Shown here: positions 1-64,000 of the stretch, in pieces
How the letters are laid out: each line of letters begins with the position of its first letter
Numbering within the stretch: position 1 is the first letter of the stretch
Assembly: GCA_001464545.1 (NCBI GenBank)
Contig: LNFC01000017.1
Location: forward strand, 62,001-126,000
Direction of reading: 5' to 3'
DNA length: 64,000 nt
Source: Acidobacteria bacterium Ga0077551
Lineage (GTDB): Bacteria; Pseudomonadota; Alphaproteobacteria; Caulobacterales; Hyphomonadaceae
Notes under the pieces: model-generated
Database searches by the model: none
Told to the model about the DNA's origin: nothing
Seen by the model: the letters and a program-made list of their open reading frames with translations, nothing else
Translations under genes and position numbers: made by a program

Positions 1-1011
1 GACACCTGGCAGCCAGGCGGCGACGGACGGAAAGCGCGGCGACAATTTCTCGGAGAGGAACCCGCCCGCGAAGGTGCCGAACGCGGCGACGGCCGCCAGC
101 GGCGCGCCGTAGTTCATGGCGGCTTCGGCGACGCTGACCCCGTGCACGCGCATCAGGAACGGCGCCTGGAAACTGATCAGACCGTATCCGACGAATGCCA
201 CGAAAGCGGCCCCGAGTGACAGCGTCCAGAAGGTCGGCTTCCGGCCGAATTCCTTGAACGCTTCGAAGAAGCCGGCCTTGTCCGGGATCGCCGATTTCGG
301 ATCCGAGAATCCGCGCGGCGGTTCACGAACGGTCAGCCAGAAGATCAACGCCACGAGGATTCCCGGTACGCCGACGATCACGAAGACGAGGCGCCAGCCT
401 TCCACTTCCGCCCAATTCACCCCGGTGAACAGGAATTCCAGGCCGATGGCATTCATCCAGCCGCCGAATGTCTCGCCCTTCAGGCTGGCGAGTTGGCCGC
501 CAAAGAGTTGGGCCAGGACGCCGCCGATGGTGACGCCCATCGAATAGATGCCGATGGCGTTGGCGCGGCTCTTGGGCGGGTAGTAGTCGGTGATGATCGA
601 GTTGGCGGGCGGCGTGCACCCGGCTTCGCCGATCGCAACACCAATCCGGAAGACAAGCAGCCAGAGGAAACTGGCGGCAAGGCCGCAGAACACTGTCATC
701 AGCGACCAGATGACGACGCAAAGCGCTATGATCTTCACCCGGTTGGACCTGTCGGCCCACATCGCGATCGGGATGCCCATGATCGCATAGAACAGCGCGA
801 AAGGCGGCCCAGTCAGCAGGCCCCATTGCGCATCGCTGAGCGAGAACGTGTTGATGATCGGCTGAGCGACGACCGTGATGACGGTGCGGTCGATAAAGTT
901 CAGCGTGTATATGAGCGTCAGGGCGATGAGGACATAAGAGCGATAGCCCTTTGAGCCGTAGCCCGTGATGTGCCCGTTCGCGCTGTCAGCCGCAGCTGCA
1001 GTGGCCGTCAT
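1..1011 (-). CDS. MFS transporter, Spinster-like (3' end outside the window)
   Basis: The minus frame is open from an ATG at 1011 to the window edge, giving 337 residues without a stop, so the C-terminal part is missing. Hydrophobic segments alternate with short loops as in a 12-helix major facilitator. The first helix ends in F-I-D-R (38-41). The helix 2-3 loop has A-D-R-S-N-R (85-90). A G-E-A-G-C-x-P-P-A motif follows near residue 127, typical of Spinster-like MFS proteins of alphaproteobacteria. It should sit in the inner membrane and move a small organic solute by ion coupling. The substrate cannot be read from sequence. It is divergent from the ABC-F gene across about 260 bp. Confidence 0.85.
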   Translation of the reverse strand, partial: MTATAAAADSANGHITGYGSKGYRSYVLIALTLIYTLNFIDRTVITVVAQPIINTFSLSDAQWGLLTGPPFALFYAIMGIPIAMWADRSNRVKIIALCVVIWSLMTVFCGLAASFLWLLVFRIGVAIGEAGCTPPANSIITDYYPPKSRANAIGIYSMGVTIGGVLAQLFGGQLASLKGETFGGWMNAIGLEFLFTGVNWAEVEGWRLVFVIVGVPGILVALIFWLTVREPPRGFSDPKSAIPDKAGFFEAFKEFGRKPTFWTLSLGAAFVAFVGYGLISFQAPFLMRVHGVSVAEAAMNYGAPLAAVAAFGTFAGGFLSEKLSPRFPSVAAWLPGV

Positions 1012-1270
1012 TGTCTGTCTCGCCTCCCAGGGGAAACGCGCTTCTGTCGGCGCGCTGTGATGTGGCGTGACGGTAACCTCACCGCAGCCGCCTGCAAGCC
1101 TTATCGTCAGGGCAGGCCAAGGGGCCCCGGCTTTTCCCCTCCGCCGGGCGTTGAATCCGGCGCGCTCGAGGCTTAGTTTCCGGATGCAAGCCACACACAG
1201 GAGCGCTGCGCCATGTATATCGCCCGCAAAATGACCGCCCTCGGATCAATTTGCCGGATGAGCCCTGTCC

Positions 1271-2866
1271 ATGCCCGCTTCAATCACCCTGTCTTCGCTC
1301 AACTTTGCCCTGCCTGATGGCCGGGTTCTGTTTTCAGACCTGAATTTCAGTTTTAATCAGGAGCGCATCGGACTTGTCGGCCAGAACGGCGTCGGCAAAT
1401 CCACGCTGGTGAACCTCATCAGCGGGCGCCTGTCGCCGACTTCCGGTAGAATTTCCGTGAGCGGCAAGCTTGGCGTCCTGCGCCAGAATGTCGGCGGCGA
1501 AGGGGGAGAGACAATTGCCGGCCTGTTCGAGGTCAGCGCGGCGCTGGCGAATCTGCGCCGCGCCGAAGCGGGGGACGCAGACGCCTGGGTGGCGGCGGAC
1601 TGGACACTTGAGACGCGCCTTACCGAAGCGCTCGGACGGGCCGGGCTGGACGCGGTGCCGGAGACGCCGCTCAATGCCCTCTCGGGCGGGCAGCGCACGC
1701 GCGCGGCGCTTGCCGCGATGATCTTCGCGGAGCCAGATTTCCTGCTCCTGGACGAGCCGACCAACAATCTCGACCATGAAGGACGCGCGGCGGTGGCGAG
1801 CCTGCTATCCGGCTGGCGCGGCTGCGCGCTCGTCGTCAGCCATGACCGCGAGCTGCTCGAAGGCATGGACGCGATCGTAGAGCTGACGACGCTGGGTGCG
1901 GCCTGCTATGGCGGCGGATGGAGCGCCTACCGCGCCCGCAAGGCGCTGGAACTTGAGGCTGCGCGGCAGGACCTGTCGGAGGCCGAACGCCAGATGGATG
2001 CGACGCGGGAGAAGGCGCAGCTCGCCGCTGAGAAGAAAGCCCGGAAAGACGCCGCCGGAAAGCGCAAGGCCGCACGGGGCGGGGCGCCGCGCATCCTGAT
2101 CGGGGCGATGAAGCGCCGGGCGCAAGTATCGAGCGGCGACCTGCAAAACCTTTCCGAACGCCAGATCGCCGAAGCGGAAGCCGCTGCAAAGGCTGCACGG
2201 GCGCGAATCGAAATCCTGGAGACGATGAAGGTCAGCCTGCCCTCGACCCGCCTGCCGGCGGGCAAGACCGTGCTGGCGCTGCGCGGCGTCACGGCCGGGT
2301 ATGATCCCGCCGCGCCGGTATTTCGTGACCTGTCCGTTGAGGTGCGCGGCCCGGAACGGATCGCTCTGGTGGGCGCCAATGGATCGGGCAAGTCGACCCT
2401 GCTACGGGTGATCACCGCCGCGCTCGCGCCCTTCGCGGGCGAGGTGCGCGTTGCGGTGCCTTTGGTCATGTTGGACCAGGACGTGAGCCTGCTGACGCCG
2501 GGCGAGACGATCCTCGAAAACTTCCGCCGGCTCAATCCGCAGGCGGATGAAAATGCTTGCCGGGCCGCGCTCGCGCGCTTCCGGTTCCGGGCCGGCTCTG
2601 CGCTGCAACAGGTGGCCACGCTCAGCGGCGGGGAACACCTGCGCGCCGGACTCGCCTGCGTGCTCGGCGGGGCGGACCCGCCGCAACTTCTGATCCTCGA
2701 CGAGCCGACAAACCATCTCGATATCGCCTCGCTGGAGGCAGTCGAGGCGGGGCTGACTGCCTATGACGGCGCGCTGCTCGTGGTGAGTCACGATCAGGCG
2801 TTTCTGGAGCGGATCGGCGTGACCCGGCGGATAAACCTCAGATCAAGCCGGATGACCGGAAGCTGA
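1271..2866 (+). CDS. ABC-F family ATPase
   Basis: A 531-residue protein with two ABC ATPase domains and no membrane segment, the layout of soluble ABC-F ribosome-associated ATPases. Domain 1 has Walker A G-Q-N-G-V-G-K-S-T (37-45), signature L-S-G-G-Q and Walker B L-L-L-D-E-P-T-N-N-L-D. Domain 2 has G-A-N-G-S-G-K-S-T, L-S-G-G-E and L-I-L-D-E-P-T-N-H-L-D. Between them is a charged, Lys/Ala-rich linker, where ABC-F proteins carry the P-site tRNA interaction motif. Family members act in translation or antibiotic protection; the subgroup is not resolved. Its last codons overlap the 3' end of the opposing radC by 29 bp, so its C-terminal tail is partly dictated by radC sequence. Confidence 0.9.
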   Translation: MPASITLSSLNFALPDGRVLFSDLNFSFNQERIGLVGQNGVGKSTLVNLISGRLSPTSGRISVSGKLGVLRQNVGGEGGETIAGLFEVSAALANLRRAEAGDADAWVAADWTLETRLTEALGRAGLDAVPETPLNALSGGQRTRAALAAMIFAEPDFLLLDEPTNNLDHEGRAAVASLLSGWRGCALVVSHDRELLEGMDAIVELTTLGAACYGGGWSAYRARKALELEAARQDLSEAERQMDATREKAQLAAEKKARKDAAGKRKAARGGAPRILIGAMKRRAQVSSGDLQNLSERQIAEAEAAAKAARARIEILETMKVSLPSTRLPAGKTVLALRGVTAGYDPAAPVFRDLSVEVRGPERIALVGANGSGKSTLLRVITAALAPFAGEVRVAVPLVMLDQDVSLLTPGETILENFRRLNPQADENACRAALARFRFRAGSALQQVATLSGGEHLRAGLACVLGGADPPQLLILDEPTNHLDIASLEAVEAGLTAYDGALLVVSHDQAFLERIGVTRRINLRSSRMTGS

Positions 2867-3522
2867 CGACGCCGCTCATCCCGACGATCAGATGATCGTG
2901 TACGGAGATATCGAAAGGCTGCAAGACGTCGATGATCTCGCGTGTGATCTCGATGTCGGCGCGCGAGGGCTTCGGGTCGCCGGACGGGTGGTTGTGCACG
3001 AGGATCAGGCTGGAGCACTGCACTTCCAGCGCGCGCCGGGCGATCTCGCGCGGGTAGACCGGCGCATGATCCACCGTGCCCCGGCCCGTGATCTCGTCGA
3101 GGATAAGCTGGTTCTTCCGGTCAAGGAAGATCACGCGGAACTGCTCGCGCGTCTCGTGCTGGAATTCGCGGCGGACGTATTCGATCAGCGCGCTCCAGGA
3201 GGAAATGACTTCGCGGGTTTTCAGCTCTTCCAGAGCGGCGCGCGAGTGAAGCTCATTTATGGCCTTGAGATAGGCGGCGACCGTCTCGCCGACCCCGTCG
3301 ACCTTGATCAGCGCCTCCGCCGGCGCCGCGAGGATGGCGGAGAGCCCGCCGAAATGGCGCTCCAGCGCCTAGGCAATCGGCTTCAGATCCCGGCGCGGGA
3401 TGAAGGCCATCAGCAGCACTTCGAGGATTTCGTAATCATCCAGCGCCTCGGCCCTGCGTGCAAGCAGCTTGGTGCGCAGGCGCTCGCGGTGGCCTTGCCA
3501 GTGGGGGGGCTTCTTCGGTCAT
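2838..3522 (-). pseudogene. radC: radC-like JAB-domain gene, broken by a frameshift and an amber codon
   Basis: The C-terminal half encodes a RadC/JAB domain with the metal-site motif H-N-H-P-S-G-D-P and a final S-V-H-D-H-L-I-V-G. Before it is a helix-hairpin-helix stretch (K-V-D-G-V-G-E-T). Two lesions break it. From the ATG at 3522 the frame is correct for M-T-E-E-A-P but is lost at a seven-base G run (3503-3509 on the plus strand); one base fewer would restore H-W-Q-G-H-R-E-R. Then TAG lies in frame at 3371-3369, where Q or K is expected between I-A and A-L-E-R. A 98-codon stretch from 3134 could still make a JAB fragment. Repaired length would be about 227 residues, normal for RadC. The 5' end overlaps the stop of the thioredoxin-like gene. 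Confidence 0.85.
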
Positions 3523-4166
3523 GCGGGGAGGGCGGCCTTGTGCAGGCGTTTCAGTTCCTTCAGCACCAGCGACCGGTCGTAGCCCTGATAGGCGCCCGGG
3601 CCGGAGATCTGTATTTTCACATAGGGATGGTCGAGCTTGGTAGCGAATTTTCCTTCCGGGCTGAGCGCCAGGATTGTCGGATACTTCTCATGGAAGTGTG
3701 CCTGCGCACTGGCTGCAGCCACGACTTCGTCCGCTCCCGGAGCATAGTCGTCCTCGATGTGCACCACCACGAAATTTTGGGCGGTGTAGGAAACGAGTTC
3801 CAGCGCGTCCCGGCTGACATCGCCGCGACGTTTCTTCGTCACATGATCATAGCGGCCGGTAGCGCCTTTCAGGTGGGCATCGAAGGCGCGGCACCAGCCG
3901 CACCATTCGGCGCCGATGATGACGAGCACAGCCTTGCCCTCTGCCTTCGCGCGGTCAACGGCGGCGGTGTAGAGGTCCATCTGGTTCGAACACTGATCGT
4001 AGGCGATCGCGCGCCCGTCCCGGCAAGTGGGGTCCAGCGACAGGGGGTAGGCGACGATGTTGGCGGCCGCTGCTTCAATCTCGGTTTGTGGGATGGCAGG
4101 CGTGACTGCCGGGCCCGAACAGGCCGCCGCGAGCAGGAGCATGGCCGCGGCGGCCAGGGATCGCAT
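3519..4166 (-). CDS. thioredoxin-fold lipoprotein
   Basis: A 215-residue protein starting with a lipoprotein signal peptide whose lipobox is L-A-A-A-C (Cys16), so it is predicted to be exported and lipid-anchored. A thioredoxin-like domain follows, with the redox pair W-C-G-W-C (Cys89 and Cys92) after a beta strand L-V-I-I-G-A-E. The cis-Pro region is probably K-Y-P-T-I-L-A-L. The W-C-G-W-C context is that of thioredoxin_7/SoxW-like proteins, which handle disulfides or thiol stress in the periplasm. Its ATG overlaps the stop of map by one base (TGATG), so the two are probably translated together, although their functions are not obviously linked. Confidence 0.8.
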   Translation of the reverse strand: MRSLAAAAMLLLAAACSGPAVTPAIPQTEIEAAAANIVAYPLSLDPTCRDGRAIAYDQCSNQMDLYTAAVDRAKAEGKAVLVIIGAEWCGWCRAFDAHLKGATGRYDHVTKKRRGDVSRDALELVSYTAQNFVVVHIEDDYAPGADEVVAAASAQAHFHEKYPTILALSPEGKFATKLDHPYVKIQISGPGAYQGYDRSLVLKELKRLHKAALPA

Positions 4167-4987
4167 CAGGGGCGAACCTTGAACGGCTCGTGCCAGCCTT
4201 TCGACGAGGCGGAGAAAATCTCGTAGCCGGTTTCGGTCACGCCGACGGAATGTTCGAACTGCGCGGAGAGCTGGCGGTCGCGTGTCACGGCGGTCCAGCC
4301 ATCCGGGAGGATGGCGGCGTCCTTGCGGCCGAGGTTCAGCATCGGCTCGACCGTGAAGAACATGCCGGCCTTCATCACCGGGCCCGTTCCGTAGGCGGAG
4401 GAATGCACGACGTTCGGCTCATCATGGAACAGGCGGCCGAGGCCGTGTCCGCAGAACTCGTCGACCACGGACACGCGGTTCAAGCGCGCCACTTCGCTGA
4501 TCGCGCCGCCGATGTCGCCGAAGCGGGCACCGGGCTTGATCTGCGCGATGCCGGCCATCATGGCCTCGTAGGTCACTTCCATCAGGCGCTCGGCCTTGCG
4601 CTTTACGTCGCCCACGCCGAACATCCGGCTGTGGTCGCCGTGCCAGCCATCGACGATCAGCGTCACGTCGATGTTGGCGATGTCGCCATCCTTCAGCGCT
4701 TTCGGGCCGGGGATGCCGTGGCAGATCACGTGGTTCACCGAGATGCACGAGGCATGGCGATAGCCTCGGTAGCCGATGGTCGCGGAAGTCGCGCCATGGT
4801 CGTTCACGAACTCATAGACCCGGCGGTCGAGATAGTCGGTGGTCACGCCGGGTTTGACTTCCGGGACCAGCATGTCGAGGCATTCGGCCACCAGCTGTCC
4901 GGCGCGGCGCATGCCCTCAAAGCCCTCGGGGCCGTGGGTGCGGATTTCGCCCGTGCGCAGGGGCAGGAGGAGCTCTGTATCTGTCAT
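4166..4987 (-). CDS. map: methionine aminopeptidase, type I
   Basis: A 273-residue protein matching type I MetAP, the cytosolic dimetal enzyme that removes N-terminal Met from new proteins. Visible motifs are the N-terminal E-G-M-R-R-A-G, the substrate His segment around C-H-G-I-P, the metal Asp in N-I-D-V-T and the second in G-D-H-S-R, then G-H-G-L-G-R, and a late E-P-M-L and E-H-S-V-G-V-T-E. The start at 4987 (M-T-D-T-E-L-L) fits family length; the frame runs on upstream but that part has no family likeness. It is followed with a one-base overlap by the thioredoxin-like lipoprotein. Confidence 0.95.
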   Translation of the reverse strand: MTDTELLLPLRTGEIRTHGPEGFEGMRRAGQLVAECLDMLVPEVKPGVTTDYLDRRVYEFVNDHGATSATIGYRGYRHASCISVNHVICHGIPGPKALKDGDIANIDVTLIVDGWHGDHSRMFGVGDVKRKAERLMEVTYEAMMAGIAQIKPGARFGDIGGAISEVARLNRVSVVDEFCGHGLGRLFHDEPNVVHSSAYGTGPVMKAGMFFTVEPMLNLGRKDAAILPDGWTAVTRDRQLSAQFEHSVGVTETGYEIFSASSKGWHEPFKVRP

Positions 4988-5115
4988 CGGCGCAATATGG
5001 CAGGCCGCACGCCGGTTTTCCACTCCCTTCTTGCCGAAACGGCCGCCCGCTGTCAGGTAGCGGCCCAGAAACCTGGCCGGAAAACAGGCCATCAAACCCC
5101 TAAGGGAGACAACGC

Positions 5116-6444
5116 ATGCGCAAACCCCGGTCAATCCAGGCGGCTAGCCTTGCATTGTTGGCCGCGTTAGGCCTCGCGGCCTGTGCCAGCGCCCCACCTG
5201 CCGCCGAAGCGCCCGCGCCGGCCGCCTTGGTCATGGAAGCGCCCCTGCCGGCGTTCAGCGCCGAAGGAGTCGCCGCCGTTGAGGCCCGCATGGCGGCCTA
5301 TGTCGAGGAGGGGGCGGCCAAAGGCATTGCGACCCGTCTGGTGCGCGGCGGCGAGGTGATCAGCGATGTCCGCTACGGCATCCGGCGCGAGGCTGATGCG
5401 GCGCCGGTGGAAGACGACACGATCTGGCGGATCTATTCGATGTCGAAGCCGGTGACCGGTGTTGCGCTGCTGATGCTCTGGGAAGAGGGCGCGTTCCAGT
5501 TGGACGACCCGGTCACAAAATACTTCCCGGAATTCGAGGGCATGCAGGTGTTCACCGGGCTTGATGCGGCGGGCGAGCCGGTCCTCGTGCCCGCCACGCG
5601 CCCGGCCACCCTCCGGGAACTGATGAGCCACACCGCCGGTTTCGGCTACGGCCTTCGCGGCGGGGATCATGTCAACGACCTGTTCCAGCAGAGGCAGGTC
5701 TTCCAGTCGCACACGATGGCGGATATGGTCAGCCGCGTCGCCAGCATCCCGCTGCTTCACCAGCCGGGCGAAGTCTGGGACTACTCCATCGCGGTGGATT
5801 TGCAGGGCGCGCTGATCGAGCAGCTCTCCGGCCAGACGTTGGGCGAGTTCTTCGAGACGCGGCTGTTCGGCCCGCTCGGCATGAAGGATACCGGCTTCTT
5901 TGTTCCGGAGGCGGATTATGACCGGTTCTCGGATGTCTGGGGCTGGAGCGCGGAGCAGGGGGCGTTCGCCGCGCTACCGATGCCGGCTTTCCAGTTCCGC
6001 GAGGGGATGATCGCCTTTGAAGGCGGCGGGCACGGGCTCGTCAGCACGATGGACGATTATGCGCGCTTTGCCGAGATGCTGGCAAACGGTGGTAGCCTCG
6101 ACGGCGTCCAGATCCTGAAACCGGAAACTGTCGCGATGATGGCGACCGATGTGCTGCCGGACGGCGCCTTCCTCGGCTTTGACGGCACGGCCAGCAGCGA
6201 AGCGGCAGGCGTCGGCTTCGGCCTCAATGTCGGCGTCATCCTTGACGCCGACAACGCCCGCGGTTTTCCGCAGGGCGCCTATACCTGGGGCGGCGCAGCG
6301 GGCACCTGGTTCTGGGTAGACCCCGCGAATGATCTCTACTTCATCGGCATGGTGCAGCGCTTCGGCCAGGGCGGGCCTGAGTTTGATGCGCGTACGGAAT
6401 CGGCCGGCCTCGTCTACAAGGCTCTGGAAACACCGAATGAGTAA
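5116..6444 (+). CDS. serine hydrolase of the class C beta-lactamase/esterase family, lipoprotein
   Basis: 442 residues. The N-terminus is a lipoprotein signal with lipobox L-A-A-C (Cys23), then an Ala/Pro linker. The catalytic S-x-x-K is S-M-S-K (Ser108, Lys111). The second motif is W-D-Y-S, where classic enzymes have Y-x-N, which is common in the esterase/D-aminopeptidase-like members. The protein ends with H-G-L-V-S-T and a G-G-A-A-G-T-W segment. It probably hydrolyses an ester or amide in the periplasm or at the cell surface; activity against beta-lactams cannot be assumed. An AGGGAG Shine-Dalgarno precedes the ATG. Its stop overlaps the ATG of the next gene by 8 bases, indicating an operon. 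Confidence 0.85.
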   Translation: MRKPRSIQAASLALLAALGLAACASAPPAAEAPAPAALVMEAPLPAFSAEGVAAVEARMAAYVEEGAAKGIATRLVRGGEVISDVRYGIRREADAAPVEDDTIWRIYSMSKPVTGVALLMLWEEGAFQLDDPVTKYFPEFEGMQVFTGLDAAGEPVLVPATRPATLRELMSHTAGFGYGLRGGDHVNDLFQQRQVFQSHTMADMVSRVASIPLLHQPGEVWDYSIAVDLQGALIEQLSGQTLGEFFETRLFGPLGMKDTGFFVPEADYDRFSDVWGWSAEQGAFAALPMPAFQFREGMIAFEGGGHGLVSTMDDYARFAEMLANGGSLDGVQILKPETVAMMATDVLPDGAFLGFDGTASSEAAGVGFGLNVGVILDADNARGFPQGAYTWGGAAGTWFWVDPANDLYFIGMVQRFGQGGPEFDARTESAGLVYKALETPNE

Positions 6445-7192
6445 TCCCACCGCCGCCGTCCTGCTGATCGGGGACGAACTCCTCTCCGGCCGCACGCGGG
6501 ACATCAACCTGCAGCAGGTCGCGCAGTATCTGGAACCACTCGGCATTCCGGTTATGGAATGCCGCACGGTGCCGGACATCGAGGCCGAGATCGTCGCCGC
6601 GGTAAACGCCCTGCGCGCGAAGTACACCTACGTCTTCACGACCGGTGGTATCGGCCCGACGCATGACGACATCACCGCGGACGCGATCGCAGCCGCCTTC
6701 GGTGTCGGCATCTCCGAACATCCGGACGCGATCCGCGACATGGCCGCCCGCTACGCGGCGATGAAAACCGAGTTCACCGCGCCGCGCCGGCGCATGGCGC
6801 GCCTGCCGCATGGCGCGAGCCTCGTGGCCAATCCGGTCTCCGGTGCGCCCGGCTTCCAGACCGGCAATGTCTTCACCCTTGCAGGCGTGCCGCAGATCGC
6901 GCGGGCGATGCTCGAAGACATCGGTCACCGCCTGCAAACCGGCGCGGTGGTCCACAAAGTCACCGTCAAGGGCAAGGGCCTGCGGGAGGGCGATCTCGCC
7001 GTGAAGCTGGGCGAGATCGACGCGGCGGCTCCGCTGGTTTCGGTCGGCTCCTACCCCTGGTACCTGGCGCCTGACAATAACGGCGTGTCGCTGGTCGCCC
7101 GTTCCATCGATCCCGAAGCGCTCGCAAGGGTCCGCCAGCAACTCGTCGAACTCGCCGAATCCCTCGGCGTCAAACCGGAGATCGAAGCATGA
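6437..7192 (+). CDS. molybdopterin-binding (MoCF/CinA N-terminal type) protein
   Basis: 251 residues. The start resembles competence/damage-inducible protein A: A-A-V-L-L-I-G-D-E-L-L-S-G-R-T-R-D-I-N, followed by the nucleotide/molybdopterin loop T-T-G-G-I-G-P-T-H-D-D-I-T. These are MoCF_biosynth domain hallmarks. It lacks the C-terminal CinA deamidase domain, so it is a stand-alone domain protein, common in alphaproteobacteria. The family fold binds molybdopterin or ADP-ribose-type ligands; the actual role of this short form is unclear. The ATG at 6437 lies within the end of the preceding hydrolase gene and its stop shares ATGA with the next gene. Confidence 0.85.
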   Translation: MSNPTAAVLLIGDELLSGRTRDINLQQVAQYLEPLGIPVMECRTVPDIEAEIVAAVNALRAKYTYVFTTGGIGPTHDDITADAIAAAFGVGISEHPDAIRDMAARYAAMKTEFTAPRRRMARLPHGASLVANPVSGAPGFQTGNVFTLAGVPQIARAMLEDIGHRLQTGAVVHKVTVKGKGLREGDLAVKLGEIDAAAPLVSVGSYPWYLAPDNNGVSLVARSIDPEALARVRQQLVELAESLGVKPEIEA

Positions 7193-7674
7193 GTTTCATT
7201 ACCCGCACGCCCGTCCTCTGGATGCTCTTTGGGCTGACGGTTGCGCTGACGCTGGCCTTCGGGGCCGCAGCGCCCTTGGTCGGCGGGCAATTCCTCGACA
7301 TGGTATCAAGGCCTGAAGACACCCGCGCCGTGTTCGACGCAATGACGCCAAGCGAACGAACCGCGCACTTCTGGCTCACGGTCTTTCTCGATACGGCCTA
7401 CCCGCTGAGCTTCGGCCTGTTCTTCGCCGGCATGGCCTGGCGCTTCTTTGGCAAGCTCGGCCCGTTCGCGGCGATCCCCGGTTTCGTGGTCCTGATCGTC
7501 GATCTCACCGAGAACACGCTGCAGGCCATCACGCTGTCGGGTGCGGCCTATGTCTTGGAGCCGAAGGAGTGGGTTTCGCCGCTGAAGATGAACCTGTTCT
7601 ATCTCGCTGCCCTGATCGCGCTCGTCGCGGCGGGCATCGCGCTCTACCGGGTGATCACGAAGAAGAAGGCCTAG
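7189..7674 (+). CDS. small four-helix membrane protein, unknown
   Basis: 161 residues with four strong hydrophobic segments at roughly 8-30, 62-82, 88-108 and 133-153, and a short Lys-rich tail (K-K-K-A). I recognise no motif. The start codon overlaps the preceding stop (ATGA), so it is the third gene of a tightly packed unit with the serine hydrolase and the molybdopterin-binding protein. Charged residues inside the third helix region (D-L-T-E-N) might line a polar site, but this is speculation. It is likely an inner membrane protein. Confidence 0.75.
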   Translation: MSFITRTPVLWMLFGLTVALTLAFGAAAPLVGGQFLDMVSRPEDTRAVFDAMTPSERTAHFWLTVFLDTAYPLSFGLFFAGMAWRFFGKLGPFAAIPGFVVLIVDLTENTLQAITLSGAAYVLEPKEWVSPLKMNLFYLAALIALVAAGIALYRVITKKKA

Positions 7675-7751
7675 GGTCTCCCCAAGGTCAGGCTTGGCGC
7701 GGGCCCTGTCCCGGCGGTAGCATTGTCCAAACACTCAAGGGAGAAGCCGCA

Positions 7752-8534
7752 ATGTCCGAACAGATTGTCCTCGTCGAGCGCCACGGCGCCGTTGCCCTCG
7801 TCACCCTCAACCGGCCGGACGCGCTGAACGCGCTCAACCGGGCCCTGCGCGCCGAGATCGTGCGCGTGTTCACCGAACTGAAAGACGATCCGCACATCCG
7901 CGCTGTCGTGCTGACCGGCGCGGGCCGCGCCTTCACTGCGGGCATTGACCTCAAAGAGGCGGGCCAGACCGGCTTTGCCCTCGGCGCCGATGAGGATTCC
8001 AAATCGATCAACATGGCCGCCGCGCTGGAGGCCTATCCCTGGCCGATCGTCGGCGCGATCAACGGCTTCGCGATCACCGGCGGCTTCGAACTCGCCCTGA
8101 TGTGCGACGTGCTGCTCGCCTCGGAGAACGCCAAATTTGCCGACACGCATGCCCGCGTCGGCATCGTGCCAGGCTGGGGCCTGTCGCAGAAACTCTCACG
8201 CCTGATCGGCATCAGCCGCGCCAAGGAGCTTTCCTTCACGGGCAACTTCATCGATGCCCACACCTCGGAGAAATGGGGCCTCGTCAACCGCGTCTATGCG
8301 GCGGCAGACCTCGTGCCCGCCGCACTCCAGCTCGCCACCGAGATGACGGGCACGCAGCCCGTGCTCCTGAAGAAGTACAAGGCGCTGATCGACGACGGCT
8401 TCGGAATGGAATTCGGCAAGGCCATGAAGGAAGAAATCAAACGCTCGATCGAGCATTCGGCGTCTGTGTCGGCCGAATCGGTCGAGGAAGCGCGCAAGCA
8501 GGTGACAGCGCGGGGCAGGGGCCAGCAGGGTTAA
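7752..8534 (+). CDS. enoyl-CoA hydratase/isomerase family protein
   Basis: 260 residues of the crotonase fold. The N-terminal strand leads to L-N-R-P-D-A-L-N-A-L-N. The CoA and oxyanion-hole motif is G-R-A-F-T-A-G-I-D-L-K-E, with the second oxyanion loop I-N-G-F-A-I-T-G-G-F-E-L-A-L-M-C-D. After it come A-R-V-G-I-V-P-G-W-G and a C-terminal helix that would trimerise. The strong GGGAG site ahead of ATG 7752 fixes the start. It probably hydrates an enoyl-CoA in fatty-acid or related acyl-CoA breakdown, consistent with a thiolase gene 1 kb downstream, but the acyl specificity is open. It is convergent with the dioxygenase gene across a hairpin. Confidence 0.9.
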   Translation: MSEQIVLVERHGAVALVTLNRPDALNALNRALRAEIVRVFTELKDDPHIRAVVLTGAGRAFTAGIDLKEAGQTGFALGADEDSKSINMAAALEAYPWPIVGAINGFAITGGFELALMCDVLLASENAKFADTHARVGIVPGWGLSQKLSRLIGISRAKELSFTGNFIDAHTSEKWGLVNRVYAAADLVPAALQLATEMTGTQPVLLKKYKALIDDGFGMEFGKAMKEEIKRSIEHSASVSAESVEEARKQVTARGRGQQG

Positions 8535-8546
8535 GCCGGGCTTGAA

Positions 8547-8572
8547 CCCCTCTCCTGCTTGCAGGAGGGGGA
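8547..8572. terminator. hairpin between convergent genes, likely bidirectional terminator
   Basis: Arms 8547-8558 and 8561-8572 can pair over about 11 bp with a two-base loop (core CTCCTGC/GCAGGAG). It lies 12 bases after the enoyl-CoA hydratase stop and 7 bases from the opposing dioxygenase stop, the right place for a shared terminator. There is no long T run on either side, so it may also be a dispersed palindrome. Confidence 0.5.
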
Positions 8573-8578
8573 GAAGGC

Positions 8579-9370
8579 TCAAGCCGCAAATTCGAACGCA
8601 TCCATCCTCAGCACACTGAAAGTCAGGGACTGGTGCAGCGACGTGGCCGCTGTCCCGCCGGCGCCCAGCGCAACGAACAGCGGCAGGAAATGCTCCTCCG
8701 TCGGATGGTTGCGCGCGGCGTGCGGCGCGAGGCGGCGGTAGTTCAGGAGGTCTTCTATCCGGCCTTCCGCCAGCGCGGCGTTCACCCAGTCCGCAAAGTC
8801 TGTCACCCAGCCGGGCGCCACATTGTTCCCGCGCCAGTCGACGCTGCGAAGGTCATGCGTGAAGCTTCCGCTGCCGAGGATCAGCACACCTTCTTCTGCC
8901 AGCGCACGCAGCGCCAGGCCGAGCCTGTAATGGTGCGCGGCGCCCAGATCGGTTTGGACCGACAGTTGCAGCACTGGAATGTCGTTTGCGGGATACATCA
9001 GCTTCAGCGGCACCCAGGCGCCATGGTCGAGCCCGCGTGCGGTGTCGATGCCCACCGGCAGGCCAACGGCCTGGATCAGCCCGGCGACCCGCTGCGCCAG
9101 CGCCGCATCGCCCGGTGCCGGATAGCGCTGGTCAAACAGGATCTGCGGGAAGCCGCCAAAGTCGTGGATCGTCTCGTTGACAGCCACGGCGTTCACCGCA
9201 GGGTTGTTCGTCTCCCAATGCGCCGAGACGACGAGGATGGCTTTGGGCCGGGGCAGGGATTGGCCGAGCGCCACGAGAAAGTCCCGCGCGGGCACATCGT
9301 CAAAGATCAGCGTCGGCGAACCATGCGAAACAAAGATCGGCGCAATCAAAGGGCAATCCTCCGGCAACAT
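8579..9370 (-). CDS. class III extradiol ring-cleavage dioxygenase, 4,5-DOPA dioxygenase (YgiD) type
   Basis: 263 residues from the ATG at 9370. Metal-site segments of the LigB/DODA family are visible: F-V-S-H-G-S-P-T near residue 16, V-S-A-H-W-E-T near 51, D-H-G-A-W-V-P-L near 115, and G-S-G-S-F-T-H-D-L in the C-terminal half. The family cleaves catechol-type rings next to the hydroxyls using Fe(II) or Zn; YgiD acts on L-DOPA in vitro. The biological substrate here is unknown. An upstream extension of the frame (to 9493) has no similarity and was not used. The gene stands alone between convergent and divergent neighbours. Confidence 0.88.
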   Translation of the reverse strand: MLPEDCPLIAPIFVSHGSPTLIFDDVPARDFLVALGQSLPRPKAILVVSAHWETNNPAVNAVAVNETIHDFGGFPQILFDQRYPAPGDAALAQRVAGLIQAVGLPVGIDTARGLDHGAWVPLKLMYPANDIPVLQLSVQTDLGAAHHYRLGLALRALAEEGVLILGSGSFTHDLRSVDWRGNNVAPGWVTDFADWVNAALAEGRIEDLLNYRRLAPHAARNHPTEEHFLPLFVALGAGGTAATSLHQSLTFSVLRMDAFEFAA

Positions 9371-9522
9371 CGGCAGCCTTCCATCTAGGGAAGGCGCGCC
9401 CGGAATGTCAGCCCGCACCGGCGGCCTAACACCTATGCCGCAACGGTATGGCCGCGCCGGGAGTTGCGCGAAGGCCTGCCCCCGGCCTATCAACGCCCCA
9501 GCAAAAACTCCGGGAGAAAGCC

Positions 9523-10734
9523 ATGCGCGATGTCGTGATCTGTGAACCTGTCCGCACGGCGGTCGGCGGCTTTGGCGGCTCGTTCAAGGATGTCCACGCA
9601 CATGTGCTCGGCGCCACGGTCGTCGAAGGCCTGATGGCGCGCACCGGCCTGCCGAAGGACAAGGTAGACGATGTCATCTTCGCGCAGTGTTATCCCTCGA
9701 TGGATGCCCCCGCGCTTGGCCGCGTGGTCGCGCTGGATGCCGGCCTGCCCATCGAAGTCAGCGGTATGCAGATCGACCGGCGCTGCGGCTCCGGCCTGCA
9801 GGCGATCATCAACGCGACGATGCAGATCGCCACCGGCGCGATGGACTGCGTGATCGCGGGCGGCGCCGAGTCGATGAGCAATGCGCCGTTCTATTCGACC
9901 AACTGGCGCTGGGGCCTCGGCCAGGGCAACATGACGGTGAACGACGGCCTGATCACCGGCCGCCTCACGGCGGGCGGCAAGAATTTCCCGGTGCCTGGCG
10001 GCATGCTGGAAACCGCCGAAAACCTTCGCCGCGAATACCAGATCACGCGCGCCGCGCAGGACGAGTTCGCCGCCGCCTCGCATGCGAAAGCCGTCGCTGC
10101 CCAGAAAAGCGGTGTGTTCGATGAAGAGATCATCCCGGTCACCGTGAAAGGCAAGAAGGCCGACACTGTGGTTACCCGCGACGAACATCCGCGTGCGGAT
10201 TCGACCGCCGAAGTGCTGAGCAAGCTCAAAGCCATCCGCCTGAAGCAGGACTCCGAGGCCACGGTGACGGCCGGCAATGCCAGCGGCCAGAATGACGGCG
10301 CCTCGGCCTGCCTCGTGATGACGCGCGAGTTGGCGGACCAGTACGGCCTGAAGCCGCTCGCCCGGCTGGTCTCCTGGGCCGTCGCAGGCGTCGGCCCGGC
10401 GGTCATGGGCATCGGCCCCGTTCCGTCCACGGAGAAAGCGCTGAAGCGTGCTGGCCTGACGCTGAAGGATCTTGACTTGATCGAGCTCAACGAAGCCTTC
10501 GCCGCGCAGGTGCTCGCCTGCACCAAGGCGATGGGCTTCTCCGCTGATGACTATACGCGCCTCAATGTGCACGGCTCCGGTATCTCGCTGGGCCACCCGG
10601 TCGGCGCGACTGGCGGGCGAATCCTTGCCACTCTGCTGCGCGAGATGGACCGGCGCGAAGCACGCTATGGCCTTGAAACCATGTGCATCGGCGGCGGGCA
10701 GGGGCTGGCAGCGATTTTCGAGCGCGTTAACTGA
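9523..10734 (+). CDS. acetyl-CoA acyltransferase (thiolase)
   Basis: 403 residues of a two-domain thiolase. The nucleophile Cys lies in D-R-R-C-G-S-G-L-Q-A, the His in G-H-P-V-G-A-T-G-G-R and the second acid/base Cys in C-I-G-G-G-Q-G-L-A. N-E-A-F-A occurs before the His motif, as usual. It would perform the thiolytic step of beta-oxidation or the reverse condensation. The AGAAAG/GGGAG stretch ahead of ATG 9523 decides the start. Together with the enoyl-CoA hydratase it suggests acyl-CoA metabolism here, though the two are separated by the opposing dioxygenase and are not one operon. Confidence 0.93.
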   Translation: MRDVVICEPVRTAVGGFGGSFKDVHAHVLGATVVEGLMARTGLPKDKVDDVIFAQCYPSMDAPALGRVVALDAGLPIEVSGMQIDRRCGSGLQAIINATMQIATGAMDCVIAGGAESMSNAPFYSTNWRWGLGQGNMTVNDGLITGRLTAGGKNFPVPGGMLETAENLRREYQITRAAQDEFAAASHAKAVAAQKSGVFDEEIIPVTVKGKKADTVVTRDEHPRADSTAEVLSKLKAIRLKQDSEATVTAGNASGQNDGASACLVMTRELADQYGLKPLARLVSWAVAGVGPAVMGIGPVPSTEKALKRAGLTLKDLDLIELNEAFAAQVLACTKAMGFSADDYTRLNVHGSGISLGHPVGATGGRILATLLREMDRREARYGLETMCIGGGQGLAAIFERVN

Positions 10735-10744
10735 GAATTCTCAG
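10731..10744. repeat. perfect 14-bp palindrome over the thiolase stop codon
   Basis: CTGAGAATTCTCAG is self-complementary and includes the TGA stop of the thiolase gene (10732-10734). It may act in termination or be a binding site; no T run follows. The 180 bp after it form the upstream region of the cold-shock gene and hold no coding frame I can support. Confidence 0.3.
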
Positions 10745-10941
10745 ACGGCGGATTACGCAGCGCCTAACGTAGAAATAACTTGCTATTGGCAGGTCAGGGG
10801 CGCATATGCCCGTTATCGACATTGGCCGGCCACTCAGGCGCAGCTCCCCTAACAAGGCGCAGTTTCAGACAACCCCTCCAAAATTCGATATGCAAGGGCT
10901 GACGCATTGTCAGTCCACAAACTTATATGAGACTTACTTCT

Positions 10942-11157
10942 ATGACTATGACGAACGGTACTGTGAAATTCTTCAACAGCCAAAAAGGCTTCGGCTTCAT
11001 TGCGCCTGCAAACGGCGGCAACGACGTTTTCGTGCACGTGACCGCGCTCGAGCGCTCGGGCATCGCACACCTGAACGAAGGCCAGAAAGTCAATTTTGAC
11101 ACGGCTAAAGATCAGCGCTCCGGCAAGGTCGCCGTGAGCACGATCGAACTGGCTTAA
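10942..11157 (+). CDS. cold-shock domain protein
   Basis: A single cold-shock domain of about 71 residues: N-G-T-V-K-F-F-N, RNP1 K-G-F-G-F-I and RNP2 D-V-F-V-H-V. Such proteins bind single-stranded RNA/DNA and melt mRNA structure in the cytosol. Start choices in frame are ATG at 10927, 10942 and 10948; 10942 or 10948 give the usual short N-terminus (M-T-N-G-T-V). The roughly 200 bp upstream without a gene would allow the long structured leader common in cold-shock genes. Two hairpins follow the stop, the second a clear terminator. Confidence 0.92.
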   Translation: MTMTNGTVKFFNSQKGFGFIAPANGGNDVFVHVTALERSGIAHLNEGQKVNFDTAKDQRSGKVAVSTIELA

Positions 11158-11160
11158 GCC

Positions 11161-11197
11161 AGGCAGCTGCTGGCGCTGCGCTTCGGCGTAGCTGCCT
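11161..11197 (+). repeat. 8-bp inverted repeat after the cold-shock gene
   Basis: AGGCAGCT (11161-11168) and AGCTGCCT (11190-11197) are perfect inverted arms with a GC-rich loop. It directly follows the stop codon and precedes a terminator, so in the mRNA it would form a 3' stabilising stem. Confidence 0.45.
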
Positions 11198-11213
11198 CAG
11201 CGGCAAACTGAAG

Positions 11214-11246
11214 AAGCGCGCTCCGGCAACGGGGCGCGCTTTTTTC
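11214..11246 (+). terminator. intrinsic terminator of the cold-shock gene
   Basis: AAGCGCGC (11214-11221) pairs perfectly with GCGCGCTT (11234-11241), followed by a T-rich tail. It lies about 55 bases after the cold-shock stop codon. Confidence 0.85.
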
Positions 11247-11352
11247 TTGAAGCTGCGGGCGAATGCACGGGAACCCGTTTCTTGTCGGAACCGCCAAGAC
11301 AAAAAGAAATCCGGATCAGCTCGCGGAGCGGAGCGGTCGACCGTAGATCCGA

Positions 11353-12018
11353 TCAGAACTCTTTCGAGATGCCGAGCGAAATATTGTGTTCGGTCGTATC
11401 TTCAGCGCCGTTCACGCCGTTCCGATACCGGTTGAGGTAGCCCGCTTCCCAGCCGATCCCGGCAGCTTCCCATTCGATCTCCACCCGCGCCCGGTTTTCC
11501 TGCAGGCCGTCGGCATTGCCCCAAGGCGTTTCCGCGAATCCGATAAACGCTTCGTCGCTGACTACGAGCGTCAAACTTGTGTCTTCCAGCGGGCGTTCAA
11601 GCGAGATCCGCTGGCGAACCCGCCAGCCAGTGCCATCGGCACCTTCGCGCTGTCGCTGCTCCAGGCGCGTACGCCCCTCGATTTCCACTTTGCCAACCTT
11701 GAAGAGATCATATTCCGCTTGCTGCCACAGACGATGCTCGATCTGGTCGTCGCCGTCGCGCACCGTCTGGCCGTAGCGGTAGCCGGCGCTGATCTCCAGC
11801 CGGTCGTTCACCTGGAAGCCGATCCCGGGGCGCAGCACGAACTGACTCGCCACCGCGTCCGGCTCGAAGCGCACTTCAGCGTTCAGGGACAGTATCAAGG
11901 GCAATCGCTCGGTGGCTGATTTTTCGATCTCATAGGTCGTCCAGATCTCGTTTTCGGCAAAGGCGCCGGGTGCGGCGCAGGCTGCCGCAACGGCAAAGGC
12001 AAGCAAAGTGCGTTTCAT
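11353..12018 (-). CDS. DUF2490-type exported protein
   Basis: 221 residues from ATG 12018 with a clean signal peptide (cut likely after A-F-A, about residue 22). The mature part alternates polar and hydrophobic residues in beta-strand pattern with many charged turns and ends in K-E-F, consistent with an outer-membrane beta-barrel. The pattern E-x-x-W-T-T-Y-E-I near the mature start and R-x-R-x-E-Q-R are typical of DUF2490 proteins. The function of that family is unknown. It is transcribed alone, convergent with the cold-shock gene, and its start lies about 115 bp from the stop of the DASS transporter. Confidence 0.75.
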   Translation of the reverse strand: MKRTLLAFAVAAACAAPGAFAENEIWTTYEIEKSATERLPLILSLNAEVRFEPDAVASQFVLRPGIGFQVNDRLEISAGYRYGQTVRDGDDQIEHRLWQQAEYDLFKVGKVEIEGRTRLEQRQREGADGTGWRVRQRISLERPLEDTSLTLVVSDEAFIGFAETPWGNADGLQENRARVEIEWEAAGIGWEAGYLNRYRNGVNGAEDTTEHNISLGISKEF

Positions 12019-12133
12019 GAGGGCGCCATAGAGCAGGGAAGCTGACACAAATCTGACAACAAACTTCAGCCCGCTAAGGAGCAAGGCCCTGAACGTCAAC
12101 ACCAAACATACATTTAAATGTACCTTCGCGCGC

Positions 12134-13597
12134 TCACAGGCCGAAGTAGAGCGCGATGATCCCTATGCACGTAAGGTTCAGCGCCAATCCCGCCCGGGCC
12201 ATGTCCCGCACCGTCAGTTTCCGCGTCGCGAACACGACGGCATTCGGGCCAGTCGCAATGGGCAGCATGAAGCCGCACGAGGCCGCCACGCAGCAGGGGA
12301 TCACCAGGCTGCGGATATCCAGCCCCGTCGCCTCTGCCAGCGCGCCGAGCACGGGCAGGAAGGTCGTCATCGCCGCCACGTTCGACATGATCTCCGACAG
12401 GAACACCACGATTGTCACGATAATCAGGATCAGCAGCACCGGCGGAAGGGTCGCAAACCCTGCCAGGCTGGTGCCGAGCCATCCGGCCAGCCCCGAGGCC
12501 TGGATCGCCGCCGCCATCGACAGGCCGCCTCCGAACAGCAGAACCACATCCCAGGGAATGTTCTTGCCGTCTTCCCAGTCCAGCAAGGCGCGGCCGCGCC
12601 CGGCGGATTTCGGACTGGTATCGCCGTGCGGCACGAGGAACATCACCACGGCGCCGAGCATGGCAATGCCCATGTCGCTGAGGCCGGCCAGTGCAGGCAC
12701 CTTGATCAGCTGCTCGCGCAGGATCCACGCGCCGGCAATCAGGCCGAACACGATGGCCACCCGCGCTTCCGCCCGCGTGATGCGGCCGAGCGCGCCATGC
12801 TGTACACGGATGGACTCGCTCGCGGCTTTCGCCTGTTCGGGCGAAGATTTGAGCCCCCAGGTCAGAATCAGCCAGGCTGCCGGCAGCATCAGCGCGATCA
12901 TCGGCAAGCCAATGCCCATCCATTCGCTGAAGCCAATCTCGATGCCGGCATTCTCGCTCAGCCAGCCCATGGCGATCAGGTTGGTCGGCGTGCCGACCGG
13001 CGTGCCGAGGCCTCCGATCGAGGCCGCGTAGCAGACCCCCAGCAAGAGCGCGACCGCGAGCCGCGGCCCGCCGCCGGCCGCCAGCGCGACCGACAGCACG
13101 ATGGGCGCCATCATCAGGCTGGTTGCGGTATTGGAAATCCACATCGACAGCAGCGCCGTCGTAAGCATCACGCCGGCCACCAGCAGCTTCAGCCGCGCGC
13201 CGGACACGCGCAGGACATTCAGCGCAATGCGCCGGTGCAGGTTCCACTTCTCGATGGCCAGTGCCACGATGAACCCGCCGAGTAGCAGCATCACCACCGG
13301 GTCCGCATACGGTGCCGCGATGTCCTTCAGCGGCATCAGTCCGATCAGCGGCAGCAACGCCAGCGGCAGCAGCGATGTCACTGCCATCGGCACCGCTTCG
13401 GTCGCCCACCACACGGCCATCAGCGCGAACAGGCCTGCCACCAGCATGGCGCTCTGCTCAAGGCCGCCGGGCGCCGGAATCAGGGCGATCATCAGGCCCA
13501 GCGCGGGGCCGAGCGAGAGGCCGAGCTTCTGCGCAAACCCGATGCTTGCAGCCGGCATGCCTTCGCGCGGCGGGGATGTCTCACCCGTCTCGGTCAT
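12134..13597 (-). CDS. DASS/SLC13 family anion:sodium symporter
   Basis: 487 residues, strongly hydrophobic, about 11-12 helices. Both SNT signatures of the divalent anion:Na+ symporter family are visible: S-N-T-A-T-S-L-M-M in the N-terminal half and S-E-I-M-S-N-V-A-A-M-T in the C-terminal half; the second has V-A-A in place of the usual T-A. It should take up dicarboxylates (succinate, malate, fumarate), sulfate or a related anion across the inner membrane with sodium. Substrate cannot be set from sequence. It is a single gene divergent from tRNA-Leu(UAA). Confidence 0.88.
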   Translation of the reverse strand: MTETGETSPPREGMPAASIGFAQKLGLSLGPALGLMIALIPAPGGLEQSAMLVAGLFALMAVWWATEAVPMAVTSLLPLALLPLIGLMPLKDIAAPYADPVVMLLLGGFIVALAIEKWNLHRRIALNVLRVSGARLKLLVAGVMLTTALLSMWISNTATSLMMAPIVLSVALAAGGGPRLAVALLLGVCYAASIGGLGTPVGTPTNLIAMGWLSENAGIEIGFSEWMGIGLPMIALMLPAAWLILTWGLKSSPEQAKAASESIRVQHGALGRITRAEARVAIVFGLIAGAWILREQLIKVPALAGLSDMGIAMLGAVVMFLVPHGDTSPKSAGRGRALLDWEDGKNIPWDVVLLFGGGLSMAAAIQASGLAGWLGTSLAGFATLPPVLLILIIVTIVVFLSEIMSNVAAMTTFLPVLGALAEATGLDIRSLVIPCCVAASCGFMLPIATGPNAVVFATRKLTVRDMARAGLALNLTCIGIIALYFGL

Positions 13598-13773
13598 CTA
13601 GTGTTCCTCAAACCCCAAGGTCTTTGGACCGAGGCTTAGCGCGCTTTGCCGGGAGGGGGAACCGGGCCTCCGGCTTGCCATTGGTACACGGGCGTCTTAA
13701 CCCTCGGCAAACTTTAGAATGCGCGGCGTTTCCCCGAAAACCGGTTCCCATTTTTCGGAACGCCGCTCGATGT

Positions 13774-13860
13774 GCGGGCGTGGCGAAATTGGTATACGCA
13801 AGGGACTTAAAATCCCTCGGCCGCAAGGCCTTGCCGGTTCAAGCCCGGCCGCCCGCACCA
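13774..13860 (+). tRNA. tRNA-Leu (anticodon UAA)
   Basis: An 87-base class II tRNA. The acceptor stem GCGGGCG pairs with CGCCCGC, and CCA is encoded (13858-13860). The anticodon stem AGGGA/TCCCT (from 13801) holds the loop CTTAAAA with anticodon TAA at 13808-13810. A long variable arm follows and the T arm contains GGTTCAAGCC. Confidence 0.97.
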
Positions 13861-13865
13861 TCCTT

Positions 13866-14732
13866 TCACCCCTCCGGCGGCGGCGTGAACTCCTGATCGT
13901 CTCCGTCCGGCAGTTTCATCCGGCCCTGTTTCCAGTCATCCTTTGCTGCCTCCAGCCGCGCCCTGGACGACGATACGAAGTTCCAGAAGATGAAGCGTTC
14001 GCCGATCGGCTCGCCGCCAAGCACCATCACGGTAGAAGGCGCCTGCGCCGTTACACGCACGTCTACCTTGCCGAGCACGGCCATCTGTCCGGGCTTCAGC
14101 GCCTGTCCCGCCACTTCGATGGCGCCCTCGGTGAGATACACCGCGCGCTCCGCATGCTCTCCTGGCACGCCGCGGCTGGCGCCGGCGTCCATGTCCCAGT
14201 GCATATAGAGCAGCGGCGAGTTCACCTTCACGCCGGCGTCCATGCCCTCGGCAGCGCCGGCAATCATCCGTCCACGGAGGCCGCTTTCCGTCCAGGTCGG
14301 CAGGCTGTCGGCCGGATGGTGCCAAAATCCGGGGTCAATTTCCTCGGCCTCATTCGGCAGCGCGACCCAGGCCTGGATGCCGTGCATGTGCGCGCCGTGC
14401 ATCCGGGCATGCTCCAGCCGCTCCGAATGGGTGATACCCTTGCCTGCGGTCATCCAGTTCACCGCGCCGGGCTTGATCTCCTGCTGGAAGCCGAGGCTGT
14501 CCCGGTGTGTCATCGCGCCGGAGTAGAGATATGTGACGGTCGACAGGCCGATGTGCGGATGCGGTCGCACGTCGAGTTCGCGCGGAATGCCGGGCGCAAA
14601 ATCGACCGGCCCCATCTGGTCGAAGAAAATGAACGGCCCCACCATCCGCCGCTTCGCAAAGGGCAGCACCCGGCCCACTTCAAAGCCGCCGCCGAGGTCG
14701 CGCGTGCGCTTGTCGATGATGAGGTCGATCAT
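13866..14732 (-). CDS. pirin family protein (bicupin)
   Basis: 288 residues from ATG 14732. The N-terminal cupin has the pirin metal motif P-H-P-H-I-G-L-S-T-V with the third His in G-K-G-I-T-H-S-E and the Glu soon after, so the Fe site looks complete. The C-terminal cupin (A-E-R-A-V-Y-L-T-E-G) is the usual degenerate half. Pirins act as redox-sensitive regulators or quercetinases; the role here is not defined. The same frame continues far upstream without a stop, but that part is antisense to the amidohydrolase gene and has no pirin features, so the start is set by family length. Confidence 0.9.
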   Translation of the reverse strand: MIDLIIDKRTRDLGGGFEVGRVLPFAKRRMVGPFIFFDQMGPVDFAPGIPRELDVRPHPHIGLSTVTYLYSGAMTHRDSLGFQQEIKPGAVNWMTAGKGITHSERLEHARMHGAHMHGIQAWVALPNEAEEIDPGFWHHPADSLPTWTESGLRGRMIAGAAEGMDAGVKVNSPLLYMHWDMDAGASRGVPGEHAERAVYLTEGAIEVAGQALKPGQMAVLGKVDVRVTAQAPSTVMVLGGEPIGERFIFWNFVSSSRARLEAAKDDWKQGRMKLPDGDDQEFTPPPEG

Positions 14733-14864
14733 GGGAAGCTCCTTCCGGTCGGTCTCTCGCGCCCACCTTAATGGCAACCTTCCCTTCAGCGAGGCTTTTT
14801 CTCTGCGCGCGCGCCTGATAACACCTATGCAGAGCTTGCTTTCATACGATCCCGGAGTGTCCCC

Positions 14865-16178
14865 ATGCCGTTGATTTCCGCCCGCCTCCGCTGCGCTGCT
14901 GCCAGCGCGGTCATCGCCTTCGCGGCCGCAATGCCCTCGCTCGCCGAAACCGTTTACGTGCAGGCCGGCAAGGTGCTTGCCGTTCCGGGCGAGGCGCCGC
15001 TTGGCCAGACGACGATTGTCATCACCGACGGCAAGATTGTCTCCCTCGCGTCCGGCTATCAGACGCCGAAAGACAAGTCGGTCCGCGTCATCGATCTGAA
15101 GGACAGCTATGTGCTGCCGGGCCTGATCGATTCCCACGTCCACCTGACCTCCGACACGGGCGGTATCGCGTCCCAGCTGGAAGACGTGACGCTCTCGCCG
15201 GCCGCGCAGGCTTTCAATGCCTGGGAAAACGGCATGAAGACGCTGAATGCCGGCTTCACCACGGTGCGAAATCTCGGCGACGGGGACGGCGCCGTGCTCG
15301 CGCTGCGCGATGCGATCAATGACGGCCAGGTGACTGGCCCGCGCATCATGGATGCCGGCAATTCCATCTCCGGCACCTCCGGTCACATGGACGGCTCGCT
15401 CGGCTACCGCGACGAGCTGAGGGAGTATTTCAACGCCGCCGGCAACACGTGCAACGGCGCCGAAGATTGCCGCCGCGCGGTCCGCCTGCAGGTCGCGCGC
15501 GGGGCGGATGTGATCAAGTTCGCCTCCACCGGCGGCGTCAACAGCCGCATTGGCGCCGGCCTCGGCGCGCAGATGTTTGCGGATGAAGCCCGCGCCATCG
15601 TCGAGACAGCGAAACTGTTCGGAAAGAAGGTGTCCGCGCATGCCCACGGCGCAGATGGCATCCGCCTGGCGCTTGAGGCTGGCGTCGACTCGATCGAACA
15701 CGGAACGATCCTTGATCCCGAGACCATCGATGCCTTCGTCGCGTCCGATGCCTACTACGTGCCGACCCTTTCGACCGTGAACGGATATATCGAACGGATT
15801 GAGGCAAATCCGGACGCGTATGAGCCGGATGTCCGCGCCAAGATCGAATGGCGCATCGGCATCACCGGCAAGAGCCTTGAGATTCTTTATGCCCAGGGCG
15901 TGAAGATCGCCTTCGGAACGGACGCGGGCGTCTCCAAGCATGGCCGCAATGCGGATGAGTTCGAGCTGATGGTGAAGTTCGGCATGCCGCCGGCCGAAGC
16001 CATCAAGGCGGCCACAATCAATGCCGCCGACCTTCTCGGTCTGTCTGCAGAAATCGGCACGCTGGAACCGGGAAAAAGTGCTGATCTCATCGCCGTGAAG
16101 GGCGATCCGCTGAAGGATGTGAAAGTCCTGAAATCTGTCGGTTTCGTTATGGTTCGCGGCGAAGTCGCCAAGGACTGA
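14865..16178 (+). CDS. exported metal-dependent amidohydrolase (imidazolonepropionase/prolidase-like)
   Basis: 437 residues. A signal peptide ends near S-L-A-E (27-28), so the enzyme is periplasmic or secreted. The amidohydrolase barrel is complete: first metal pair H91-x-H93 in D-S-H-V-H-L, later V-S-A-H-A-H-G and S-I-E-H-G, then the catalytic Asp in G-T-D-A-G-V. The C-terminal beta-sandwich closes with L-E-P-G-K-S-A-D-L-I-A. The closest type is the COG1228 group, which includes exported prolidases that cut Xaa-Pro or Xaa-Arg dipeptides. The substrate is not known. A stable hairpin follows the stop. Confidence 0.88.
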   Translation: MPLISARLRCAAASAVIAFAAAMPSLAETVYVQAGKVLAVPGEAPLGQTTIVITDGKIVSLASGYQTPKDKSVRVIDLKDSYVLPGLIDSHVHLTSDTGGIASQLEDVTLSPAAQAFNAWENGMKTLNAGFTTVRNLGDGDGAVLALRDAINDGQVTGPRIMDAGNSISGTSGHMDGSLGYRDELREYFNAAGNTCNGAEDCRRAVRLQVARGADVIKFASTGGVNSRIGAGLGAQMFADEARAIVETAKLFGKKVSAHAHGADGIRLALEAGVDSIEHGTILDPETIDAFVASDAYYVPTLSTVNGYIERIEANPDAYEPDVRAKIEWRIGITGKSLEILYAQGVKIAFGTDAGVSKHGRNADEFELMVKFGMPPAEAIKAATINAADLLGLSAEIGTLEPGKSADLIAVKGDPLKDVKVLKSVGFVMVRGEVAKD

Positions 16179-16193
16179 TCCGGCCGGGCACGG

Positions 16194-16217
16194 AGGTGTT
16201 GCCTCGGGGCAACACTT
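16194..16217 (+). terminator. hairpin after the amidohydrolase gene
   Basis: GTGTTGCC (16196-16203) and GGCAACAC (16208-16215) form a perfect 8-bp stem closed by a TCGG loop, 17 bases after the stop. Only a weak T tail follows, so it may terminate or only protect the 3' end. Confidence 0.5.
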
Positions 16218-16360
16218 CGTACACGTTAACCCTTTCCTGCTGGAATTTCATGCCGGCCGCGGCCTGTGCATGCGACACCACGTTTGTCTGGAGGCTGGGA
16301 ACAAACTGGTATTGAGCGCTTTGTATAGGCAACGTTCACGCACGCTTGAAGGACAGGCCC

Positions 16361-16900
16361 ATGATGATCCGCACACTGCTCGCCAGCGCCGCGCTTGCCA
16401 CATTGGCCATGCCGGCCTTTGCAGGCGCTGAGGCGGAAGCCCTGATTGCCTCAACCGCCACCCGGATTTCCGATCCGGCCAAAGGGCACCAGGCGTTTTC
16501 GCAGTCCATCGACGTGCCGACCGTCGCGCGGTTTACCCTCGGCAAGTATGCCAACCGCATCAGCGACGACGAGCGTCAGCGCTTCACGGCTGCGTTTGAC
16601 AACTTCCTCACCAGATCTTTCCGCAAACACAATGACGACTTCGCGAATTCCAAGGTCGAAGTCATCGGCTCTACAGATCGCAGCGCAACCGACTCCATCG
16701 TCGAGACCCGCGTGACACCGGCTGACGGCGACGAGAAGACAGTTCGCTGGCGCGTGGTCGAGCGCAGCGGCGAATGGAAAGTCGTCGACGTCGAAGTGCT
16801 TGGCCTCTGGTTGGCGATCGAACAGCGCGCCCAGATCGCGGCCATCATGGACAAGCCGCGCGCGACCATCGACGATGCGATTGATGCACTCAATTCCTGA
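16361..16900 (+). CDS. MlaC-like ABC transport auxiliary protein
   Basis: 179 residues from the ATG at 16361, after GAAGGA at 16348. A signal peptide (cut after A-F-A-G-A region) is followed by the MlaC/Ttg2D fold pattern: V-A-R-F-T-L-G-K-Y-A, F-x-x-x-F-x-x-F-L-T-R-S-F, and the terminal D-V-E-V-L-G-L-W-L-A-I-E-Q-R segment. MlaC shuttles phospholipid across the periplasm between the outer-membrane MlaA complex and the MlaFEDB importer. No mlaA, D, E or F gene is in this window, so partners must be elsewhere. It is convergent with alanine dehydrogenase. Confidence 0.85.
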   Translation: MMIRTLLASAALATLAMPAFAGAEAEALIASTATRISDPAKGHQAFSQSIDVPTVARFTLGKYANRISDDERQRFTAAFDNFLTRSFRKHNDDFANSKVEVIGSTDRSATDSIVETRVTPADGDEKTVRWRVVERSGEWKVVDVEVLGLWLAIEQRAQIAAIMDKPRATIDDAIDALNS

Positions 16901-16924
16901 TCGATCCGTAGCCGGATCAGCGCC

Positions 16925-18049
16925 TCATGTGAAGGCGACGTTCAGCCAGTCCGGCCGGACATAGGTTTCACCCAGATCGCGCGCCACCAGCTTGTGTGCA
17001 ATGGCGCCCTGGTCCACCGTCAGACCGTTTGCAAGATGGCGGTTCGCGTTGATCGCGGCCCGCGCGCCCTTGCCGGCAATCTGCATCACGAAGGGCAGGG
17101 TAGCGTTGTTCAGGGCGTAGGTCGAAGTGCGCGGCACGGCGCCGGGCATGTTTGCGACGCAATAGTGAAGTATTCCGTCCACGTCATAAATCGGGTCTTC
17201 GTGCGTGGTCGCATGGCTCGTCTCGAAACACCCGCCCTGGTCGATGGCGATGTCCACGAGAACGGCGCCGGGCTTCATGGTTTTCAGCTGCTCCCGGCTT
17301 ATCAGTTTCGGCGCTGAAGCGCCGGGGATCAGCACGGCGCCAATCACGAGATCGGCATCCTTGATTGCTTCGGCCAGCGAGTGCGCGGTCGAATACATCG
17401 TCTTGACGCTGCCGCGGAACTGCTCGTCGAGCTGGCCGAGGCGGACATTGTTCCGATCAAAGATCGTCACATCGGCGCGCATGCCGACGGCGATTTCCGC
17501 CGCATGGGTTCCTGAAACCCCGCCGCCGATGATCACCACTTTCGAAGGTGCCACACCCGGCACGCCGCCCAGAAGAATGCCCCGGCCGCGCTTGGTGCGC
17601 ATCAGCGCCCAGGCGGCGACCTGCATCGACATGCGTCCGGCGACCTGGCTCATCGGGCGAAGCAGCGGAAGGCCACCTTCGGAATCGGTCACCGTCTCGT
17701 AGGCGATTGCAAGGCAGCCGGATTTCATCAGACCCTTCGCCTGGACCGGATCGGGCGCGAGATGGAGGTAGGTGAAGAGGGTGTGGCCGGGTGTCAGGCG
17801 CGCAGTTTCTTCCGGCTGCGGCTCCTTCACTTTCACGATCAGTTCGCTGCCGCTGAAGACCGCCTCGGCATCCGGGGCGATCTGCGCGCCGACAGAGGTG
17901 TAGGCCTCATTGGCAAACCCGGAATTGATGCCGGCGCCGGACTGGACCAGCACCGAGTGTCCGGCGCGGACGAGTTCGCCGACGCTTTCAGGTGTCAGGC
18001 CGACACGGGATTCCTGTTTCTTGATCTCTGTTGGAACGCCGATGCGCAT
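16925..18049 (-). CDS. ald: alanine dehydrogenase
   Basis: 374 residues. The N-terminal R-I-G-V-P-T-E-I-K and R-V-G-L-T-P are the substrate-binding start of the alanine dehydrogenase/PNT family. H-T-L-F-T-Y-L-H-L-A supplies the catalytic His region and the Rossmann loop is V-I-I-G-G-G-V-S-G-T-H-A. The C-terminal D-I-A-I-D-Q-G-G-C-F-E-T-S is typical. It converts L-alanine and NAD+ to pyruvate, ammonia and NADH, or the reverse, in the cytosol. Family length is normal. It is a single gene with no recognised regulator beside it. Confidence 0.95.
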   Translation of the reverse strand: MRIGVPTEIKKQESRVGLTPESVGELVRAGHSVLVQSGAGINSGFANEAYTSVGAQIAPDAEAVFSGSELIVKVKEPQPEETARLTPGHTLFTYLHLAPDPVQAKGLMKSGCLAIAYETVTDSEGGLPLLRPMSQVAGRMSMQVAAWALMRTKRGRGILLGGVPGVAPSKVVIIGGGVSGTHAAEIAVGMRADVTIFDRNNVRLGQLDEQFRGSVKTMYSTAHSLAEAIKDADLVIGAVLIPGASAPKLISREQLKTMKPGAVLVDIAIDQGGCFETSHATTHEDPIYDVDGILHYCVANMPGAVPRTSTYALNNATLPFVMQIAGKGARAAINANRHLANGLTVDQGAIAHKLVARDLGETYVRPDWLNVAFT

Positions 18050-18149
18050 GAAGCCTCTCCCCGGGGAAAGTCCATGCCTATAGCGCTCCTTTCCGGCAAC
18101 TTCCAGCCCTCCGCGGCGCAGCTGGCAGAGCCGGAACGGCCTCCTTCGG

Positions 18150-18830
18150 CTAGCTGCTGATCGACAGCGTCAGAACAATGCGTTCGTCAGCCGGAGCAAA
18201 GTTCTCGATGTTGGTGTCCCAGTAGCGCAGGTCGATCGCGGCGGGGCCGAGCGAGATTGTCGAACCCAATGACCAGTCAGCATAATCGCCGTCCGTATCG
18301 CTTGTGTAAGATCCAAGGGCCGCATCCATACTGAAGGACGAACTCAATGCGTAGCCAGCTTTGACGCTTGCATAGACATAATCCTCACCCGGACTGAAGG
18401 CGCCGTCGGTTCCTACCCAGAACCCGCTATCGAATCCGTAGCTCAGACTGCCGCTGAGTTCCAAACCGCTCAGATCTTCTTCGGCGGCGCCTGGATAGTC
18501 AAAAAAAGTTGCTCTCAGATCCCAGCTGACGCCGTTGCCCAGCACGTTCGCCAGCCCCGCATAGTAGCTGACTTCCAGATCTGCGGAGGAGGCATCACCA
18601 AAATCTATCGTCGAGGCCCAGACACCCGCATAGAGCGCGCCGTTCGCATAGTCGAGCCCGCCCTGGATCGCCGGGTTCCCGTTCGACGAGGAAATGCCGC
18701 GCCAGGTGTAATCGGTGGTCAGCGAAGCATTGCCGGTAAAACTGCCTTGGGCCATCGCAGCTTCGCCAGACAATGGGAATGCGACAGCTATCAAGCTGAT
18801 CCACATCTTTGCCAGCAATTCCGGTTTCAT
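18150..18830 (-). CDS. TIGR02001-type exported protein, copy 2
   Basis: 226 residues from ATG 18830, with a GGAGG-type site just upstream. The signal peptide ends near A-M-A-Q. The mature protein opens with the family pattern S-F-T-G-N-A-S-L-T-T-D-Y-T-W-R-G-I-S and carries G-G-L-D-Y-A-N-G-A-L-Y-A-G-V-W-A-S. Strands alternate throughout and Gly/Ser/Asp-rich turns are frequent, as in a beta-barrel. TIGR02001 is a proteobacterial family of unknown function predicted to lie in the outer membrane. It is a diverged paralog of the gene directly upstream (19012-19677) and differs at the C-terminus, ending in S-I-S-S rather than Phe. Confidence 0.8.
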   Translation of the reverse strand: MKPELLAKMWISLIAVAFPLSGEAAMAQGSFTGNASLTTDYTWRGISSSNGNPAIQGGLDYANGALYAGVWASTIDFGDASSADLEVSYYAGLANVLGNGVSWDLRATFFDYPGAAEEDLSGLELSGSLSYGFDSGFWVGTDGAFSPGEDYVYASVKAGYALSSSFSMDAALGSYTSDTDGDYADWSLGSTISLGPAAIDLRYWDTNIENFAPADERIVLTLSISS

Positions 18831-18933
18831 AACGGTCTCCCTCCGGCCTGAAGATCGGAGGGAACAGGAATGAAGTCCAGCCTGTTCCAGCGTTTCAGGG
18901 CCGCAACGTCTGGCTGGGGGCCTCGCACAAATG

Positions 18934-18967
18934 AAAAGTCCCTCTCCCGGCGGGCCGGAAGAGGGAC
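18934..18967 (-). terminator. terminator between the two TIGR02001 genes
   Basis: On the minus strand GTCCCTCT (18967-18960) pairs with AGAGGGAC (18945-18938) and TTTT follows (18937-18934). It lies about 45 bases after the stop of the 19012-19677 gene, so the two paralogs are at least partly separate transcription units. Confidence 0.75.
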
Positions 18968-19011
18968 AATAGACCGGGCTCAAGCCCTGCCGTTACAAGG
19001 CCAGGTGAAGC

Positions 19012-19677
19012 CTAGAAGACTTTCGAGATCATGACGACGAAGTTCTCGTCGGCGACGTCACCGGCGACGGCATCATCGATGTCGGTGTCGGTGTATTTCA
19101 CGGTGAGATCGAACACGTCGAAGGCATACGCGCCGCCGAGCGACCAGTTGGTGTAGTCACCGCCGCCATCGAAGCTGTAGTTGCCGACGCTGGCGAGGCC
19201 CTTCAGTTTTTCGGAGAAGGCGTAGGCGCCGGTGCCCTCGACGTAGGTGTTCTTGTTGTCAGGGTCGTAATAGGCGGTTGCGCCGAGGCTGACCGCATCG
19301 ACCGTGTAGCCAAGGCCGGCTTTCACTTCGACGAAGTCGAGATCTTCTTCACCTGGATAGAAGTAGCCGATCACGCCGACATCCCAGCTGAGGGCATCGG
19401 TGAAGGCGCCGCGGAAGCCGCCATAGAGGTCGACTTCGATGTCAGCGTCCGATCCGAAATCGACGTTCGATGCCCAAGCGCCGACGTAGAAGCCGCCATT
19501 GGTGTAATCGACGCCGCCTTGAACCGTTGCGCCGTTATCGGTCTGCGAAACGCCGCGCCAGACGTAGTCATTTGCGACTGCCGCGTTGAAGGACACATCG
19601 CCTTGAGCGTGAGCGCCGCCTGCGGCTGCAAGTACGGCGGCGGCGAGAAGGCTGGCCCGGGAGAGTTTGTTTTTCAT
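19012..19677 (-). CDS. TIGR02001-type exported protein, copy 1
   Basis: 221 residues from ATG 19677 with a GAGG site upstream. The signal peptide ends near G-A-H-A. The mature start D-V-S-F-N-A-A-V-A-N-D-Y-V-W-R-G-V-S-Q-T and G-G-V-D-Y-T-N-G-G-F-Y-V-G-A-W-A-S-N are the family signature. The chain ends in I-S-K-V-F, an aromatic end suited to outer-membrane barrel insertion. Acidic residues are abundant. Function of the family is unknown; a porin-like or envelope role is an inference. It is followed by a terminator and then by its paralog. Confidence 0.82.
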   Translation of the reverse strand: MKNKLSRASLLAAAVLAAAGGAHAQGDVSFNAAVANDYVWRGVSQTDNGATVQGGVDYTNGGFYVGAWASNVDFGSDADIEVDLYGGFRGAFTDALSWDVGVIGYFYPGEEDLDFVEVKAGLGYTVDAVSLGATAYYDPDNKNTYVEGTGAYAFSEKLKGLASVGNYSFDGGGDYTNWSLGGAYAFDVFDLTVKYTDTDIDDAVAGDVADENFVVMISKVF

Positions 19678-19848
19678 TGGAGGAAACCTCGCTTCTGTCA
19701 TTACGCTCCTGATCAAGCGTCGGCTGTCTACCTGCCGGTCGAGGGTTAAAAATTCGATGCCAAACCTTAGGTAAACCCCGCGCGGGAACGCGGTTCGCCG
19801 GGCTTTTGAGCAGTGAATTGGGCGCTTGCCTCAGCTTTGGGCGATGCA

Positions 19849-19877
19849 GCGAATCCACACTTGTGTGGCAGATTCGC
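19849..19877 (-). terminator. hairpin after the SDR gene
   Basis: GCGAATC (19849-19855) pairs with GATTCGC (19871-19877) and CACAC with GTGTG inside it around a TT loop, leaving a three-base bulge. It starts 14 bases beyond the stop of the minus-strand SDR gene. No T run, so termination is not certain. Confidence 0.45.
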
Positions 19878-19891
19878 AACAGATTCAGACC

Positions 19892-20707
19892 CTAACGTGC
19901 GACAAGGGGGGCGTAGCCGAGGTGCATGCCCGCATCGACCAGCAACGTCTCGCCCGTCACGTGCCGGGAGGCATCGGTGAGGAAGAACACAGCCGAGTCG
20001 GCGATGTCGTCCGGCCCGCTGGCGACATGCAGCGGCACCGAGGCGGCGACGCCGGCTTCCATTTTCGTGTATTGCTCGGCGCTCATCTCGTCCTTGAACC
20101 AGCGCGTACCGATGAAACCCGGGCAGACGGCGTTGACGCGGATGGCCGGCGCGAGGGCGCGGGCGAGGCTGAGCGTCATCGTGTTGAGTGCGCCTTTGGT
20201 GGCCGCATAGGCGACCGAAGATCCGATACCGGTGACTCCGGCGATGGAGGAAACATTGAGCACGGCCGAGGCGCGCCCCGTTTGCCGGTGCGCTTCGACG
20301 AGCAGGGGTTTCACCTTCTGCATCATCAGGAAAGGGCCTGCGACGTTCACTGCATAGGTGTGCAGGAAGTCTTCCCGCGTCAGCGCATCGAGATCCGAAT
20401 GGTCGCGCGCATGTTTCGTGATGCCGGCATTGTTGACGAGGATATCGAGACGGCCCGCCTGCGCGGCCGCTTCGGCAAGCTTGGCGCAGCCTTCATCGGT
20501 GGAGACGTCGGCCTGCACGAGCCGTGCCTGCGCGCCGGCCTTCTGGCAATCGGCGACGGTCGCTTCGCCGTCGGCAACCGACTTGGTGCAATTGATGATG
20601 ACGCTGGCGCCGCGCTCGGCCAGGCGCAGCGCGATCGAGCGGCCGAGACCGGTGGCCGATCCTGTGACGAGGGCGCTGCGGCCTTCGAGGTCCTTGGGCT
20701 GGTTCAT
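19892..20707 (-). CDS. short-chain dehydrogenase/reductase
   Basis: 271 residues of a classical SDR. The NAD(P) loop is T-G-S-A-T-G-L-G (15-22), the N-N-A-G motif is at 92-95, the catalytic Ser is at 153-154 and the pair Y167-x-x-x-K171 is in S-V-A-Y-A-A-T-K. The C-terminus has V-C-P-G-F-I and T-G-E-T-L-L-V-D-A-G. It is cytosolic and oxidises or reduces an alcohol/ketone, perhaps a 3-hydroxyacyl derivative or sugar; substrate not deducible. The gene is preceded by a GGAG site and is a single transcription unit. Confidence 0.9.
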   Translation of the reverse strand: MNQPKDLEGRSALVTGSATGLGRSIALRLAERGASVIINCTKSVADGEATVADCQKAGAQARLVQADVSTDEGCAKLAEAAAQAGRLDILVNNAGITKHARDHSDLDALTREDFLHTYAVNVAGPFLMMQKVKPLLVEAHRQTGRASAVLNVSSIAGVTGIGSSVAYAATKGALNTMTLSLARALAPAIRVNAVCPGFIGTRWFKDEMSAEQYTKMEAGVAASVPLHVASGPDDIADSAVFFLTDASRHVTGETLLVDAGMHLGYAPLVAR

Positions 20708-20868
20708 GTTTCTCCTCCCGGGTTATCTTCAGTCGTTGGTTTCCCTCGTATCCCGGCGCGTCCTGCCGTGTCCACTGCAGCGCTCGCGATGGGCGAGTGA
20801 GCCCCCCGCTTGTAAGCAACCGGCGACCCCGCGAGAAAGTGTATACGCAGCTTTACGGAGTCGCCCCC

Positions 20869-21366
20869 TTGGCCGGATTGTTTCGCATCGTATATGTGAG
20901 CACAGCGCAGCCCGGGCTCACCGACAGCGATATCGAATCGTTGCTCAACGTCGCACAATCCAACAATGACGAGCGTTTCATCACGGGTTATCTCGTGCAC
21001 AACGGCCCGAATTTCATGCAGTTGATCGAAGGCCCGTTCAACGAAGTCGACGAAGTGTACGGTCGCATCCTGCGTGACCGGCGTCATTCCGGCATCGTGC
21101 GCATTCAGGCGGAATGGGCTGAGCACCGCGTGTTCCCGAACTGGTCGATGAATTATTTCCGCGTCGACCGGCACGGCTCGGTGGGGTCCATGATCTCGCG
21201 CGGCGCCGACTCGGTCGACAGCCTTATGGAAGCGGGCGTGCCGCGCGACGTGTTGCACCTGTTTTCCAAATTCATACAGCAGACGGAGTATCCCGAGCCG
21301 CGCTCGGACCGCGCTGCCCCTTCCGGAAGAGCCCGGCCAGACCAACAGCAAGACCCACAAGCGTAA
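20869..21366 (+). CDS. BLUF-domain blue-light photoreceptor, short form
   Basis: Chosen start is TTG 20869, 8 bases after GGAG (20857-20860), giving 165 residues; an upstream GTG at 20797 or 20839 is possible. All flavin-site residues of BLUF domains are present at the spacing seen in AppA: Tyr9, Asn33, Gln51, Trp92 and Met94 (AppA Y21, N45, Q63, W104, M106). It should bind FAD non-covalently and switch hydrogen bonding under blue light. There is no EAL, GGDEF or other output domain; about 60 residues follow, ending in a basic/Gln-rich tail, so signalling must go through a partner. The last 95 bp overlap the opposing DUF2157 gene. Confidence 0.88.
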   Translation: MAGLFRIVYVSTAQPGLTDSDIESLLNVAQSNNDERFITGYLVHNGPNFMQLIEGPFNEVDEVYGRILRDRRHSGIVRIQAEWAEHRVFPNWSMNYFRVDRHGSVGSMISRGADSVDSLMEAGVPRDVLHLFSKFIQQTEYPEPRSDRAAPSGRARPDQQQDPQA

Positions 21367-22285
21367 GCCCGGCGACCAGCAGGGTGACCGGCTCGGCGCC
21401 GAAGGTCTCGAAGTATTGCGTGTAGCCGTGGATGCCGAGGAAGACGAGCGCGCTGACCGACAGGAAGCCGCCGCGGCGCGTGAGCAGCGCGAGGGCCAGC
21501 GCGAGCGCGGCCCATCCGATCGAGAATGGCAATTCGGGAACGGTTAGCGCGGTTCTCTGCCAGGCTTCGTAGGCGGTATAGTCGTCATAGCGGTTGGCGC
21601 TCCAGGCGCTGTCACCGAGAATATCGCCCCAGAGTGAGCCGACCCAGAAGGCGAAGTGGACGAGCACCATTGCTGTGCGGGCGGCCACGGTGAGCAGCAT
21701 CTGCCAGGCCTCGCCCGCGCGGCGGCGCACGCTGTAGAAGGCGGCGGCGAGCGCGCCGAAGACACCGATCGTGATCAGGGGTTCCTCGACGAAGAGGGCG
21801 TAGGAGGCATGCCAGTAACCGGTGCCCGTGCCGAACACCGCGCCGAAGGCGAGAACTCCGAGGGCCGCAAGGAAGGCCGAGCGAAACCAGATGGCGCCGG
21901 CCGTCAGCACGCCGGTGATGAGGAGGGCGGGCAGCGTCGGCGACGGGGCGGCGCCAAGTTCCCAGGCGACCCAGCCCGCGAGGCCCAGCGTGCCCATCAG
22001 GGCGAGGCCGGCGGACAACACGCCGAAAGCGTTGCCCGGCGCGAGGCGGCGCAGGCCTTCGGCGCCGGCAAGAGCGGCGAGAGCGAGCGCGAGACCCGTG
22101 CCCGCATTCGGCACCAGCGCGATGGCAGCGGCGGCCACGGCAAGCGCGCCAAAGATCAGCAGTACGTTGATGATCAGCCCGCCGCGCTTGTCGGGCAGGG
22201 CGAGGGTTTCGAGCCGGGCGGCTTCGTTAGCGGTCAGTGCGCCGGATTTCTCAAGGGCGGCAAGGTCAAGGCGGATGATGCGCAC
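21272..22285 (-). CDS. DUF2157 membrane protein
   Basis: 337 residues. The GTG at 22285, 8 bases after AGGAG (22298-22294), is the likely start. The soluble N-terminal part is a short helical domain (L-D-L-A-A-L-E-K-S-G-A-L-T-A-N-E-A-A-R-L) as in DUF2157. About nine to ten hydrophobic helices follow, and the chain ends in a basic tail. Function of the family is unknown. The 3' end overlaps the BLUF gene tail-to-tail by 95 bp. An inverted repeat like a TetR-family operator lies immediately upstream. Confidence 0.8.
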   Translation of the reverse strand: MRIIRLDLAALEKSGALTANEAARLETLALPDKRGGLIINVLLIFGALAVAAAAIALVPNAGTGLALALAALAGAEGLRRLAPGNAFGVLSAGLALMGTLGLAGWVAWELGAAPSPTLPALLITGVLTAGAIWFRSAFLAALGVLAFGAVFGTGTGYWHASYALFVEEPLITIGVFGALAAAFYSVRRRAGEAWQMLLTVAARTAMVLVHFAFWVGSLWGDILGDSAWSANRYDDYTAYEAWQRTALTVPELPFSIGWAALALALALLTRRGGFLSVSALVFLGIHGYTQYFETFGAEPVTLLVAGLTLVGLAVGLAGLFRKGQRGPSAARDTPSAV

Positions 22286-22299
22286 GGGGCAAACTCCTA

Positions 22300-22317
22300 T
22301 TAGTGAGCGTTCACGAA
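22300..22317 (-). promoter_or_regulatory. possible TetR-type operator upstream of the DUF2157 gene
   Basis: TTAGTGA-N4-TCACGAA, an inverted repeat with 6 of 7 positions matching, lies directly before the Shine-Dalgarno of the GTG start. The arrangement and half-site look like operators of TetR-family repressors. No TetR gene is in the window. Confidence 0.35.
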
Positions 22318-22375
22318 CATAAAGGAGGGCGGTTTGCAAGCCCGGGCGAGAGGGGGCGGATCGCAAGTGCGGCGC

Positions 22376-22963
22376 CTAGCCCGTGTCGGGGTGCATGCCT
22401 GCCCAGGCGTCCGGCCGCGCGAGGGCGTCGAGGCGCATCAGAAGGGCGTCCAGCGCAGGGGGCACGGCGCGCAGGACATGCGAGGGGACGGGCAATTCGT
22501 GCAGTGGCGGCGCTTTGTCCCGCGCAAAGCGGAAGGCGAGGCGGCGCGCGGCTGGCAAGGGATTGCGCAAGACGGCGAGCGGGGCCTCGGCCGAATTCAG
22601 GGCAACGGCCCATTGGAATCCCGGCTCCGGCGCTGACGGTCCGGCGGGATGCGCGGCGCGGCAAGCGCCCGGGCGCTCGCCGGGATCGAAGGCGGGTTCG
22701 CGGCGGCGCAGCCCCGGTCCGGAATTGACCGTGTGCGGATCAGCTGGCGGCCGCGTGGCGCGCGGCGGCGGCAGGGTGATGCCGTACGCAACAGCGAACA
22801 GATAGCGCCGCACCAGCGCGCTGGTGAGACGCAGCTCACGGCGGACACGCGCCGCGATGGCGGCAAAACCGTCCGGGCTCGCCGCGCGGATCAGCGCCCG
22901 CAGCGCGAGGAGGAACTGCGCGAGCGGATACCAGATTTCGGGAAGAGGCCGCGACGGTGTCAT
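22376..22963 (-). CDS. hypothetical protein
   Basis: 195 residues from ATG 22963. The composition is rich in Ala, Arg and Pro. The N-terminal 60 residues look helical (Q-F-L-L-A-L-R-A-L-I-R and V-R-R-Y-L-F-A-V-A-Y-G). The middle is Pro/Arg-rich and probably disordered. The last third (L-R-N-P-L-P-A-A-R-R-L-A-F) looks helical again. I recognise no domain and see no signal peptide. Both its third-position GC and its neat fit between the DUF2157 and AraC genes support it as real, but a spurious frame in GC-rich DNA is not excluded. Confidence 0.55.
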   Translation of the reverse strand: MTPSRPLPEIWYPLAQFLLALRALIRAASPDGFAAIAARVRRELRLTSALVRRYLFAVAYGITLPPPRATRPPADPHTVNSGPGLRRREPAFDPGERPGACRAAHPAGPSAPEPGFQWAVALNSAEAPLAVLRNPLPAARRLAFRFARDKAPPLHELPVPSHVLRAVPPALDALLMRLDALARPDAWAGMHPDTG

Positions 22964-23086
22964 GGCGGCCAGTATGCGCCGGGCGCGAACCCAGCCGGAT
23001 TGGCGGGCGCTGGTTTTTTTGCAATGCGCTGATCTGATGGGGTTTTCAAAGCGCCGTTGGCCGGAGTCCGTTGCGCAAGGCAGACC

Positions 23087-24121
23087 TTATGCAACGGTTT
23101 GGGCGCTGCGCGCTTCGGCGCGCACTGCCTTCGGCGACTTGCCGGTCCAGCGCTTGAAGGCGCGGGAGAAAGCGGGGGCATCGGAGAAGCCGACGAGGTA
23201 GGCGGTTTCGTTGACGGAGGTTTTGCGGGCGCCGAGATAGTCCAGCGCCATGCGGCGGCGCAGGTCGTCGAGCACAAGCTTGAAGCTCGTGCCTTCGGTT
23301 TTCAGCCGGCGGAACAGGGTCTGGCGACTGATGCCTAAGGCGGCAGCGATAGCGTCGCCCGTGATGTCGCCGGTGTGCAGGCGGGCGAGCAGCTTTGCCT
23401 CGACCTGGGCGCGCAGGGTGCGGGCGGCCGCGAGATCCTGCAGCAGCGCATCGGCGCGTTCCGTGAGTATACCGAATACATAGGCGGGCTGCTGCGCGAC
23501 GGGCCAGCTGGTGAGGCCCGGCGCGAGGCGCATGGCGTTCCAGTCTGCCGAGAAGGTGACCGGACACTTGAAGATGCGGGTGTATTCGGCGCGGTAGGAC
23601 GGGGCGGGATGGGTGACATGGACTTCCAGCACGTGGGGCGCCGGCAGGAACCGGCGCGGGCCGCAGACGAGGCGGGCGAAGGCGGCTTCGGTGAGTTCAG
23701 GGAAATCGTTCGGGGCGGGGCGCGTGTCGGTCATCCAGAGCTGGCTGCTGCGCTCGGCGAGCTCGAAACGGGGCTGGCCGGGGGCGCTTTCTAGTTCGAC
23801 TGCAAGGGCGCCGAAGCGCTGCATCTGGGCGAAGGCCTCGCCCATTGTCGCCGACGCATTCATGATCAGGCCGACGAGCGAGACATCCGCCATGTCGATC
23901 GCTTCGCCGTAGAGGAGGCCGAGCGCGGGCTCGCCTGTGGCGGCCTGGGCGGCGCGCATCAGGGCATGGTAGCGGGCGAGGGGGATGCGGGTGTCGCCGT
24001 TTTCCAGGCTGGCAGGGTTGATGCCGGCTTCGCGGCAAAGCGCGGCAGGATCTGCGCCCTTGCCCTCGGCAAAGTCGGCCAACCCGCTGACGATGCTGGC
24101 GGAAACGGTGGCTTTGGTCAT
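23087..24121 (-). CDS. AraC-family transcriptional regulator
   Basis: 344 residues from ATG 24121 (an ATG at 24151 would add ten). The N-terminal 190 residues follow the arabinose-binding-like domain of the OruR/ArgR-type AraC group: V-S-G-L-A-D-F-A near the start, I-P-L-A-R-Y-H-A-L-M-R-A-A, then Y-G-E-A-I-D. The C-terminal 100 residues hold two helix-turn-helix units, A-A-A-L-G-I-S-R-Q-T-L-F-R-R-L and A-Y-L-V-G-F-S-D-A-P-A-F-S-R-A-F-K-R-W-T-G. It is divergent from the DUF2306-like gene with starts 117 bp apart, which makes that gene a candidate target. Confidence 0.9.
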   Translation of the reverse strand: MTKATVSASIVSGLADFAEGKGADPAALCREAGINPASLENGDTRIPLARYHALMRAAQAATGEPALGLLYGEAIDMADVSLVGLIMNASATMGEAFAQMQRFGALAVELESAPGQPRFELAERSSQLWMTDTRPAPNDFPELTEAAFARLVCGPRRFLPAPHVLEVHVTHPAPSYRAEYTRIFKCPVTFSADWNAMRLAPGLTSWPVAQQPAYVFGILTERADALLQDLAAARTLRAQVEAKLLARLHTGDITGDAIAAALGISRQTLFRRLKTEGTSFKLVLDDLRRRMALDYLGARKTSVNETAYLVGFSDAPAFSRAFKRWTGKSPKAVRAEARSAQTVA

Positions 24122-24238
24122 CTCTGCGGGCGCCCTGTTACAAATAGCCATGTTTGCGCAACGCCGCATCATGGCGTCCTTATCGAAAAACGGCAAGAAG
24201 TTCGGCTCAGACGACCATTTTGTCCGGAGAGATTGCTG

Positions 24239-25060
24239 ATGACGTCCACCCCGAGCCCTGATGTTCGACGCCTCGCCGGAGGCTGGGCGGTCCTGCTCGG
24301 CGCCTGGCTGATGTTTGCCGGGGCGGCGCAGGCGGCGAACCTCGAGGCCGGGCCGGGCGAACCCTGGTGGGCGCATGTCGGCGCGGCGGCGCTGCTGTGG
24401 CTGCACATCGGGGGCGGAACCTTGGGCATGATTTCCGGCGCGGCGGCGCTGACCTTCAAAAAGGGCGCGCGTCTGCACCGGCTGGCGGGGACAGTGTTCT
24501 TCGCCGCGATGTTCGTGACCTACCTGATCGGCGCGGGCGTCGCGCCATTCCTGGAGGAGGGGCAGCGGCCGAATCTCGTGGCGGGAATCATGGCGCTTTA
24601 CCTGCTGGTCACGGGCTGGCGGACGGCGCGGCAGCGGGAGACGAAGGCTGGGATTGCCGAGATGGCGGGGCTCGGAATCGCGCTCGCAATTGCCGGTACG
24701 GGGGCGGTGTTCATGCAGATGGGCGCGGCGAGCCCGACGGGCACGATCGACGGCTCGCCCCCGCAGGCCTTCATCCTGTTTACCGTCGCGGGCGTGTTGG
24801 CCGCCGGCGGAGAGCTGAACGTGCTGCTGCGGCGGGGGATTTCCGGCACGGCGCGGATCGTGCGGCATCTCTGGCGGATGTGTTTCTCTCTTTTTATCGC
24901 GTCGGGATCTTTCTTTCTCGGCCAGATGCAGGTCTTGCCGGATGTGCTGCGAAACTCGGCCTTTCCCTTCGTGGCGGCGTTCGCGCCGCTGCTGGTCATG
25001 CTGTTCTGGCTGGTCTGGGTGCGCACTGGCTGGCGGCGGCGGAAGACAGCAGCGGCGTGA
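24239..25060 (+). CDS. DUF2306-like membrane protein
   Basis: 273 residues with about seven to eight hydrophobic helices. Histidines lie at helix ends (W-L-H-I-G-G-G, R-L-H-R-L-A-G), the pattern of DUF2306/heme-b-like membrane families; A-D-x-L-F-x-A-x-M-F-V-like motifs follow. A GGAGA site precedes ATG 24239. It is divergent from the AraC regulator and followed by pccA after 114 bp. Function unknown; a quinone or heme-linked membrane role is only a guess. Confidence 0.75.
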   Translation: MTSTPSPDVRRLAGGWAVLLGAWLMFAGAAQAANLEAGPGEPWWAHVGAAALLWLHIGGGTLGMISGAAALTFKKGARLHRLAGTVFFAAMFVTYLIGAGVAPFLEEGQRPNLVAGIMALYLLVTGWRTARQRETKAGIAEMAGLGIALAIAGTGAVFMQMGAASPTGTIDGSPPQAFILFTVAGVLAAGGELNVLLRRGISGTARIVRHLWRMCFSLFIASGSFFLGQMQVLPDVLRNSAFPFVAAFAPLLVMLFWLVWVRTGWRRRKTAAA

Positions 25061-25174
25061 GGCCGGTTCGCCTTCCGGGCGAACGAGACCTCTTGCCGTA
25101 CCGGTAAGCATGGACAAGGCGCAGTGCGCGGCTTAACTGCGAAACGGTTTTCACGGCTTCCAGGGCTCGGGCGA

Positions 25175-27175
25175 ATGTTCAAAAAGATATTGATTGCCAA
25201 CCGCGGCGAGATCGCTGTCCGCGTCATAAAGACGTGCCGCAAGATGGGCATCAAGACGGTGGTGGTTTATTCCGACGCCGATGCCGGCTCGATGGCCGTC
25301 GAGATGGCGGATGAGAGCGTGCATATAGGCGGCTCGCCCGCCGCTCAGTCCTACCTCGTGGCCGACAAGATCATCGCTGCCGTGCGCCAGACCGGCGCCG
25401 AGGCAATCCATCCGGGCTTCGGTTTCCTGTCCGAGAACGCCGCCTTCGCCAAACGCCTCGAGGAAGAGGGCATCGGCTGGATCGGCCCGAACGCCTTCGC
25501 GATCGATTCGATGGGCGACAAGATTTCCTCGAAGAAGCTCGCCGCCGAGGCGGGCGTCTCGACGGTGCCCGGCCATATGGGCCTGATCGAGGATACCAAG
25601 GAAGCCATCAAGATCTCGAAACAGATCGGCTATCCGGTGATGATCAAGGCGTCCGCCGGCGGCGGCGGCAAGGGCATCCGGGTCGCGGCGAATGACAAGG
25701 AAGTCGAAGAGGGCTTCCCAGCGGTGAAGGCCGAAGCCAAGGCCTCGTTCGGCGACGACCGGGTGTTCATCGAGAAGTTCATCCTCGAGCCGCGCCATAT
25801 CGAGATCCAGGTGCTCGGCGACAAGCACGGCAACTGCCTCTGGCTCAACGAGCGCGAATGCTCGATCCAGCGCCGCAACCAGAAGGTCATCGAGGAAGCA
25901 CCTTCGCCGCTGCTCGATCCGGAGACGCGCAAGAAGATGGGCGAGCAGGCCGTCGCCCTCGCCAAGGCCGTGAACTATGACAGCGCGGGCACGGTGGAGT
26001 TCGTTGCGTCCGGCAAGGACAAGGGCTTCTACTTCCTCGAAATGAATACGCGCCTGCAGGTCGAGCATCCGGTCACCGAGATGATCACCGGCATCGACCT
26101 TGTCGAACAGATGATCCGCTCCGCCTATGGCGAGAAGTTGAAGCTCAAGCAGTCCGACATCAAGATCAATGGCTGGGCGGTGGAAAGCCGTGTGTATGCG
26201 GAAGATCCCTATCGCAACTTCCTGCCATCGATCGGCCGCCTGAAGCGTTTCCATCCGCCTGCGGAAGGAAAGCTCGGCAAGGGCGAAGTACGCATGGACT
26301 CGGGCGTGCGCGAAGGCGACGAAATCTCGATGTTCTATGACCCGATGATCGCCAAGCTCGTGACCTGGGGCAAGGACCGCGACACTGCGCTGGACGTGCA
26401 CGGCGAGGCGCTCGACCGGTTCCACATCGAAGGCATCCAGGACAATATCCCGTTCATTGCCGCTGTGATGGACGAAAAGCGCTTCCGCTCCGGCAACATC
26501 ACGACCGCTTATATCAAGGACGAGTTCCCGGAAGGCTTCCAGGGCGTTCCGGCCACCATGGCGCAGGAAGTGCAACTGATCTGCTCGGCGGCCTATGTGC
26601 ATGCCTTCTATGACCGCCGCGCCGGTGAAATCTCTGGCCGCCTAGCGCCCCGCGCGCCGCGCCGCGAGTGGGTCGTCATCCTCGGCGACAAGCACCACCC
26701 GGTCACCATCGATATCGGCCGCGACGGCGAAGCCGAGATTGCCGTGGACGGCGGAAAGCCGCACAGCCTGATGACGTCCTGGAAGCCGGGCAAGCACCTC
26801 GTTGAAGGCGTGCTGGACGGTAGGGCGTTTGCCGTGAAGTTTGCCGACCGCACCGAGGGCTATCTCTTCCGCCACCGGGGCGTGGCCCTGCGCGCGCTGG
26901 TCTGCACGCCGTTCGTGGCGGACATGCACAGCCGCCTGCCGGAGAAGCCGAAGGCGGACACCTCGAAGCTGATCATCTCGCCGATGCCGGGGCTTGTCGT
27001 CTCGATGGACGTGACGCTCGGCCAGGTGGTTCAGGAAGGCGAGGCGGTCTGCATCGTGGAAGCGATGAAGATGCAAAACATCATCCGGGCCGGGGCTAAT
27101 GGCACGGTGAAGGCCATAAACGTCAAGGCGGGCGAAAGCGTCGCTGCAGACGAAATCATGGTCGAATTCGCCTGA
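25175..27175 (+). CDS. pccA: propionyl-/acyl-CoA carboxylase alpha subunit (biotin carboxylase + BCCP)
   Basis: 666 residues. The N-terminal biotin carboxylase domain starts F-K-K-I-L-I-A-N-R-G-E-I-A and has the ATP-grasp Gly loop A-S-A-G-G-G-G-K-G-I-R and the M-N-T-R-L-Q-V-E-H-P-V-T-E motif. A BT-type linker domain follows (about 470-590), as in PCC alpha. The C-terminal biotinyl domain has E-A-M-K-M with the acceptor Lys at about 632. With a beta subunit (not in the window) it carboxylates propionyl-CoA to methylmalonyl-CoA. The start at 25175 is set by the conserved N-terminus. Confidence 0.95.
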   Translation: MFKKILIANRGEIAVRVIKTCRKMGIKTVVVYSDADAGSMAVEMADESVHIGGSPAAQSYLVADKIIAAVRQTGAEAIHPGFGFLSENAAFAKRLEEEGIGWIGPNAFAIDSMGDKISSKKLAAEAGVSTVPGHMGLIEDTKEAIKISKQIGYPVMIKASAGGGGKGIRVAANDKEVEEGFPAVKAEAKASFGDDRVFIEKFILEPRHIEIQVLGDKHGNCLWLNERECSIQRRNQKVIEEAPSPLLDPETRKKMGEQAVALAKAVNYDSAGTVEFVASGKDKGFYFLEMNTRLQVEHPVTEMITGIDLVEQMIRSAYGEKLKLKQSDIKINGWAVESRVYAEDPYRNFLPSIGRLKRFHPPAEGKLGKGEVRMDSGVREGDEISMFYDPMIAKLVTWGKDRDTALDVHGEALDRFHIEGIQDNIPFIAAVMDEKRFRSGNITTAYIKDEFPEGFQGVPATMAQEVQLICSAAYVHAFYDRRAGEISGRLAPRAPRREWVVILGDKHHPVTIDIGRDGEAEIAVDGGKPHSLMTSWKPGKHLVEGVLDGRAFAVKFADRTEGYLFRHRGVALRALVCTPFVADMHSRLPEKPKADTSKLIISPMPGLVVSMDVTLGQVVQEGEAVCIVEAMKMQNIIRAGANGTVKAINVKAGESVAADEIMVEFA

Positions 27176-27335
27176 TCCTGCGGACTCGCCTTATACGGAC
27201 TTAACGTTCCGGAAACCGGTTCAACCTGCTATTCTTCGCCAGCAGCGGCGGAGCAGGACAGACCTGCCTGTCAAATGACTGTTGCTGTACAGACATAGAC
27301 GGGGCGGGCGCCCCATCGTCAGGAGACTGGAACTC

Positions 27336-27866
27336 ATGCAACTCTTTCTCACCCCCAACGGACGTATCGATCAGGCGACCTACTGGCGCGCCGTGCTTAT
27401 CCTGCTGGGCATCAGCGCGGCCCTTTCGGTCGTCAGTGCCTTCGTCTCGCCCTTTATCGGCATGGCCGGGCTGCTGTTCATCTGGCCGTGGATCGCCGTG
27501 CACGTGAAACGCCTGCACGATTCCAACAAGTCGGGCTGGCTGACGATTGCCATCGTCGTCCTGGCCATCGTCGTCTCGATGATCGCGGGCTTCATCCTTC
27601 CGGGCCTGTTCGGTGTGGACCAGGCCGCCCTTCAGGCCGAGATGCAGCGCGAGATCGAGAATGCCGCTGCCGGTGATCCGGCAATGGCGATGAGCGCCGC
27701 CATGGACGCCTCCAAGGGGATCGCCCAGGCGACCCTGCTGCCAAGCATCCTGTCCACCGCCGTGGTCACCGGCGTCGTCGGCGCCGTGATGGGCCTGTTC
27801 AAGACCGATCCGAACGACAACCAGTACGGCCCCGGCCCTGCCGGTGCCAGCGTTGCGTTCACCTGA
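27336..27866 (+). CDS. DUF805 membrane protein (1 of 4)
   Basis: 176 residues. It begins in DUF805 style with M-Q-L-F-L-T-P-N-G-R-I-D-Q-A-T-Y-W-R and has the family core V-K-R-L-H-D-S-N-K-S-G-W. It ends with D-P-N-D-N-Q-Y-G-P-G. Four helices are likely, with a loop of about 40 polar residues between the second pair. An AGGAG site precedes the ATG. It is followed 33 bases later by a second DUF805 gene, so the two form one unit. Confidence 0.88.
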   Translation: MQLFLTPNGRIDQATYWRAVLILLGISAALSVVSAFVSPFIGMAGLLFIWPWIAVHVKRLHDSNKSGWLTIAIVVLAIVVSMIAGFILPGLFGVDQAALQAEMQREIENAAAGDPAMAMSAAMDASKGIAQATLLPSILSTAVVTGVVGAVMGLFKTDPNDNQYGPGPAGASVAFT

Positions 27867-27899
27867 TCCGTATACTGACAAACCCTGAAAGGGGAAACC

Positions 27900-28343
27900 A
27901 TGGTCACATTTCCGGAAGCCGTAAGGCTTTTCTTCGTGCGCTACACCGATTTCCAGGGGCGTTCGCGCCGCTCGGAATACTGGTGGGTCACACTGTTCAA
28001 CATCCTCGTCGGTTTGGTGGGCGGTATCCTGCTCGCCGTCCTCGGCGGGTATGCATCGGGGGACCTCAACCCCCTTGGTTTCATTATCGTTGCCCTCCTT
28101 GGGCTTTACATGCTGGCGATCATCGTGCCGTCCATCGCGCTGTTCGTGCGCCGCCTGCATGACATCAACCAGACCGGCTGGATTGCGCTCGGGCTGTACA
28201 TTTGCGCCATCATCCCGATCATCAACCTGCTGGCTTCGGTCGCGCAGATCGTCATCGGCGTGCTGCCCGGCACGGTCGGACCCAACAAGTATGGGCCGGA
28301 CCCGAAAGGGGCCGCTGCCGCCGCTGCCGACGTGTTCGTCTAG
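27900..28343 (+). CDS. DUF805 membrane protein (2 of 4)
   Basis: 147 residues and the most canonical of the four: F-x-D-F-Q-G-R-S-R-R-S-E-Y-W-W at the start, V-R-R-L-H-D-I-N-Q-T-G-W in the middle and G-P-N-K-Y-G-P-D-P at the end. Four helices are predicted. An AAGGGG site lies ahead of the ATG. The family is common in proteobacteria and has no firm function. An intrinsic terminator follows. Confidence 0.93.
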   Translation: MVTFPEAVRLFFVRYTDFQGRSRRSEYWWVTLFNILVGLVGGILLAVLGGYASGDLNPLGFIIVALLGLYMLAIIVPSIALFVRRLHDINQTGWIALGLYICAIIPIINLLASVAQIVIGVLPGTVGPNKYGPDPKGAAAAAADVFV

Positions 28344-28367
28344 GCGATCTGGCGAAAATACTGCAGA

Positions 28368-28398
28368 AAGGGCCGGGCCGTGTGCCCGGCTCTTTTTT
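28368..28398 (+). terminator. intrinsic terminator after the second DUF805 gene
   Basis: GCCGGGC (28372-28378) and GCCCGGC (28384-28390) form a 7-bp stem followed by TCTTTTTTC. It separates the first two DUF805 genes from the second two. Confidence 0.85.
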
Positions 28399-28435
28399 CT
28401 TGCGCCGCCTTATCGTTTATTGATAAGGGGCGCGT

Positions 28436-29011
28436 ATGACGCAAGCCTCAGATTTGCAAGGGAACGACCCGCTCCGCATGGATTTCCGCTTCCTGTTCCT
28501 CGAGCCGCAAGGCCGACTCGCCCCCCGGCCCTTCGGGCGCGGCCTCGTGCTGCTGACCGGCGCGTGCATGATGATCTCGGTGCTGACGGCGGTCGTCTCG
28601 CCCGGCCTCAACGTGCTCCAGTATGCTCTGGTGTTCCCGTATATCTGCCTGTTCGGAAAGCGGCTCCACGATGCGGGCCTGACCGCCTGGCTGTGGATCG
28701 CGTTCCTGGCGGGCCTCGGCTTCCTCAACATGTTCCTTTCGGCCATCCTTTTGCCGGTGCTGTCGCCGGGCGCGTTCGCCATCCAGGTCGAGGTGCAGGA
28801 GACGATGCAGACGGTGGGTTTCGCTGCCGCGTTCGAGGAGCTGGCCCTGCGCGCCGAGGAATATGCGCGCCTCTCGGCGGTGACGACGCTGGCGGCCTTC
28901 CTGATCTCCAGCGCGATCACCGGCTTTGCCGCGTTCCGCCTGCGCTCCGATCCCAAACCCAACCGCCATGGCCCGCCGACCCTTGGCGGCCCGGCCGGCA
29001 CGTTCAACTGA
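28436..29011 (+). CDS. DUF805 membrane protein (3 of 4)
   Basis: 191 residues. A longer N-terminus precedes the family start (F-L-E-P-Q-G-R-L-A-P-R-P-F-G-R). The core is G-K-R-L-H-D-A-G-L-T-A-W and the end is D-P-K-P-N-R-H-G-P-P. Four helices, with an acidic insert (V-E-V-Q-E-T-M-Q, E-E-L-A-L-R-A-E-E-Y-A-R) between helices 3 and 4. The acidic insert distinguishes it from copies 1 and 2. It lies 38 bp after the terminator tail and 25 bp before copy 4. Confidence 0.85.
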   Translation: MTQASDLQGNDPLRMDFRFLFLEPQGRLAPRPFGRGLVLLTGACMMISVLTAVVSPGLNVLQYALVFPYICLFGKRLHDAGLTAWLWIAFLAGLGFLNMFLSAILLPVLSPGAFAIQVEVQETMQTVGFAAAFEELALRAEEYARLSAVTTLAAFLISSAITGFAAFRLRSDPKPNRHGPPTLGGPAGTFN

Positions 29012-29036
29012 CCCCCTCGCAGAAAGCGACCACTCC

Positions 29037-29786
29037 ATGAACACGACCCCCGGAGAGATCGATTCCCACCGTCCCTGGATCCGCGATTACCGCGATGATC
29101 CGGGCGCGATGAACTGGGCCGAGACACTGCTGAACCCGTTCGGCGAAACGTCCAAGCTGCACTTCAGCCGGGCCTGGACGGTGATGTTCCTGGGCCGGAT
29201 GATGCTCTACATCGTGCCGTCTTTCCTGACCGGCATCCTTGGCATCGCAGGCGTGAAGACCGGGTTCCTGAACTCGCCAACGAATCTGTTCCTGTTCACC
29301 GTGCCGGCGCTGCTGGTGCCGTTCGCCGTGTTCGCGATCATCACCGAGTTCACGTCTTTCGTGGCTCATACGCGCAGGCTGGCGAATGCGCAGCGGCCGG
29401 CCTGGTTGGCGGTGATCGTCCTTGTGCCGATGATCCTCGGCCTGGCCGCCTACGCTGCCGGCACCAGCATGGGTGCCGCCCAGCACCGCGCCGCCAATGC
29501 GCCGCCTGTGGCTGTTGCGGAAACGAAAGAAGGCGAAGCCGCCGCCGAAAAGAAGCCGGAAGCTAAGCCCCAGCGAGGCCGCGGCGGCCCACCCGGCCCG
29601 CCGCAGAGCGAGCGGCAGGCGGCGGTCGCTACCGGCCTCGGCATGGCGCTGCCCATCTGGTGGCTCGCGTCCATCGGCGTGATGGTCTGGACCCTCGTCT
29701 GGGTCGCCCGCCTCCCGAATGACGGCCAGGGCCGCATCCGCACCGGCAGCCATTTGACACCGGAAGAAATCGCGGACGGCGTCTAG
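29037..29786 (+). CDS. DUF805-related membrane protein (4 of 4), diverged
   Basis: 249 residues. The N-terminal N-W-A-E-T-L-L-N-P-F-G-E-T-S-K-L-H-F-S-R-A matches the family opening, and H-T-R-R-L-A-N-A-Q-R-P-A-W replaces the usual R-L-H-D core (R-R-L-A-N instead). The D-P-x-x-N-x-Y-G-P end is absent. A 35-residue charged, Pro/Gly/Arg-rich stretch (about 165-200) splits helix 3 from the last helix, and the C-terminus is soluble. It looks like a family member that has gained a soluble linker. Cotranscription with copy 3 is likely. Confidence 0.75.
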   Translation: MNTTPGEIDSHRPWIRDYRDDPGAMNWAETLLNPFGETSKLHFSRAWTVMFLGRMMLYIVPSFLTGILGIAGVKTGFLNSPTNLFLFTVPALLVPFAVFAIITEFTSFVAHTRRLANAQRPAWLAVIVLVPMILGLAAYAAGTSMGAAQHRAANAPPVAVAETKEGEAAAEKKPEAKPQRGRGGPPGPPQSERQAAVATGLGMALPIWWLASIGVMVWTLVWVARLPNDGQGRIRTGSHLTPEEIADGV

Positions 29787-29787
29787 G

Positions 29788-30486
29788 CTAGCTGGGTACG
29801 AGTTCTTCTGACGCGACCCGCACCAACCGGCTCCCGAACACCTCCTCGAAGGCGGCCTTCAGGGCCATATCCGCCTCTGCCATCGAAACCACGCGGCCAA
29901 GGCCGGCGAGGCTGGTGACGCCGTAGCGCGCATCCTCGATGCCGCAGGGCGTGATGCCGGTGAAATGCTCGAGTTCCGGCTCCACGTTGAGAGAGATACC
30001 GTGCAGGCTGACCCAGCGTTTCAGGCGCACGCCGATGGCGGCGATCTTTTCTTCCCGCAGCGGGCCGCCCAGCTCCGTCCGGTCGACCCAGACGCCGACG
30101 CGGCCCTCGCGCACGCCGGCGTCCACGTTGAACGCCGCGAGGGCCCGGATAATCCAGTCTTCGAGGTTGGCCACAAAGGCACGCACGTCGCGGCCGCGGG
30201 CGCCGACGTCGAGCATCAGGTAGGCCACGCGCTGGCCGGGGCCGTGATAGGTGTACTGACCGCCGCGTCCGGCGTCGAAAACCGGGAAGCGGGCAGGGTC
30301 TTTCAGGTCGGCGGGTTTGGCGGAGGTGCCGGCCGTGTAGAGGGGCGGATGTTCGAGGAACCACACCAGTTCCCGGGCGCCTTCATCGCGGATGGCCCGT
30401 GCCCGCGCGTCCATCACGGCGAGCGCGGCTTCGTAGGAAACAGGGGCGTCGGAGACCGCCCAGTCAACGTCCTGGAATTTTGTCAT
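29788..30486 (-). CDS. lipB: octanoyltransferase LipB
   Basis: 232 residues. It transfers octanoyl from ACP to lipoyl domains, the first step of lipoate synthesis. Visible are [26 protein letters not shown], the catalytic Lys segment [17 protein letters not shown] and the nucleophile Cys in G-I-T-P-C-G-I. The start at 30486 keeps family length; in-frame starts further up (30582) would run into tRNA-Leu(GAG) and are unlikely. Its stop lies next to the stop of the DUF805-like gene. Confidence 0.95.
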
Positions 30487-30574
30487 GGCCGCCGCGATAT
30501 AGGCGTCTTTCAGGGCTTCACAAAGCCGGAACACCGCCTTATACGGCCCGTCTGCCTCAAATGAGACCAGTCGT

Positions 30575-30659
30575 GCGGTCATGGCGGAATTGGTAGACGC
30601 GCAGCGTTGAGGTCGCTGTGGGGCAACCCGTGGAGGTTCGAGTCCTCTTGACCGCACCA
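30575..30659 (+). tRNA. tRNA-Leu (anticodon GAG)
   Basis: An 85-base class II tRNA. The acceptor GCGGTCA pairs with TGACCGC and CCA is encoded (30657-30659). The anticodon stem CAGCG/CGCTG holds the loop TTGAGGT, anticodon GAG. A variable arm with TGGGGCAACCCG and a T arm with GGTTCGAGTCC follow. It is divergent from lipB. Confidence 0.96.
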
Positions 30660-31141
30660 TTCAAGCCGGTCCGCACTGCGGATCGATCAGTCCGGTGGAC
30701 TGATCGAAGGCGCAGAATGAATCAAGGACTCTTCGAGCTGGCCGCCGAGCGCGCACAAAGTGCCTCAACCCGTGGCCAAGGCTTCTCGTTTCCTTTTCAG
30801 AAATTCTCAGAATTTATCAGGCGCTCTCGCGCTGACCCACATCTGTTCTCAGGAATTCCAGCATCACGCTCAGCGGTGGCTGTTTCGAGATGAAACGGCC
30901 CTGGGGAAACCGGCAGGCCCACCGCCTGGGCGGGTCGAGGGCCGAGTTGTTCATCCGCTCGCCGGAGGGGGCCTTCCGTCAGCGTAAGGATGAAGGCGGC
31001 GCGGTGCCCGGGCCCACTCGATGCCTGGAAGCCCGGCCAATCCGGTTTTTTGCCCCGATTGCGGCTTCGCAGTTGTTCTTGCCGCGCCGAGGCTCCAGAT
31101 GCACTGTACCATCAAAATCAAACCGCATTGACCGGGGCCGA
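30660..31141. other. 480-bp gap after tRNA-Leu(GAG), with a perfect hairpin
   Basis: CGATCAGTCC (30685-30694) and GGACTGATCG (30698-30707) form a 10-bp stem with a three-base loop, preceded by a smaller TCCGC/GCGGA stem. No T run follows. A 58-codon frame from 30717 (M-N-Q-G-L-F-E-L-A) and a competing frame from 30760 exist, but neither has a ribosome site or recognisable product. The rest is the leader of the antiporter gene. I see no integrase or repeated tRNA end that would mark an attachment site. Confidence 0.4.
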
Positions 31142-32380
31142 ATGGATTCGACCAACCAGCTGATCTTCTTTTGCGGGCTGCTGCTGTGTGCGGCGATCTT
31201 CGCGAGTTTCCTGTCGCGCCGGATTGGCGCGCCATTGCTGGTTACATTCCTGGGTGTCGGCATCCTGTTCGGTGAGGACGGCCCCGGCGGGATCGTCTTC
31301 AATGACGTGCCGCTCAGCTATCTTGCCTGCTCGTTCGCCTTGGCGGTGATCCTCTATGATGGCGGCATCCATACGCCGATGAAGAACTTCCGCCAGGCGC
31401 TGCGCCCGGCGGTGATCCTGGCCAGTGTCGGCGTGATGGTGACAACGTCGATCGTGGCGCTCGGCATGTGGTGGCTGCTGGGGACCGATCCGCTATATGC
31501 GCTGCTGCTCGGCTCGCTGGTCGCCGCCACCGATGCGGCGGCGGTGTTCCTGCTGCTGCGCCAGCAGGGCATCAAGCTGAAGCCGATGGTCGCCAATACG
31601 CTGGAAGTGGAATCCGGCATCAACGACCCGATGGCGATCTTCCTTGCGCTGACATTTACCGGCCTGATCCTTGCGGGCGGGTTTGCCGGCATAGAGGGCG
31701 GCGCCTGGTCCGTGCCCGTGGGCTTCGTGCAGCAATTCGGCATTGGCGCGGCGCTCGGCATCGCCGGTGGACGGCTGCTGACATTCTTCTACGACCGCGT
31801 CGCGCTGGAGCTCGGCCTCAACCCGATCTTCGCGCTGGCGGCGGGCCTCCTGATCTTCGGCGCGGCGAACATTCTCGGCGGTTCGGGATTCCTTGCGGTG
31901 TATCTCGCGGGTCTCATCCTCGGCAACCATGCCTACCGCGCCAAGCAGGTGGTAAAGCAGTTCATGGACGGCATGGCCTGGCTGGCGCAGCTGGCGATGC
32001 TGCTCATCCTCGGCCTGTTGGTGACGCCGTCGCAGCTGATCGGGGATATTCCCGAGGCGCTGCTGATCTCGGCCATCCTGATCTTCGTGGCGCGCCCGGC
32101 GGCGGTGTTCATCAGCCTCGCCTTCGAGGATTTTTCCTGGCGCGAGAAACTGTTCATGTCCTGGGTCGGTCTGCGCGGCGCGATCCCCATCTACCTCGCA
32201 ATCATCCCGGTGCTGCTCGGTGTGCCCGGCAACTTCTTCAACATCGCCTTCCTCGTGGTGCTCGTCAGCCTTGTCTTGCAGAGCACGACCGTCGGTCTCG
32301 TCGGGCGCCTGCTGAAGGTCGGCGAAGCGGAGACGCCCGAGACTGCCGAGCCTGGGGCGCCACCGGCCACGCCCGCCTGA
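31142..32380 (+). CDS. cation:proton antiporter, NhaP2/CvrA-like (CPA1), without TrkA_C
   Basis: 412 residues and about 12-13 helices. Typical CPA1 segments are G-I-L-F-G-E-D-G-P-G-G, I-L-Y-D-G-G, S-L-V-A-A-T-D-A-A-A-V-F, E-V-E-S-G-I-N-D-P-M-A (the E-x-G-x-N-D-P ion-site motif), and W-V-G-L-R-G-A-I-P-I-Y-L-A. E. coli NhaP2 is longer because of a cytosolic TrkA_C regulatory domain. That domain is missing here; after the last helix there are only about 25 Ala/Pro/Glu residues. It probably exports K+ or Na+ in exchange for H+. Confidence 0.9.
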   Translation: MDSTNQLIFFCGLLLCAAIFASFLSRRIGAPLLVTFLGVGILFGEDGPGGIVFNDVPLSYLACSFALAVILYDGGIHTPMKNFRQALRPAVILASVGVMVTTSIVALGMWWLLGTDPLYALLLGSLVAATDAAAVFLLLRQQGIKLKPMVANTLEVESGINDPMAIFLALTFTGLILAGGFAGIEGGAWSVPVGFVQQFGIGAALGIAGGRLLTFFYDRVALELGLNPIFALAAGLLIFGAANILGGSGFLAVYLAGLILGNHAYRAKQVVKQFMDGMAWLAQLAMLLILGLLVTPSQLIGDIPEALLISAILIFVARPAAVFISLAFEDFSWREKLFMSWVGLRGAIPIYLAIIPVLLGVPGNFFNIAFLVVLVSLVLQSTTVGLVGRLLKVGEAETPETAEPGAPPATPA

Positions 32381-32450
32381 TTGCCAGCCTGGGCACGCCC
32401 GCCTAGGCTTGGCACCGTGACGGCCCGCCAGAGGCCGATGGAGGATCACC

Positions 32451-33533
32451 ATGCGCCTGATGTTCGCGGCGGCAGCCGCGCTGACCCTGCTTGCCGGCTG
32501 CAAGGCCGCTGAAGAAAAGCCCGCGCCCGTCATCGCCGAGGTGGCCGAAGCGCCGCCCACCTGGACGATCATCGCGCCGGGCGGCGATACGCTCTGCGCG
32601 ACCGGCACACCCTACAGTTTCCACGTGCGCGGGGGCGACGCCTCGCGGGTGATGATCTTCCTCAATGGCGGGGGCGCCTGCTGGAGCGGGGACCTGTGCG
32701 ATCCCTCGCTCGGCGCTAATGCCTACACGCCCTTCGCGGAAATGGACTCGAACAATCCGGCGAAGATGGGCGGCGCGTTCGATGCGGCCAATCCGGAAAA
32801 CCCGTTCACCGGCTGGACGCAGGTGTTCGTGTCCTATTGCACCGGCGACGCGCATCTCGGCGCGACCGACGCGGCCTATACGACCAGCGCGGGCAAGGCG
32901 CTGACCATCCATCACCGGGGCAAGGCCAACGTCCAGTCGGCGCTCGATTGGGTCTATGCAAACTATCCGGCGCCGTCCCGCGTGTTCGTCGGCGGTGGCA
33001 GCGCCGGGGCGATTGCCTCGCCCTTCTATGCAGGCGTTGTGGCGGACCATTATCCGCAGGCGGAGATTGTGCAGTATGGCGGCGGAGCAGGCGGCTACCG
33101 CGCCGGGGCCGTCTCGGGCCTGCTGGAGACCTGGGGCACGTTCACGAACATGCCGGACTGGCCGGAGCTGGCCGCGATTGACCGCGCGACCTTCACCACC
33201 GAGGACTTTTTCCGCGTCACCGCCGCGCGCCATCCGGCCATGCGAATGCACCAGTTCAACAATGTCGATGACGAGGTGCAGCAGATGTTCCTGGCGCTGA
33301 TGGGCGTCAGCGATCCGGTGCGCGGCCTGATGCAGGCAAACCTTGACGAGCTGGCGGCGGACATTCCGAACTTCCGGACCTATTCAGCCGCCAGCAAGGA
33401 CCATACGCTGCTGCGCTATGACCGTCTGTACACGACGGAAACGGGCGGCGTGCGGGCCGTGGACTGGGTGCGGGGCCTCGCCGAGGGGCGGGACGTGGCG
33501 AGCGTGAGTTGCGCGCCGGAGGGGTGTGACTAA
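32451..33533 (+). CDS. pectinacetylesterase/Notum-type lipoprotein hydrolase
   Basis: 360 residues. The lipobox is L-A-G-C (Cys17). The alpha/beta-hydrolase of the PAE family shows L-N-G-G-G-A-C-W, Y-C-T-G-D-A-H-L-G, and the nucleophile elbow G-G-S-A-G-A; Asp and His of the triad are likely D-D-E and K-D-H-T-L. Family enzymes remove acetyl or acyl esters; the bacterial members are poorly studied. It should act at the cell envelope. Substrate (plant or algal polysaccharide acetyl groups, or lipid) is not known. Confidence 0.82.
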   Translation: MRLMFAAAAALTLLAGCKAAEEKPAPVIAEVAEAPPTWTIIAPGGDTLCATGTPYSFHVRGGDASRVMIFLNGGGACWSGDLCDPSLGANAYTPFAEMDSNNPAKMGGAFDAANPENPFTGWTQVFVSYCTGDAHLGATDAAYTTSAGKALTIHHRGKANVQSALDWVYANYPAPSRVFVGGGSAGAIASPFYAGVVADHYPQAEIVQYGGGAGGYRAGAVSGLLETWGTFTNMPDWPELAAIDRATFTTEDFFRVTAARHPAMRMHQFNNVDDEVQQMFLALMGVSDPVRGLMQANLDELAADIPNFRTYSAASKDHTLLRYDRLYTTETGGVRAVDWVRGLAEGRDVASVSCAPEGCD

Positions 33534-34867
33534 CCGAGCCGCTCCAGCACTTTCGCGCGCCCGATCAGCGGCAGTACGGCCGCCATCTCGGGGCCGTGTT
33601 CCATGCCGGTCAGGGCCAATCGCAGCGGCTTGAAGAGGGTTTTGCCCTTGCGGCCGGTGGCGGCTTTCAGCGCGTTGGTCCATTCGCTCCAGCTGCTGGC
33701 GGTCAGCTCGCCGGCCGGCAGGTGCGCCCCGGCGCCGATGATGAACTCCCGGTCCTCATCGGCAATCATCGCCTCGGCCTTGCCGAAGATCATCTCGACC
33801 CAATTTCCGGCATCGCTGACCCGCGCGCAATTCTCGCGCACCGCGAGCCAGAAGGCCTCATTGTCCGCGCGCGGATCAATCGCGGCAAGGCGCGCCTGCG
33901 CTTCCGCAAACGGCATGGCGTGGACGAGCGCAGCGTTGAGGTTCTCAAGGTCCGTCTCGTCAAACCGCGCCGGGGCGCGGCCGATCTTCGAGAAGGAAAA
34001 CTCGGCGGCGAGCTCTGCCAGCGTGCTGCGCGGCTCGATATTGTCGGACGTGCCAAGCTTGGCGAGGTGGCTGCAGATCGACATGGCTTCTATGCCCCGT
34101 TCGCGCAGCTGGCCCACCGAGAGCGAACCGATCCGCTTCGACAGGGCCGAGCCATCGGCGCCGACCAGCAGCGGCATGTGCGCCATCTCCGGCGCCTTGC
34201 CGCCGAGCGCCATGAAGATTTCGATCTGCGCGCCGGAATTCGTCACATGGTCTTCGCCGCGCACGACATGCGTGATGTTCGCCTCGATATCATCGACCAC
34301 CGAAGGCAGCGTGTAGAGATAGCTGCCATCCTCGCGGATCAGCACCGGGTCGGAGACCGAAGACGTGTCGATGCTCTGGGGGCCGCGCACCAGGTCGTTC
34401 CACTCGACCCGCTCGCCTGACAGCTTAAAGCGCCAGTGCGGCTTCAGGCCGGAGGCTTCGAGCTTGGCGCGGTCGGCGTCCGTCAGGTTCAGCGCCGCAC
34501 GGTCATACACCGGCGGCCGGCCGCGCGACTGGGCGATCTTGCGTTTGACGTCCAGCTCCTCGGCCGTCTCGTAGGCGGGGTAGAGCAGGCCCATGGCGCG
34601 CAGCTTGTCGGCGGCCTGGTCGTAGATTCCGAAGCGTTCGGACTGGTTGAACGTGTCCGCCCAGGCAAGGCCGAGCCAGGTCAGGTCTTCCTTGAGGATC
34701 GCCTCGTTCTCCTTGGTCGAACGCTCAAGGTCGGTATCGTCGATGCGCAGGATGAACTTGCCGCCCTGGCCTTGCGAAAACAGCCAGTTCACCAGGGCCG
34801 TGCGCACGTTGCCGACATGCAGCCGGCCAGTGGGCGAGGGGGCGAATCGGACGATCGGGGCGGTCAT
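33530..34867 (-). CDS. gltX: glutamyl-tRNA synthetase
   Basis: 445 residues from ATG 34867. Class I aminoacyl-tRNA synthetase signatures: HIGH-like H-V-G-N in S-P-T-G-R-L-H-V-G-N, and KMSKR-like A-L-S-K-R-I-G-S. The G-E-D-H-V-T-N motif and the anticodon-binding C-terminal half are present; the end is L-A-L-T-G-x-E-H-G-P. Many alphaproteobacteria have two gltX genes; which one this is cannot be told without comparison. The stop overlaps the PAE-like gene by four bases, tail to tail. Confidence 0.94.
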   Translation of the reverse strand: MTAPIVRFAPSPTGRLHVGNVRTALVNWLFSQGQGGKFILRIDDTDLERSTKENEAILKEDLTWLGLAWADTFNQSERFGIYDQAADKLRAMGLLYPAYETAEELDVKRKIAQSRGRPPVYDRAALNLTDADRAKLEASGLKPHWRFKLSGERVEWNDLVRGPQSIDTSSVSDPVLIREDGSYLYTLPSVVDDIEANITHVVRGEDHVTNSGAQIEIFMALGGKAPEMAHMPLLVGADGSALSKRIGSLSVGQLRERGIEAMSICSHLAKLGTSDNIEPRSTLAELAAEFSFSKIGRAPARFDETDLENLNAALVHAMPFAEAQARLAAIDPRADNEAFWLAVRENCARVSDAGNWVEMIFGKAEAMIADEDREFIIGAGAHLPAGELTASSWSEWTNALKAATGRKGKTLFKPLRLALTGMEHGPEMAAVLPLIGRAKVLERLG

Positions 34868-35000
34868 GGCGGCAGGGCCTTCCGGGGCTGGGAAGGCGCT
34901 TTCGACATCAAATCGGGACAAAAGCCAAGCGCCTCGGCCACATTCTTGCTATTGTTTTGTTTAACGAGCATCTACCTAGAGGCAATTCCGGGAGACGGTC

Positions 35001-35813
35001 ATGAGATTCGGCTGGGTGCTGGCGGGGGCGCTGCTTCTTGCGGCCTGTGGGCAAAAAGAGGCGGCAGCGCCGGACGCATCGGCTGCGGGCACTGGCCCCG
35101 GCGCGGCCGCAGCGGCGGGTGAGGCCGCGCGGCCAGAGCTCGATTACGCGGCGATCTCCGGTTATGATGACACCTGGTTCCTGAGCGGTGGCTGGCCGGG
35201 CGAGTATCCGCCGGGCTTTGCAGTGCTCGACGCGGATGTGAAGGTGCCCGCCCGGGCGCGGCCCAACCCGACCGATCCGCAGGACATCACCTGCCTCCTG
35301 CCGCAGTACGCCAACTACCAGCTGTGGAACGCTGCTCGCACGGACGAGGACCAGATCGAGTATTTCGTGGCCACCAAGAAGGTGCCCGTCACGGTGCTTG
35401 AGGATACCGATGTCGAGTTCGTCGGCGAGGGGGGGATCCAGACGCTGAGCCTGAAGAAGGGCGAGCAGATGACCTACCTGCGCTATATCGGCGAAGGCGT
35501 CACGGTGATCTCCTTCAACGGGCAGGAATACGAGTTCAACGAGGGGGAGCTGTCGAACGTCACCGACATTGCCAACACCGCGCTGGAGGAAAACCTCTGG
35601 GTGCGGGTGACCTGCCTCGGCGGGAAGCAGGCCTGGCTGATGTTCGATGAAGTGATCGACGAGGCCGGCATCTATCCTTCGCCGATCACCGGCTATGGCG
35701 ACGCGGCTGACATTGCACCGGAAGAGGTCGAGTCGGTGCGCGAGGCGATTGCCACGGACGCGTACGGCGTCAACGCGCAGGAAGCAGAAATCATTCCGCC
35801 TTCGGAGGAGTAG
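35001..35813 (+). CDS. lipoprotein of unknown function
   Basis: 270 residues. Lipobox L-A-A-C (Cys16), then a 25-residue Ala/Gly linker. The mature protein is acidic (many Glu/Asp) with alternating strands; two Cys (in I-T-C-L-L-P and V-T-C-L-G-G) could form a disulfide. A stretch G-E-Q-M-T-Y-L-R-Y-I-G-E-G recalls SH3-like beta modules but I cannot assign it. A GGGAGA site precedes the ATG. Divergent from gltX and convergent with nadE. Confidence 0.75.
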   Translation: MRFGWVLAGALLLAACGQKEAAAPDASAAGTGPGAAAAAGEAARPELDYAAISGYDDTWFLSGGWPGEYPPGFAVLDADVKVPARARPNPTDPQDITCLLPQYANYQLWNAARTDEDQIEYFVATKKVPVTVLEDTDVEFVGEGGIQTLSLKKGEQMTYLRYIGEGVTVISFNGQEYEFNEGELSNVTDIANTALEENLWVRVTCLGGKQAWLMFDEVIDEAGIYPSPITGYGDAADIAPEEVESVREAIATDAYGVNAQEAEIIPPSEE

Positions 35814-35822
35814 GGCCGAGCC

Positions 35823-37481
35823 CTAATCGTCCCGGAACCGGTTGGTGATCGGATAGCGCCGGTCGCGCCCGAAATTCTTGCCGCCGACTTTCACGCCCGG
35901 AGGGGCCTGACGGCGCTTGTATTCGGCGATGTAGACGAGGTGCTCGATGCGCCGCACGGTGGCCGCGTCATGGCCCCGCGCGAGGATGTCGTCGACGTCT
36001 TCTTCAAGGTCCACCAGGCCGCGCAGGATATCGTCCAGAACGGGGTAGGGCGGCAGGCTGTCTTCGTCCTTCTGGTCCGGGCGCAGCTCGGCCGAGGGCG
36101 GCTTGGTGATGATCCGCTCCGGGATCACATTACCATGACTGACCAGCGCGCCGGGCGGCACATTGACATTGCGCCATTTCGTCAGTCCAAAGACTTCCGT
36201 CTTGTAGAAATCCTTCAGCGCATTGTAGCCGCCGCACATGTCGCCGTAGAGCGTCGCATAGCCGACCGCCATCTCGCTCTTGTTGCCGGTGGTGACGACC
36301 ATGTGGCCGAACTTGTTGGAGAGGGCCATCAAGGTCACCGCGCGCAGGCGGGACTGGATGTTCTCTTCCGTGATGTCCGCCTTCTTGCCCTCGAAGGCCG
36401 GCGCCAGCATGCCGCCCAGCGCTTCCACGCCGGGATGGATGTTGATCGTGTCATACTTGCAGCCCAGCGCTTCGGCGCAGGCTTTCGCGTCTTCCAGACT
36501 GTCCGTACTCGTATATTTCGACGGCATCATCACGCACCAGACCTTGTCCGGCCCCAGCGCGTCGGCGGCAATCGCCGCGGTGATCGCCGAGTCGATGCCG
36601 CCTGACATGCCGAGCACGACGCCGGGAAACCTGTTCTTGCGCACATAGTCGCCAAGGCCTTGCATCGCCGCGCGGTATTCCGCCGCCCAGCCATCCAGAT
36701 CCGCCGCGCAGATTTTCCCGAGTCCCACGAACTGCTTCGTGGACGGATCAAACTCGATCAGCGCATGGCCCGTCTCGAACTGGCCGACGAGGCCGCAGCG
36801 CGCGCCGTGTGTGGAATTCGTCGCATACGAGGCGCCGTCGAAGACCAGCTCGTCCTGTCCGCCCATCTGGTTGACGAACAGGTAGGGCAGGCCAAGGTCT
36901 GCCCAGCGGTCAAATGCGGCGGCGCGTTCGGCCCGGATTTCGCGGCGCCAGGGCGAGGCGTTCGGCACCAGCAGCAGGTCGGCCCCGGCGGCCTTCGCAG
37001 CGCGGGGCACGCGCTCGAACCAGATGTCCTCGCAGATGGCGAGGCCTAGGCGCACGCCCTTGAACTCGACCACCACGGCCGGACCATCGCCGGGCGTATA
37101 ATGGCGCTTCTCGTCGAACACGCCGTAGTTCGGCAGCTCCCGCTTGTCATGGCGCGCGCGGATCTGGCCGCCTTCGAGGAACAGCGCGGAATTGTGCAGC
37201 TTGCCGCCGTCGCGCCAGGGCGCGCCGATCAGGATCGCGGGGCCGGTCGCGGTACCCCGCGCCAGCTGGTGGATCGCCGACATCGACCGCTCCACCGCCG
37301 CCGGCTTCAGCACCAGGTCCTCCGCCGGATAGCCGAGGATGAAATGCTCACTCAGCACCACAAGGTCCGCGCCCTTGGCCTTCGCGTCCGCATGCGCGGC
37401 GTGGGCAAGGGCCAGGTTCCCGGCAATATCACCGACCACCGGATTCAGCTGCGCCGCGAGAATTCTGAGATTTTTGCTCAT
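35823..37481 (-). CDS. nadE: glutamine-dependent NAD+ synthetase
   Basis: 552 residues. The N-terminal nitrilase-type glutaminase has Glu in L-S-E-H-F-I-L-G-Y-P, Lys in K-R-E-L-P-N-Y-G-V-F-D and Cys in L-A-I-C-E-D-I-W. The C-terminal synthetase has the P-loop G-M-S-G-G-I-D-S-A and T-G-N-K-S-E. It amidates nicotinic acid adenine dinucleotide to NAD+ using ammonia tunnelled from glutamine. An ATG at 37490 is also in frame; 37481 is preferred for the N-terminus S-K-N-L-R-I-L-A-A-Q. Confidence 0.96.
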   Translation of the reverse strand: MSKNLRILAAQLNPVVGDIAGNLALAHAAHADAKAKGADLVVLSEHFILGYPAEDLVLKPAAVERSMSAIHQLARGTATGPAILIGAPWRDGGKLHNSALFLEGGQIRARHDKRELPNYGVFDEKRHYTPGDGPAVVVEFKGVRLGLAICEDIWFERVPRAAKAAGADLLLVPNASPWRREIRAERAAAFDRWADLGLPYLFVNQMGGQDELVFDGASYATNSTHGARCGLVGQFETGHALIEFDPSTKQFVGLGKICAADLDGWAAEYRAAMQGLGDYVRKNRFPGVVLGMSGGIDSAITAAIAADALGPDKVWCVMMPSKYTSTDSLEDAKACAEALGCKYDTINIHPGVEALGGMLAPAFEGKKADITEENIQSRLRAVTLMALSNKFGHMVVTTGNKSEMAVGYATLYGDMCGGYNALKDFYKTEVFGLTKWRNVNVPPGALVSHGNVIPERIITKPPSAELRPDQKDEDSLPPYPVLDDILRGLVDLEEDVDDILARGHDAATVRRIEHLVYIAEYKRRQAPPGVKVGGKNFGRDRRYPITNRFRDD

Positions 37482-37520
37482 ACGGAGCATTTAGGTGGAT
37501 TTGGGCGGGATGTCATGCCT

Positions 37521-37546
37521 GTAGGGCGGGATAAATCCCGCCCTAC
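37521..37546. repeat. perfect 12-bp-stem palindrome (REP-like)
   Basis: GTAGGGCGGGAT (37521-37532) and ATCCCGCCCTAC (37535-37546) are perfect inverted arms with an AA loop. It lies between the starts of nadE and the divergent redox operon. The shape is that of dispersed intergenic palindromes in many proteobacteria. A second partial copy may start at 37504 (GGGCGGGAT). Confidence 0.7.
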
Positions 37547-37623
37547 GTTACGCAATGTCCACAATAACGTGTCTTGCGCCGCCTTGTGCGGGGCGTAACC
37601 GTGGCAGCCGGGAGGCGTGTTGC

Positions 37624-37845
37624 ATGAGCGTGGCATTGGCAGAGGCGGTCTGGCTGGGGCTTGGGGCTTATCTGGGTTTCGGGCTGGTGATCGGCCTCTG
37701 CGTGGCGGCGTTCGGGCTGAAGCGGCTGACGGCGGCGGAGGTGCCGGTGCGGGTGCGGCTGCTGATCCTGCCGGGCCTCGCGGCGCTGTGGCCGGTGGTG
37801 CTGCTGCGCCTCGCAGGTGTGCGGGCGCCGGAGGACCGGGCGTGA
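37624..37845 (+). CDS. small two-helix membrane protein of the redox operon
   Basis: 73 residues. Two hydrophobic helices (about 7-32 and 44-64) are joined by a short basic loop (G-L-K-R-L, V-R-V-R). No motif is recognised. The stop overlaps the GTG start of the next small gene (GTGA), and that gene overlaps the ferric-reductase/Rieske gene, so all four are translationally coupled. It may be a subunit stabilising the membrane complex. This is inference from gene order and size. Confidence 0.75.
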   Translation: MSVALAEAVWLGLGAYLGFGLVIGLCVAAFGLKRLTAAEVPVRVRLLILPGLAALWPVVLLRLAGVRAPEDRA

Positions 37846-37976
37846 CGCGGGGCCAAAGGCGGGTGCATGCGCTGGTCTGGCCCGTGCTGGCGCTGCTGCT
37901 GGCAGGGGTGATCGGTGCGGGCTTGTGGGAGCGCGCGCGGGTGGCCGAGGCTGCGTCCGCAGTGGAGGCCGGCTGA
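37842..37976 (+). CDS. 44-residue single-helix membrane protein of the redox operon
   Basis: Start GTG 37842 overlaps the preceding stop (GTGA), and its own stop overlaps the next ATG (TGATG at 37974-37978). The product is M-T-R-G-Q-R-R, one helix (about 9-30) and a short tail rich in Ala and Glu. Basic N-terminus suggests N-in orientation. The double overlap is the main reason to accept so short a gene. Small single-helix subunits are common in respiratory membrane complexes. Confidence 0.65.
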   Translation: MTRGQRRVHALVWPVLALLLAGVIGAGLWERARVAEAASAVEAG

Positions 37977-39028
37977 TGGCGGCGGGCTTTTCCCTGGTCG
38001 GCTGGAACCGGTTCAAACGGGCGTATGACGGCGTGCTGCTGACGGGGATTGCCGTGTTCTTCGCGGCGCATCTGGGGGCGGGTTTCCTGCTGGCGCCGGC
38101 GGGGCAGCTTCCGAGTGAAATCCAGCTGCTGATCCGCGCGAGCGGGGCGGCGGCCTTCAGCCTGCTGACGATCATCCTCTGCCTCGGGCCGCTGGCGCGG
38201 CTGAGCCCGCGCGCGTTACCGCTGGTCTACAACCGGCGGCACATGGGGGTCGCGTGCTTCGGACTCGCGCTGATCCATGGCGCGCTGGTGGTGCTCTGGT
38301 ATCACGGGTTTTCCGAGGTCAATGCGTTTATCTCGCTGCTGGTATCGAACCCGCGCTACACTTCTCTCGGCGGCTTTCCATTCGAGAGCCTGGGTCTGGC
38401 CGCGCTGCTGATCCTGTTCGTGATGGCGGCGACGAGCCATGATTTCTGGAACGCGGTGCTGGGCCCGCGGTTGTGGAAGTGGGTCCACATGAGCGTCTAT
38501 GCCGCCTACGGACTGATCATCGCGCATGTGATGCTCGGCGCCGTGCAGGGCGAGAAAGGCCTCCTGCAGGCGGCGCTGGTTGGCGGCTCGGCGCTGCTGG
38601 TGGCGGGCTTGCACATTTTCGTCGGGCGGAAGGAATCCGCGCGGGATTCGGCGCTGGCGGCCGAGGCTGAAGGCTGGCTGGATGCCGGGTTGGCGGCGGC
38701 GATTCCGGATGGGCGGGCGGTGATCCTTGTGCCGCCGGAGGGCGAGCGCATAGCGGTGTTCCGGGAGGGCGCGAAGATTTACGCGGTAGCGAATGCCTGC
38801 CGGCACCAGGGCGGGCCGCTGGGCGAGGGCCGCATTCTGGATGGGTGTATCGTGTGTCCCTGGCATGGCTATCAGTACCGGCCCGAGGATGGCTGCTCGC
38901 CGCCGCCGTATACCGAGAAGCTGCCGACATACCGGACACGGATCATCGGAGGCCGTGTCTTCGTGCACCGGCTGCCGCAGCCGCCGGGTACGGCGCTGCC
39001 GCCGTCGGTGATCGGGGAGGCTGGCTGA
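37976..39028 (+). CDS. ferric-reductase-type transmembrane domain fused to a Rieske [2Fe-2S] domain
   Basis: 350 residues. The N-terminal 215 residues hold about six helices of the ferric reductase/MsrQ fold with R-R-H-M-G, L-I-H-G (His101), A-A-T-S-H-D-F-W, L-W-K-W-V-H (His171) and I-I-A-H-V (His184), positions that ligate b hemes in that fold. The C-terminal 100 residues are a complete Rieske domain: C275-R-H277 and C294-P-W-H297. Heme-b and a Rieske cluster in one chain suggests electron transfer between quinol or a cytosolic donor and an external partner. No FAD/NADPH domain is present. Overlaps of one base at both ends tie it to its operon. Confidence 0.85.
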   Translation: MAAGFSLVGWNRFKRAYDGVLLTGIAVFFAAHLGAGFLLAPAGQLPSEIQLLIRASGAAAFSLLTIILCLGPLARLSPRALPLVYNRRHMGVACFGLALIHGALVVLWYHGFSEVNAFISLLVSNPRYTSLGGFPFESLGLAALLILFVMAATSHDFWNAVLGPRLWKWVHMSVYAAYGLIIAHVMLGAVQGEKGLLQAALVGGSALLVAGLHIFVGRKESARDSALAAEAEGWLDAGLAAAIPDGRAVILVPPEGERIAVFREGAKIYAVANACRHQGGPLGEGRILDGCIVCPWHGYQYRPEDGCSPPPYTEKLPTYRTRIIGGRVFVHRLPQPPGTALPPSVIGEAG

Positions 39029-39765
39029 TGGCGGAGGATCCATTCTTCGTCGGCTGGAACGCCGAGATGCCGAAACCGACGCGGCGGCAGATGCTTGTTG
39101 CGGGCGCCGGGCTGGTGGCGGGCGCTGGCGCGCTGGGGCTCGGGCTTGGGGCCGCGGCGCCGTCGCCGGGGCCGGGCGCGTGGGACCAGGGCAAGAAGGT
39201 TGCGGTGACGGGCACAATCTATCCGGAGCCCTATACTCATCTGCTTACGGAGGATCTGGGATACGGCCTCAGGCCGGTGTTCCTCGTCGGCGCGGGCAAG
39301 GACCGGATCAATGTGCGTCCGGCGCTGACGTTTACCGGTGCAGCGGTCACCGGCACGCTGATCGAGCGGGGCGAGCATGCGATGATGGCGGTGGACGGGA
39401 TATATCCCGATCCCGCGCCGGGACGTGTGCGGGCGGGGCCGGAGGTGGACCTTGGCGAGGCGGTGCTGACAGGTGAGATCCTCGATGCAAAATGCTGGTT
39501 CGGCGCGATGCGGCCCGGGCATGGAAAGACGCACAAGGCCTGCGCGGCGCTGTGTGCGCGGGGCGGGTTGCCGCTCGCGTTTGCCGAGACGGGGCGGTGC
39601 GCGGAGGGCAAGGCGGCGCTGTTGTTCCTGAACGCGCGGGGCAAGGCTTTCGGGCCGGAGATCATTCCGCTCGTCGCCGATCCGGTGATGATCCGGGGGC
39701 GGATCGTTGAGGTGGCGGGGCTGCGGCAGGTGCGCGCGAAGTTCGAGGATGTTGTGAGGCTTTAG
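39028..39765 (+). CDS. Tat-type exported or anchored protein with a Cys/His-rich motif
   Basis: 245 residues. T-R-R-Q-M-L-V (18-24) before a hydrophobic stretch (to about 43) looks like a twin-arginine signal or N-terminal anchor. The soluble part has a striking cluster: D-A-K-C156-W, then H165-G-K-T-H169-K-A-C172-A-A-L-C176-A-R-G-G and C191. These could hold a metal, heme or disulfides. The rest is beta-rich. I do not recognise a named family. Being last in the operon of the ferric-reductase/Rieske protein, it is the natural redox partner, as MsrP is for MsrQ, but it is not a molybdoenzyme. Confidence 0.8.
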   Translation: MAEDPFFVGWNAEMPKPTRRQMLVAGAGLVAGAGALGLGLGAAAPSPGPGAWDQGKKVAVTGTIYPEPYTHLLTEDLGYGLRPVFLVGAGKDRINVRPALTFTGAAVTGTLIERGEHAMMAVDGIYPDPAPGRVRAGPEVDLGEAVLTGEILDAKCWFGAMRPGHGKTHKACAALCARGGLPLAFAETGRCAEGKAALLFLNARGKAFGPEIIPLVADPVMIRGRIVEVAGLRQVRAKFEDVVRL

Positions 39766-40212
39766 GGCGCTCAATTTCCCTCTCGTTCGCTCTCGTTGCG
39801 CCTGCATTTTCCTTCGTTTCGTTTTCGCTCCTTCTCGTTTGTTTCCCACTTTTTATCACTTTTTTGTCGCTTGTTCTCGCGGTTTGGCGGCTGCGGGACG
39901 CGTAAGGTTTTGATTGATTTGGGAATCCGTGCGCGAGGGGCCGAATGGGCCCGGTTCGGTGGATTTCGGGGGCGGAGGGGTGGGTTTCATGGCTTGAGGA
40001 TACACCCGGGGTGGGGGGTGTAGGGCAAGTTGCCCGGGGTGTATTGTAAGTTGTTGATTTTTTTGGGGTGGAGGAGATGGGGATGTGGGCGCAAGCTGCG
40101 TTGCTTGGCCCATCCTTCGACTTCGCACAGGATGAGCTGCATGGCTTGGCGGGTGGGAGAGTGGGTCCCGGGTCAATCGGCTGCTGCGCGGCCTTTGCCC
40201 GGGATGACAGGT
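39766..40212. other. non-coding region of skewed composition between the redox operon and parE
   Basis: 39770-39885 is strongly pyrimidine-rich on the plus strand, made of many TCG/TTC/CTC units. 39890-40095 is instead G/T-rich. Inside it ATACACCC (40000-40007) and GGGTGTAT (40037-40044) are inverted arms and GGGCAA-G-TTGCCC (40023-40035) is nested in them; seven T follow at 40058-40064, so on the plus strand this could terminate the redox operon. I see no gene here. It contrasts with the even composition of its neighbours. Confidence 0.55.
40111..40134. repeat. dispersed-repeat-like palindrome
   Basis: CATCCT (40111-40116) and AGGATG (40129-40134) flank TCGACTTCGCAC. The unit resembles the CATCCTTCGAC...AGGATGA intergenic elements seen in several alphaproteobacteria. 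Only one copy is in the window. Confidence 0.45.
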
Positions 40213-42216
40213 TTAAATATCTAGCGTTTCCACAAACGCGGCGTTGTCCTGGATGAACTTGAAGCGGAGTTCGGCTTTCTTGCCCATGAGGGTGTTGATC
40301 AGGTCGGCCGGTTTCATTTCGGTGAGTTCGTCCATCGAGTCCGGCAGGGTGACGCGGGCGAGGACGCGGCTGGCCGGGTTCATGGTGGTCTCTTTCAGCT
40401 GGGCAGGGTTCATCTCGCCGAGACCCTTGAAGCGGGTCAGGTCGATCTTCTGGTTGCCCTTGAAGTGTTCCTTCATGATCCGTGCACGGTCTTCATCATC
40501 CATGGCGTAGTGGATGTTGCCCTTGTTTGCGAGCTTGTAGAGCGGCGGCTGGGCGAGGTAGAGGCGTCCGCCTTCGATCAGGCCGGGGGTGAGCCGGTAG
40601 AAGAAGGTGATCAGCAGCGCCGCGATGTGCGCGCCGTCGACGTCGGCGTCGGTCATGATGATGATCCGCTCATAGCGCAGGTCATCGAGATTGAACTTGC
40701 GGCCAAGCTCGGTGCCCAGAGCCAGCGAGAGGTCCGAGAGTTCCTGGTTGCCCATCAGCTTGTCGTCAGAGGCGGACTCGACGTTCAGGATCTTGCCGCG
40801 CAGGGGCAGGATCGCCTGCGTCTCGCGGTTGCGGGCCTGCTTGGCGGAGCCGCCGGCCGAGTCGCCTTCGACGAGGAAGAGTTCAGTGCCTTCCGGGCCC
40901 TTGGCGGAGCAGTCAGCGAGCTTGCCGGGGAGGCGGAGTTTCTTGGTGGCCGACTTGCGGCTGATCTCTTTCGCCTTGCGGCGTTTGGCGCGCTCGTCGG
41001 CGCGGTCAATCGCCCAGGAGAGGAGTTTGTTGGCTTCCTTGGGTGACTGGGCGAGCCAGTGGTCGAAGTGGTCGCGCACGGCGGCTTCCACGAGGCGGAA
41101 GGCGTGCGTGGAAGAGAGCTTGTCCTTAGTCTGGCCGACGAATTCCGGGCCGCGAATGAAGACCGAGAGCAGGAAGCCAGAATGGCCCATGACGTCTTCG
41201 GCGGTGATCTCGGCGGCTTTCTTGTTGCCGGTCAGCTCGCCGAAATTGCGCAGGCCCTTGGTGATGGCCGAGCGGAAGCCGGCCTCGTGGGTGCCGCCTT
41301 CGGGGGTCGGGATGGTGTTGCAGTAGGAGCGGGCGAAGCCGTCCTGCTCGCCGAAGCCGGCCTGCGTCCAGGCGATGGCCCATTCGCACTTGCCGTCATG
41401 GCCCATGTCGACGAGGCCGGTGAAGGGCGCTTCCGTGATGGTTGCCTTGTCGGCGAAGACTTCGCCGAGCTGGTCGGCAAGGCCGTTGGGATAGGAGAGG
41501 ACCGCTTCGGCGGGGATTTTCGAGTCTTCGGGCAGCAGGTCTGCGTCGCAGGACCAGCGCACTTCGACGCCGCGGAAGAGGTAGGCCTTGGAGCGGGCCA
41601 TGCCGAACAGGCGCGCGGGGCGCCAGCGCAGCTTGTCGCCAAAAATCTGCGGGTCGGGCTTGAAGCGGACCGAGGTGCCGCGCCGGTTGGGCGTGGTGCC
41701 GACCTTGGCGAGCTTGCCCATCGGGGCGCCGCGCGAGAATTCCTGGCGGTAGACGGTGCGGTCACGGGCGACTTCGACTTCGACGTGCTCGGAGAGCGCG
41801 TTGACGACCGAGATGCCGACGCCGTGCAGGCCGCCGGCGGTGGAGTAGGCCTTGTCCGAGAATTTGCCGCCCGAGTGGAGCGTCGTCATGATCACTTCGA
41901 GGGCGGATTTCTTGGGGAATTTCGGGTGCGGGTCGACCGGGATGCCGCGGCCGTTGTCGGTGACGGTCAGGTATCCGTCATTGGTCAGCTTGATCTCGAT
42001 CCGGTTGGCATAGCCGGCGACGGCTTCGTCCATGGCGTTGTCCAGGACTTCGGCGAAGAGGTGGTGGTAGGCGCGCTCGTCGGTGCCGCCGATATACATG
42101 CCGGGGCGTTTGCGGACGGGCTCCAGGCCTTCGAGGACCTCGATATCCTTGGCGGAATAGCCGGAAGTGCCGGCCAGCAGGTCATCGACAGGCTTGAGTT
42201 GCCGGGCTGAGGACAT
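40213..42216 (-). CDS. parE: DNA topoisomerase IV subunit B
   Basis: 667 residues. The GHKL ATPase shows E-V-L-D-N-A-M-D-E, D-N-G-R-G-I-P and G-G-L-H-G-V-G. The TOPRIM domain has E-G-D-S-A-G-G-S-A-K-Q and D-A-D-V-D-G-A-H-I. The QTK-like loop region is N-K-K-A-A-E-like but shorter than in GyrB, and there is no GyrB insert, which supports ParE. With ParC it decatenates daughter chromosomes. The start at 42216 gives a full-length protein. Divergent from lon. Confidence 0.95.
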   Translation of the reverse strand: MSSARQLKPVDDLLAGTSGYSAKDIEVLEGLEPVRKRPGMYIGGTDERAYHHLFAEVLDNAMDEAVAGYANRIEIKLTNDGYLTVTDNGRGIPVDPHPKFPKKSALEVIMTTLHSGGKFSDKAYSTAGGLHGVGISVVNALSEHVEVEVARDRTVYRQEFSRGAPMGKLAKVGTTPNRRGTSVRFKPDPQIFGDKLRWRPARLFGMARSKAYLFRGVEVRWSCDADLLPEDSKIPAEAVLSYPNGLADQLGEVFADKATITEAPFTGLVDMGHDGKCEWAIAWTQAGFGEQDGFARSYCNTIPTPEGGTHEAGFRSAITKGLRNFGELTGNKKAAEITAEDVMGHSGFLLSVFIRGPEFVGQTKDKLSSTHAFRLVEAAVRDHFDHWLAQSPKEANKLLSWAIDRADERAKRRKAKEISRKSATKKLRLPGKLADCSAKGPEGTELFLVEGDSAGGSAKQARNRETQAILPLRGKILNVESASDDKLMGNQELSDLSLALGTELGRKFNLDDLRYERIIIMTDADVDGAHIAALLITFFYRLTPGLIEGGRLYLAQPPLYKLANKGNIHYAMDDEDRARIMKEHFKGNQKIDLTRFKGLGEMNPAQLKETTMNPASRVLARVTLPDSMDELTEMKPADLINTLMGKKAELRFKFIQDNAAFVETLDI

Positions 42217-42583
42217 GGGCTGCGTCTCCGTCTCTGGGCTGCCGGACAGGCCGGCGAAGTACCCGCGCAGATGAGGCTGAAACGGTTCCGAAAGCGTTAA
42301 AGACGCCTTAACCCTCAGGCTTTCTGCCGGGAGGCGGTATCAAGCCGGACTCGGGCGGCGGGGCAAGGGGGCGGGCGCTGTGCATCTTGAACCCGTCTCC
42401 CAAGGCAGAGGGGGCTTTGAGAACCGGTCAGGAGTTATATTCACACCTTTGTTGAGCAGTGCTGGCGTTGAAGGGGGGCTTAACGGTTTCCACATCCTTC
42501 GCATCGCCCGATAATCGCCCCATATGGTGGTCTAGGGTTTCCGGGCTGCTGCCATGCGGGGCCCACGTAAAGGAGGCATTCAA
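42217..42583. other. parE-lon divergent intergenic region
   Basis: 367 bp with no coding frame that I can support. It should carry promoters for both genes. A sigma-32-like pair is noted separately near 42497-42525. Confidence 0.5.
42497..42525 (+). promoter_or_regulatory. possible heat-shock (sigma-32) promoter of lon
   Basis: CCCCATAT (42518-42525) matches the sigma-32 -10 consensus CCCCATNT exactly. CTTCGC (42497-42502), 15 bases upstream, is a partial -35 (consensus CTTGAA). It lies 59 bases before the lon ATG. lon is a heat-shock gene in many proteobacteria. Confidence 0.45.
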
Positions 42584-45007
42584 ATGCCAAGATCGAAGAC
42601 AGTGCCGGTGTTGCCGCTCAGGGACATCGTTGTTTTCCCGGACATGGTCGCGCCGCTGTTCGTCGGCCGGGACAAGTCCGTGCGGGCCCTTGAAATGATT
42701 GAGGAGTCCGAGAACGAGATCATGCTGGTCGCCCAGCGCGATGCGTCCATCGACAATCCGAACTCCGGCGACCTGCATACCGTCGGGACACTCGCGACCA
42801 TTTTGCAACTGCTGAAACTGCCGGACGGCACCGTGAAGGTGCTCGTCGAAGGCAAGTCGCGCGCGAAACTGGTCGAGCTGCATGACCGCGGCGAGTATTT
42901 CGAGGCGGCGGTCGAGACGATTGCCGAGGGCGACACAGTCGGCGGCGATGTCACCGCGCTTATGCGCGCCGTGCAGGAACAGTTCGAGAGCTATGTGAAG
43001 CTGAACCGCAAGATCCCGCCGGAAGCGGTGTCTTCGATCGGGCAGATGACGGAGCCGGGCCGGCTGGCCGACCAGGTGGCGTCGAACCTGTCGGTGAAGC
43101 TGTCCGACAAGCAGGAACTGCTCGAGATGCCGGACGCCAAGGACCGGCTCGAGAAGGTCTTCGCGCTGATGGAAGGCGAGATGGGCATGCTCCAGATGGA
43201 GCGGAAGATCAAAAACCGCGTCAAGCGGCAGATGGAAAAGACCCAGCGCGAGTATTACCTGAACGAGCAGATGAAGGCGATCCAGCGCGAGCTGGGCGAT
43301 CAGGGCGGCGAAGGCGGCGAGCGCGACGAGATGGCCGAGCTCGAGCAGAAGATTGCCGATGCGCCGCTGTCGCAGGAGGCCCGGACAAAGGCCGAGGCGG
43401 AGATGAAGAAGCTGCGCCAGATGTCGCCGATGTCGGCGGAATCGACCGTGGTGCGCAACTATCTCGACTGGCTGCTGGCGCTGCCTTGGGGCAAGCGCAA
43501 GGAGATCGTCACCGATCTGCGCAAGGCCGAGAAACAGCTCGACGATGACCATTACGGCCTCGAGAAGGTCAAGGAACGGATCCTTGAATACCTCGCGGTG
43601 CAGAAACGCACCGGCAAGCTGAAGGGGCCGATCCTCTGCCTCGTCGGCCCTCCGGGTGTCGGCAAGACCTCGCTCGGCAAGTCCATCGCGGAAGCGACGG
43701 GGCGTGACTTCGTGCGCGTGTCGCTCGGCGGCGTGCGTGACGAGAGTGAGATCCGCGGGCACCGGCGCACCTATATCGGCTCGATGCCGGGACGGGTGAT
43801 CCAGAGCCTCAAGAAGGTGAAGAGCGGCAACCCGCTGTTCCTCCTCGACGAGATCGACAAGATGGGCATGGACCACCGGGGCGACCCGGCTTCGGCCTTG
43901 CTCGAAGTGCTCGACCCGGAGCAGAACTCGACGTTCAACGACCACTACCTGGAAGTCGACTATGACCTCTCGGACGTGATGTTCGTGACGACCGCGAACT
44001 CGCTGAACATGCCGCAGCCCTTGCTTGACCGGATGGAGATCATCCGGATTGCGGGGTACACGGAGGATGAGAAACTCGAGATCACCAAGCGCCACCTGAT
44101 CCCTCAGGTGCGCGAGGATCACGGCCTCAAGGCTGAAGAGTGGATCGTCACCGATGGCGCCGTGCGCGACCTGATCCGATACTATTCGCGGGAAGCGGGC
44201 GTGCGGTCGCTGAAGCGGGAGATTGCGCGTCTTGCCCGCAAGGCGGTGCGCCACCTTGCGCTCAACGAGGGCGGCAGCCTGACGATCGACGAGGGCAACC
44301 TTGCGACCTTCGCGGGCGTGCGCAAGCATCGCTACGGCCTCGCCGACGAGACCGATCAGGTGGGCGCCGTTACCGGTCTCGCCTGGACGGAAGTCGGCGG
44401 CGACCTCCTCACCATCGAGGCGGTGAAGATGCCGGGACGCGGCAACATGAAGGTCACGGGTAACCTCCGCGACGTCATGAAGGAGTCAATCCAGGCGGCG
44501 AGCTCGCTCGTCCGTGCACGGTCGGTCTCGCTTGGCATCAAGCCGACGGCGTTCAACACGACGGACATCCACGTGCACGTGCCGGATGGCGCGACGCCCA
44601 AGGATGGCCCGAGTGCCGGCGCCGCGATGACGACGGCCATCGTGTCGCTGCTCACCGGCATTCCGGTGAACCGCGAAGTGGCGATGACCGGCGAGATCAG
44701 CCTGCGTGGCCGGGTGCTGCCGATTGGCGGCCTCAAGGAGAAACTGCTCGCGGCCCTGCGCGGCGGCATCAAGACGGTGCTGATCCCGAAGGAGAACGAG
44801 AAGGATCTCGAGGAGATCCCGGAAAATGTGAAGACGCAGATGAAGATCATCCCCGTCTCGGACATCCAGGAAGTGCTGAAGCTCGCGCTAACGCGTCCGG
44901 TGGTGCCGATCGAATGGTCGGATGCCGATGAGGCGGCGCTGCAGCAGAGCCTCTCCGGCGGCCCGGCGAAACCGGCCGACGATACGGACACGATCCGCGC
45001 GCACTGA
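42584..45007 (+). CDS. lon: ATP-dependent protease Lon
   Basis: 807 residues. The N-terminal substrate domain starts [13 protein letters not shown]. The AAA+ module has Walker [10 protein letters not shown] and Walker B F-L-L-D-E-I-D-K. The protease domain has catalytic Ser677 in D-G-P-S-A-G and Lys720 in G-G-L-K-E-K, 43 residues apart as in E. coli Lon. It degrades misfolded and regulatory proteins in the cytosol; in Caulobacter it controls CcrM, SciP and DnaA. AAGGAGG ahead of ATG 42584 is a strong ribosome site. A terminator follows. Confidence 0.97.
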
Positions 45008-45030
45008 GCGGGAATTGAAACGATAATGGA

Positions 45031-45057
45031 AAGGCCCGCTCCGGCGGGCCTTTTTGT
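45031..45057 (+). terminator. intrinsic terminator of lon
   Basis: AAGGCCCGC (45031-45039) pairs with GCGGGCCTT (45044-45052) around a four-base loop and a T run follows. Confidence 0.93.
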
Positions 45058-45135
45058 TTGGGGCGGGGCAGCCGAGGTGCAACGCACTTGCCAATCGGGC
45101 GCGCCCCCGGCAAAGAGGCGGCATACCAGATTTGG

Positions 45136-45211
45136 GGGCGATTAGCTCAGTTGGTAGAGCGCCTGCTTTACACGCAGGATGTCGGCGGTTCGAGCCCGTC
45201 ATCGCCCACCA
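45136..45211 (+). tRNA. tRNA-Val (anticodon UAC)
   Basis: A 76-base tRNA. Acceptor GGGCGAT pairs with ATCGCCC and CCA is encoded at the end. D arm TAGCTCAGTTGGTAGAGC, anticodon stem CCTGC/GCAGG with loop TTTACAC (anticodon TAC), T arm GGTTCGAGCC. Confidence 0.97.
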
Positions 45212-45225
45212 TTTTCCGACCAGGG

Positions 45226-45708
45226 TCAGCCGGGCATGCAGGCGCGCACGCCGGTGACGGGCAGGACGGTTTCCCAGCCTTCGGCGTCGCGGAACTGGAT
45301 GTTGCCGCTGCCGACGCGCTGGCCGCCTTCGAGGGGCTTGCCGGGTTCGATGGAGACGGTGACCTTCACCTTCGAGGCGAGGTCTTCGAACATCATCCGC
45401 GACAGGAACTGGCCAAAGACATCGCCGCCGGCGGAGGTCATCGGCATCGAGGTGGACTTGTTGCCGATCAGCACCAGTGCGTCACCGGACGAGCCCTTGG
45501 TGAAGAAGACGAACTGGCGCGGCGCCGACATGCTCCACAGGAACAGGCCGCACTCACCGGGCGCGAGGCGCTGGGGCGGCAGGCCTTCGGCGGGGACCGT
45601 GCTGATCGCAGGGGCGGCCGCGGCGGCTTTCGCCGCCGCCTGCTCCGGCGAGCTGGCGCAGGCGGCGAGCGCGCAAAGGGCGGCGGCGAGGAACAGGGGC
45701 TTCATCAT
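45226..45708 (-). CDS. lipoprotein at the end of the type II secretion operon
   Basis: 160 residues. Lipobox L-A-A-C (Cys17), an Ala-rich linker, then about 120 residues with G-E-C-G-L-F-L-W and V-T-G-V-R-A-C-M-P-G, the two Cys perhaps forming a disulfide. The ATG at 45708 overlaps the gspN stop (45705-45707), so it is translated as the 13th gene of the gsp operon. No family recognised. Known T2SS lipoproteins (GspS pilotin, AspS) have different sequences, so an accessory or pilotin-like role is a hypothesis from position. Confidence 0.75.
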   Translation of the reverse strand: MMKPLFLAAALCALAACASSPEQAAAKAAAAAPAISTVPAEGLPPQRLAPGECGLFLWSMSAPRQFVFFTKGSSGDALVLIGNKSTSMPMTSAGGDVFGQFLSRMMFEDLASKVKVTVSIEPGKPLEGGQRVGSGNIQFRDAEGWETVLPVTGVRACMPG

Positions 45709-46463
45709 GTGGGACCACTCCGGTCTGAGGTCGAGAACGAGTATACCCAGTCGCGCCCGTCCGGCGCAAACCCGGCGATGGGAAGCGCGAAAGCGAGGTC
45801 GCGCGGGATGAGGCCGGAGACGCGGGCATCAAACCGGCCGGGCTGCTGCGGCGCGAGGCGCAGCTCGGCGCGGAAACGGGTGCCGGAGGTGTTTTCCGAT
45901 TCCAGCGGGATCACCAGCGCGGTGCCCTCGCATCTCAGCTCGCCCTGCATGGGCGACCAGCCGGCGCCTAGAATTTCCCGGTTGCGCTCAAGTACGTCGC
46001 TGCGGGCGGTGCCGCTGGCGGAGAGGCAGCCGTCGCGGTCGAAGCGGATGGCCTCTCCCTGCAGCTGCACGCGGCCGCCGGACTGACGGATCCAGAGGGC
46101 GGCCTGTTCGAGGCGGACGAGATCAAGATCGAGGTTGAAGTCGCGTGCGGCGAGGCTGCCGCCGGCGCCGAGGGAGAGGTCGCCCATGCCGCTTCCGTGC
46201 TCGCCCTGCCAATCGACCGTGTACTGAAGGCGACCCGCCAGAAGGGCGGCAGGCTTCAGCTTCAAGGCCGCGTCGCCGTAGCGCTCGCCGCCGGCCTCGA
46301 GGCCGGTGAGGCGCCCGTCGAGGACCGTGCCTTCGGCGCGCGACCAGCCGAGACCGTGCGCCTCGACGCCGGCAAACTTCAGGGCGGCGCTCAGCGGGGC
46401 AAACACGGCGAGGCCGATCAGCACGCCGACGAGGAGAAGCGCGAGGAGAATGAGCCGGTTCAT
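45705..46463 (-). CDS. gspN: type II secretion protein GspN
   Basis: 252 residues. One N-terminal helix (about 4-27) anchors a periplasmic beta-rich domain. A-x-G-L-G-W-S-R-A-E-G-T-V-L-D-G-R-L-T-G-L is the GspN opening, and G-x-L-x-C-E-G follows later. GspN is an optional inner-membrane component of the assembly platform. Overlaps of four bases with gspM (46460-46463) and with the terminal lipoprotein gene support one operon. Confidence 0.85.
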   Translation of the reverse strand: MNRLILLALLLVGVLIGLAVFAPLSAALKFAGVEAHGLGWSRAEGTVLDGRLTGLEAGGERYGDAALKLKPAALLAGRLQYTVDWQGEHGSGMGDLSLGAGGSLAARDFNLDLDLVRLEQAALWIRQSGGRVQLQGEAIRFDRDGCLSASGTARSDVLERNREILGAGWSPMQGELRCEGTALVIPLESENTSGTRFRAELRLAPQQPGRFDARVSGLIPRDLAFALPIAGFAPDGRDWVYSFSTSDRSGPT

Positions 46464-46924
46464 GGCGCGGGCGGCGCGGAGAAGACGACGACCGCGTCCA
46501 CCTGGCCGGGCTGCGCGGCGATGAACTGTGCGGACTGGACGGTGATCCCGAGCCCGGTTTCGGACTCTTCAATCCACTGGAACACGGCGCCGGGATCGGC
46601 GGCCTTGAAGGCGAAGCGGAGTTCAGAGGCGGACGTCAGTTGCGGATCGGCGATGAGGCCGGACCGGGCGGCCCAGTCAGCGGCGAGGGCGGGCGCGTCC
46701 TGCGGGCTGGCCGGCGGGGCGGCCTGCGTGATGCCGGCATCGCGCAGCCGTTCGAGGCGAACCAGGGTGCGCCCGGATTCGGCGAGAGCGTCTTCGGCGG
46801 CGGTGCGGTGCGTCAGCGACGGGATGAGCACGCCCTGCACGATGACCGCGAGCACGAGGACGAAGGCGGCGGCAAGCAGCAGGAGCTGCTCCCGAGGCGC
46901 GCGTTGGTCCCACCAGGTTCTCAT
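46460..46924 (-). CDS. gspM: type II secretion protein GspM
   Basis: 154 residues. Short cytosolic start with W-W-D-Q-R-A-P-R-E-Q-L-L-L-L, one helix (about 14-33), then a ferredoxin-like periplasmic domain ending S-A-Q-F-I-A-A-Q-P-G-Q-V-D-A. The W-W-x-x-R-x-x-R-E-x-x-L pattern is the GspM hallmark. With GspL it forms the inner-membrane platform. Start overlaps the gspL stop. Confidence 0.88.
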   Translation of the reverse strand: MRTWWDQRAPREQLLLLAAAFVLVLAVIVQGVLIPSLTHRTAAEDALAESGRTLVRLERLRDAGITQAAPPASPQDAPALAADWAARSGLIADPQLTSASELRFAFKAADPGAVFQWIEESETGLGITVQSAQFIAAQPGQVDAVVVFSAPPAP

Positions 46925-48039
46925 GGCGCGGCCCTCACGATGAGACTGGCTTCGATGCCGGCGGGAAGGTCGGTGATGGAGTCCGTTTCGACCCGGAAGC
47001 CGGAGGCTTCGAGGCGCGACCGGACGGCGGTCTCATCGGCGCGGGTTGAAAATTGTATCCGTGCACGGAGGGCTGCTTCGCCGCCGGTATAGGTAAGGCT
47101 GATGACGCGGACGGAGGGGTTGTCCGGCAAGGCGCCGTAGAGGGCGGCGGAGAGGGCGCGGAAACCGGCGGGGGCGCCGCCGACGAGCTGGGCGGATAGG
47201 CGGCGAACTTCGGCACCGATGTCGGCGGGCTCCGGCGCGCCGGGGAACTGGGCGCGGTAGGCGGCGCGGGCGGCGGCCTCGTTGCGGGTCGCCGCCTGCT
47301 GCAAGCCGTTTGTCTCGAACCAGACGCTGGCGAGCCAGAGGCAGGCCGCGGCGAGGGCGAGTGCGCCCGCGAAGAGCCAGCGGCCGAGGCCCTTGCCGGC
47401 ACGGCGGCGGGCTGCGTCGCCGTCTGCGCCTTCGAGCGCGATGCCGGGAGTATTGGTTTGCAGGGGGATCAGGGTTTCCAGCGCATTTGCCGACGTGCGG
47501 CGCGCGTTGCCGAGGCCGCAGGCGCTGATCAGTTCACGGAGGGCTTCGTCCGGCCAGGCGGGGTCGGCGGCGACGGCGCTGCCATCATGGCTGAGGAGCA
47601 GCCGGTCGCCGAAATCCAGCAGGGCGCCTTGCGGCAGCCTGAGGCTGTTTTCCGCAATGATCGGGGCATGGTCCAGGTTCAGGGTCGCGAGCGCGTCGGT
47701 CCAGGCGCGCATCAGACGGCGGTCGACGATGTAGACATCGCGCGCCGCTTCCGTCTTGATCTTCGGGCCGAGGGTCAGATGGACGTCTTCGACGGGTTGG
47801 GCGAGATCGTCCTCCACCGCGTAGAGCGCCGTCTTGCGGGCCTCGGATTCCGATTTCGCCGCGACCTGCACACGGAACTTCGCGACGCAAAGGGCGGGGG
47901 CGAAGGCGATCGCCTTGGTGCGGGCATTCGCGGCGGCGCGGCCCAGCGGCACGTGTTCGATCTCGCCGCCGCGCCAGCGCGCGAGCCGGAGCAGGCCGTC
48001 CGGGACCGAGGGCAGTTCGATGTAGAGGTCCGCTTTCAT
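46921..48039 (-). CDS. gspL: type II secretion protein GspL
   Basis: 372 residues from ATG 48039. The cytosolic actin-like part (about 1-240) would bind the GspE ATPase. One helix near 255-275 (G-R-W-L-F-A-G-A-L-A-L-A-A-A-C-L) leads into the periplasmic ferredoxin-like domain with L-R-A-R-I-Q-F-S-T-R-A. The frame continues upstream into gspK, but the ATGA overlap at 48036-48039 marks the start. Confidence 0.88.
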   Translation of the reverse strand: MKADLYIELPSVPDGLLRLARWRGGEIEHVPLGRAAANARTKAIAFAPALCVAKFRVQVAAKSESEARKTALYAVEDDLAQPVEDVHLTLGPKIKTEAARDVYIVDRRLMRAWTDALATLNLDHAPIIAENSLRLPQGALLDFGDRLLLSHDGSAVAADPAWPDEALRELISACGLGNARRTSANALETLIPLQTNTPGIALEGADGDAARRRAGKGLGRWLFAGALALAAACLWLASVWFETNGLQQAATRNEAAARAAYRAQFPGAPEPADIGAEVRRLSAQLVGGAPAGFRALSAALYGALPDNPSVRVISLTYTGGEAALRARIQFSTRADETAVRSRLEASGFRVETDSITDLPAGIEASLIVRAAP

Positions 48040-49010
48040 CCGGCGTCTCCGAACGACCGCCAGACGATCCGGGGCGCGCCGTCTGCGCCGGCGTGCAGGA
48101 TGAAGCGGAAGGGCCAGCGGCCGGCGTCGAGTTCGACGCTGCCCTCGCCCGTGAAGTATTCGCCGCGCACCGCGAGGGGCACTTCGGCGAAAACCTGCGC
48201 GTAGGCCTGCCGGCCCTGGGCGAATTCGGCCACGTCCTGAACGCTGTTCCAACCGCTGGCGGGGCGCGCCTCGATGAAGCGGCGCGCGTCGGCGGCGGAC
48301 AGGGCGCCGCGCGTGGCGGCGCGCAGGACGCTCGCATTCTCGGCCGTCAGCGCGTTGACGTTGACGCGCAGACCGTCCGTTAGCGGAACAGTGCAGGTGA
48401 AGGGTGAGATCGCCTGAATGAGCTCGGGCGTGTAGCCGGGCACCGGGGCGAGCTCTGCTGGGCTGCGGAGGGGCTGGCCGGCGGTGCGTGTGCCGCTGGA
48501 ACTTGCCAGATAGGCGGCATCTTCGCCGCCGCCGGGTTGCGGGATCTGGTCCGCGTCAATCCAGTCTCCGAGCGTTGCGGCGAGGGCCGCCGCGTCGCTG
48601 AGCGGCACGCCGATGTCTTCGAGGAGGACCGCCAAGGCGGCGGCTTGCGGGGCCCGGAGGGCCTCTTCGGGCTTTGCCAGGGCGTTGAGGTTGAGGCAGG
48701 GGGGCAGTTCCCTCAGTGTCAGGATGATCTGGCCGCTCTCGACCGGCAGGACGAGGGTCTGTTCCCGGCCCGTGTCGCCGCTGCTGGCGGGCAGACGGCT
48801 GGCGGCGACGAGATCAGCGGCGCCGGCGAGCGCGGCCGCTTCAGCCGAGCGCGCAGCCCAGAGGGCGGAGGTGCGACGGGCGCTGAGTTTCTGCAGATCG
48901 GTCTGCCGGGCGATGGCGTCGGTGGCCATCAGGGCGGCGACAGACAGTGTGGCAACGATCAGGAGGATCGAGAGGAGGGCGGCGCCGGCCTGCTTGCTTT
49001 GCGGGATCAT
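48036..49010 (-). CDS. gspK: type II secretion minor pseudopilin GspK
   Basis: 324 residues. Type IV pilin-like leader K-Q-A-G-A-A-L-L-S-I-L-L-I-V-A-T: cleavage after Gly; position +5 is not the usual Glu (Leu-Ser-Ile), a known property of GspK. The large globular domain and D-W-I-D-A-D motif are typical. It caps the pseudopilus with GspI and GspJ. Overlaps gspJ (49007-49010) and gspL. Confidence 0.9.
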   Translation of the reverse strand: MIPQSKQAGAALLSILLIVATLSVAALMATDAIARQTDLQKLSARRTSALWAARSAEAAALAGAADLVAASRLPASSGDTGREQTLVLPVESGQIILTLRELPPCLNLNALAKPEEALRAPQAAALAVLLEDIGVPLSDAAALAATLGDWIDADQIPQPGGGEDAAYLASSSGTRTAGQPLRSPAELAPVPGYTPELIQAISPFTCTVPLTDGLRVNVNALTAENASVLRAATRGALSAADARRFIEARPASGWNSVQDVAEFAQGRQAYAQVFAEVPLAVRGEYFTGEGSVELDAGRWPFRFILHAGADGAPRIVWRSFGDAG

Positions 49011-49624
49011 GCGCCGGCTCCGATCAGGTAGCGGGCCGTCAGCGTGTCGTCCGGGGTGAAGATGAAGGTCAGCTCGACCTTCTGGGGGGCGGGGTCGTCG
49101 CCAGTGCCCGCGACGCGCCAGTCTTCCTGCCAGGTCTCGGCGCGGCCGAAGCGGGCCTCGACGCCCTGGAGGCCGGTCAGGAGGACTTCCTCCACCATGG
49201 GCGTGGCCGGAACGGGATCCGGCGCGGCCCAGGACCGGCGGATCAGCGCGCCGTTCGAGAAAAGGTATTCCACCCGCTGCAGGTCGCTGCGGGTCTCGCC
49301 GAGGGGATTGTCCCATCCGTTCCGTACAAAGACCATCAGGCGTCCGTCATGGCGGGGCGGATGGCCGGAGAAGGCGAGGGGGCCTTCGGAGGCGGCGGCG
49401 TCCTCGCTGGAGCGGCCGGTATAGGCGGCGAGGTCTGCCGAGAGGATGCCGAGGGCGATGGACATTTCGGAGGCGGCGTCGCCGCGCGTCTCGACGGCGC
49501 GGGCGCCGCGGAGTGACTGGTTCGTCATCACCGCGCCGGCGGTCGCCATCAGGGCGATGACGAACAGCGCGACCAGCGTTTCGATGAGCGTGACGCCGGC
49601 CTGGGAGTTTCCGCGCGGACTCAT
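49007..49624 (-). CDS. gspJ: type II secretion minor pseudopilin GspJ
   Basis: 205 residues from ATG 49624. Prepilin motif Q-A-G-V-T-L-I-E-T-L-V-A-L-F with Glu at +5. Globular domain with V-E-Y-L-F-S-N-G-A-L-I-R-R-S-W and L-L-x-G-L-Q-G-V-E-A-R-F, as in GspJ. ATGA overlap with gspI at 49621-49624. The longer open frame in this strand runs antisense-free into gspI/H in another frame and is not coding. Confidence 0.9.
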   Translation of the reverse strand: MSPRGNSQAGVTLIETLVALFVIALMATAGAVMTNQSLRGARAVETRGDAASEMSIALGILSADLAAYTGRSSEDAAASEGPLAFSGHPPRHDGRLMVFVRNGWDNPLGETRSDLQRVEYLFSNGALIRRSWAAPDPVPATPMVEEVLLTGLQGVEARFGRAETWQEDWRVAGTGDDPAPQKVELTFIFTPDDTLTARYLIGAGA

Positions 49625-49989
49625 GAGCGATCGCCTTGGGCGGTCAGCAGCGAAAGGCGCGCGAGGACGGCGGGGCTGGAGGCTTCCGTCACTTCGATCC
49701 GGACACTGTAGAGTCCCGGGCGCGGTGTCGGCTCGATGGTGCGCGTCCATTTGAAGTCGCGGCCGCGCTGGACATCCTCGCCTTCGGCGATGAGGCCGGG
49801 CGAAGTGAGCGATCCGGTAACGGTGTCCACCGCGACGTTCTCGGCGACGGTGCGGGCGAGGAGGCGCAGGTCGAGTTCGCTGCTGATGCGCACCGACTGC
49901 GTGTTGAGCGACAAGAGCCCCATTGCGGCGATGGAGAACACCGACAGGGCAACCATGGTTTCGAGAAGGGAAAAGCCGCGCGTGTTCAC
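49621..49989 (-). CDS. gspI: type II secretion minor pseudopilin GspI
   Basis: 122 residues from GTG 49989, whose GTGA overlaps the gspH stop. The prepilin motif T-R-G-F-S-L-L-E-T-M-V-A-L-S-V-F comes right after the start, giving a very short leader normal for GspI. Then D-F-K-W-T-R-T-I and Y-S-V-R-I-E-V match GspI. An upstream ATG in frame would lengthen the leader by about a dozen residues and overlap gspH more. Confidence 0.88.
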   Translation of the reverse strand: MNTRGFSLLETMVALSVFSIAAMGLLSLNTQSVRISSELDLRLLARTVAENVAVDTVTGSLTSPGLIAEGEDVQRGRDFKWTRTIEPTPRPGLYSVRIEVTEASSPAVLARLSLLTAQGDRS

Positions 49990-50480
49990 GGGGCGGCCAC
50001 CGTTCTGGCCGGCAGGGTGACGGGCCATTCGCGGTTCTGGGCGCGCAGGATGACCGGATCGATTGCCGAGTGGCCGAGCGGGTCGAAGACGAGCTGGGGT
50101 GTTTGACTTTCGCCGCGCTCCAAGGGGGAGAGGGGTGACTGGATTTCGACGCCCCGGCTGAGGGCGTGGCGGCTGCGGGGCAGGGCGGACCAGTCGCCAC
50201 CGGCCCATACCATGCCGGTATAGCCGGCCTCGTCGAGCAGCAGGCCGGTCGGCTTGCCGGAGATGCGGGCGCGGCCTTCGAGCTGCGCCAGCGTGCGCGA
50301 CAGTTTCTCGCCGTCACTGCGCAGGGGATCGGCGGGGCGGGCCGTGGCGACGATCAGGACCGCCGCGAAGGCGGAAATCGACAGCGTGACCAGCACTTCC
50401 ACCAGCGACAGGCCCGCCTCGCCCGGGCGGCGGCGCGCGCGGAGGGAGGCTTGGCTTGAGTGCGGGCGGGGCGCGGACAT
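49986..50480 (-). CDS. gspH: type II secretion minor pseudopilin GspH
   Basis: 164 residues. A long basic leader ends in R-R-P-G-E-A-G-L-S-L-V-E-V-L-V-T-L, with cleavage at the Gly and Glu at +5. The following beta domain has D-G-E-K-L-S-R-T-L-A-Q-L-E-G-R-A-R-I-S-G and I-x-F-D-P-L-G-H, typical of GspH/FimT. It sits 8 bases after gspG. Confidence 0.88.
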   Translation of the reverse strand: MSAPRPHSSQASLRARRRPGEAGLSLVEVLVTLSISAFAAVLIVATARPADPLRSDGEKLSRTLAQLEGRARISGKPTGLLLDEAGYTGMVWAGGDWSALPRSRHALSRGVEIQSPLSPLERGESQTPQLVFDPLGHSAIDPVILRAQNREWPVTLPARTVAAP

Positions 50481-50488
50481 GGCGCGGC

Positions 50489-50944
50489 CTAGTCCCAGTT
50501 GCCGATGTCGGCGTCCGGACCTTCGCCGCCCGGCTGGCCATCGGCGCCGAAGGAGAAGAGATCGTAGCGGCCGCCGGAGCGGGTGCCGGGCATCTGGTAC
50601 TGGTAGGGGTTGCCCCAGGGATCCATCTGTATACGGCGCACATAGCCGCCCTGCCGGTAAAGCGCGGCGTCGACGCCCGGGGGCGGGGCCGACAGAGCAG
50701 CGAGGCCCTCGGCGGCGTTGGGGTAGGTGTAGAGGTCAAGGCTGTACTGCTCGAGCGCGCTTTCGAGGCTGGCGATGTCGGAGCGGGCTTTCGAGATGCG
50801 CGAGCGGTCGCCGACCGGCGCGACGTTGACGATGATCAGGGTCGCCAGAAGACCCATGATGAAGACGACCACCATCAGTTCGACGAGGGAGAAGCCGGCC
50901 TCGCGGGCGCGGCGCTTTTGGGTGAGGCGTTGGGGGTGGGGCAT
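50489..50944 (-). CDS. gspG: type II secretion major pseudopilin GspG
   Basis: 151 residues from ATG 50944. Prepilin motif R-E-A-G-F-S-L-V-E-L-M-V-V-V-F-I-M-G-L. The GspG signature D-x-x-x-Y-P and D-P-W-G-N-P-Y-Q-Y is present, and the C-terminus D-L-F-S-F-G-A-D-G-Q-P-G-G-E-G carries the usual calcium-site aspartates. It polymerises into the pseudopilus. Needs the prepilin peptidase GspO, which is not in this window. Confidence 0.95.
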   Translation of the reverse strand: MPHPQRLTQKRRAREAGFSLVELMVVVFIMGLLATLIIVNVAPVGDRSRISKARSDIASLESALEQYSLDLYTYPNAAEGLAALSAPPPGVDAALYRQGGYVRRIQMDPWGNPYQYQMPGTRSGGRYDLFSFGADGQPGGEGPDADIGNWD

Positions 50945-50955
50945 GTGTTCCTCCG

Positions 50956-52167
50956 TCAACCGAGGGCAAGGGTGTTGAGCTGCATGATGGGCAGCATGAT
51001 CGATAGCACGATCGTGCCGACAATGCCGCCCAGGATCACGATGATGACCGGCTCAAGCAGGCTCAGAAGCGTGCGGGTGGTGGCCTCGAATTCGCTTTCG
51101 AGAAAGTCGGCGGCGCGGTTCATCATCGCGGGCACGTCGCGCGCCGCTTCGCCGCTCTGCACCATGTGTGTGAGGAGCGGCGGGAACACCTTGGTGGCGC
51201 GCATCGCGGACGAGAGCGTGCCGCCCTGCTGCACCTGTTCGATGATCGCGGTCGCGGCGTCGCGGAACACGGCATTGCTCATGGCGCCGCGCGCCGCCGA
51301 GAGGGCTTCGATGACTGTGGCGCCGGAGCCGGCGAGGGTGGCGTGGACTCGTGCGAACTGGGCGGCCGAGAGGGTCTGGATCAGGGGGCCGATCAGCGGG
51401 AGCCCGAGCAGGAAGGCGTCGAGGGATTTGCGGAACGTGGGGCTTTTCATCGCCTGCGAGAAGAGGGCGACGCCTGCGAAGACGGATAGGGCGAGGAGCC
51501 AGCCCCAGCTACGCGCGAAATCCGAGGCGCCGATCACAATCTGGGTGAGAAGCGGCAGTTCGGTGGTGCCGAGCATTGCGAATTGTTCGACGAGTTTGGG
51601 CACGACGAAGACCATCAGGGCGGTGACCATCAGCAGGGCCATCACGCCGAGGACAGCGGGATAGACCAGCGCGGCCCGCGCGGTCGAGGCCATCTTGTAG
51701 GTGCGTTCCAGATTGGTCGCGAGCTGGTCGAGCACGGCGGGCAGCTTGCCGGAAGACTCGCCGGCCGAGACAACCGAGCGGTAAAGCGCGGGGAAGGCCG
51801 AAGGCGCCGAGCGGAGGGAGTCGGCGAGAGTGATGCCTTCCATGACCTGCGCGCGCACGCCGAGGATCAGGGCTTTCACGGACGCCGCGCTGCCATCGGC
51901 GGCCGCAGCGGTCAGGGCCTGCTCCACCGTCATGCCGGACTGCAGTAGGACGGCCATCTGGCGGGTGAAGAGGGTGCGCTGTTTGTGCGAGAGGCGGCCC
52001 CGCAGGCGCGCGCCGCGTGACTTCGACTGGCCGGATTCCTCAACCTCTACGGGCGTCAGCTGGCGGGCGCGCAGTTCGCGCCGGGCGGAGCGCGGATTGT
52101 CCGCCGAGATCACACCGCTGGTGCGCCGGCCATCGGCGGTCAGGGCCTTGTAATCATACGCCGCCAT
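50956..52167 (-). CDS. gspF: type II secretion inner-membrane protein GspF
   Basis: 403 residues from ATG 52167. Starts A-A-Y-D-Y-K-A-L-T-A-D-G-R, then two T2SSF domains each with three helices. Motifs F-T-R-Q-M-A-V-L-L-Q-S-G and a late E-A-T-T-R-T-L-L-S-L-L-E-P-V-I-I are the GspF/PilC hallmarks. Polytopic platform protein that contacts GspE and GspL. Its start lies inside the last codons of gspE (14-base overlap). Confidence 0.95.
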   Translation of the reverse strand: MAAYDYKALTADGRRTSGVISADNPRSARRELRARQLTPVEVEESGQSKSRGARLRGRLSHKQRTLFTRQMAVLLQSGMTVEQALTAAAADGSAASVKALILGVRAQVMEGITLADSLRSAPSAFPALYRSVVSAGESSGKLPAVLDQLATNLERTYKMASTARAALVYPAVLGVMALLMVTALMVFVVPKLVEQFAMLGTTELPLLTQIVIGASDFARSWGWLLALSVFAGVALFSQAMKSPTFRKSLDAFLLGLPLIGPLIQTLSAAQFARVHATLAGSGATVIEALSAARGAMSNAVFRDAATAIIEQVQQGGTLSSAMRATKVFPPLLTHMVQSGEAARDVPAMMNRAADFLESEFEATTRTLLSLLEPVIIVILGGIVGTIVLSIMLPIMQLNTLALG

Positions 52168-53638
52168 GGGACCAGACCTCCCTGCGGCAGACATGCAGGA
52201 GTTCGTCAGGGCTCGTCTCGCCGCTCAGGACATGGCGCATGCCGTTGCTGAACAGCATGTCGGCGCTCGCAAAGGCGACGCGCTCGATCTCGTCTTCGCT
52301 GGCCTTGTCATGGATCAGCCGCTTGATGGCCGGATTGATGACGAGCAGTTCGTACGCGCCGAGGCGGCCGGAATAACCCGTGCGGCCGCAGGCATCGCAG
52401 CTGCCGGACTGGTAGAGCGTTCCGGAAAAGTCCGCAGGCAGACCAATCCGGGCGGCATACGCCGGGTCCGGATGGAACGGCGTCTTGCAGTGCGGGCAGA
52501 GCCGGCGCAGCAGGCGCTGGGCGAGGACGGCGCGCAGGGTGGAGGCGAGCAGGAAGCTCTCGATACCCATGTCGCGCAGACGCGTGATCGCGCCGGCGGA
52601 ACTGTTGGTGTGGACCGTGGAGAGGGCGAGGCGGCCGGTCAGCGCGAATTCGAGCGCGACCTCGGCGGTTTCGGCGTCGCGGATCTCGCCGACCATCACG
52701 ATGTTCGGGTCGTTGCGCAGGATGGAGCGGAGCGTGGCGGCGAAGGTCAGGCCGACCTTGTGGTCCATCGGTGTCTGGCTGATGCCGTCGAGGCCGTATT
52801 CGACGGGGTCTTCCAGCGTCATGATGTTGACGCGGCCGGTGTTCAGCATGGCGAGCGCCGAGTAGAGCGTCGTGGTCTTGCCGGAGCCTGTGGGGCCGGT
52901 GACGAGGATGACGCCGTTGGGCTCGGCGATGACGGCGCGGAAGCGGTCCAGCGTGGCGGGGTCCATGCCGAGACCGTCAAGGCCGACGAGCGCCTGGCGG
53001 GTGTCAAGGATGCGCAGTGCGACGCGTTCGCCGTAGCGTGTCGGCAGGGTCGCGACGCGCACGTCCAGGGCGCGGCCGCCGAGCGACAGCGAGACGCGGC
53101 CATCCTGCGGCATGCGCTTCTCGGAGATATCCAGACGGCTCATCACCTTGATGCGGGAGACGAGCGGCGCGGCGATGCGGCGCGAGGCGACGAGGACTTC
53201 CTGGAGTTCGCCGTCGATCCGGTAACGGATGGAGAGCTTTTCCTCGAACGGATCGATGTGGATGTCGGAGGCGCGGCGCTTGATCGCGTCCTGCAGCAAG
53301 CCGTTGATGAGCCGCACGATCGGCGCATCGCCGTCGCCGGCCAGCAGGTCTTCCGTCTGCGGAATACCGTCGAACAGGGTTTCGAGGTTTTCCTGCTTCT
53401 CGGCTGCTGCCGCGGCAGTGCCGTCAAGCGCGCCGCCGCCGAAGCCTTCGGACAGAAGCTTTTCAAACGCGATGGCGGAATGCGCTTCCAGCTGGAAGGA
53501 GGTGCCCAGGACACGGCGCACTTCGGGCAGGGCAAGCACATCTGCGCCTTCGCGGACGGCGACCGTCACCGGCACCCGGCCGGGAATGACGGCGAAGCCC
53601 TTGTCCTTGGCGAAAGCGTAGTGAACCTGCGGCCGCAT
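52154..53638 (-). CDS. gspE: type II secretion ATPase GspE
   Basis: 494 residues. Walker A G248-P-T-G-S-G-K-T-T, Asp box and L-T-L-E-D-P-V-E-Y, Walker B V-G-E-I-R-D-A-E-T, and the His box A-L-T-G-R-L-A-L-S-T-V-H-T-N. A zinc module C-P-H-C ... C-D-A-C follows. The N-terminal domain is shorter than in Vibrio GspE. It powers pseudopilus assembly from the cytosolic side. Six bases separate it from gspD. Confidence 0.96.
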   Translation of the reverse strand: MRPQVHYAFAKDKGFAVIPGRVPVTVAVREGADVLALPEVRRVLGTSFQLEAHSAIAFEKLLSEGFGGGALDGTAAAAAEKQENLETLFDGIPQTEDLLAGDGDAPIVRLINGLLQDAIKRRASDIHIDPFEEKLSIRYRIDGELQEVLVASRRIAAPLVSRIKVMSRLDISEKRMPQDGRVSLSLGGRALDVRVATLPTRYGERVALRILDTRQALVGLDGLGMDPATLDRFRAVIAEPNGVILVTGPTGSGKTTTLYSALAMLNTGRVNIMTLEDPVEYGLDGISQTPMDHKVGLTFAATLRSILRNDPNIVMVGEIRDAETAEVALEFALTGRLALSTVHTNSSAGAITRLRDMGIESFLLASTLRAVLAQRLLRRLCPHCKTPFHPDPAYAARIGLPADFSGTLYQSGSCDACGRTGYSGRLGAYELLVINPAIKRLIHDKASEDEIERVAFASADMLFSNGMRHVLSGETSPDELLHVCRREVWSHGGV

Positions 53639-53644
53639 GCGCGA

Positions 53645-55618
53645 TCACCTCGCCAGATTGGCTGCCGACCCCATCGGCCCGCTGCCGCCCATGACTTCCG
53701 TCACATAGCGGTCGATGGAGTTTTCCGGCGGAATGCCGCGCATCAGCTCTTCGCCGCGCACGTACAGGTATTTCTGCTCGGTCGCCGACTTCGCGTCTTC
53801 CTTGTTGCGCACGATGGTGGGGCGGATGAAGACCATGAGATTGGTCCGCGTCGTTGCCTTGCCATCGGACCTGAACAGGCGGCCGGCAATCGGGATGTCG
53901 CCGAGCAGCGGAACCTTCGACTGGCGGACCGTGTCCGTCTGTTCGACCAGACCGCCGAGAACGATGATCTCGCCGTCATCGGCGAGCACGCTGGCGGTGA
54001 TCTCGCGCTTGTCGAGGATGAAGTCAGGCGTCAGCGTGCCGATGCTGCCGGAGATGCTCGAGACTTCCTGGCGGATGTCGAGGCGGACCGTGTCGTTCTC
54101 GCCGATGCGCGGCGTGACTTCGAGCTGGATGCCGACATCCTGGCGCTCGACGGTGCGGAAGGGGTTCGAGTTGGCCTGGTCAAGGACCTGGCCGGTGGTG
54201 ATCGGGACTTCCTGGCCGACGATGAGGGCCGAGGTCGCGTTGTTCAGGGTCATGCCGAAGGGCGTCGACAGGATGCGGGAATTGCTGTCCTTCTCGACCG
54301 CGTTGAGGATGACGCCGAAGAGGTTGTCACCGGATTGTCCGCCAAAACCGAGCGTCAGGCCGGCGGTGCCGGTCAGGGAGCTGATGGCCGAGTCGCGCAG
54401 CGGATTGGCCTTCGTGAGGTCCTCGAAACCATCCGTGAGCAGAGCGCCCGTGAGGGCGAGCAGGTTCGGAGCCGAGCTCGAGAAGTTGGTCGACGCGAAC
54501 GGGACATTGCTGCTGCCGGTGCCGGAGAGCAGGAATTGCAGCCCCAGCTCCTTCGTCATGTCGTCCGACATTTCCACGATGATGGCTTCGACCATGACCT
54601 GGGGGCGGCGCACATCGAGGGCGGAAATGACCTTTTCCATCGCGACCAGCGTTTCGGCATTGCCGCTGATGATCAGGGAGTTGGTCGCCGGATGGTGCGA
54701 AATGGTTTGTGCGGGGACGGATGTATCTGACGGCGCGCGCTGGGCCGCGACGCTGAGGCCGACGCGCTCGAGGATCGGGACGATCTCGCCGGCATCGGCA
54801 TAGTTGAGCGGAATGATGCGAATATTGTCGCGCTGCGGCTCGGTCGTGTCGAGCTGCATGGCCACCTGGCGTGCCCGGGCGACCGAGGCGGGGTCACCGC
54901 GCAGGAGGACGGCGTTGCTGGTTTCCGAAGCGACGGCCGTGAAGCGCCGGGCGCCGCCGGCCTGGCCTTGTGCGCCGGATGCGGCGTCGCCCTGCAGGCG
55001 GTTCAGGACTGCTTCCATCTCGAGGGCGGGGACGTTGCGGAGGGCGACCGTTTCGGTGACCGACGGATCCTTGTCGATCGCCTCGATCATCCGGCGCACG
55101 CGCTGCAGGTTCGAGGCATAGTCGACGACCACGAGCGTGTTCGTGTTGGCGTTCGCGGCGATCTGTCCCTGGCTGTCGAGCACCGGCTTGATCTGCTGCG
55201 CGACGTCCATCGCGTTGACGTAGTCGAGCTTGATAATCTCGGTCACGAAGGCGTTGGGGCCCTGGCCAGAGACCGGCGCTTCGGTGGCGGCGATGGCTTC
55301 CGGCACGATCCGGTAGGTGTCGCGGCCTGCGGGGATCGCGGCGAAGCCCTGGACGCGGAGCGTGGTCAGGAAGACCTGGAAGAGGTCATCCGTGCTCATC
55401 GGCGTCTGCGAGACGACGGAGACGCGGACCTTGCGCACATCGGGGTGGGTGATGAACGTGTAGCCGGTCAGCATCGAGACATCGGCGATGAGCGTGTTGA
55501 GCTCGACATCGTCAAGCTTCAGGACGTGCTTGTCTTCGCTGGGGGCGGGGGCCTGCGCGGTTGCGATCTGCGCAGCCGAGAGCGCTGCGGCGGCAGCCAG
55601 AAGTATGTGTCTGGTCAT
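53645..55618 (-). CDS. gspD: type II secretion secretin GspD
   Basis: 657 residues. Signal peptide ends near A-Q-A. The N0 domain (L-N-T-L-I-A-D-V-S-M-L-T-G-Y-T-F-I) is followed by repeated N1-N3 KH-like domains (T-N-T-L-V-V-V-D-Y-A-S-N and T-N-S-L-I-I-S-G-N-A). The secretin core has V-P-I-T-T-G and D-V-G-I-Q-L-E-V-T-P, then the gate region I-V-L-G-G-L-V. It forms the outer-membrane channel. The start shares ATGA with the gspC stop (55615-55618). It has no S-domain-type tail beyond N-L-A-R, so pilotin use is uncertain. Confidence 0.95.
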   Translation of the reverse strand: MTRHILLAAAAALSAAQIATAQAPAPSEDKHVLKLDDVELNTLIADVSMLTGYTFITHPDVRKVRVSVVSQTPMSTDDLFQVFLTTLRVQGFAAIPAGRDTYRIVPEAIAATEAPVSGQGPNAFVTEIIKLDYVNAMDVAQQIKPVLDSQGQIAANANTNTLVVVDYASNLQRVRRMIEAIDKDPSVTETVALRNVPALEMEAVLNRLQGDAASGAQGQAGGARRFTAVASETSNAVLLRGDPASVARARQVAMQLDTTEPQRDNIRIIPLNYADAGEIVPILERVGLSVAAQRAPSDTSVPAQTISHHPATNSLIISGNAETLVAMEKVISALDVRRPQVMVEAIIVEMSDDMTKELGLQFLLSGTGSSNVPFASTNFSSSAPNLLALTGALLTDGFEDLTKANPLRDSAISSLTGTAGLTLGFGGQSGDNLFGVILNAVEKDSNSRILSTPFGMTLNNATSALIVGQEVPITTGQVLDQANSNPFRTVERQDVGIQLEVTPRIGENDTVRLDIRQEVSSISGSIGTLTPDFILDKREITASVLADDGEIIVLGGLVEQTDTVRQSKVPLLGDIPIAGRLFRSDGKATTRTNLMVFIRPTIVRNKEDAKSATEQKYLYVRGEELMRGIPPENSIDRYVTEVMGGSGPMGSAANLAR

Positions 55619-56493
55619 TGGGAAAGGTTGGCGCCGGGAGCAACACGCAGGCGCACTATGGCGCCCTGGCGGACAATATCCAGGGCGACGTCTGAACTGC
55701 TGGAGACGGACTGGTTGATCTGGTCGGGACGCAGACCTTCGACGGCCTGGCCGTTGATGCGGAGAATGAGGTCGCCCGATTGCAGGCCGGCGGCCTCGAA
55801 CGCGCCGGCGCCGCGCGGTTCAAGCCGGTAGCCCGACACTTCCCCGCTGCGGAATTCAGGGGTCAACGCGGTATCGGCGGCGAGGGCGGCCGGCGTGACA
55901 TCGACCACCGGTGCCACGGTGTCCGACGCGTAGACTCGGGCTTCGGCAGGCGCGGACTGCGCGGGATCCTGAACGAAGGGCGCGGTGCGGTAAGGATAGA
56001 GGCTGAGCGATTCGATGGAGCCGTTGCGGCTGAGGTGAATGGCGTCAGACGTCACGTTCACGAGAAGGATGCCGGGCATCACTTCTTCGCCGGGGACGAA
56101 GCGCTTCTGCGCGCCGTCGGGGAAGGAAATCACGGCGCTGCTGGCGGACGCGTTGCCGGAGACAGAGCGGACGCCGGCGAGTTTCAGGTCGAGCGTGGTT
56201 TCGGCTGCCGCCTGGGCGTCGGCCGCGTACATCTGCGGAGCGCCCCCGAAAGGGTTCATCTGGGTCAGGAGGACCGTGGGCGACGCGCTGCCCGAAGCTT
56301 GCAGGCTTTCAGATGACAACGTCGCGGAATCCTGAAGCGGGGCGCCCGCGTCCGCCGGTGCGAGGGCGACCCAGGCAAGACGCCCGACGAGGACCCCGAC
56401 GGTGACCATCAGCAGGGATTCCACAGCCATCCGGCCAGCGTTTTCCATGCGCACGTAAGGTATGCCTCTTTCCATTCTGAAAAGCGCCGCCAT
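55615..56493 (-). CDS. gspC: type II secretion protein GspC with PDZ domain
   Basis: 292 residues. One N-terminal helix (about 24-47), then the HR domain (M-N-P-F-G, D-L-K-L-A-G-V-R, V-I-S-F-P-D-G) that meets the secretin. A C-terminal PDZ domain has Y-R-L-E-P-R-G-A-G-A-F-E-A-A-G-L-Q and G-D-L-I-L-R-I-N-G. GspC links the outer and inner membrane parts and helps choose substrates. It is the promoter-proximal gene of the operon. M10 or M16 could also serve as start. Confidence 0.92.
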   Translation of the reverse strand: MAALFRMERGIPYVRMENAGRMAVESLLMVTVGVLVGRLAWVALAPADAGAPLQDSATLSSESLQASGSASPTVLLTQMNPFGGAPQMYAADAQAAAETTLDLKLAGVRSVSGNASASSAVISFPDGAQKRFVPGEEVMPGILLVNVTSDAIHLSRNGSIESLSLYPYRTAPFVQDPAQSAPAEARVYASDTVAPVVDVTPAALAADTALTPEFRSGEVSGYRLEPRGAGAFEAAGLQSGDLILRINGQAVEGLRPDQINQSVSSSSDVALDIVRQGAIVRLRVAPGANLSQ

Positions 56494-56579
56494 CGGAAAC
56501 CCCTTCGATCCGTACCTTCACGCTAATCACACTTGTGCGACAGTTCCGCGACGAGACGGCTCCATTAATGCTTAAGTAT

Positions 56580-56609
56580 CGAGGCCGTTGCAGTTACGCA
56601 ACGGCCTCG
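56580..56609 (-). terminator. hairpin after the TonB receptor gene
   Basis: CGAGGCCGTTGC (56580-56591) and GCAACGGCCTCG (56598-56609) form a perfect 12-bp stem with a six-base loop, 12 bases beyond the receptor stop and upstream of gspC. Little T run follows on the minus strand. Confidence 0.65.
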
Positions 56610-56620
56610 GGCATTTGAAA

Positions 56621-59299
56621 CTAGAATTCCGTGCTCAGGCCTAACGAAACGCTCGTACCCAGGTCGTATTGGTTGACCTGAACGAAGCCATCATTGCCTG
56701 ACTGGAATTCGTCGAAGTCTTCATTAAGAAGGTTCTGCGCCTTGAAATCGAACGTGAACTCGCGTCCACGTACATCAAACCCTTTCTTGAAGACCAGGTC
56801 GAGGTTTATGCCCGGATCCTGAACAAAGTCAGGTTGGCCGGCCGGAGCGCGGGCTGACGTGCGCTCGCTTGCGTAGGTCGCGAGCAGAGTTGCCTGTGAT
56901 CTTGCATTGTCATCCTGCCATCCAAGCTGGAAGTTCGCCAGGTGTTCGGACTGTCCCTGCAGGCGCGAACCATCGACAACGAAGTCTGTTGCGGGACGAG
57001 GTTGCCCGTTGGACTGAAGCGGGAACACTTCGTCGCCGGCGCTCGCCTGCACTTCCGACTTTGAATAAGTGTAGTTCGCCTGAACCAGGAACTCTTTGTT
57101 CTCCATCATCGCCCCCGAGAAGGGGCTGTCGAAGACGCGCTTGAACTCGAGTTCCGCGCCATACAGGATCGCGCGGGGTGCGTTCAGGTAGGTCTGGAAG
57201 ACCGAGGCGCTCTGTGTGACCACCACGGACTCGACCGGCTTTTCGAGGTCCTTGTAGAACACGCCGGCGGAAACGGTTTGTCCGCGATCGAAATAGAGTT
57301 CGTAGCGGGCGTCGAGATTGAGGATCTCCGTATCGGTGAGGAAGGGGTTACCGATGAAGATCCGGCTGCTGTCCGGGTCAAAGTACTGCTGAGGCGCCAG
57401 TTCGCGGAACTGCGGACGGCCGATGCTCTGCGAGGCACCGAGGCGAAGCTGCTGATCTTCTGCGAAGTTCCAGGTAAGCGTTGCAGCGGGTAGCAGGTAG
57501 TTGTTCTTCACACCGGGAACCGGTGCCGGATCAGCCTCCGACGAGATCAGCGAGAGCGGGGTGACCGACTGGGCGGCGTTCTCGTAGCGCACGCCGAGTG
57601 CGGCACGCACCAGCGGGATCACTTCCGCATCGACTTTGGCATATGCGCCGAAAACGTTCAGGTCCGCGTCGAAGGCTCCAGCACCGGCCGAGCCGGTCGT
57701 TTCGCGGATTTCGAAGACATCGGGATTGATGTTGAAGTTCGCGAAGAGGAAATCGGCACGCTGCTGCGTGAGTCGGAAATCGAGCGGCGGGTTGGCCGCG
57801 ATGAAACCGAAGACGCGGGTCTGGGCAGTGCGGTTGTTCTCGTAGCCTTCGATACCTGCAGAGTATTCGATATCGCGCGCGGTGGAGAGCGGCTGCGTGT
57901 ACTTAACATCGAGTGCGCCGCTGACAATCTTATCGTCAATGTACGAAAACGAAATGCTGTTGTTCGAGCCCGAACCTGCCGGGTTGTAAACGTAGTTGTT
58001 CACAAGCGGGTCGAACACATAGCGGATCGCCCGCTCATAGGGAGCATCGCGCTTCGTCTGGGACAGAGCGGTACGCCAGTCAAACGTCCAGTTTCCGCGG
58101 AAGTGGCGACCGTTCAGCTGCGAGCTATACAATTCGCGCTCATACCAGGCTGTGCGGTCATCGCGGACGTCGCGCAGGGCGAGGTCATCGAAACCTTCAC
58201 GGACGAAAGCCTGTTTCGTCGTCTTGCGGATATACAGGTTGGTCCAATCGATCTTGTCATCGCCGGCGTCGAGGCCGAGACCGAACAGGACGTCCCAGCC
58301 AATGTTCTGGTCCGTCGAGACGTAATCAAATGTCGAGGTGGCCTGAAGCTGCCCGCCGTTGATTTCGCCAACTTCGAGGCGGCCGTTTTTTGTGCGCCAG
58401 CCGTTGCTGTAACCTAGTACGCCAATCAAACCGAGATCGAATCCGCCCAGATCAAAAGATGTTCCGCCAGAGACTTCATAGCTGCCGTTCAGCGGGATGC
58501 TGTCATTCGTCTGGATCAGGTTCAATTCGGCGTTCGTGAAGGACTGGCCAATCGCTTGAAGGTCCTGATCTGCAAAATTGCCGCTCTGGATACGAAGGCC
58601 CGAGGACATCGCGCGGCGCACGGCTACCGGTATCTTCCGGGTGCCGTCATCAAAACCGATCACATCCGTGTCAGAGCCGAAATAGGTCAGGCCGTCCTTG
58701 CCCGTCGTTTCGGTGTTGTAGCTTCCGCCAACACTGACTTCAAGGAAGGGCTCGGCGGGCACGTTCAGCGTGCGAAGATCGATGATGCCGCCGCCGAACT
58801 CCCCTGGGAATTCAACGGAATAAGTCTTCTGGACCAATACGTTCTCAAGGATTTTCGTCGGGAACAAATCGAGCGGCACCACGCGCTGGAGTGGCTCAGG
58901 GCTTGGGAGGGGCGAGCCGTTGAGGCGCGCGGCCGAATACCGCTCGCCAAGGCCGCGAACATAAACAAAGCGGCCTTCGGCGATGCTGAGGCCTGTAACA
59001 CGGGCGAGTGCGTTTGCGGCGTCGGAATCGCCTTGGCGCGCGAGGTCTTCCGGCGCGAGATAGGCTGCCACTTCGGACGTGCTGCGAAGCACTTCGGGGA
59101 TATAGCGTCCGAGAACGACGACTTCGTTCAGCCGGAAGTCTTCATCGACAGCGGGCGCAGCTTCGGTCGGAGCCTCGGCCGCCTCGGTTTCGGTTTCTGT
59201 TTCCGCTTCAGTTTCGGTCTGAGCGAAGGCGAATGCCGGGGCAAGGATCGCTGTGGAAGCGATCAACAGGGCCCGGAGAGACAGCGAGTTGAATTTCAT
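56621..59299 (-). CDS. TonB-dependent outer-membrane receptor
   Basis: 892 residues. Signal peptide ends at F-A-F-A-Q (about 26). A Thr/Glu-repeat segment (28-50) and then N-E-V-V-V-L-G (58-64), the probable TonB box. The plug has A-N-A-L-A-R-V-T-G and Y-V-R-G-L-G-E-R-Y; the 22-strand barrel ends in L-G-L-S-T-E-F with terminal Phe. It imports an unknown substrate with TonB energy. It sits directly between the type II operon and the beta-helix lipoprotein on the same strand, with hairpins on both sides. Confidence 0.93.
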   Translation of the reverse strand: MKFNSLSLRALLIASTAILAPAFAFAQTETEAETETETEAAEAPTEAAPAVDEDFRLNEVVVLGRYIPEVLRSTSEVAAYLAPEDLARQGDSDAANALARVTGLSIAEGRFVYVRGLGERYSAARLNGSPLPSPEPLQRVVPLDLFPTKILENVLVQKTYSVEFPGEFGGGIIDLRTLNVPAEPFLEVSVGGSYNTETTGKDGLTYFGSDTDVIGFDDGTRKIPVAVRRAMSSGLRIQSGNFADQDLQAIGQSFTNAELNLIQTNDSIPLNGSYEVSGGTSFDLGGFDLGLIGVLGYSNGWRTKNGRLEVGEINGGQLQATSTFDYVSTDQNIGWDVLFGLGLDAGDDKIDWTNLYIRKTTKQAFVREGFDDLALRDVRDDRTAWYERELYSSQLNGRHFRGNWTFDWRTALSQTKRDAPYERAIRYVFDPLVNNYVYNPAGSGSNNSISFSYIDDKIVSGALDVKYTQPLSTARDIEYSAGIEGYENNRTAQTRVFGFIAANPPLDFRLTQQRADFLFANFNINPDVFEIRETTGSAGAGAFDADLNVFGAYAKVDAEVIPLVRAALGVRYENAAQSVTPLSLISSEADPAPVPGVKNNYLLPAATLTWNFAEDQQLRLGASQSIGRPQFRELAPQQYFDPDSSRIFIGNPFLTDTEILNLDARYELYFDRGQTVSAGVFYKDLEKPVESVVVTQSASVFQTYLNAPRAILYGAELEFKRVFDSPFSGAMMENKEFLVQANYTYSKSEVQASAGDEVFPLQSNGQPRPATDFVVDGSRLQGQSEHLANFQLGWQDDNARSQATLLATYASERTSARAPAGQPDFVQDPGINLDLVFKKGFDVRGREFTFDFKAQNLLNEDFDEFQSGNDGFVQVNQYDLGTSVSLGLSTEF

Positions 59300-59341
59300 G
59301 GGTCAGAGATCCTGAGTGGAGTCTTCGGGAAAAGCAGAAAA

Positions 59342-59368
59342 GCGGAGGCCCGGTTGAGGGGCCTCCGC
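59342..59368 (-). terminator. terminator between the beta-helix lipoprotein and the TonB receptor
   Basis: GCGGAGGCCC (59342-59351) and GGGCCTCCGC (59359-59368) form a 10-bp stem; on the minus strand TTTTC and another T run follow. Position is 13 bases after the lipoprotein stop. It could be read through to give the receptor as a lower-level downstream gene. Confidence 0.75.
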
Positions 59369-59381
59369 CATTTCAGAAAGA

Positions 59382-60891
59382 TCAGCAGGGCGTCTCACCC
59401 GGCAGGCCGCACGACCAGCCACGATACCAGGTGTCGGTCGAGTTGCGAACGGCGCCGATGTAGTTCACGGAGGTCAGGAAGCCTGTGACGGCGGTGTTCG
59501 TGCCCGAAAGGCCTGTGCCGGCGTTCAGCGTTGTCGGGAATGCCGTCGCTGTGACTGCATTCTCGTTCGCGCCGTTGACGATGCCGTTGGTCAGCGTCGA
59601 GGTGCCGTTCAGCACGTTGTTTGCGCCAAGAGCGATTTGGGCTTCAGCCTGCGGAGTGGTGACGCCGCTCGAGCCGATGACGTTGCCGCCTGCGCAGGAG
59701 AAGAATACCGAGTTGTACAGCGGGCCGTTGCCGCTGACGGCGTTGGGGTTCGTCAGGGTGACAGCGGTCGCCAGGTTGAGGCAAGCTTGGTTGGCAGTGC
59801 TGCGGATCACCGAGTTGTAGACGCGTGCCGTGTGGCCCGTGTTGTGGACAATGGCCTGACGGGTCGTTGTCGGGCGCATGACCACAGTAAAGTTGGAATA
59901 GGTCGGACGTGTGAAGTAGTCGGCGGTGTTGGTGCCGCGCGAGCTGGTCTCCCAACCAAAGTCGCCGCCGCCGTCACGCTGGACGATGATGCCAAACTGG
60001 GCAGCGCCGCGCCAGCCGGAGTCGGTATCGAAAGAGTCGTCATCGTTGCCGGTCAGAACGATGTTGCGAACGTTGACGTTGCCGCCAAAGATTTCGATGC
60101 CGTCATCCGAACTGTTGTGAACCTGGACGTATTCGACGGTGGTGCCGGAGCCGACACCGGCGAGGGTGATTCCGTTAAGCTCGTTGTTCGGCGCAATCTC
60201 GAAGCCCGAATAGGAGAGCTGGAGGTAACGCAGGCGGCCGCTGTTCTCGGATGGCGAGTTGCCGCCGTAGAATGCGTTCGAACCTTCAACCTGGGCTTCG
60301 CAAGCAATGTTCGGAGGTGTCACGCCGACGGGGCAACCATCTGTGGTTGGTGCGCGGCCATTGATGACGAGTCCGCCCCACTGGCCGATCGAGTTGATCG
60401 TTGCGGTGCCTTCGACGCTCTGACGCGAGGTCATCCTGATCGGGGCGGTCGCGGTACCTTCAGCAAAAATCTGCGAGCCGCGGTTCACAAGAAGGAAATC
60501 CAGGCCCGAGTTGCCGAAGATGGTGACACCGGGTTCGATGGTCAGGATGCCTTGCTGGCCGCCAGCGAGAGGTGCGAGCGGGTTGGGGCCAAGGTCGGTA
60601 CCAACCTGGGTGCGGCCGCTCACGGAATAGATCGTGCCGGCGCGCTGCGGAACGACAAGGTTGCCGGTGATGGTCGAAGGAAGCTGACAAATGCGGCGGT
60701 TGGAGACCGTGCCGACGTTCGAGAAGCCAGCCGGGCAATCAGCGGCGGGCGTACCGGGGGCTGGGCCGGGGGGCGGGCACGAACGCGCCAACGCCGGGCG
60801 AAGCGACGCCGTCTGCGCCGCTACAGGCGCCGAGGATCGCTACCGCAGCGCATCCGAGCAGCGCCGAGCGAAAAGTATTCTTTGTCAGCAT
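59382..60891 (-). pseudogene. beta-helix surface lipoprotein (ElpS-like by position), frameshifted
   Basis: The 5' part starts at ATG 60891 with lipobox L-G-A-C (Cys23), then P-G-V-G-A-F-V-P-A-P and goes out of frame to a stop. The other frame continues P-G-T-P-A-A-D-C-P-A-G-F-S-N and gives about 460 residues to 59382. Removing one base from the six-G run at 60768-60773 joins them into one chain of about 502 residues. The main part has repeated short strands (L-T-I-E-P-G-V-T-I-F-G, Q-W-G-G-L-V-I-N-G-R-A-P, V-H-N-S-S-D-D-G-I-E-I-F-G-G) as in right-handed parallel beta-helices. In Caulobacter the T2SS cluster adjoins the lipoprotein gene elpS; homology to ElpS itself is unproven here. Confidence 0.8.
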
Positions 60892-60998
60892 AATTGTCTC
60901 CGTCGTGATCCCTGTGCGGGTGCACCGGCGGAGCATCCACCGCGCTTACTAGACGATGACACCCGCCTACCCGCAGGCGTGACCCTTAAGAAGGGTTT

Positions 60999-61078
60999 GC
61001 AACAATTGCCGGAAGTTTAGATGACGGTTACGTGACGCCGCCATTTGGCGGCGGGATCGTGTCGGCTCTGCAACAATT
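60999..61078. repeat. paired GCAACAATT motifs and a GC-rich hairpin
   Basis: GCAACAATT occurs at 60999-61007 and again at 61070-61078, the second over the hydroxylase stop. Between them CGCCGCC (61036-61042) and GGCGGCG (61047-61053) form a stem that could terminate the minus-strand hydroxylase gene. No T run. Confidence 0.35.
61022..61037 (-). promoter_or_regulatory. weak PHO-box-like direct repeat
   Basis: On the minus strand CGTCA-N6-CGTCA, an exact 11-bp period, about 130 bp before the lipoprotein ATG. PhoB sites are TGTCA-type direct repeats with this spacing; the first base of each half differs. It would fit phosphate control but the match is weak. Confidence 0.25.
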
Positions 61079-61922
61079 ACAGGTTCGTGTAGTATTCTGG
61101 TGGAAACATGTCACCCCACCCGCGCTCGCGGAACCACTTCGTGATAACGTATTTCGAGCCCTTGCGAACCTTCATCCCGTGATGGATCGTGTACGGATTA
61201 ACCGTGCCGTCCGGATTGAGATTGTTCCAGATCACCGCCTTACCCTTCTCCGGCATGATCGTCTTCTCGAGGCGCCGGAAGCGCGTACCGCCGCCTTCCT
61301 CGACATCGTTGAGGTAGATCATGAAGGTCCAGGTGCGCTGCCCGCCGAGCTGGCAGAAGACCTGATACTCGCGCGTGCCGGGGATGAAATAGTCGTAGTG
61401 AGCCTTGTATTCCTGGTCGAGATCGTAACGCTGGCCCTGGGTGACGTCGGTGTAGGACCAGTGGATGCCGATCGCCTCGGCCATCAGTTCATCCAGCTGC
61501 ATGATCAGGTCGTGCCCCAGCAGGCCGATATCGGAGGTCCGGGAAGTGCGCACCTTCGGGTCCGCGAAGGCATCGGCGGTGGTAGAATCGCGCAGCCGCT
61601 CGTCAATCAGCGCCACCACCGCATCGCAGACCTCGGGCACGAGGAAGTTCTTCCACGTGTAGAGCTGGACCTTCGGGTTAGGGATTTTCTGTATGTCGGG
61701 ATGGTGCAGGGCGCGCCGGGTGATCGCGGCATTGGTCAGGCCGGAATAGGAGACATCTTCGACCGGGCGGCGGCCGTCGTAGGCCTCCTGCATGAGGTCG
61801 CGGATCTGCCCGTCGCCAAGACCCTTGAGCTTCAGCTGGCGGCGCACCTCATGCGGCTCGATCCCGGCGCGTAGGCGGACCCAAGTGTAGGTCATCAGGT
61901 CTTCGCCGGTCACCGCGTTCAT
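61077..61922 (-). CDS. 2-oxoglutarate/Fe(II) hydroxylase, prolyl 4-hydroxylase type
   Basis: 281 residues from ATG 61922. The C-terminal double-stranded beta-helix has H175-Y-D177, the distal His247 in I-H-H-G-M and Lys257 ten residues on, the set used by P4H enzymes for iron and 2-oxoglutarate. N-terminal 90 residues are helical with no family I know; R-T-S-R-T-S-D is the usual P4H segment before the iron site. Substrate unknown; bacterial P4Hs modify proteins such as EF-Tu or small peptides. No signal peptide, so cytosolic. It is divergent from the CAP-domain gene. Confidence 0.88.
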   Translation of the reverse strand: MNAVTGEDLMTYTWVRLRAGIEPHEVRRQLKLKGLGDGQIRDLMQEAYDGRRPVEDVSYSGLTNAAITRRALHHPDIQKIPNPKVQLYTWKNFLVPEVCDAVVALIDERLRDSTTADAFADPKVRTSRTSDIGLLGHDLIMQLDELMAEAIGIHWSYTDVTQGQRYDLDQEYKAHYDYFIPGTREYQVFCQLGGQRTWTFMIYLNDVEEGGGTRFRRLEKTIMPEKGKAVIWNNLNPDGTVNPYTIHHGMKVRKGSKYVITKWFRERGWGDMFPPEYYTNL

Positions 61923-62014
61923 GGTCGTGCCTCCTCTGGAAGGCAACGGTTACGACGAAGACATGACGCCGGAATGACACTTTTCCGTAAGCTTGCGACG
62001 GCGTGCCGGGCCGC

Positions 62015-62062
62015 GACTGTATGCTACTGAAAATATACAGCATACTGTCATTACTTGACACA
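62015..62062. promoter_or_regulatory. long inverted repeat in the hydroxylase/CAP divergent promoter region
   Basis: GACTGTATGCT (62015-62025) and AGCATACTGTC (62039-62049) are inverted arms with one mismatch, 13 bases apart. Overlapping them is a second inverted repeat, TGTCA-N5-TGACA (62046-62060), whose end TTGACA at 62055-62060 could be a -35 element for the CAP gene. Likely a regulator site for both genes. Confidence 0.5.
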
Positions 62063-62090
62063 AAATAGTCACAAGCGCATTGTGACACTT

Positions 62091-62864
62091 ATGTTACAGC
62101 ACACCTCCATATCCCTGTCATTTGTGGTCCTGGCGCTTGCGGGACCCGGAATGGCGACCGCCCAGACACTGCTTGAACCTGTTTCCTTCACAGAAGTTCG
62201 AGCGACGGCCGAGACGGCGGCAAGTGCCTATCGTCCGGATGCGGACCTTCTGGAGATCGCGAACGCGGCGCGCGCCGAACTGAGGCTGCCGGCCCTGGGG
62301 GCGCACGAGGGGCTTGCCTCGGTCGCCAGCGCGCATGCCCGCGACATGGCGATCAAGGGCTATGTCGGATACGCCGACCAGTCGGGCCTCTCGCTGCTTG
62401 ACCAGGTCCGGCTCGCCGACCGGACCGCGCTGATCGGGTCTTTTGCCAGCAGCATTGCGGTTCTGGACGCGGGCGCCTCGCCGGAGATGATCCATGCCGC
62501 GATCCAGTCTGACGCCTCGAATGCCGAAAACCTGCGCCGGGGCTTCAGCCATGCCGGTATTGGCTCGCATGTCGCGGGTGGCCGTCTCTACGTGGTTCAG
62601 CTCTTCGCCCGGATCGACGGCGAACTCGACCAGCCGCTGCCCCTGCAGCTGACCGGAACGACGGTCATTCATCCGTCGCTGGCCAGCGCCAACATGACGC
62701 CGGTCGGCTGGTCGCTGAGCGACGAGCGCGGAGACCTCCTGGCCCGCGGCGGCGGACGCCGGATCCAGGCAGATGCCCTTCCCATGGCGGGCTACCTGAA
62801 CCTGGATGTCGCCGTCGGCACGGACATCTACACCCTGCGCGGGCCCTATGTGCAGGTGAACTAA
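62091..62864 (+). CDS. CAP (SCP/PR-1) domain exported protein
   Basis: 257 residues from ATG 62091. Signal peptide ends near A-T-A-Q. The CAP core shows L-E-I-A-N-A-A-R-A-E-L-R-L-P-A-L, then A-S-A-H-A-R-D-M-A and N-A-E-N-L-R-R-G-F-S-H-A-G-I-G. The second metal His/Glu set is partly changed. A C-terminal beta-rich extension of about 80 residues follows. Bacterial CAP proteins are exported and mostly uncharacterised. The -35-like TTGACA would place the transcript start close to the ATG. Confidence 0.82.
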   Translation: MLQHTSISLSFVVLALAGPGMATAQTLLEPVSFTEVRATAETAASAYRPDADLLEIANAARAELRLPALGAHEGLASVASAHARDMAIKGYVGYADQSGLSLLDQVRLADRTALIGSFASSIAVLDAGASPEMIHAAIQSDASNAENLRRGFSHAGIGSHVAGGRLYVVQLFARIDGELDQPLPLQLTGTTVIHPSLASANMTPVGWSLSDERGDLLARGGGRRIQADALPMAGYLNLDVAVGTDIYTLRGPYVQVN

Positions 62865-63066
62865 GGCGTCTGCGGCGCGCGAAAGCACCCAGGTTCGCGT
62901 TGCTGAAGGCCTAACGCCCGGCCTTTCGGGCCGCGGATCTTGTGGGGGCGGTGGCTTTCGCAGGCCGCCGCCCTCCGCTTGTGTGCACATGATTGCCCAG
63001 CATTTGTCTTCTGCATGACAAACAGCTTGGTATAAGGACGCGTCAAACCGCTCCGGAGCCGCCCCG

Positions 63067-64000
63067 ATGAAGAGAACGCGCATCGCCTTCGCAGCAGCTG
63101 CGGCTGCGAGCCTGGCCGCTTGCGGAAACCAGCCTGCGCCGGCGCCGCAAGCGCCCCTAGCGTATGTGACGGAGTATCTCTGCGGCGACAAGCAGGTGCA
63201 GATCGGCATGGCGGGGGAGGAGACGGTGCTGCGCGTTGACGGCGCCGACCACGTCCTGAGCGCGGCCCCAACCGCCTCCGGCGCGAAGTATGTGGTGGAA
63301 GGGGCCGGGCCTGAAACTTCATTTTGGAGCAAGGGCGACAAGGGCCTCCTGACCCTCAGCGGCGCGGTGTATCCGGAGTGCACGCAGACCGGCGGCGCAG
63401 GTGCGGCGCCCGTCGAGGCGCCGGCGAACTGGACGGCGCGGGGGCAGGAACCCGGCTGGATGCTGACGGTCGCCGGGGGCACGGCGGATTTCGTCTATGA
63501 CTACGGCGCACAGGGCTACTCGACGCTGCTGCCGGCGCCGCGCGCCATCGAGGGCGGGATCGAGTATTTCGAAGGACCGGGCGGATTGGCGATCACGTCG
63601 ATCGCCAAGGTTTGCACCGATTCTGCGACCGGTGTTCCGTACCCGGACACGGTGACGGTGGCGTTCAGTGAGGAGGTTTATCAGGGCTGCGGCGGCGATC
63701 CGCTGGCGCTGCTGGTCGGTGCGGACTGGGTGGTTGAGGATATCAATTCCGGCGGGGTGGTCGAGGGTTCCCGCGTCAGCCTGGCGTTTGATGCCGTCGA
63801 GGGACGTATCGGCGGGCGTTCCGGCTGCAATGCGTTCGGTGCGGATTATTCCGTAGGCGGAGAGGGCATCGGATTTGGGCCGGTGATGTCGACCGAAATC
63901 GCGTGCAAGGAATCGCTGATGATGCAGGAGCGGCGGTTCTACGATGCGCTGGCGCTGATCAATGCCTACACGATCGACGAGAGCGGCGCGCTGGTGATGA
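63067..64000 (+). CDS. MliC/META (HslJ)-like lipoprotein, 3' end outside the window
   Basis: 311 residues are visible. Lipobox L-A-A-C (Cys19). Residues about 33-95 resemble the MliC lysozyme-inhibitor fold: Y-L-C-G-D-K-Q, F-W-S-K-G-D-K-G-L-L-T-L-S-G and P-E-C. A middle domain has A-R-G-Q-E-P-G-W-M-L, as in COG3650. The last part is META/HslJ-like: G-R-S-G-C-N-A-F-G-A-D-Y and M-S-T-E-I-A-C-K. MliC-type parts block lysozyme at the envelope; the META part is linked to heat or antibiotic response. An unusual combination of three modules. The frame is open at the window edge. Confidence 0.82.
   Translation, partial: MKRTRIAFAAAAAASLAACGNQPAPAPQAPLAYVTEYLCGDKQVQIGMAGEETVLRVDGADHVLSAAPTASGAKYVVEGAGPETSFWSKGDKGLLTLSGAVYPECTQTGGAGAAPVEAPANWTARGQEPGWMLTVAGGTADFVYDYGAQGYSTLLPAPRAIEGGIEYFEGPGGLAITSIAKVCTDSATGVPYPDTVTVAFSEEVYQGCGGDPLALLVGADWVVEDINSGGVVEGSRVSLAFDAVEGRIGGRSGCNAFGADYSVGGEGIGFGPVMSTEIACKESLMMQERRFYDALALINAYTIDESGALVM

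Follow-up and report, generated by a model that had tools for sequence, protein, structure and literature searches.

A recurrent four-gene bacterial locus encoding a ferric-reductase/Rieske fusion protein, and its candidate role in electron transfer across the membrane

Four overlapping genes, here named A, B, C and D, encode two small membrane proteins, a ferric-reductase-type membrane protein carrying a Rieske domain, and a protein with an N-terminal helix and a conserved Cys/His/Met motif. The genes occur in the order A-B-C-D in eight named phyla. The reading that we prefer, to which we give a probability of about 0.55, is that the four proteins form one membrane redox complex that would transfer electrons outward, from a cytosolic donor to an extracytoplasmic acceptor. 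Its basis is what can be read from the sequence, namely the gene set, its co-occurrence, the conserved ligand residues and a charge pattern, from which we infer the cofactors, the direction of transfer, the metal of D, the donor in the genome to which the window belongs, and the acceptor. "The window" denotes the whole 64,000-nucleotide stretch of DNA that was analysed. The features of the locus, with positions counted from the first nucleotide of the window, are as follows.

37610..37615, plus strand: GGGAGG, a ribosome-binding-site-like sequence judged by eye, 8 nt 5' of gene A
37624..37845, plus strand: gene A, 73 aa, two hydrophobic segments
37842..37976, plus strand: gene B, 44 aa, GTG start, one hydrophobic segment (one helix)
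37976..39028, plus strand: gene C, 350 aa, ferric-reductase-type membrane domain fused to a Rieske domain
38009..38647, plus strand: predicted six-helix membrane domain of C (model), residues 12-224, with H89/H101 in TM3 and H171/H184 in TM5
38666..38989, plus strand: Rieske domain of C (PF00355), residues 231-338, with C275-x-H277 and C294-x2-H297
39028..39765, plus strand: gene D, 245 aa, one N-terminal helix followed by two OB-like domains
39073..39156, plus strand: predicted N-terminal helix of D (model), residues 16-43, beside a twin-arginine pair; signal or anchor
39178..39423, plus strand: predicted first OB-like domain of D (model), residues 51-132; VIA Z up to 6.8, fold label tentative
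39442..39762, plus strand: predicted second OB-like domain of D (model), residues 139-245, with a Cys/His insertion
39472..39573, plus strand: motif of D, residues 149-182, with C156, M161, H169, C172 and C176; proposed metal site

An earlier note on this DNA had described four genes overlapping stop-to-start at 37624-39765, the first two encoding a two-helix protein and a 44-residue single-helix protein, and this description holds in each respect. All four ORFs lie on the plus strand, and the overlaps are 4 nt between A and B, 1 nt between B and C (TGATG) and 1 nt between C and D (TGATG). The overlapping four-gene arrangement is confirmed as real and not a product of chance. When the window was compared with five relatives, amino-acid changes per site were rarer than silent ones in all four genes, with pN/pS values of 0.50-0.57 for A, 0.10-0.52 for B, 0.15-0.35 for C and 0.07-0.29 for D. 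Because the value of A is modest, the case for A and B being genes rests mainly on their conservation across phyla. A, B and D match no Pfam family above cut-off.

Of 113 oriented stretches, 111 have a match to A ahead of C and 108 have a match to B; counted as distinct loci, these are 107 and 104 of 109. Neither was found in L087, no B match was found in L075, L122 and L125, and the stretch of L046 begins within C. In 10 of the 113 stretches the reading frame of A stays open as far as the beginning of C, and 8 of these frames contain the match to B, so that A and B can be one protein. Across 38 aligned rows, G20, W56 and P57 of A and H9 of B are invariant. Taken with the pN/pS values below 1, these loci bear out the protein-level conservation of the small genes on which the earlier note had made its proposal depend.

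A scan of species genomes with C returned at least 580 stretches containing something similar, possibly including matches to the Rieske part only, of which the best 80 were kept. Together with the window, 72 of these best 80 loci (of at least 580) entered a tree of C. According to their record titles, the 72 belong to Pseudomonadota (41), Planctomycetota (13), Acidobacteriota (9), Cyanobacteriota (2), Bacteroidota (2), Verrucomicrobiota (2), Rhodothermota (1) and Kiritimatiellota (1), plus one unplaced KSB1 bin. Most scan loci come from metagenome bins, where a contig may have been assigned to the wrong genome; Parvularcula maris, Labrenzia sp. OB1 and Moorena bouillonii are named strains. D follows C in 74 of the best 80 loci of at least 580, counting as D-bearing L107, which is cut by a contig end, and L071, in which D is split over two frames. 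The six D-less loci among these best 80 (L057, L073, L076, L077, L081 and L097, the contig of L073 stopping just after C) form a single clade on the C tree, with an SH-aLRT support of 100. Thus, D is not needed by every version of the system.

The association was also followed in genome samples of the class and the phylum. The class was taken to be Alphaproteobacteria, as judged from Hyphomonas, the nearest named relative of the window. C was found in 18 of 385 alphaproteobacterial genomes at E values up to 1e-30, in searches that score only the best candidates from a first look. A profile of A, at E values up to 0.001, matched exactly these 18 genomes and none of the other 367 (Fisher p 2.8e-31 over the 385 genomes, which are related, so that p-values overstate their independence), and full-length D was present in 16 of the 18 and again in none of the 367. 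A further 11 class genomes match only the C-terminal half of D. C is therefore rarely without its partners (A in 18/18 and full-length D in 16/18 class genomes), which answers the question of co-occurrence raised in the earlier note; the idea that homologues of C stand alone was rejected on the presence of D in 74 of the best 80 scan loci (of at least 580) and of A in every C-bearing class genome. In the phylum sample, 214 of 398 genomes match C at E values up to 1e-10. Among the matches listed, C is matched over its whole length in seven genomes; almost all remaining rows are confined to about positions 200-349 of C, the Rieske part, and such Rieske-part-only matches were left out of the family.

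Among 61 genomes (that of the window and 60 relatives), 12 contain a match to D at E values up to 0.001, and seven of these 12, that of the window included, belong to the same genus and are 80-100% identical. As these seven stand among 37 genomes searched in the genus of the window, the set is patchily distributed. In all 12 stretches examined around D matches outside the window, C is located directly upstream of D, and matches to A and B precede C. C and D are also present on five Rhizobium plasmids, C being only partial in one of them. Three annotated Rhizobium regions show the order of a 71 aa protein, a protein of 53 or 54 aa, one of 363 or 365 aa and one of 256 aa; the records annotate C as "Rieske 2Fe-2S domain-containing protein", flanked by "hypothetical proteins". 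The proteins also diverge together: over 60 loci the distances of C and D are correlated with r 0.777, versus a maximum of 0.108 in 999 permutations, and over 38 loci those of C and A with r 0.465, versus a permutation maximum of 0.191.

The description of C as a haem b-type membrane domain joined to a Rieske domain stood up to analysis. C scores 45.8 bits against the Pfam model Ferric_reduct (PF01794; cut-off 28) over residues 57-181, and 51.6 bits against Rieske (PF00355; cut-off 20.3) over residues 253-319. In the predicted structure (pLDDT 91), six long helices precede a beta domain at the C-terminus. Its membrane part aligns with STEAP2, STEAP1, STEAP4 and NOX5 with VIA Z scores of 15.7-17.0, and the beta domain with dioxygenase ferredoxins, including carbazole dioxygenase ferredoxin, with VIA Z scores of about 16. 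All 73 rows of the alignment keep five histidines (H89, H101, H155, H171 and H184) as well as the four Rieske ligands (C275, H277, C294 and H297). In ferric-reductase-domain proteins, the TM3/TM5 histidine pairs are the ligands of the inner and the outer haem, according to the 2013 survey in PMC3591440, and by this correspondence H89/H101 (TM3) and H171/H184 (TM5) are likely to be the ligands of two haems b in C. According to the same account YedZ has three of the four haem histidines; C has all four (PMC3591440).

Lysines and arginines are unevenly distributed over C, with K+R means of 2.78 at the N-terminus, 4.33 in loop 2, 1.67 in loop 4 and 2.67 in the stretch preceding the Rieske domain, and of 0.59-0.84 on the other loops. 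By this charge pattern the Rieske domain should be cytoplasmic. Downstream of the membrane domain, the Pfam search returned Rieske families only, and no FAD- or NADPH-binding domains.

The best NCBIfam match of C is MsrQ, and the earlier note had likened the layout of the locus to that of MsrPQ (YedYZ), where a haem b membrane subunit of the ferric-reductase superfamily is encoded beside its extracytoplasmic partner. This likeness survives in general form only: both systems combine a haem b-type membrane subunit with a partner of this kind encoded by an adjacent gene. However, with 48.4 bits versus an equivalog cut-off of 130 we rejected C as an MsrQ, and C differs further in its four haem histidines, a set of the NOX/FRE type, and in its Rieske domain. 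The quartet also has two extra small subunits, and D lacks a molybdenum-enzyme domain: no molybdopterin family was found in D at E values up to 1 in Pfam or NCBIfam, in agreement with the earlier suggestion of a non-molybdenum partner. With the NOX/FRE and STEAP proteins C shares the six-helix haem domain (the VIA Z scores of 15.7-17.0 above) and a module for electron input that would be cytoplasmic; it differs from them by having a Rieske domain in place of the FAD/NADPH domains, and by its standing partners A, B and D.

Two other types of Rieske protein were compared. The Rieske subunit of bc1/b6f complexes has an extracytoplasmic Rieske domain with two extra disulfide cysteines. An assignment of C to this type was rejected, since its motifs CRHQGG and CPWHGY lack extra cysteines and the charge pattern places the domain inside. 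The Rieske ferredoxins of ring-hydroxylating dioxygenases, such as carbazole dioxygenase ferredoxin (1vck), are similar to the domain in fold and in their CxH/CxxH ligands; they are separate soluble proteins, whereas in C the Rieske domain forms one polypeptide with a membrane haem domain.

The predicted structure of D (pLDDT 90) comprises a helix (residues 16-43) and two beta domains. These are likely OB-like: their structure matches are often OB proteins (SSB, RPA, NlpE, YgiW and PriB), and these matches are weak, with no Foldseek E value up to 0.001, VIA Z scores under 8, and no function named. A PDB sequence search with the profile of D gave 0 matches at E values up to 5, and a Pfam search with 63 D proteins gave weak families only, DUF5818 being found in six members with a best E value of 0.00056. 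D had been described as a Tat-type exported, Cys/His-rich protein. The D of the window does contain a Tat-like twin-arginine pattern; this pattern is present in 23 of 63 aligned D proteins and absent from the other 40, and an RR pair of any kind occurs within the first 35 residues of 32 of the 63. As judged from this alignment, the pattern appears to be specific to a clade, and Tat export would be no general property of D. Nor is D broadly Cys/His-rich; instead, it has one Cys3-His-Met motif. The residues invariant in 63 rows are G149, D153, K155, C156, G159, M161, P163, H169, C172, A173 and C176 in the region of the motif, and G62, P68 and K91 outside it.

By profile comparison, the second domain of D shares homology with a group of secreted proteins about 145 aa long (probability 98.3, E 1.9e-14), and these proteins keep the D, C, M, H, C and C residues of the motif. 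The single PDB match for the profile of these secreted relatives, with an E value of 0.86, was taken as chance. Among 13 stretches around genes for the secreted relatives, six contain an SCO1/SenC-type motif, one such SCO neighbour being confirmed by Pfam, and nine contain the motif of a second Cys-rich protein. Since SCO proteins deliver copper to cytochrome oxidase, copper is the first candidate for the metal of D. A CuA-type site, which binds two coppers, consists of CxxxC with His and Met ligands, and the residues of D compared with it are C172-x3-C176, H169, M161 and C156, all of them invariant.

These features also bear on an explanation in which C would be an FRE-, STEAP- or NOX-type reductase whose outer haem acts on Cu(II), Fe(III) or O2. 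D would then bind metal as its receiver or chaperone instead of carrying electrons. The membrane fold of C is closest to STEAP proteins, and the motif of D recurs in the secreted proteins, of whose 13 stretches six contain an SCO1/SenC-type motif; both points speak for this explanation. However, no copper or iron transporter was recognised among the labelled recurring neighbour clusters, and the invariant residues of D go beyond what metal ligands would appear to require. We consider this explanation rather unlikely.

The genes near C were counted in 72 loci, some of them related to one another, in which the sequence extends 3.5 kb or more to either side of C. In 22 of the 72 there is a TPP enzyme akin to pyruvate oxidase, in 19 a GltS-like FMN enzyme, and in 27 at least one of the two. 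A Rieske motif is present in the same frame in 18 of the 72 for the TPP enzyme, in 19 for the FMN enzyme, and in 23 for either; the TPP neighbours without it are those in L017, L018 and L019 (weak matches) and L093. The remaining 49 of the 72 loci have no Rieske-tagged TPP or FMN enzyme nearby. A small alphaproteobacterial control, made up of 13 unrelated stretches of 8-12 kb, yielded neither of the two enzymes, nor any frame of at least 100 aa with a Rieske motif. Representatives of both neighbours were checked by Pfam and by PDB sequence search; the closest PDB entries are acetolactate synthase, pyruvate dehydrogenase (cytochrome) and pyruvate oxidase for the TPP enzyme, and glutamate synthase large chains, including the ferredoxin-dependent one, for the FMN enzyme. 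In addition, a Rieske-FMN_red-like protein is encoded after C in four D-less loci (L057, L076, L123 and L126; Pfam for L057). Four of the seven phylum-sample genomes with a whole C (G599, G624, G310 and G477) have a Rieske match about 1.1 kb away from it, in a frame that at 673-680 aa has the length of the Rieske-TPP fusion.

In the genome of the window, which is 92% complete, no Rieske-tagged TPP or FMN enzyme was found: apart from C, none of its Rieske matches lies in a frame as long as those fusions. Of the four Rieske matches in this genome, one is C and another is a ring-hydroxylase-like frame, while the other two lie in frames of 204 and 227 aa; the best TPP match has no Rieske part.

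The earlier note had left the source of the electrons as the quinone pool or the cytosol. The Rieske-tagged, cytosolic neighbours in about a third of the loci, together with the charge bias of C, favour a cytosolic source. The tagged neighbours could equally be electron acceptors instead of donors. With reversed flow, D would take up electrons from quinol or an external donor, and these would travel through the haems to the Rieske domain of C, which would then reduce cytosolic Rieske-tagged enzymes such as the GltS-like one. The similarity of the FMN neighbour to glutamate synthases, including the ferredoxin-dependent type, which consumes reductant, suits this direction. The TPP neighbour argues the other way, as pyruvate dehydrogenase (cytochrome) and pyruvate oxidase, which are among its nearest relatives alongside acetolactate synthase, are electron donors. 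Moreover, ferric-reductase-domain proteins of known direction (NOX, STEAP and MsrQ) move electrons outward, and for electrons from a quinol the step to a Rieske centre of low potential would be uphill. Reversed flow is in our view distinctly improbable.

A second type of neighbourhood, occurring in loci of Acidobacteriota, Planctomycetota and Verrucomicrobiota, contains YHS, DoxX-like, TANGO2-like, VTT and OlsB-like genes and a family of 205 aa; TANGO2-like and patatin genes are also found in L035 and L038. Among 109 clustered stretches, the neighbours of C include TANGO2-like (11), YHS (8), VTT (8), OlsB-like GNAT (8) and patatin (7) genes, of which representatives were checked by Pfam or NCBIfam, and the window falls in none of these five clusters. 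An antiporter-like family (11 loci) and an RND-type permease (6 loci), both recognised by eye, also recur near C. The presence of the quartet beside TANGO2-like, YHS, DoxX-like, VTT, patatin and OlsB-like genes in several phyla would fit a maturation or lipid-linked redox factor, acting in haem handling or membrane-lipid chemistry rather than in respiration. The window is outside all of those clusters, however, and since there are two types of neighbourhood, one with Rieske-tagged enzymes and one with lipid-type genes, neither defines the function. We hold such a role to be very unlikely.

In the preferred reading, that of an outward-directed complex, C would be the core, with six helices and two haems b in series, H89-H171 binding the haem on the cytoplasmic side and H101-H184 that on the outer side. 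Its Rieske [2Fe-2S] domain would sit on the cytoplasmic C-terminus, where NADPH oxidases carry their FAD/NADPH module. A, with two helices, and B, with one helix and one invariant histidine, would be standing small membrane subunits. D would be held at the outer face by its single N-terminal helix, and its second OB-like domain may bind a metal through the Cys3-His-Met residues. Cytosolic oxidoreductases would donate electrons to C. In some genomes the donor would have a Rieske domain of its own (the pyruvate-oxidase-like TPP, GltS-like FMN or FMN_red-like enzyme), from which electrons may reach C by Rieske-to-Rieske transfer. From the Rieske domain of C they would cross the membrane through the two haems b to D, and D would hand them to an extracytoplasmic acceptor. 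Members of the D-less clade would need a different acceptor for the electrons of the outer haem. Several results count against this reading: no Rieske-tagged TPP or FMN enzyme was found near C in 49 of the 72 loci or anywhere in the genome of the window, one clade lacks D, a few loci have no match to A or B, the OB-like matches of D are weak, and a second type of neighbourhood exists in other phyla.

The domain combination of C has been known since 2013, when Rieske was named among the modules fused to bacterial ferric-reductase domains, as architecture M4 in a figure legend (PMC3591440). M4 is the same fusion as C, and that legend gives no operon, partner or function for it. The survey describes YedZ as, to its authors' knowledge, the only characterised protein among 1,755 bacterial homologues (PMC3591440). 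In our search of open-licence papers, neither the operon nor any of the proteins A, B and D was found to have been described.

By its sequence features, the quartet would belong to the electron-transfer systems built on ferric-reductase domains. Bacterial transmembrane haem routes whose input and output are both known are few. The quartet has a Rieske domain at the usual flavin input, two standing subunits of 40-80 residues, and a protein with a putative metal site and no Pfam family, and the exact co-occurrence of A and C makes the proposed complex directly testable. The presence of three unrelated types of Rieske-bearing enzymes beside the Rieske-bearing C suggests a bolder idea, which we advance as a speculation and regard as doubtful: the Rieske domains of unrelated cytosolic enzymes would act as plugs that dock on the Rieske domain of C, and electrons would pass over two haems b and leave via a CuA-like copper-thiolate centre (Cys3-His-Met) in an OB-like domain of D. 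Against the plug idea stand the 49 of 72 loci, and the genome of the window, in which no such enzyme was found. If this is true, the quartet would represent a new class of transmembrane electron exporter, in which the Rieske domain is a common plug for TPP, GltS-like and FMN_red enzymes.

Neighbour clustering placed an antiporter-like family at most 8 kb from C, the gene encoding the fusion of a ferric-reductase-type membrane domain and a Rieske domain, in 11 loci, including the window, and an RND-type permease within the same distance in six loci, both names being assigned by eye only. The cluster representatives, likewise named by eye, are located as follows in loci from other genomes (L-numbers):

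L109, -5479 to -4214 from C: antiporter-like family
L028, -4863 to -1669 from C: RND-type permease

Rieske domains are also present in other enzymes encoded near C:

L069, 5784-7769: pyruvate-oxidase-like TPP enzyme with an N-terminal Rieske domain
L030, 5742-7364: GltS-like FMN enzyme with an N-terminal Rieske domain
L057, 11126-12217: fusion of a Rieske domain and an FMN_red domain

The fusion gene of L057 follows C and occupies the place of D. A literature search among open-licence papers for a Rieske domain fused to a thiamine-type pyruvate oxidase found no paper.

Regarding the small genes, the reading frame that holds B, the single-helix gene, spans about 130-240 aa in L066, L071, L090, L096, L100, L106, L107, L111 and L061, and the added C-terminal stretch is common to these nine loci. 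The annotation of Rhizobium plasmids includes an additional protein, about 70 aa long, that overlaps with the end of D:

L017, 10756-10968
L018, 10753-10962
L019, 10756-10968

In Hyphomonas relatives, a patatin-like gene is located upstream of A, the first gene of the quartet; by eye, the C-terminal part of its product in L024 resembles a YHS protein:

L024, 3433-4644: patatin-like gene

YHS, DoxX-like, 205-aa family, TANGO2-like, VTT and OlsB-like genes recur near the quartet in L060, L071, L080, L089, L090 and L093, with individual genes varying among these six loci and the set not always being whole. The L090 copy of the 205-aa family had no Pfam or NCBIfam match.

Finally, small secreted proteins sharing the Cys3-His-Met motif of the D type are encoded about the middle of each stretch from L137 to L149. 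A Pfam search assigned no family to the two L137 proteins. Close to the D-motif proteins, the motif of a Cys-rich secreted protein was found in nine of these 13 stretches, and a SCO1/SenC-type motif in six.
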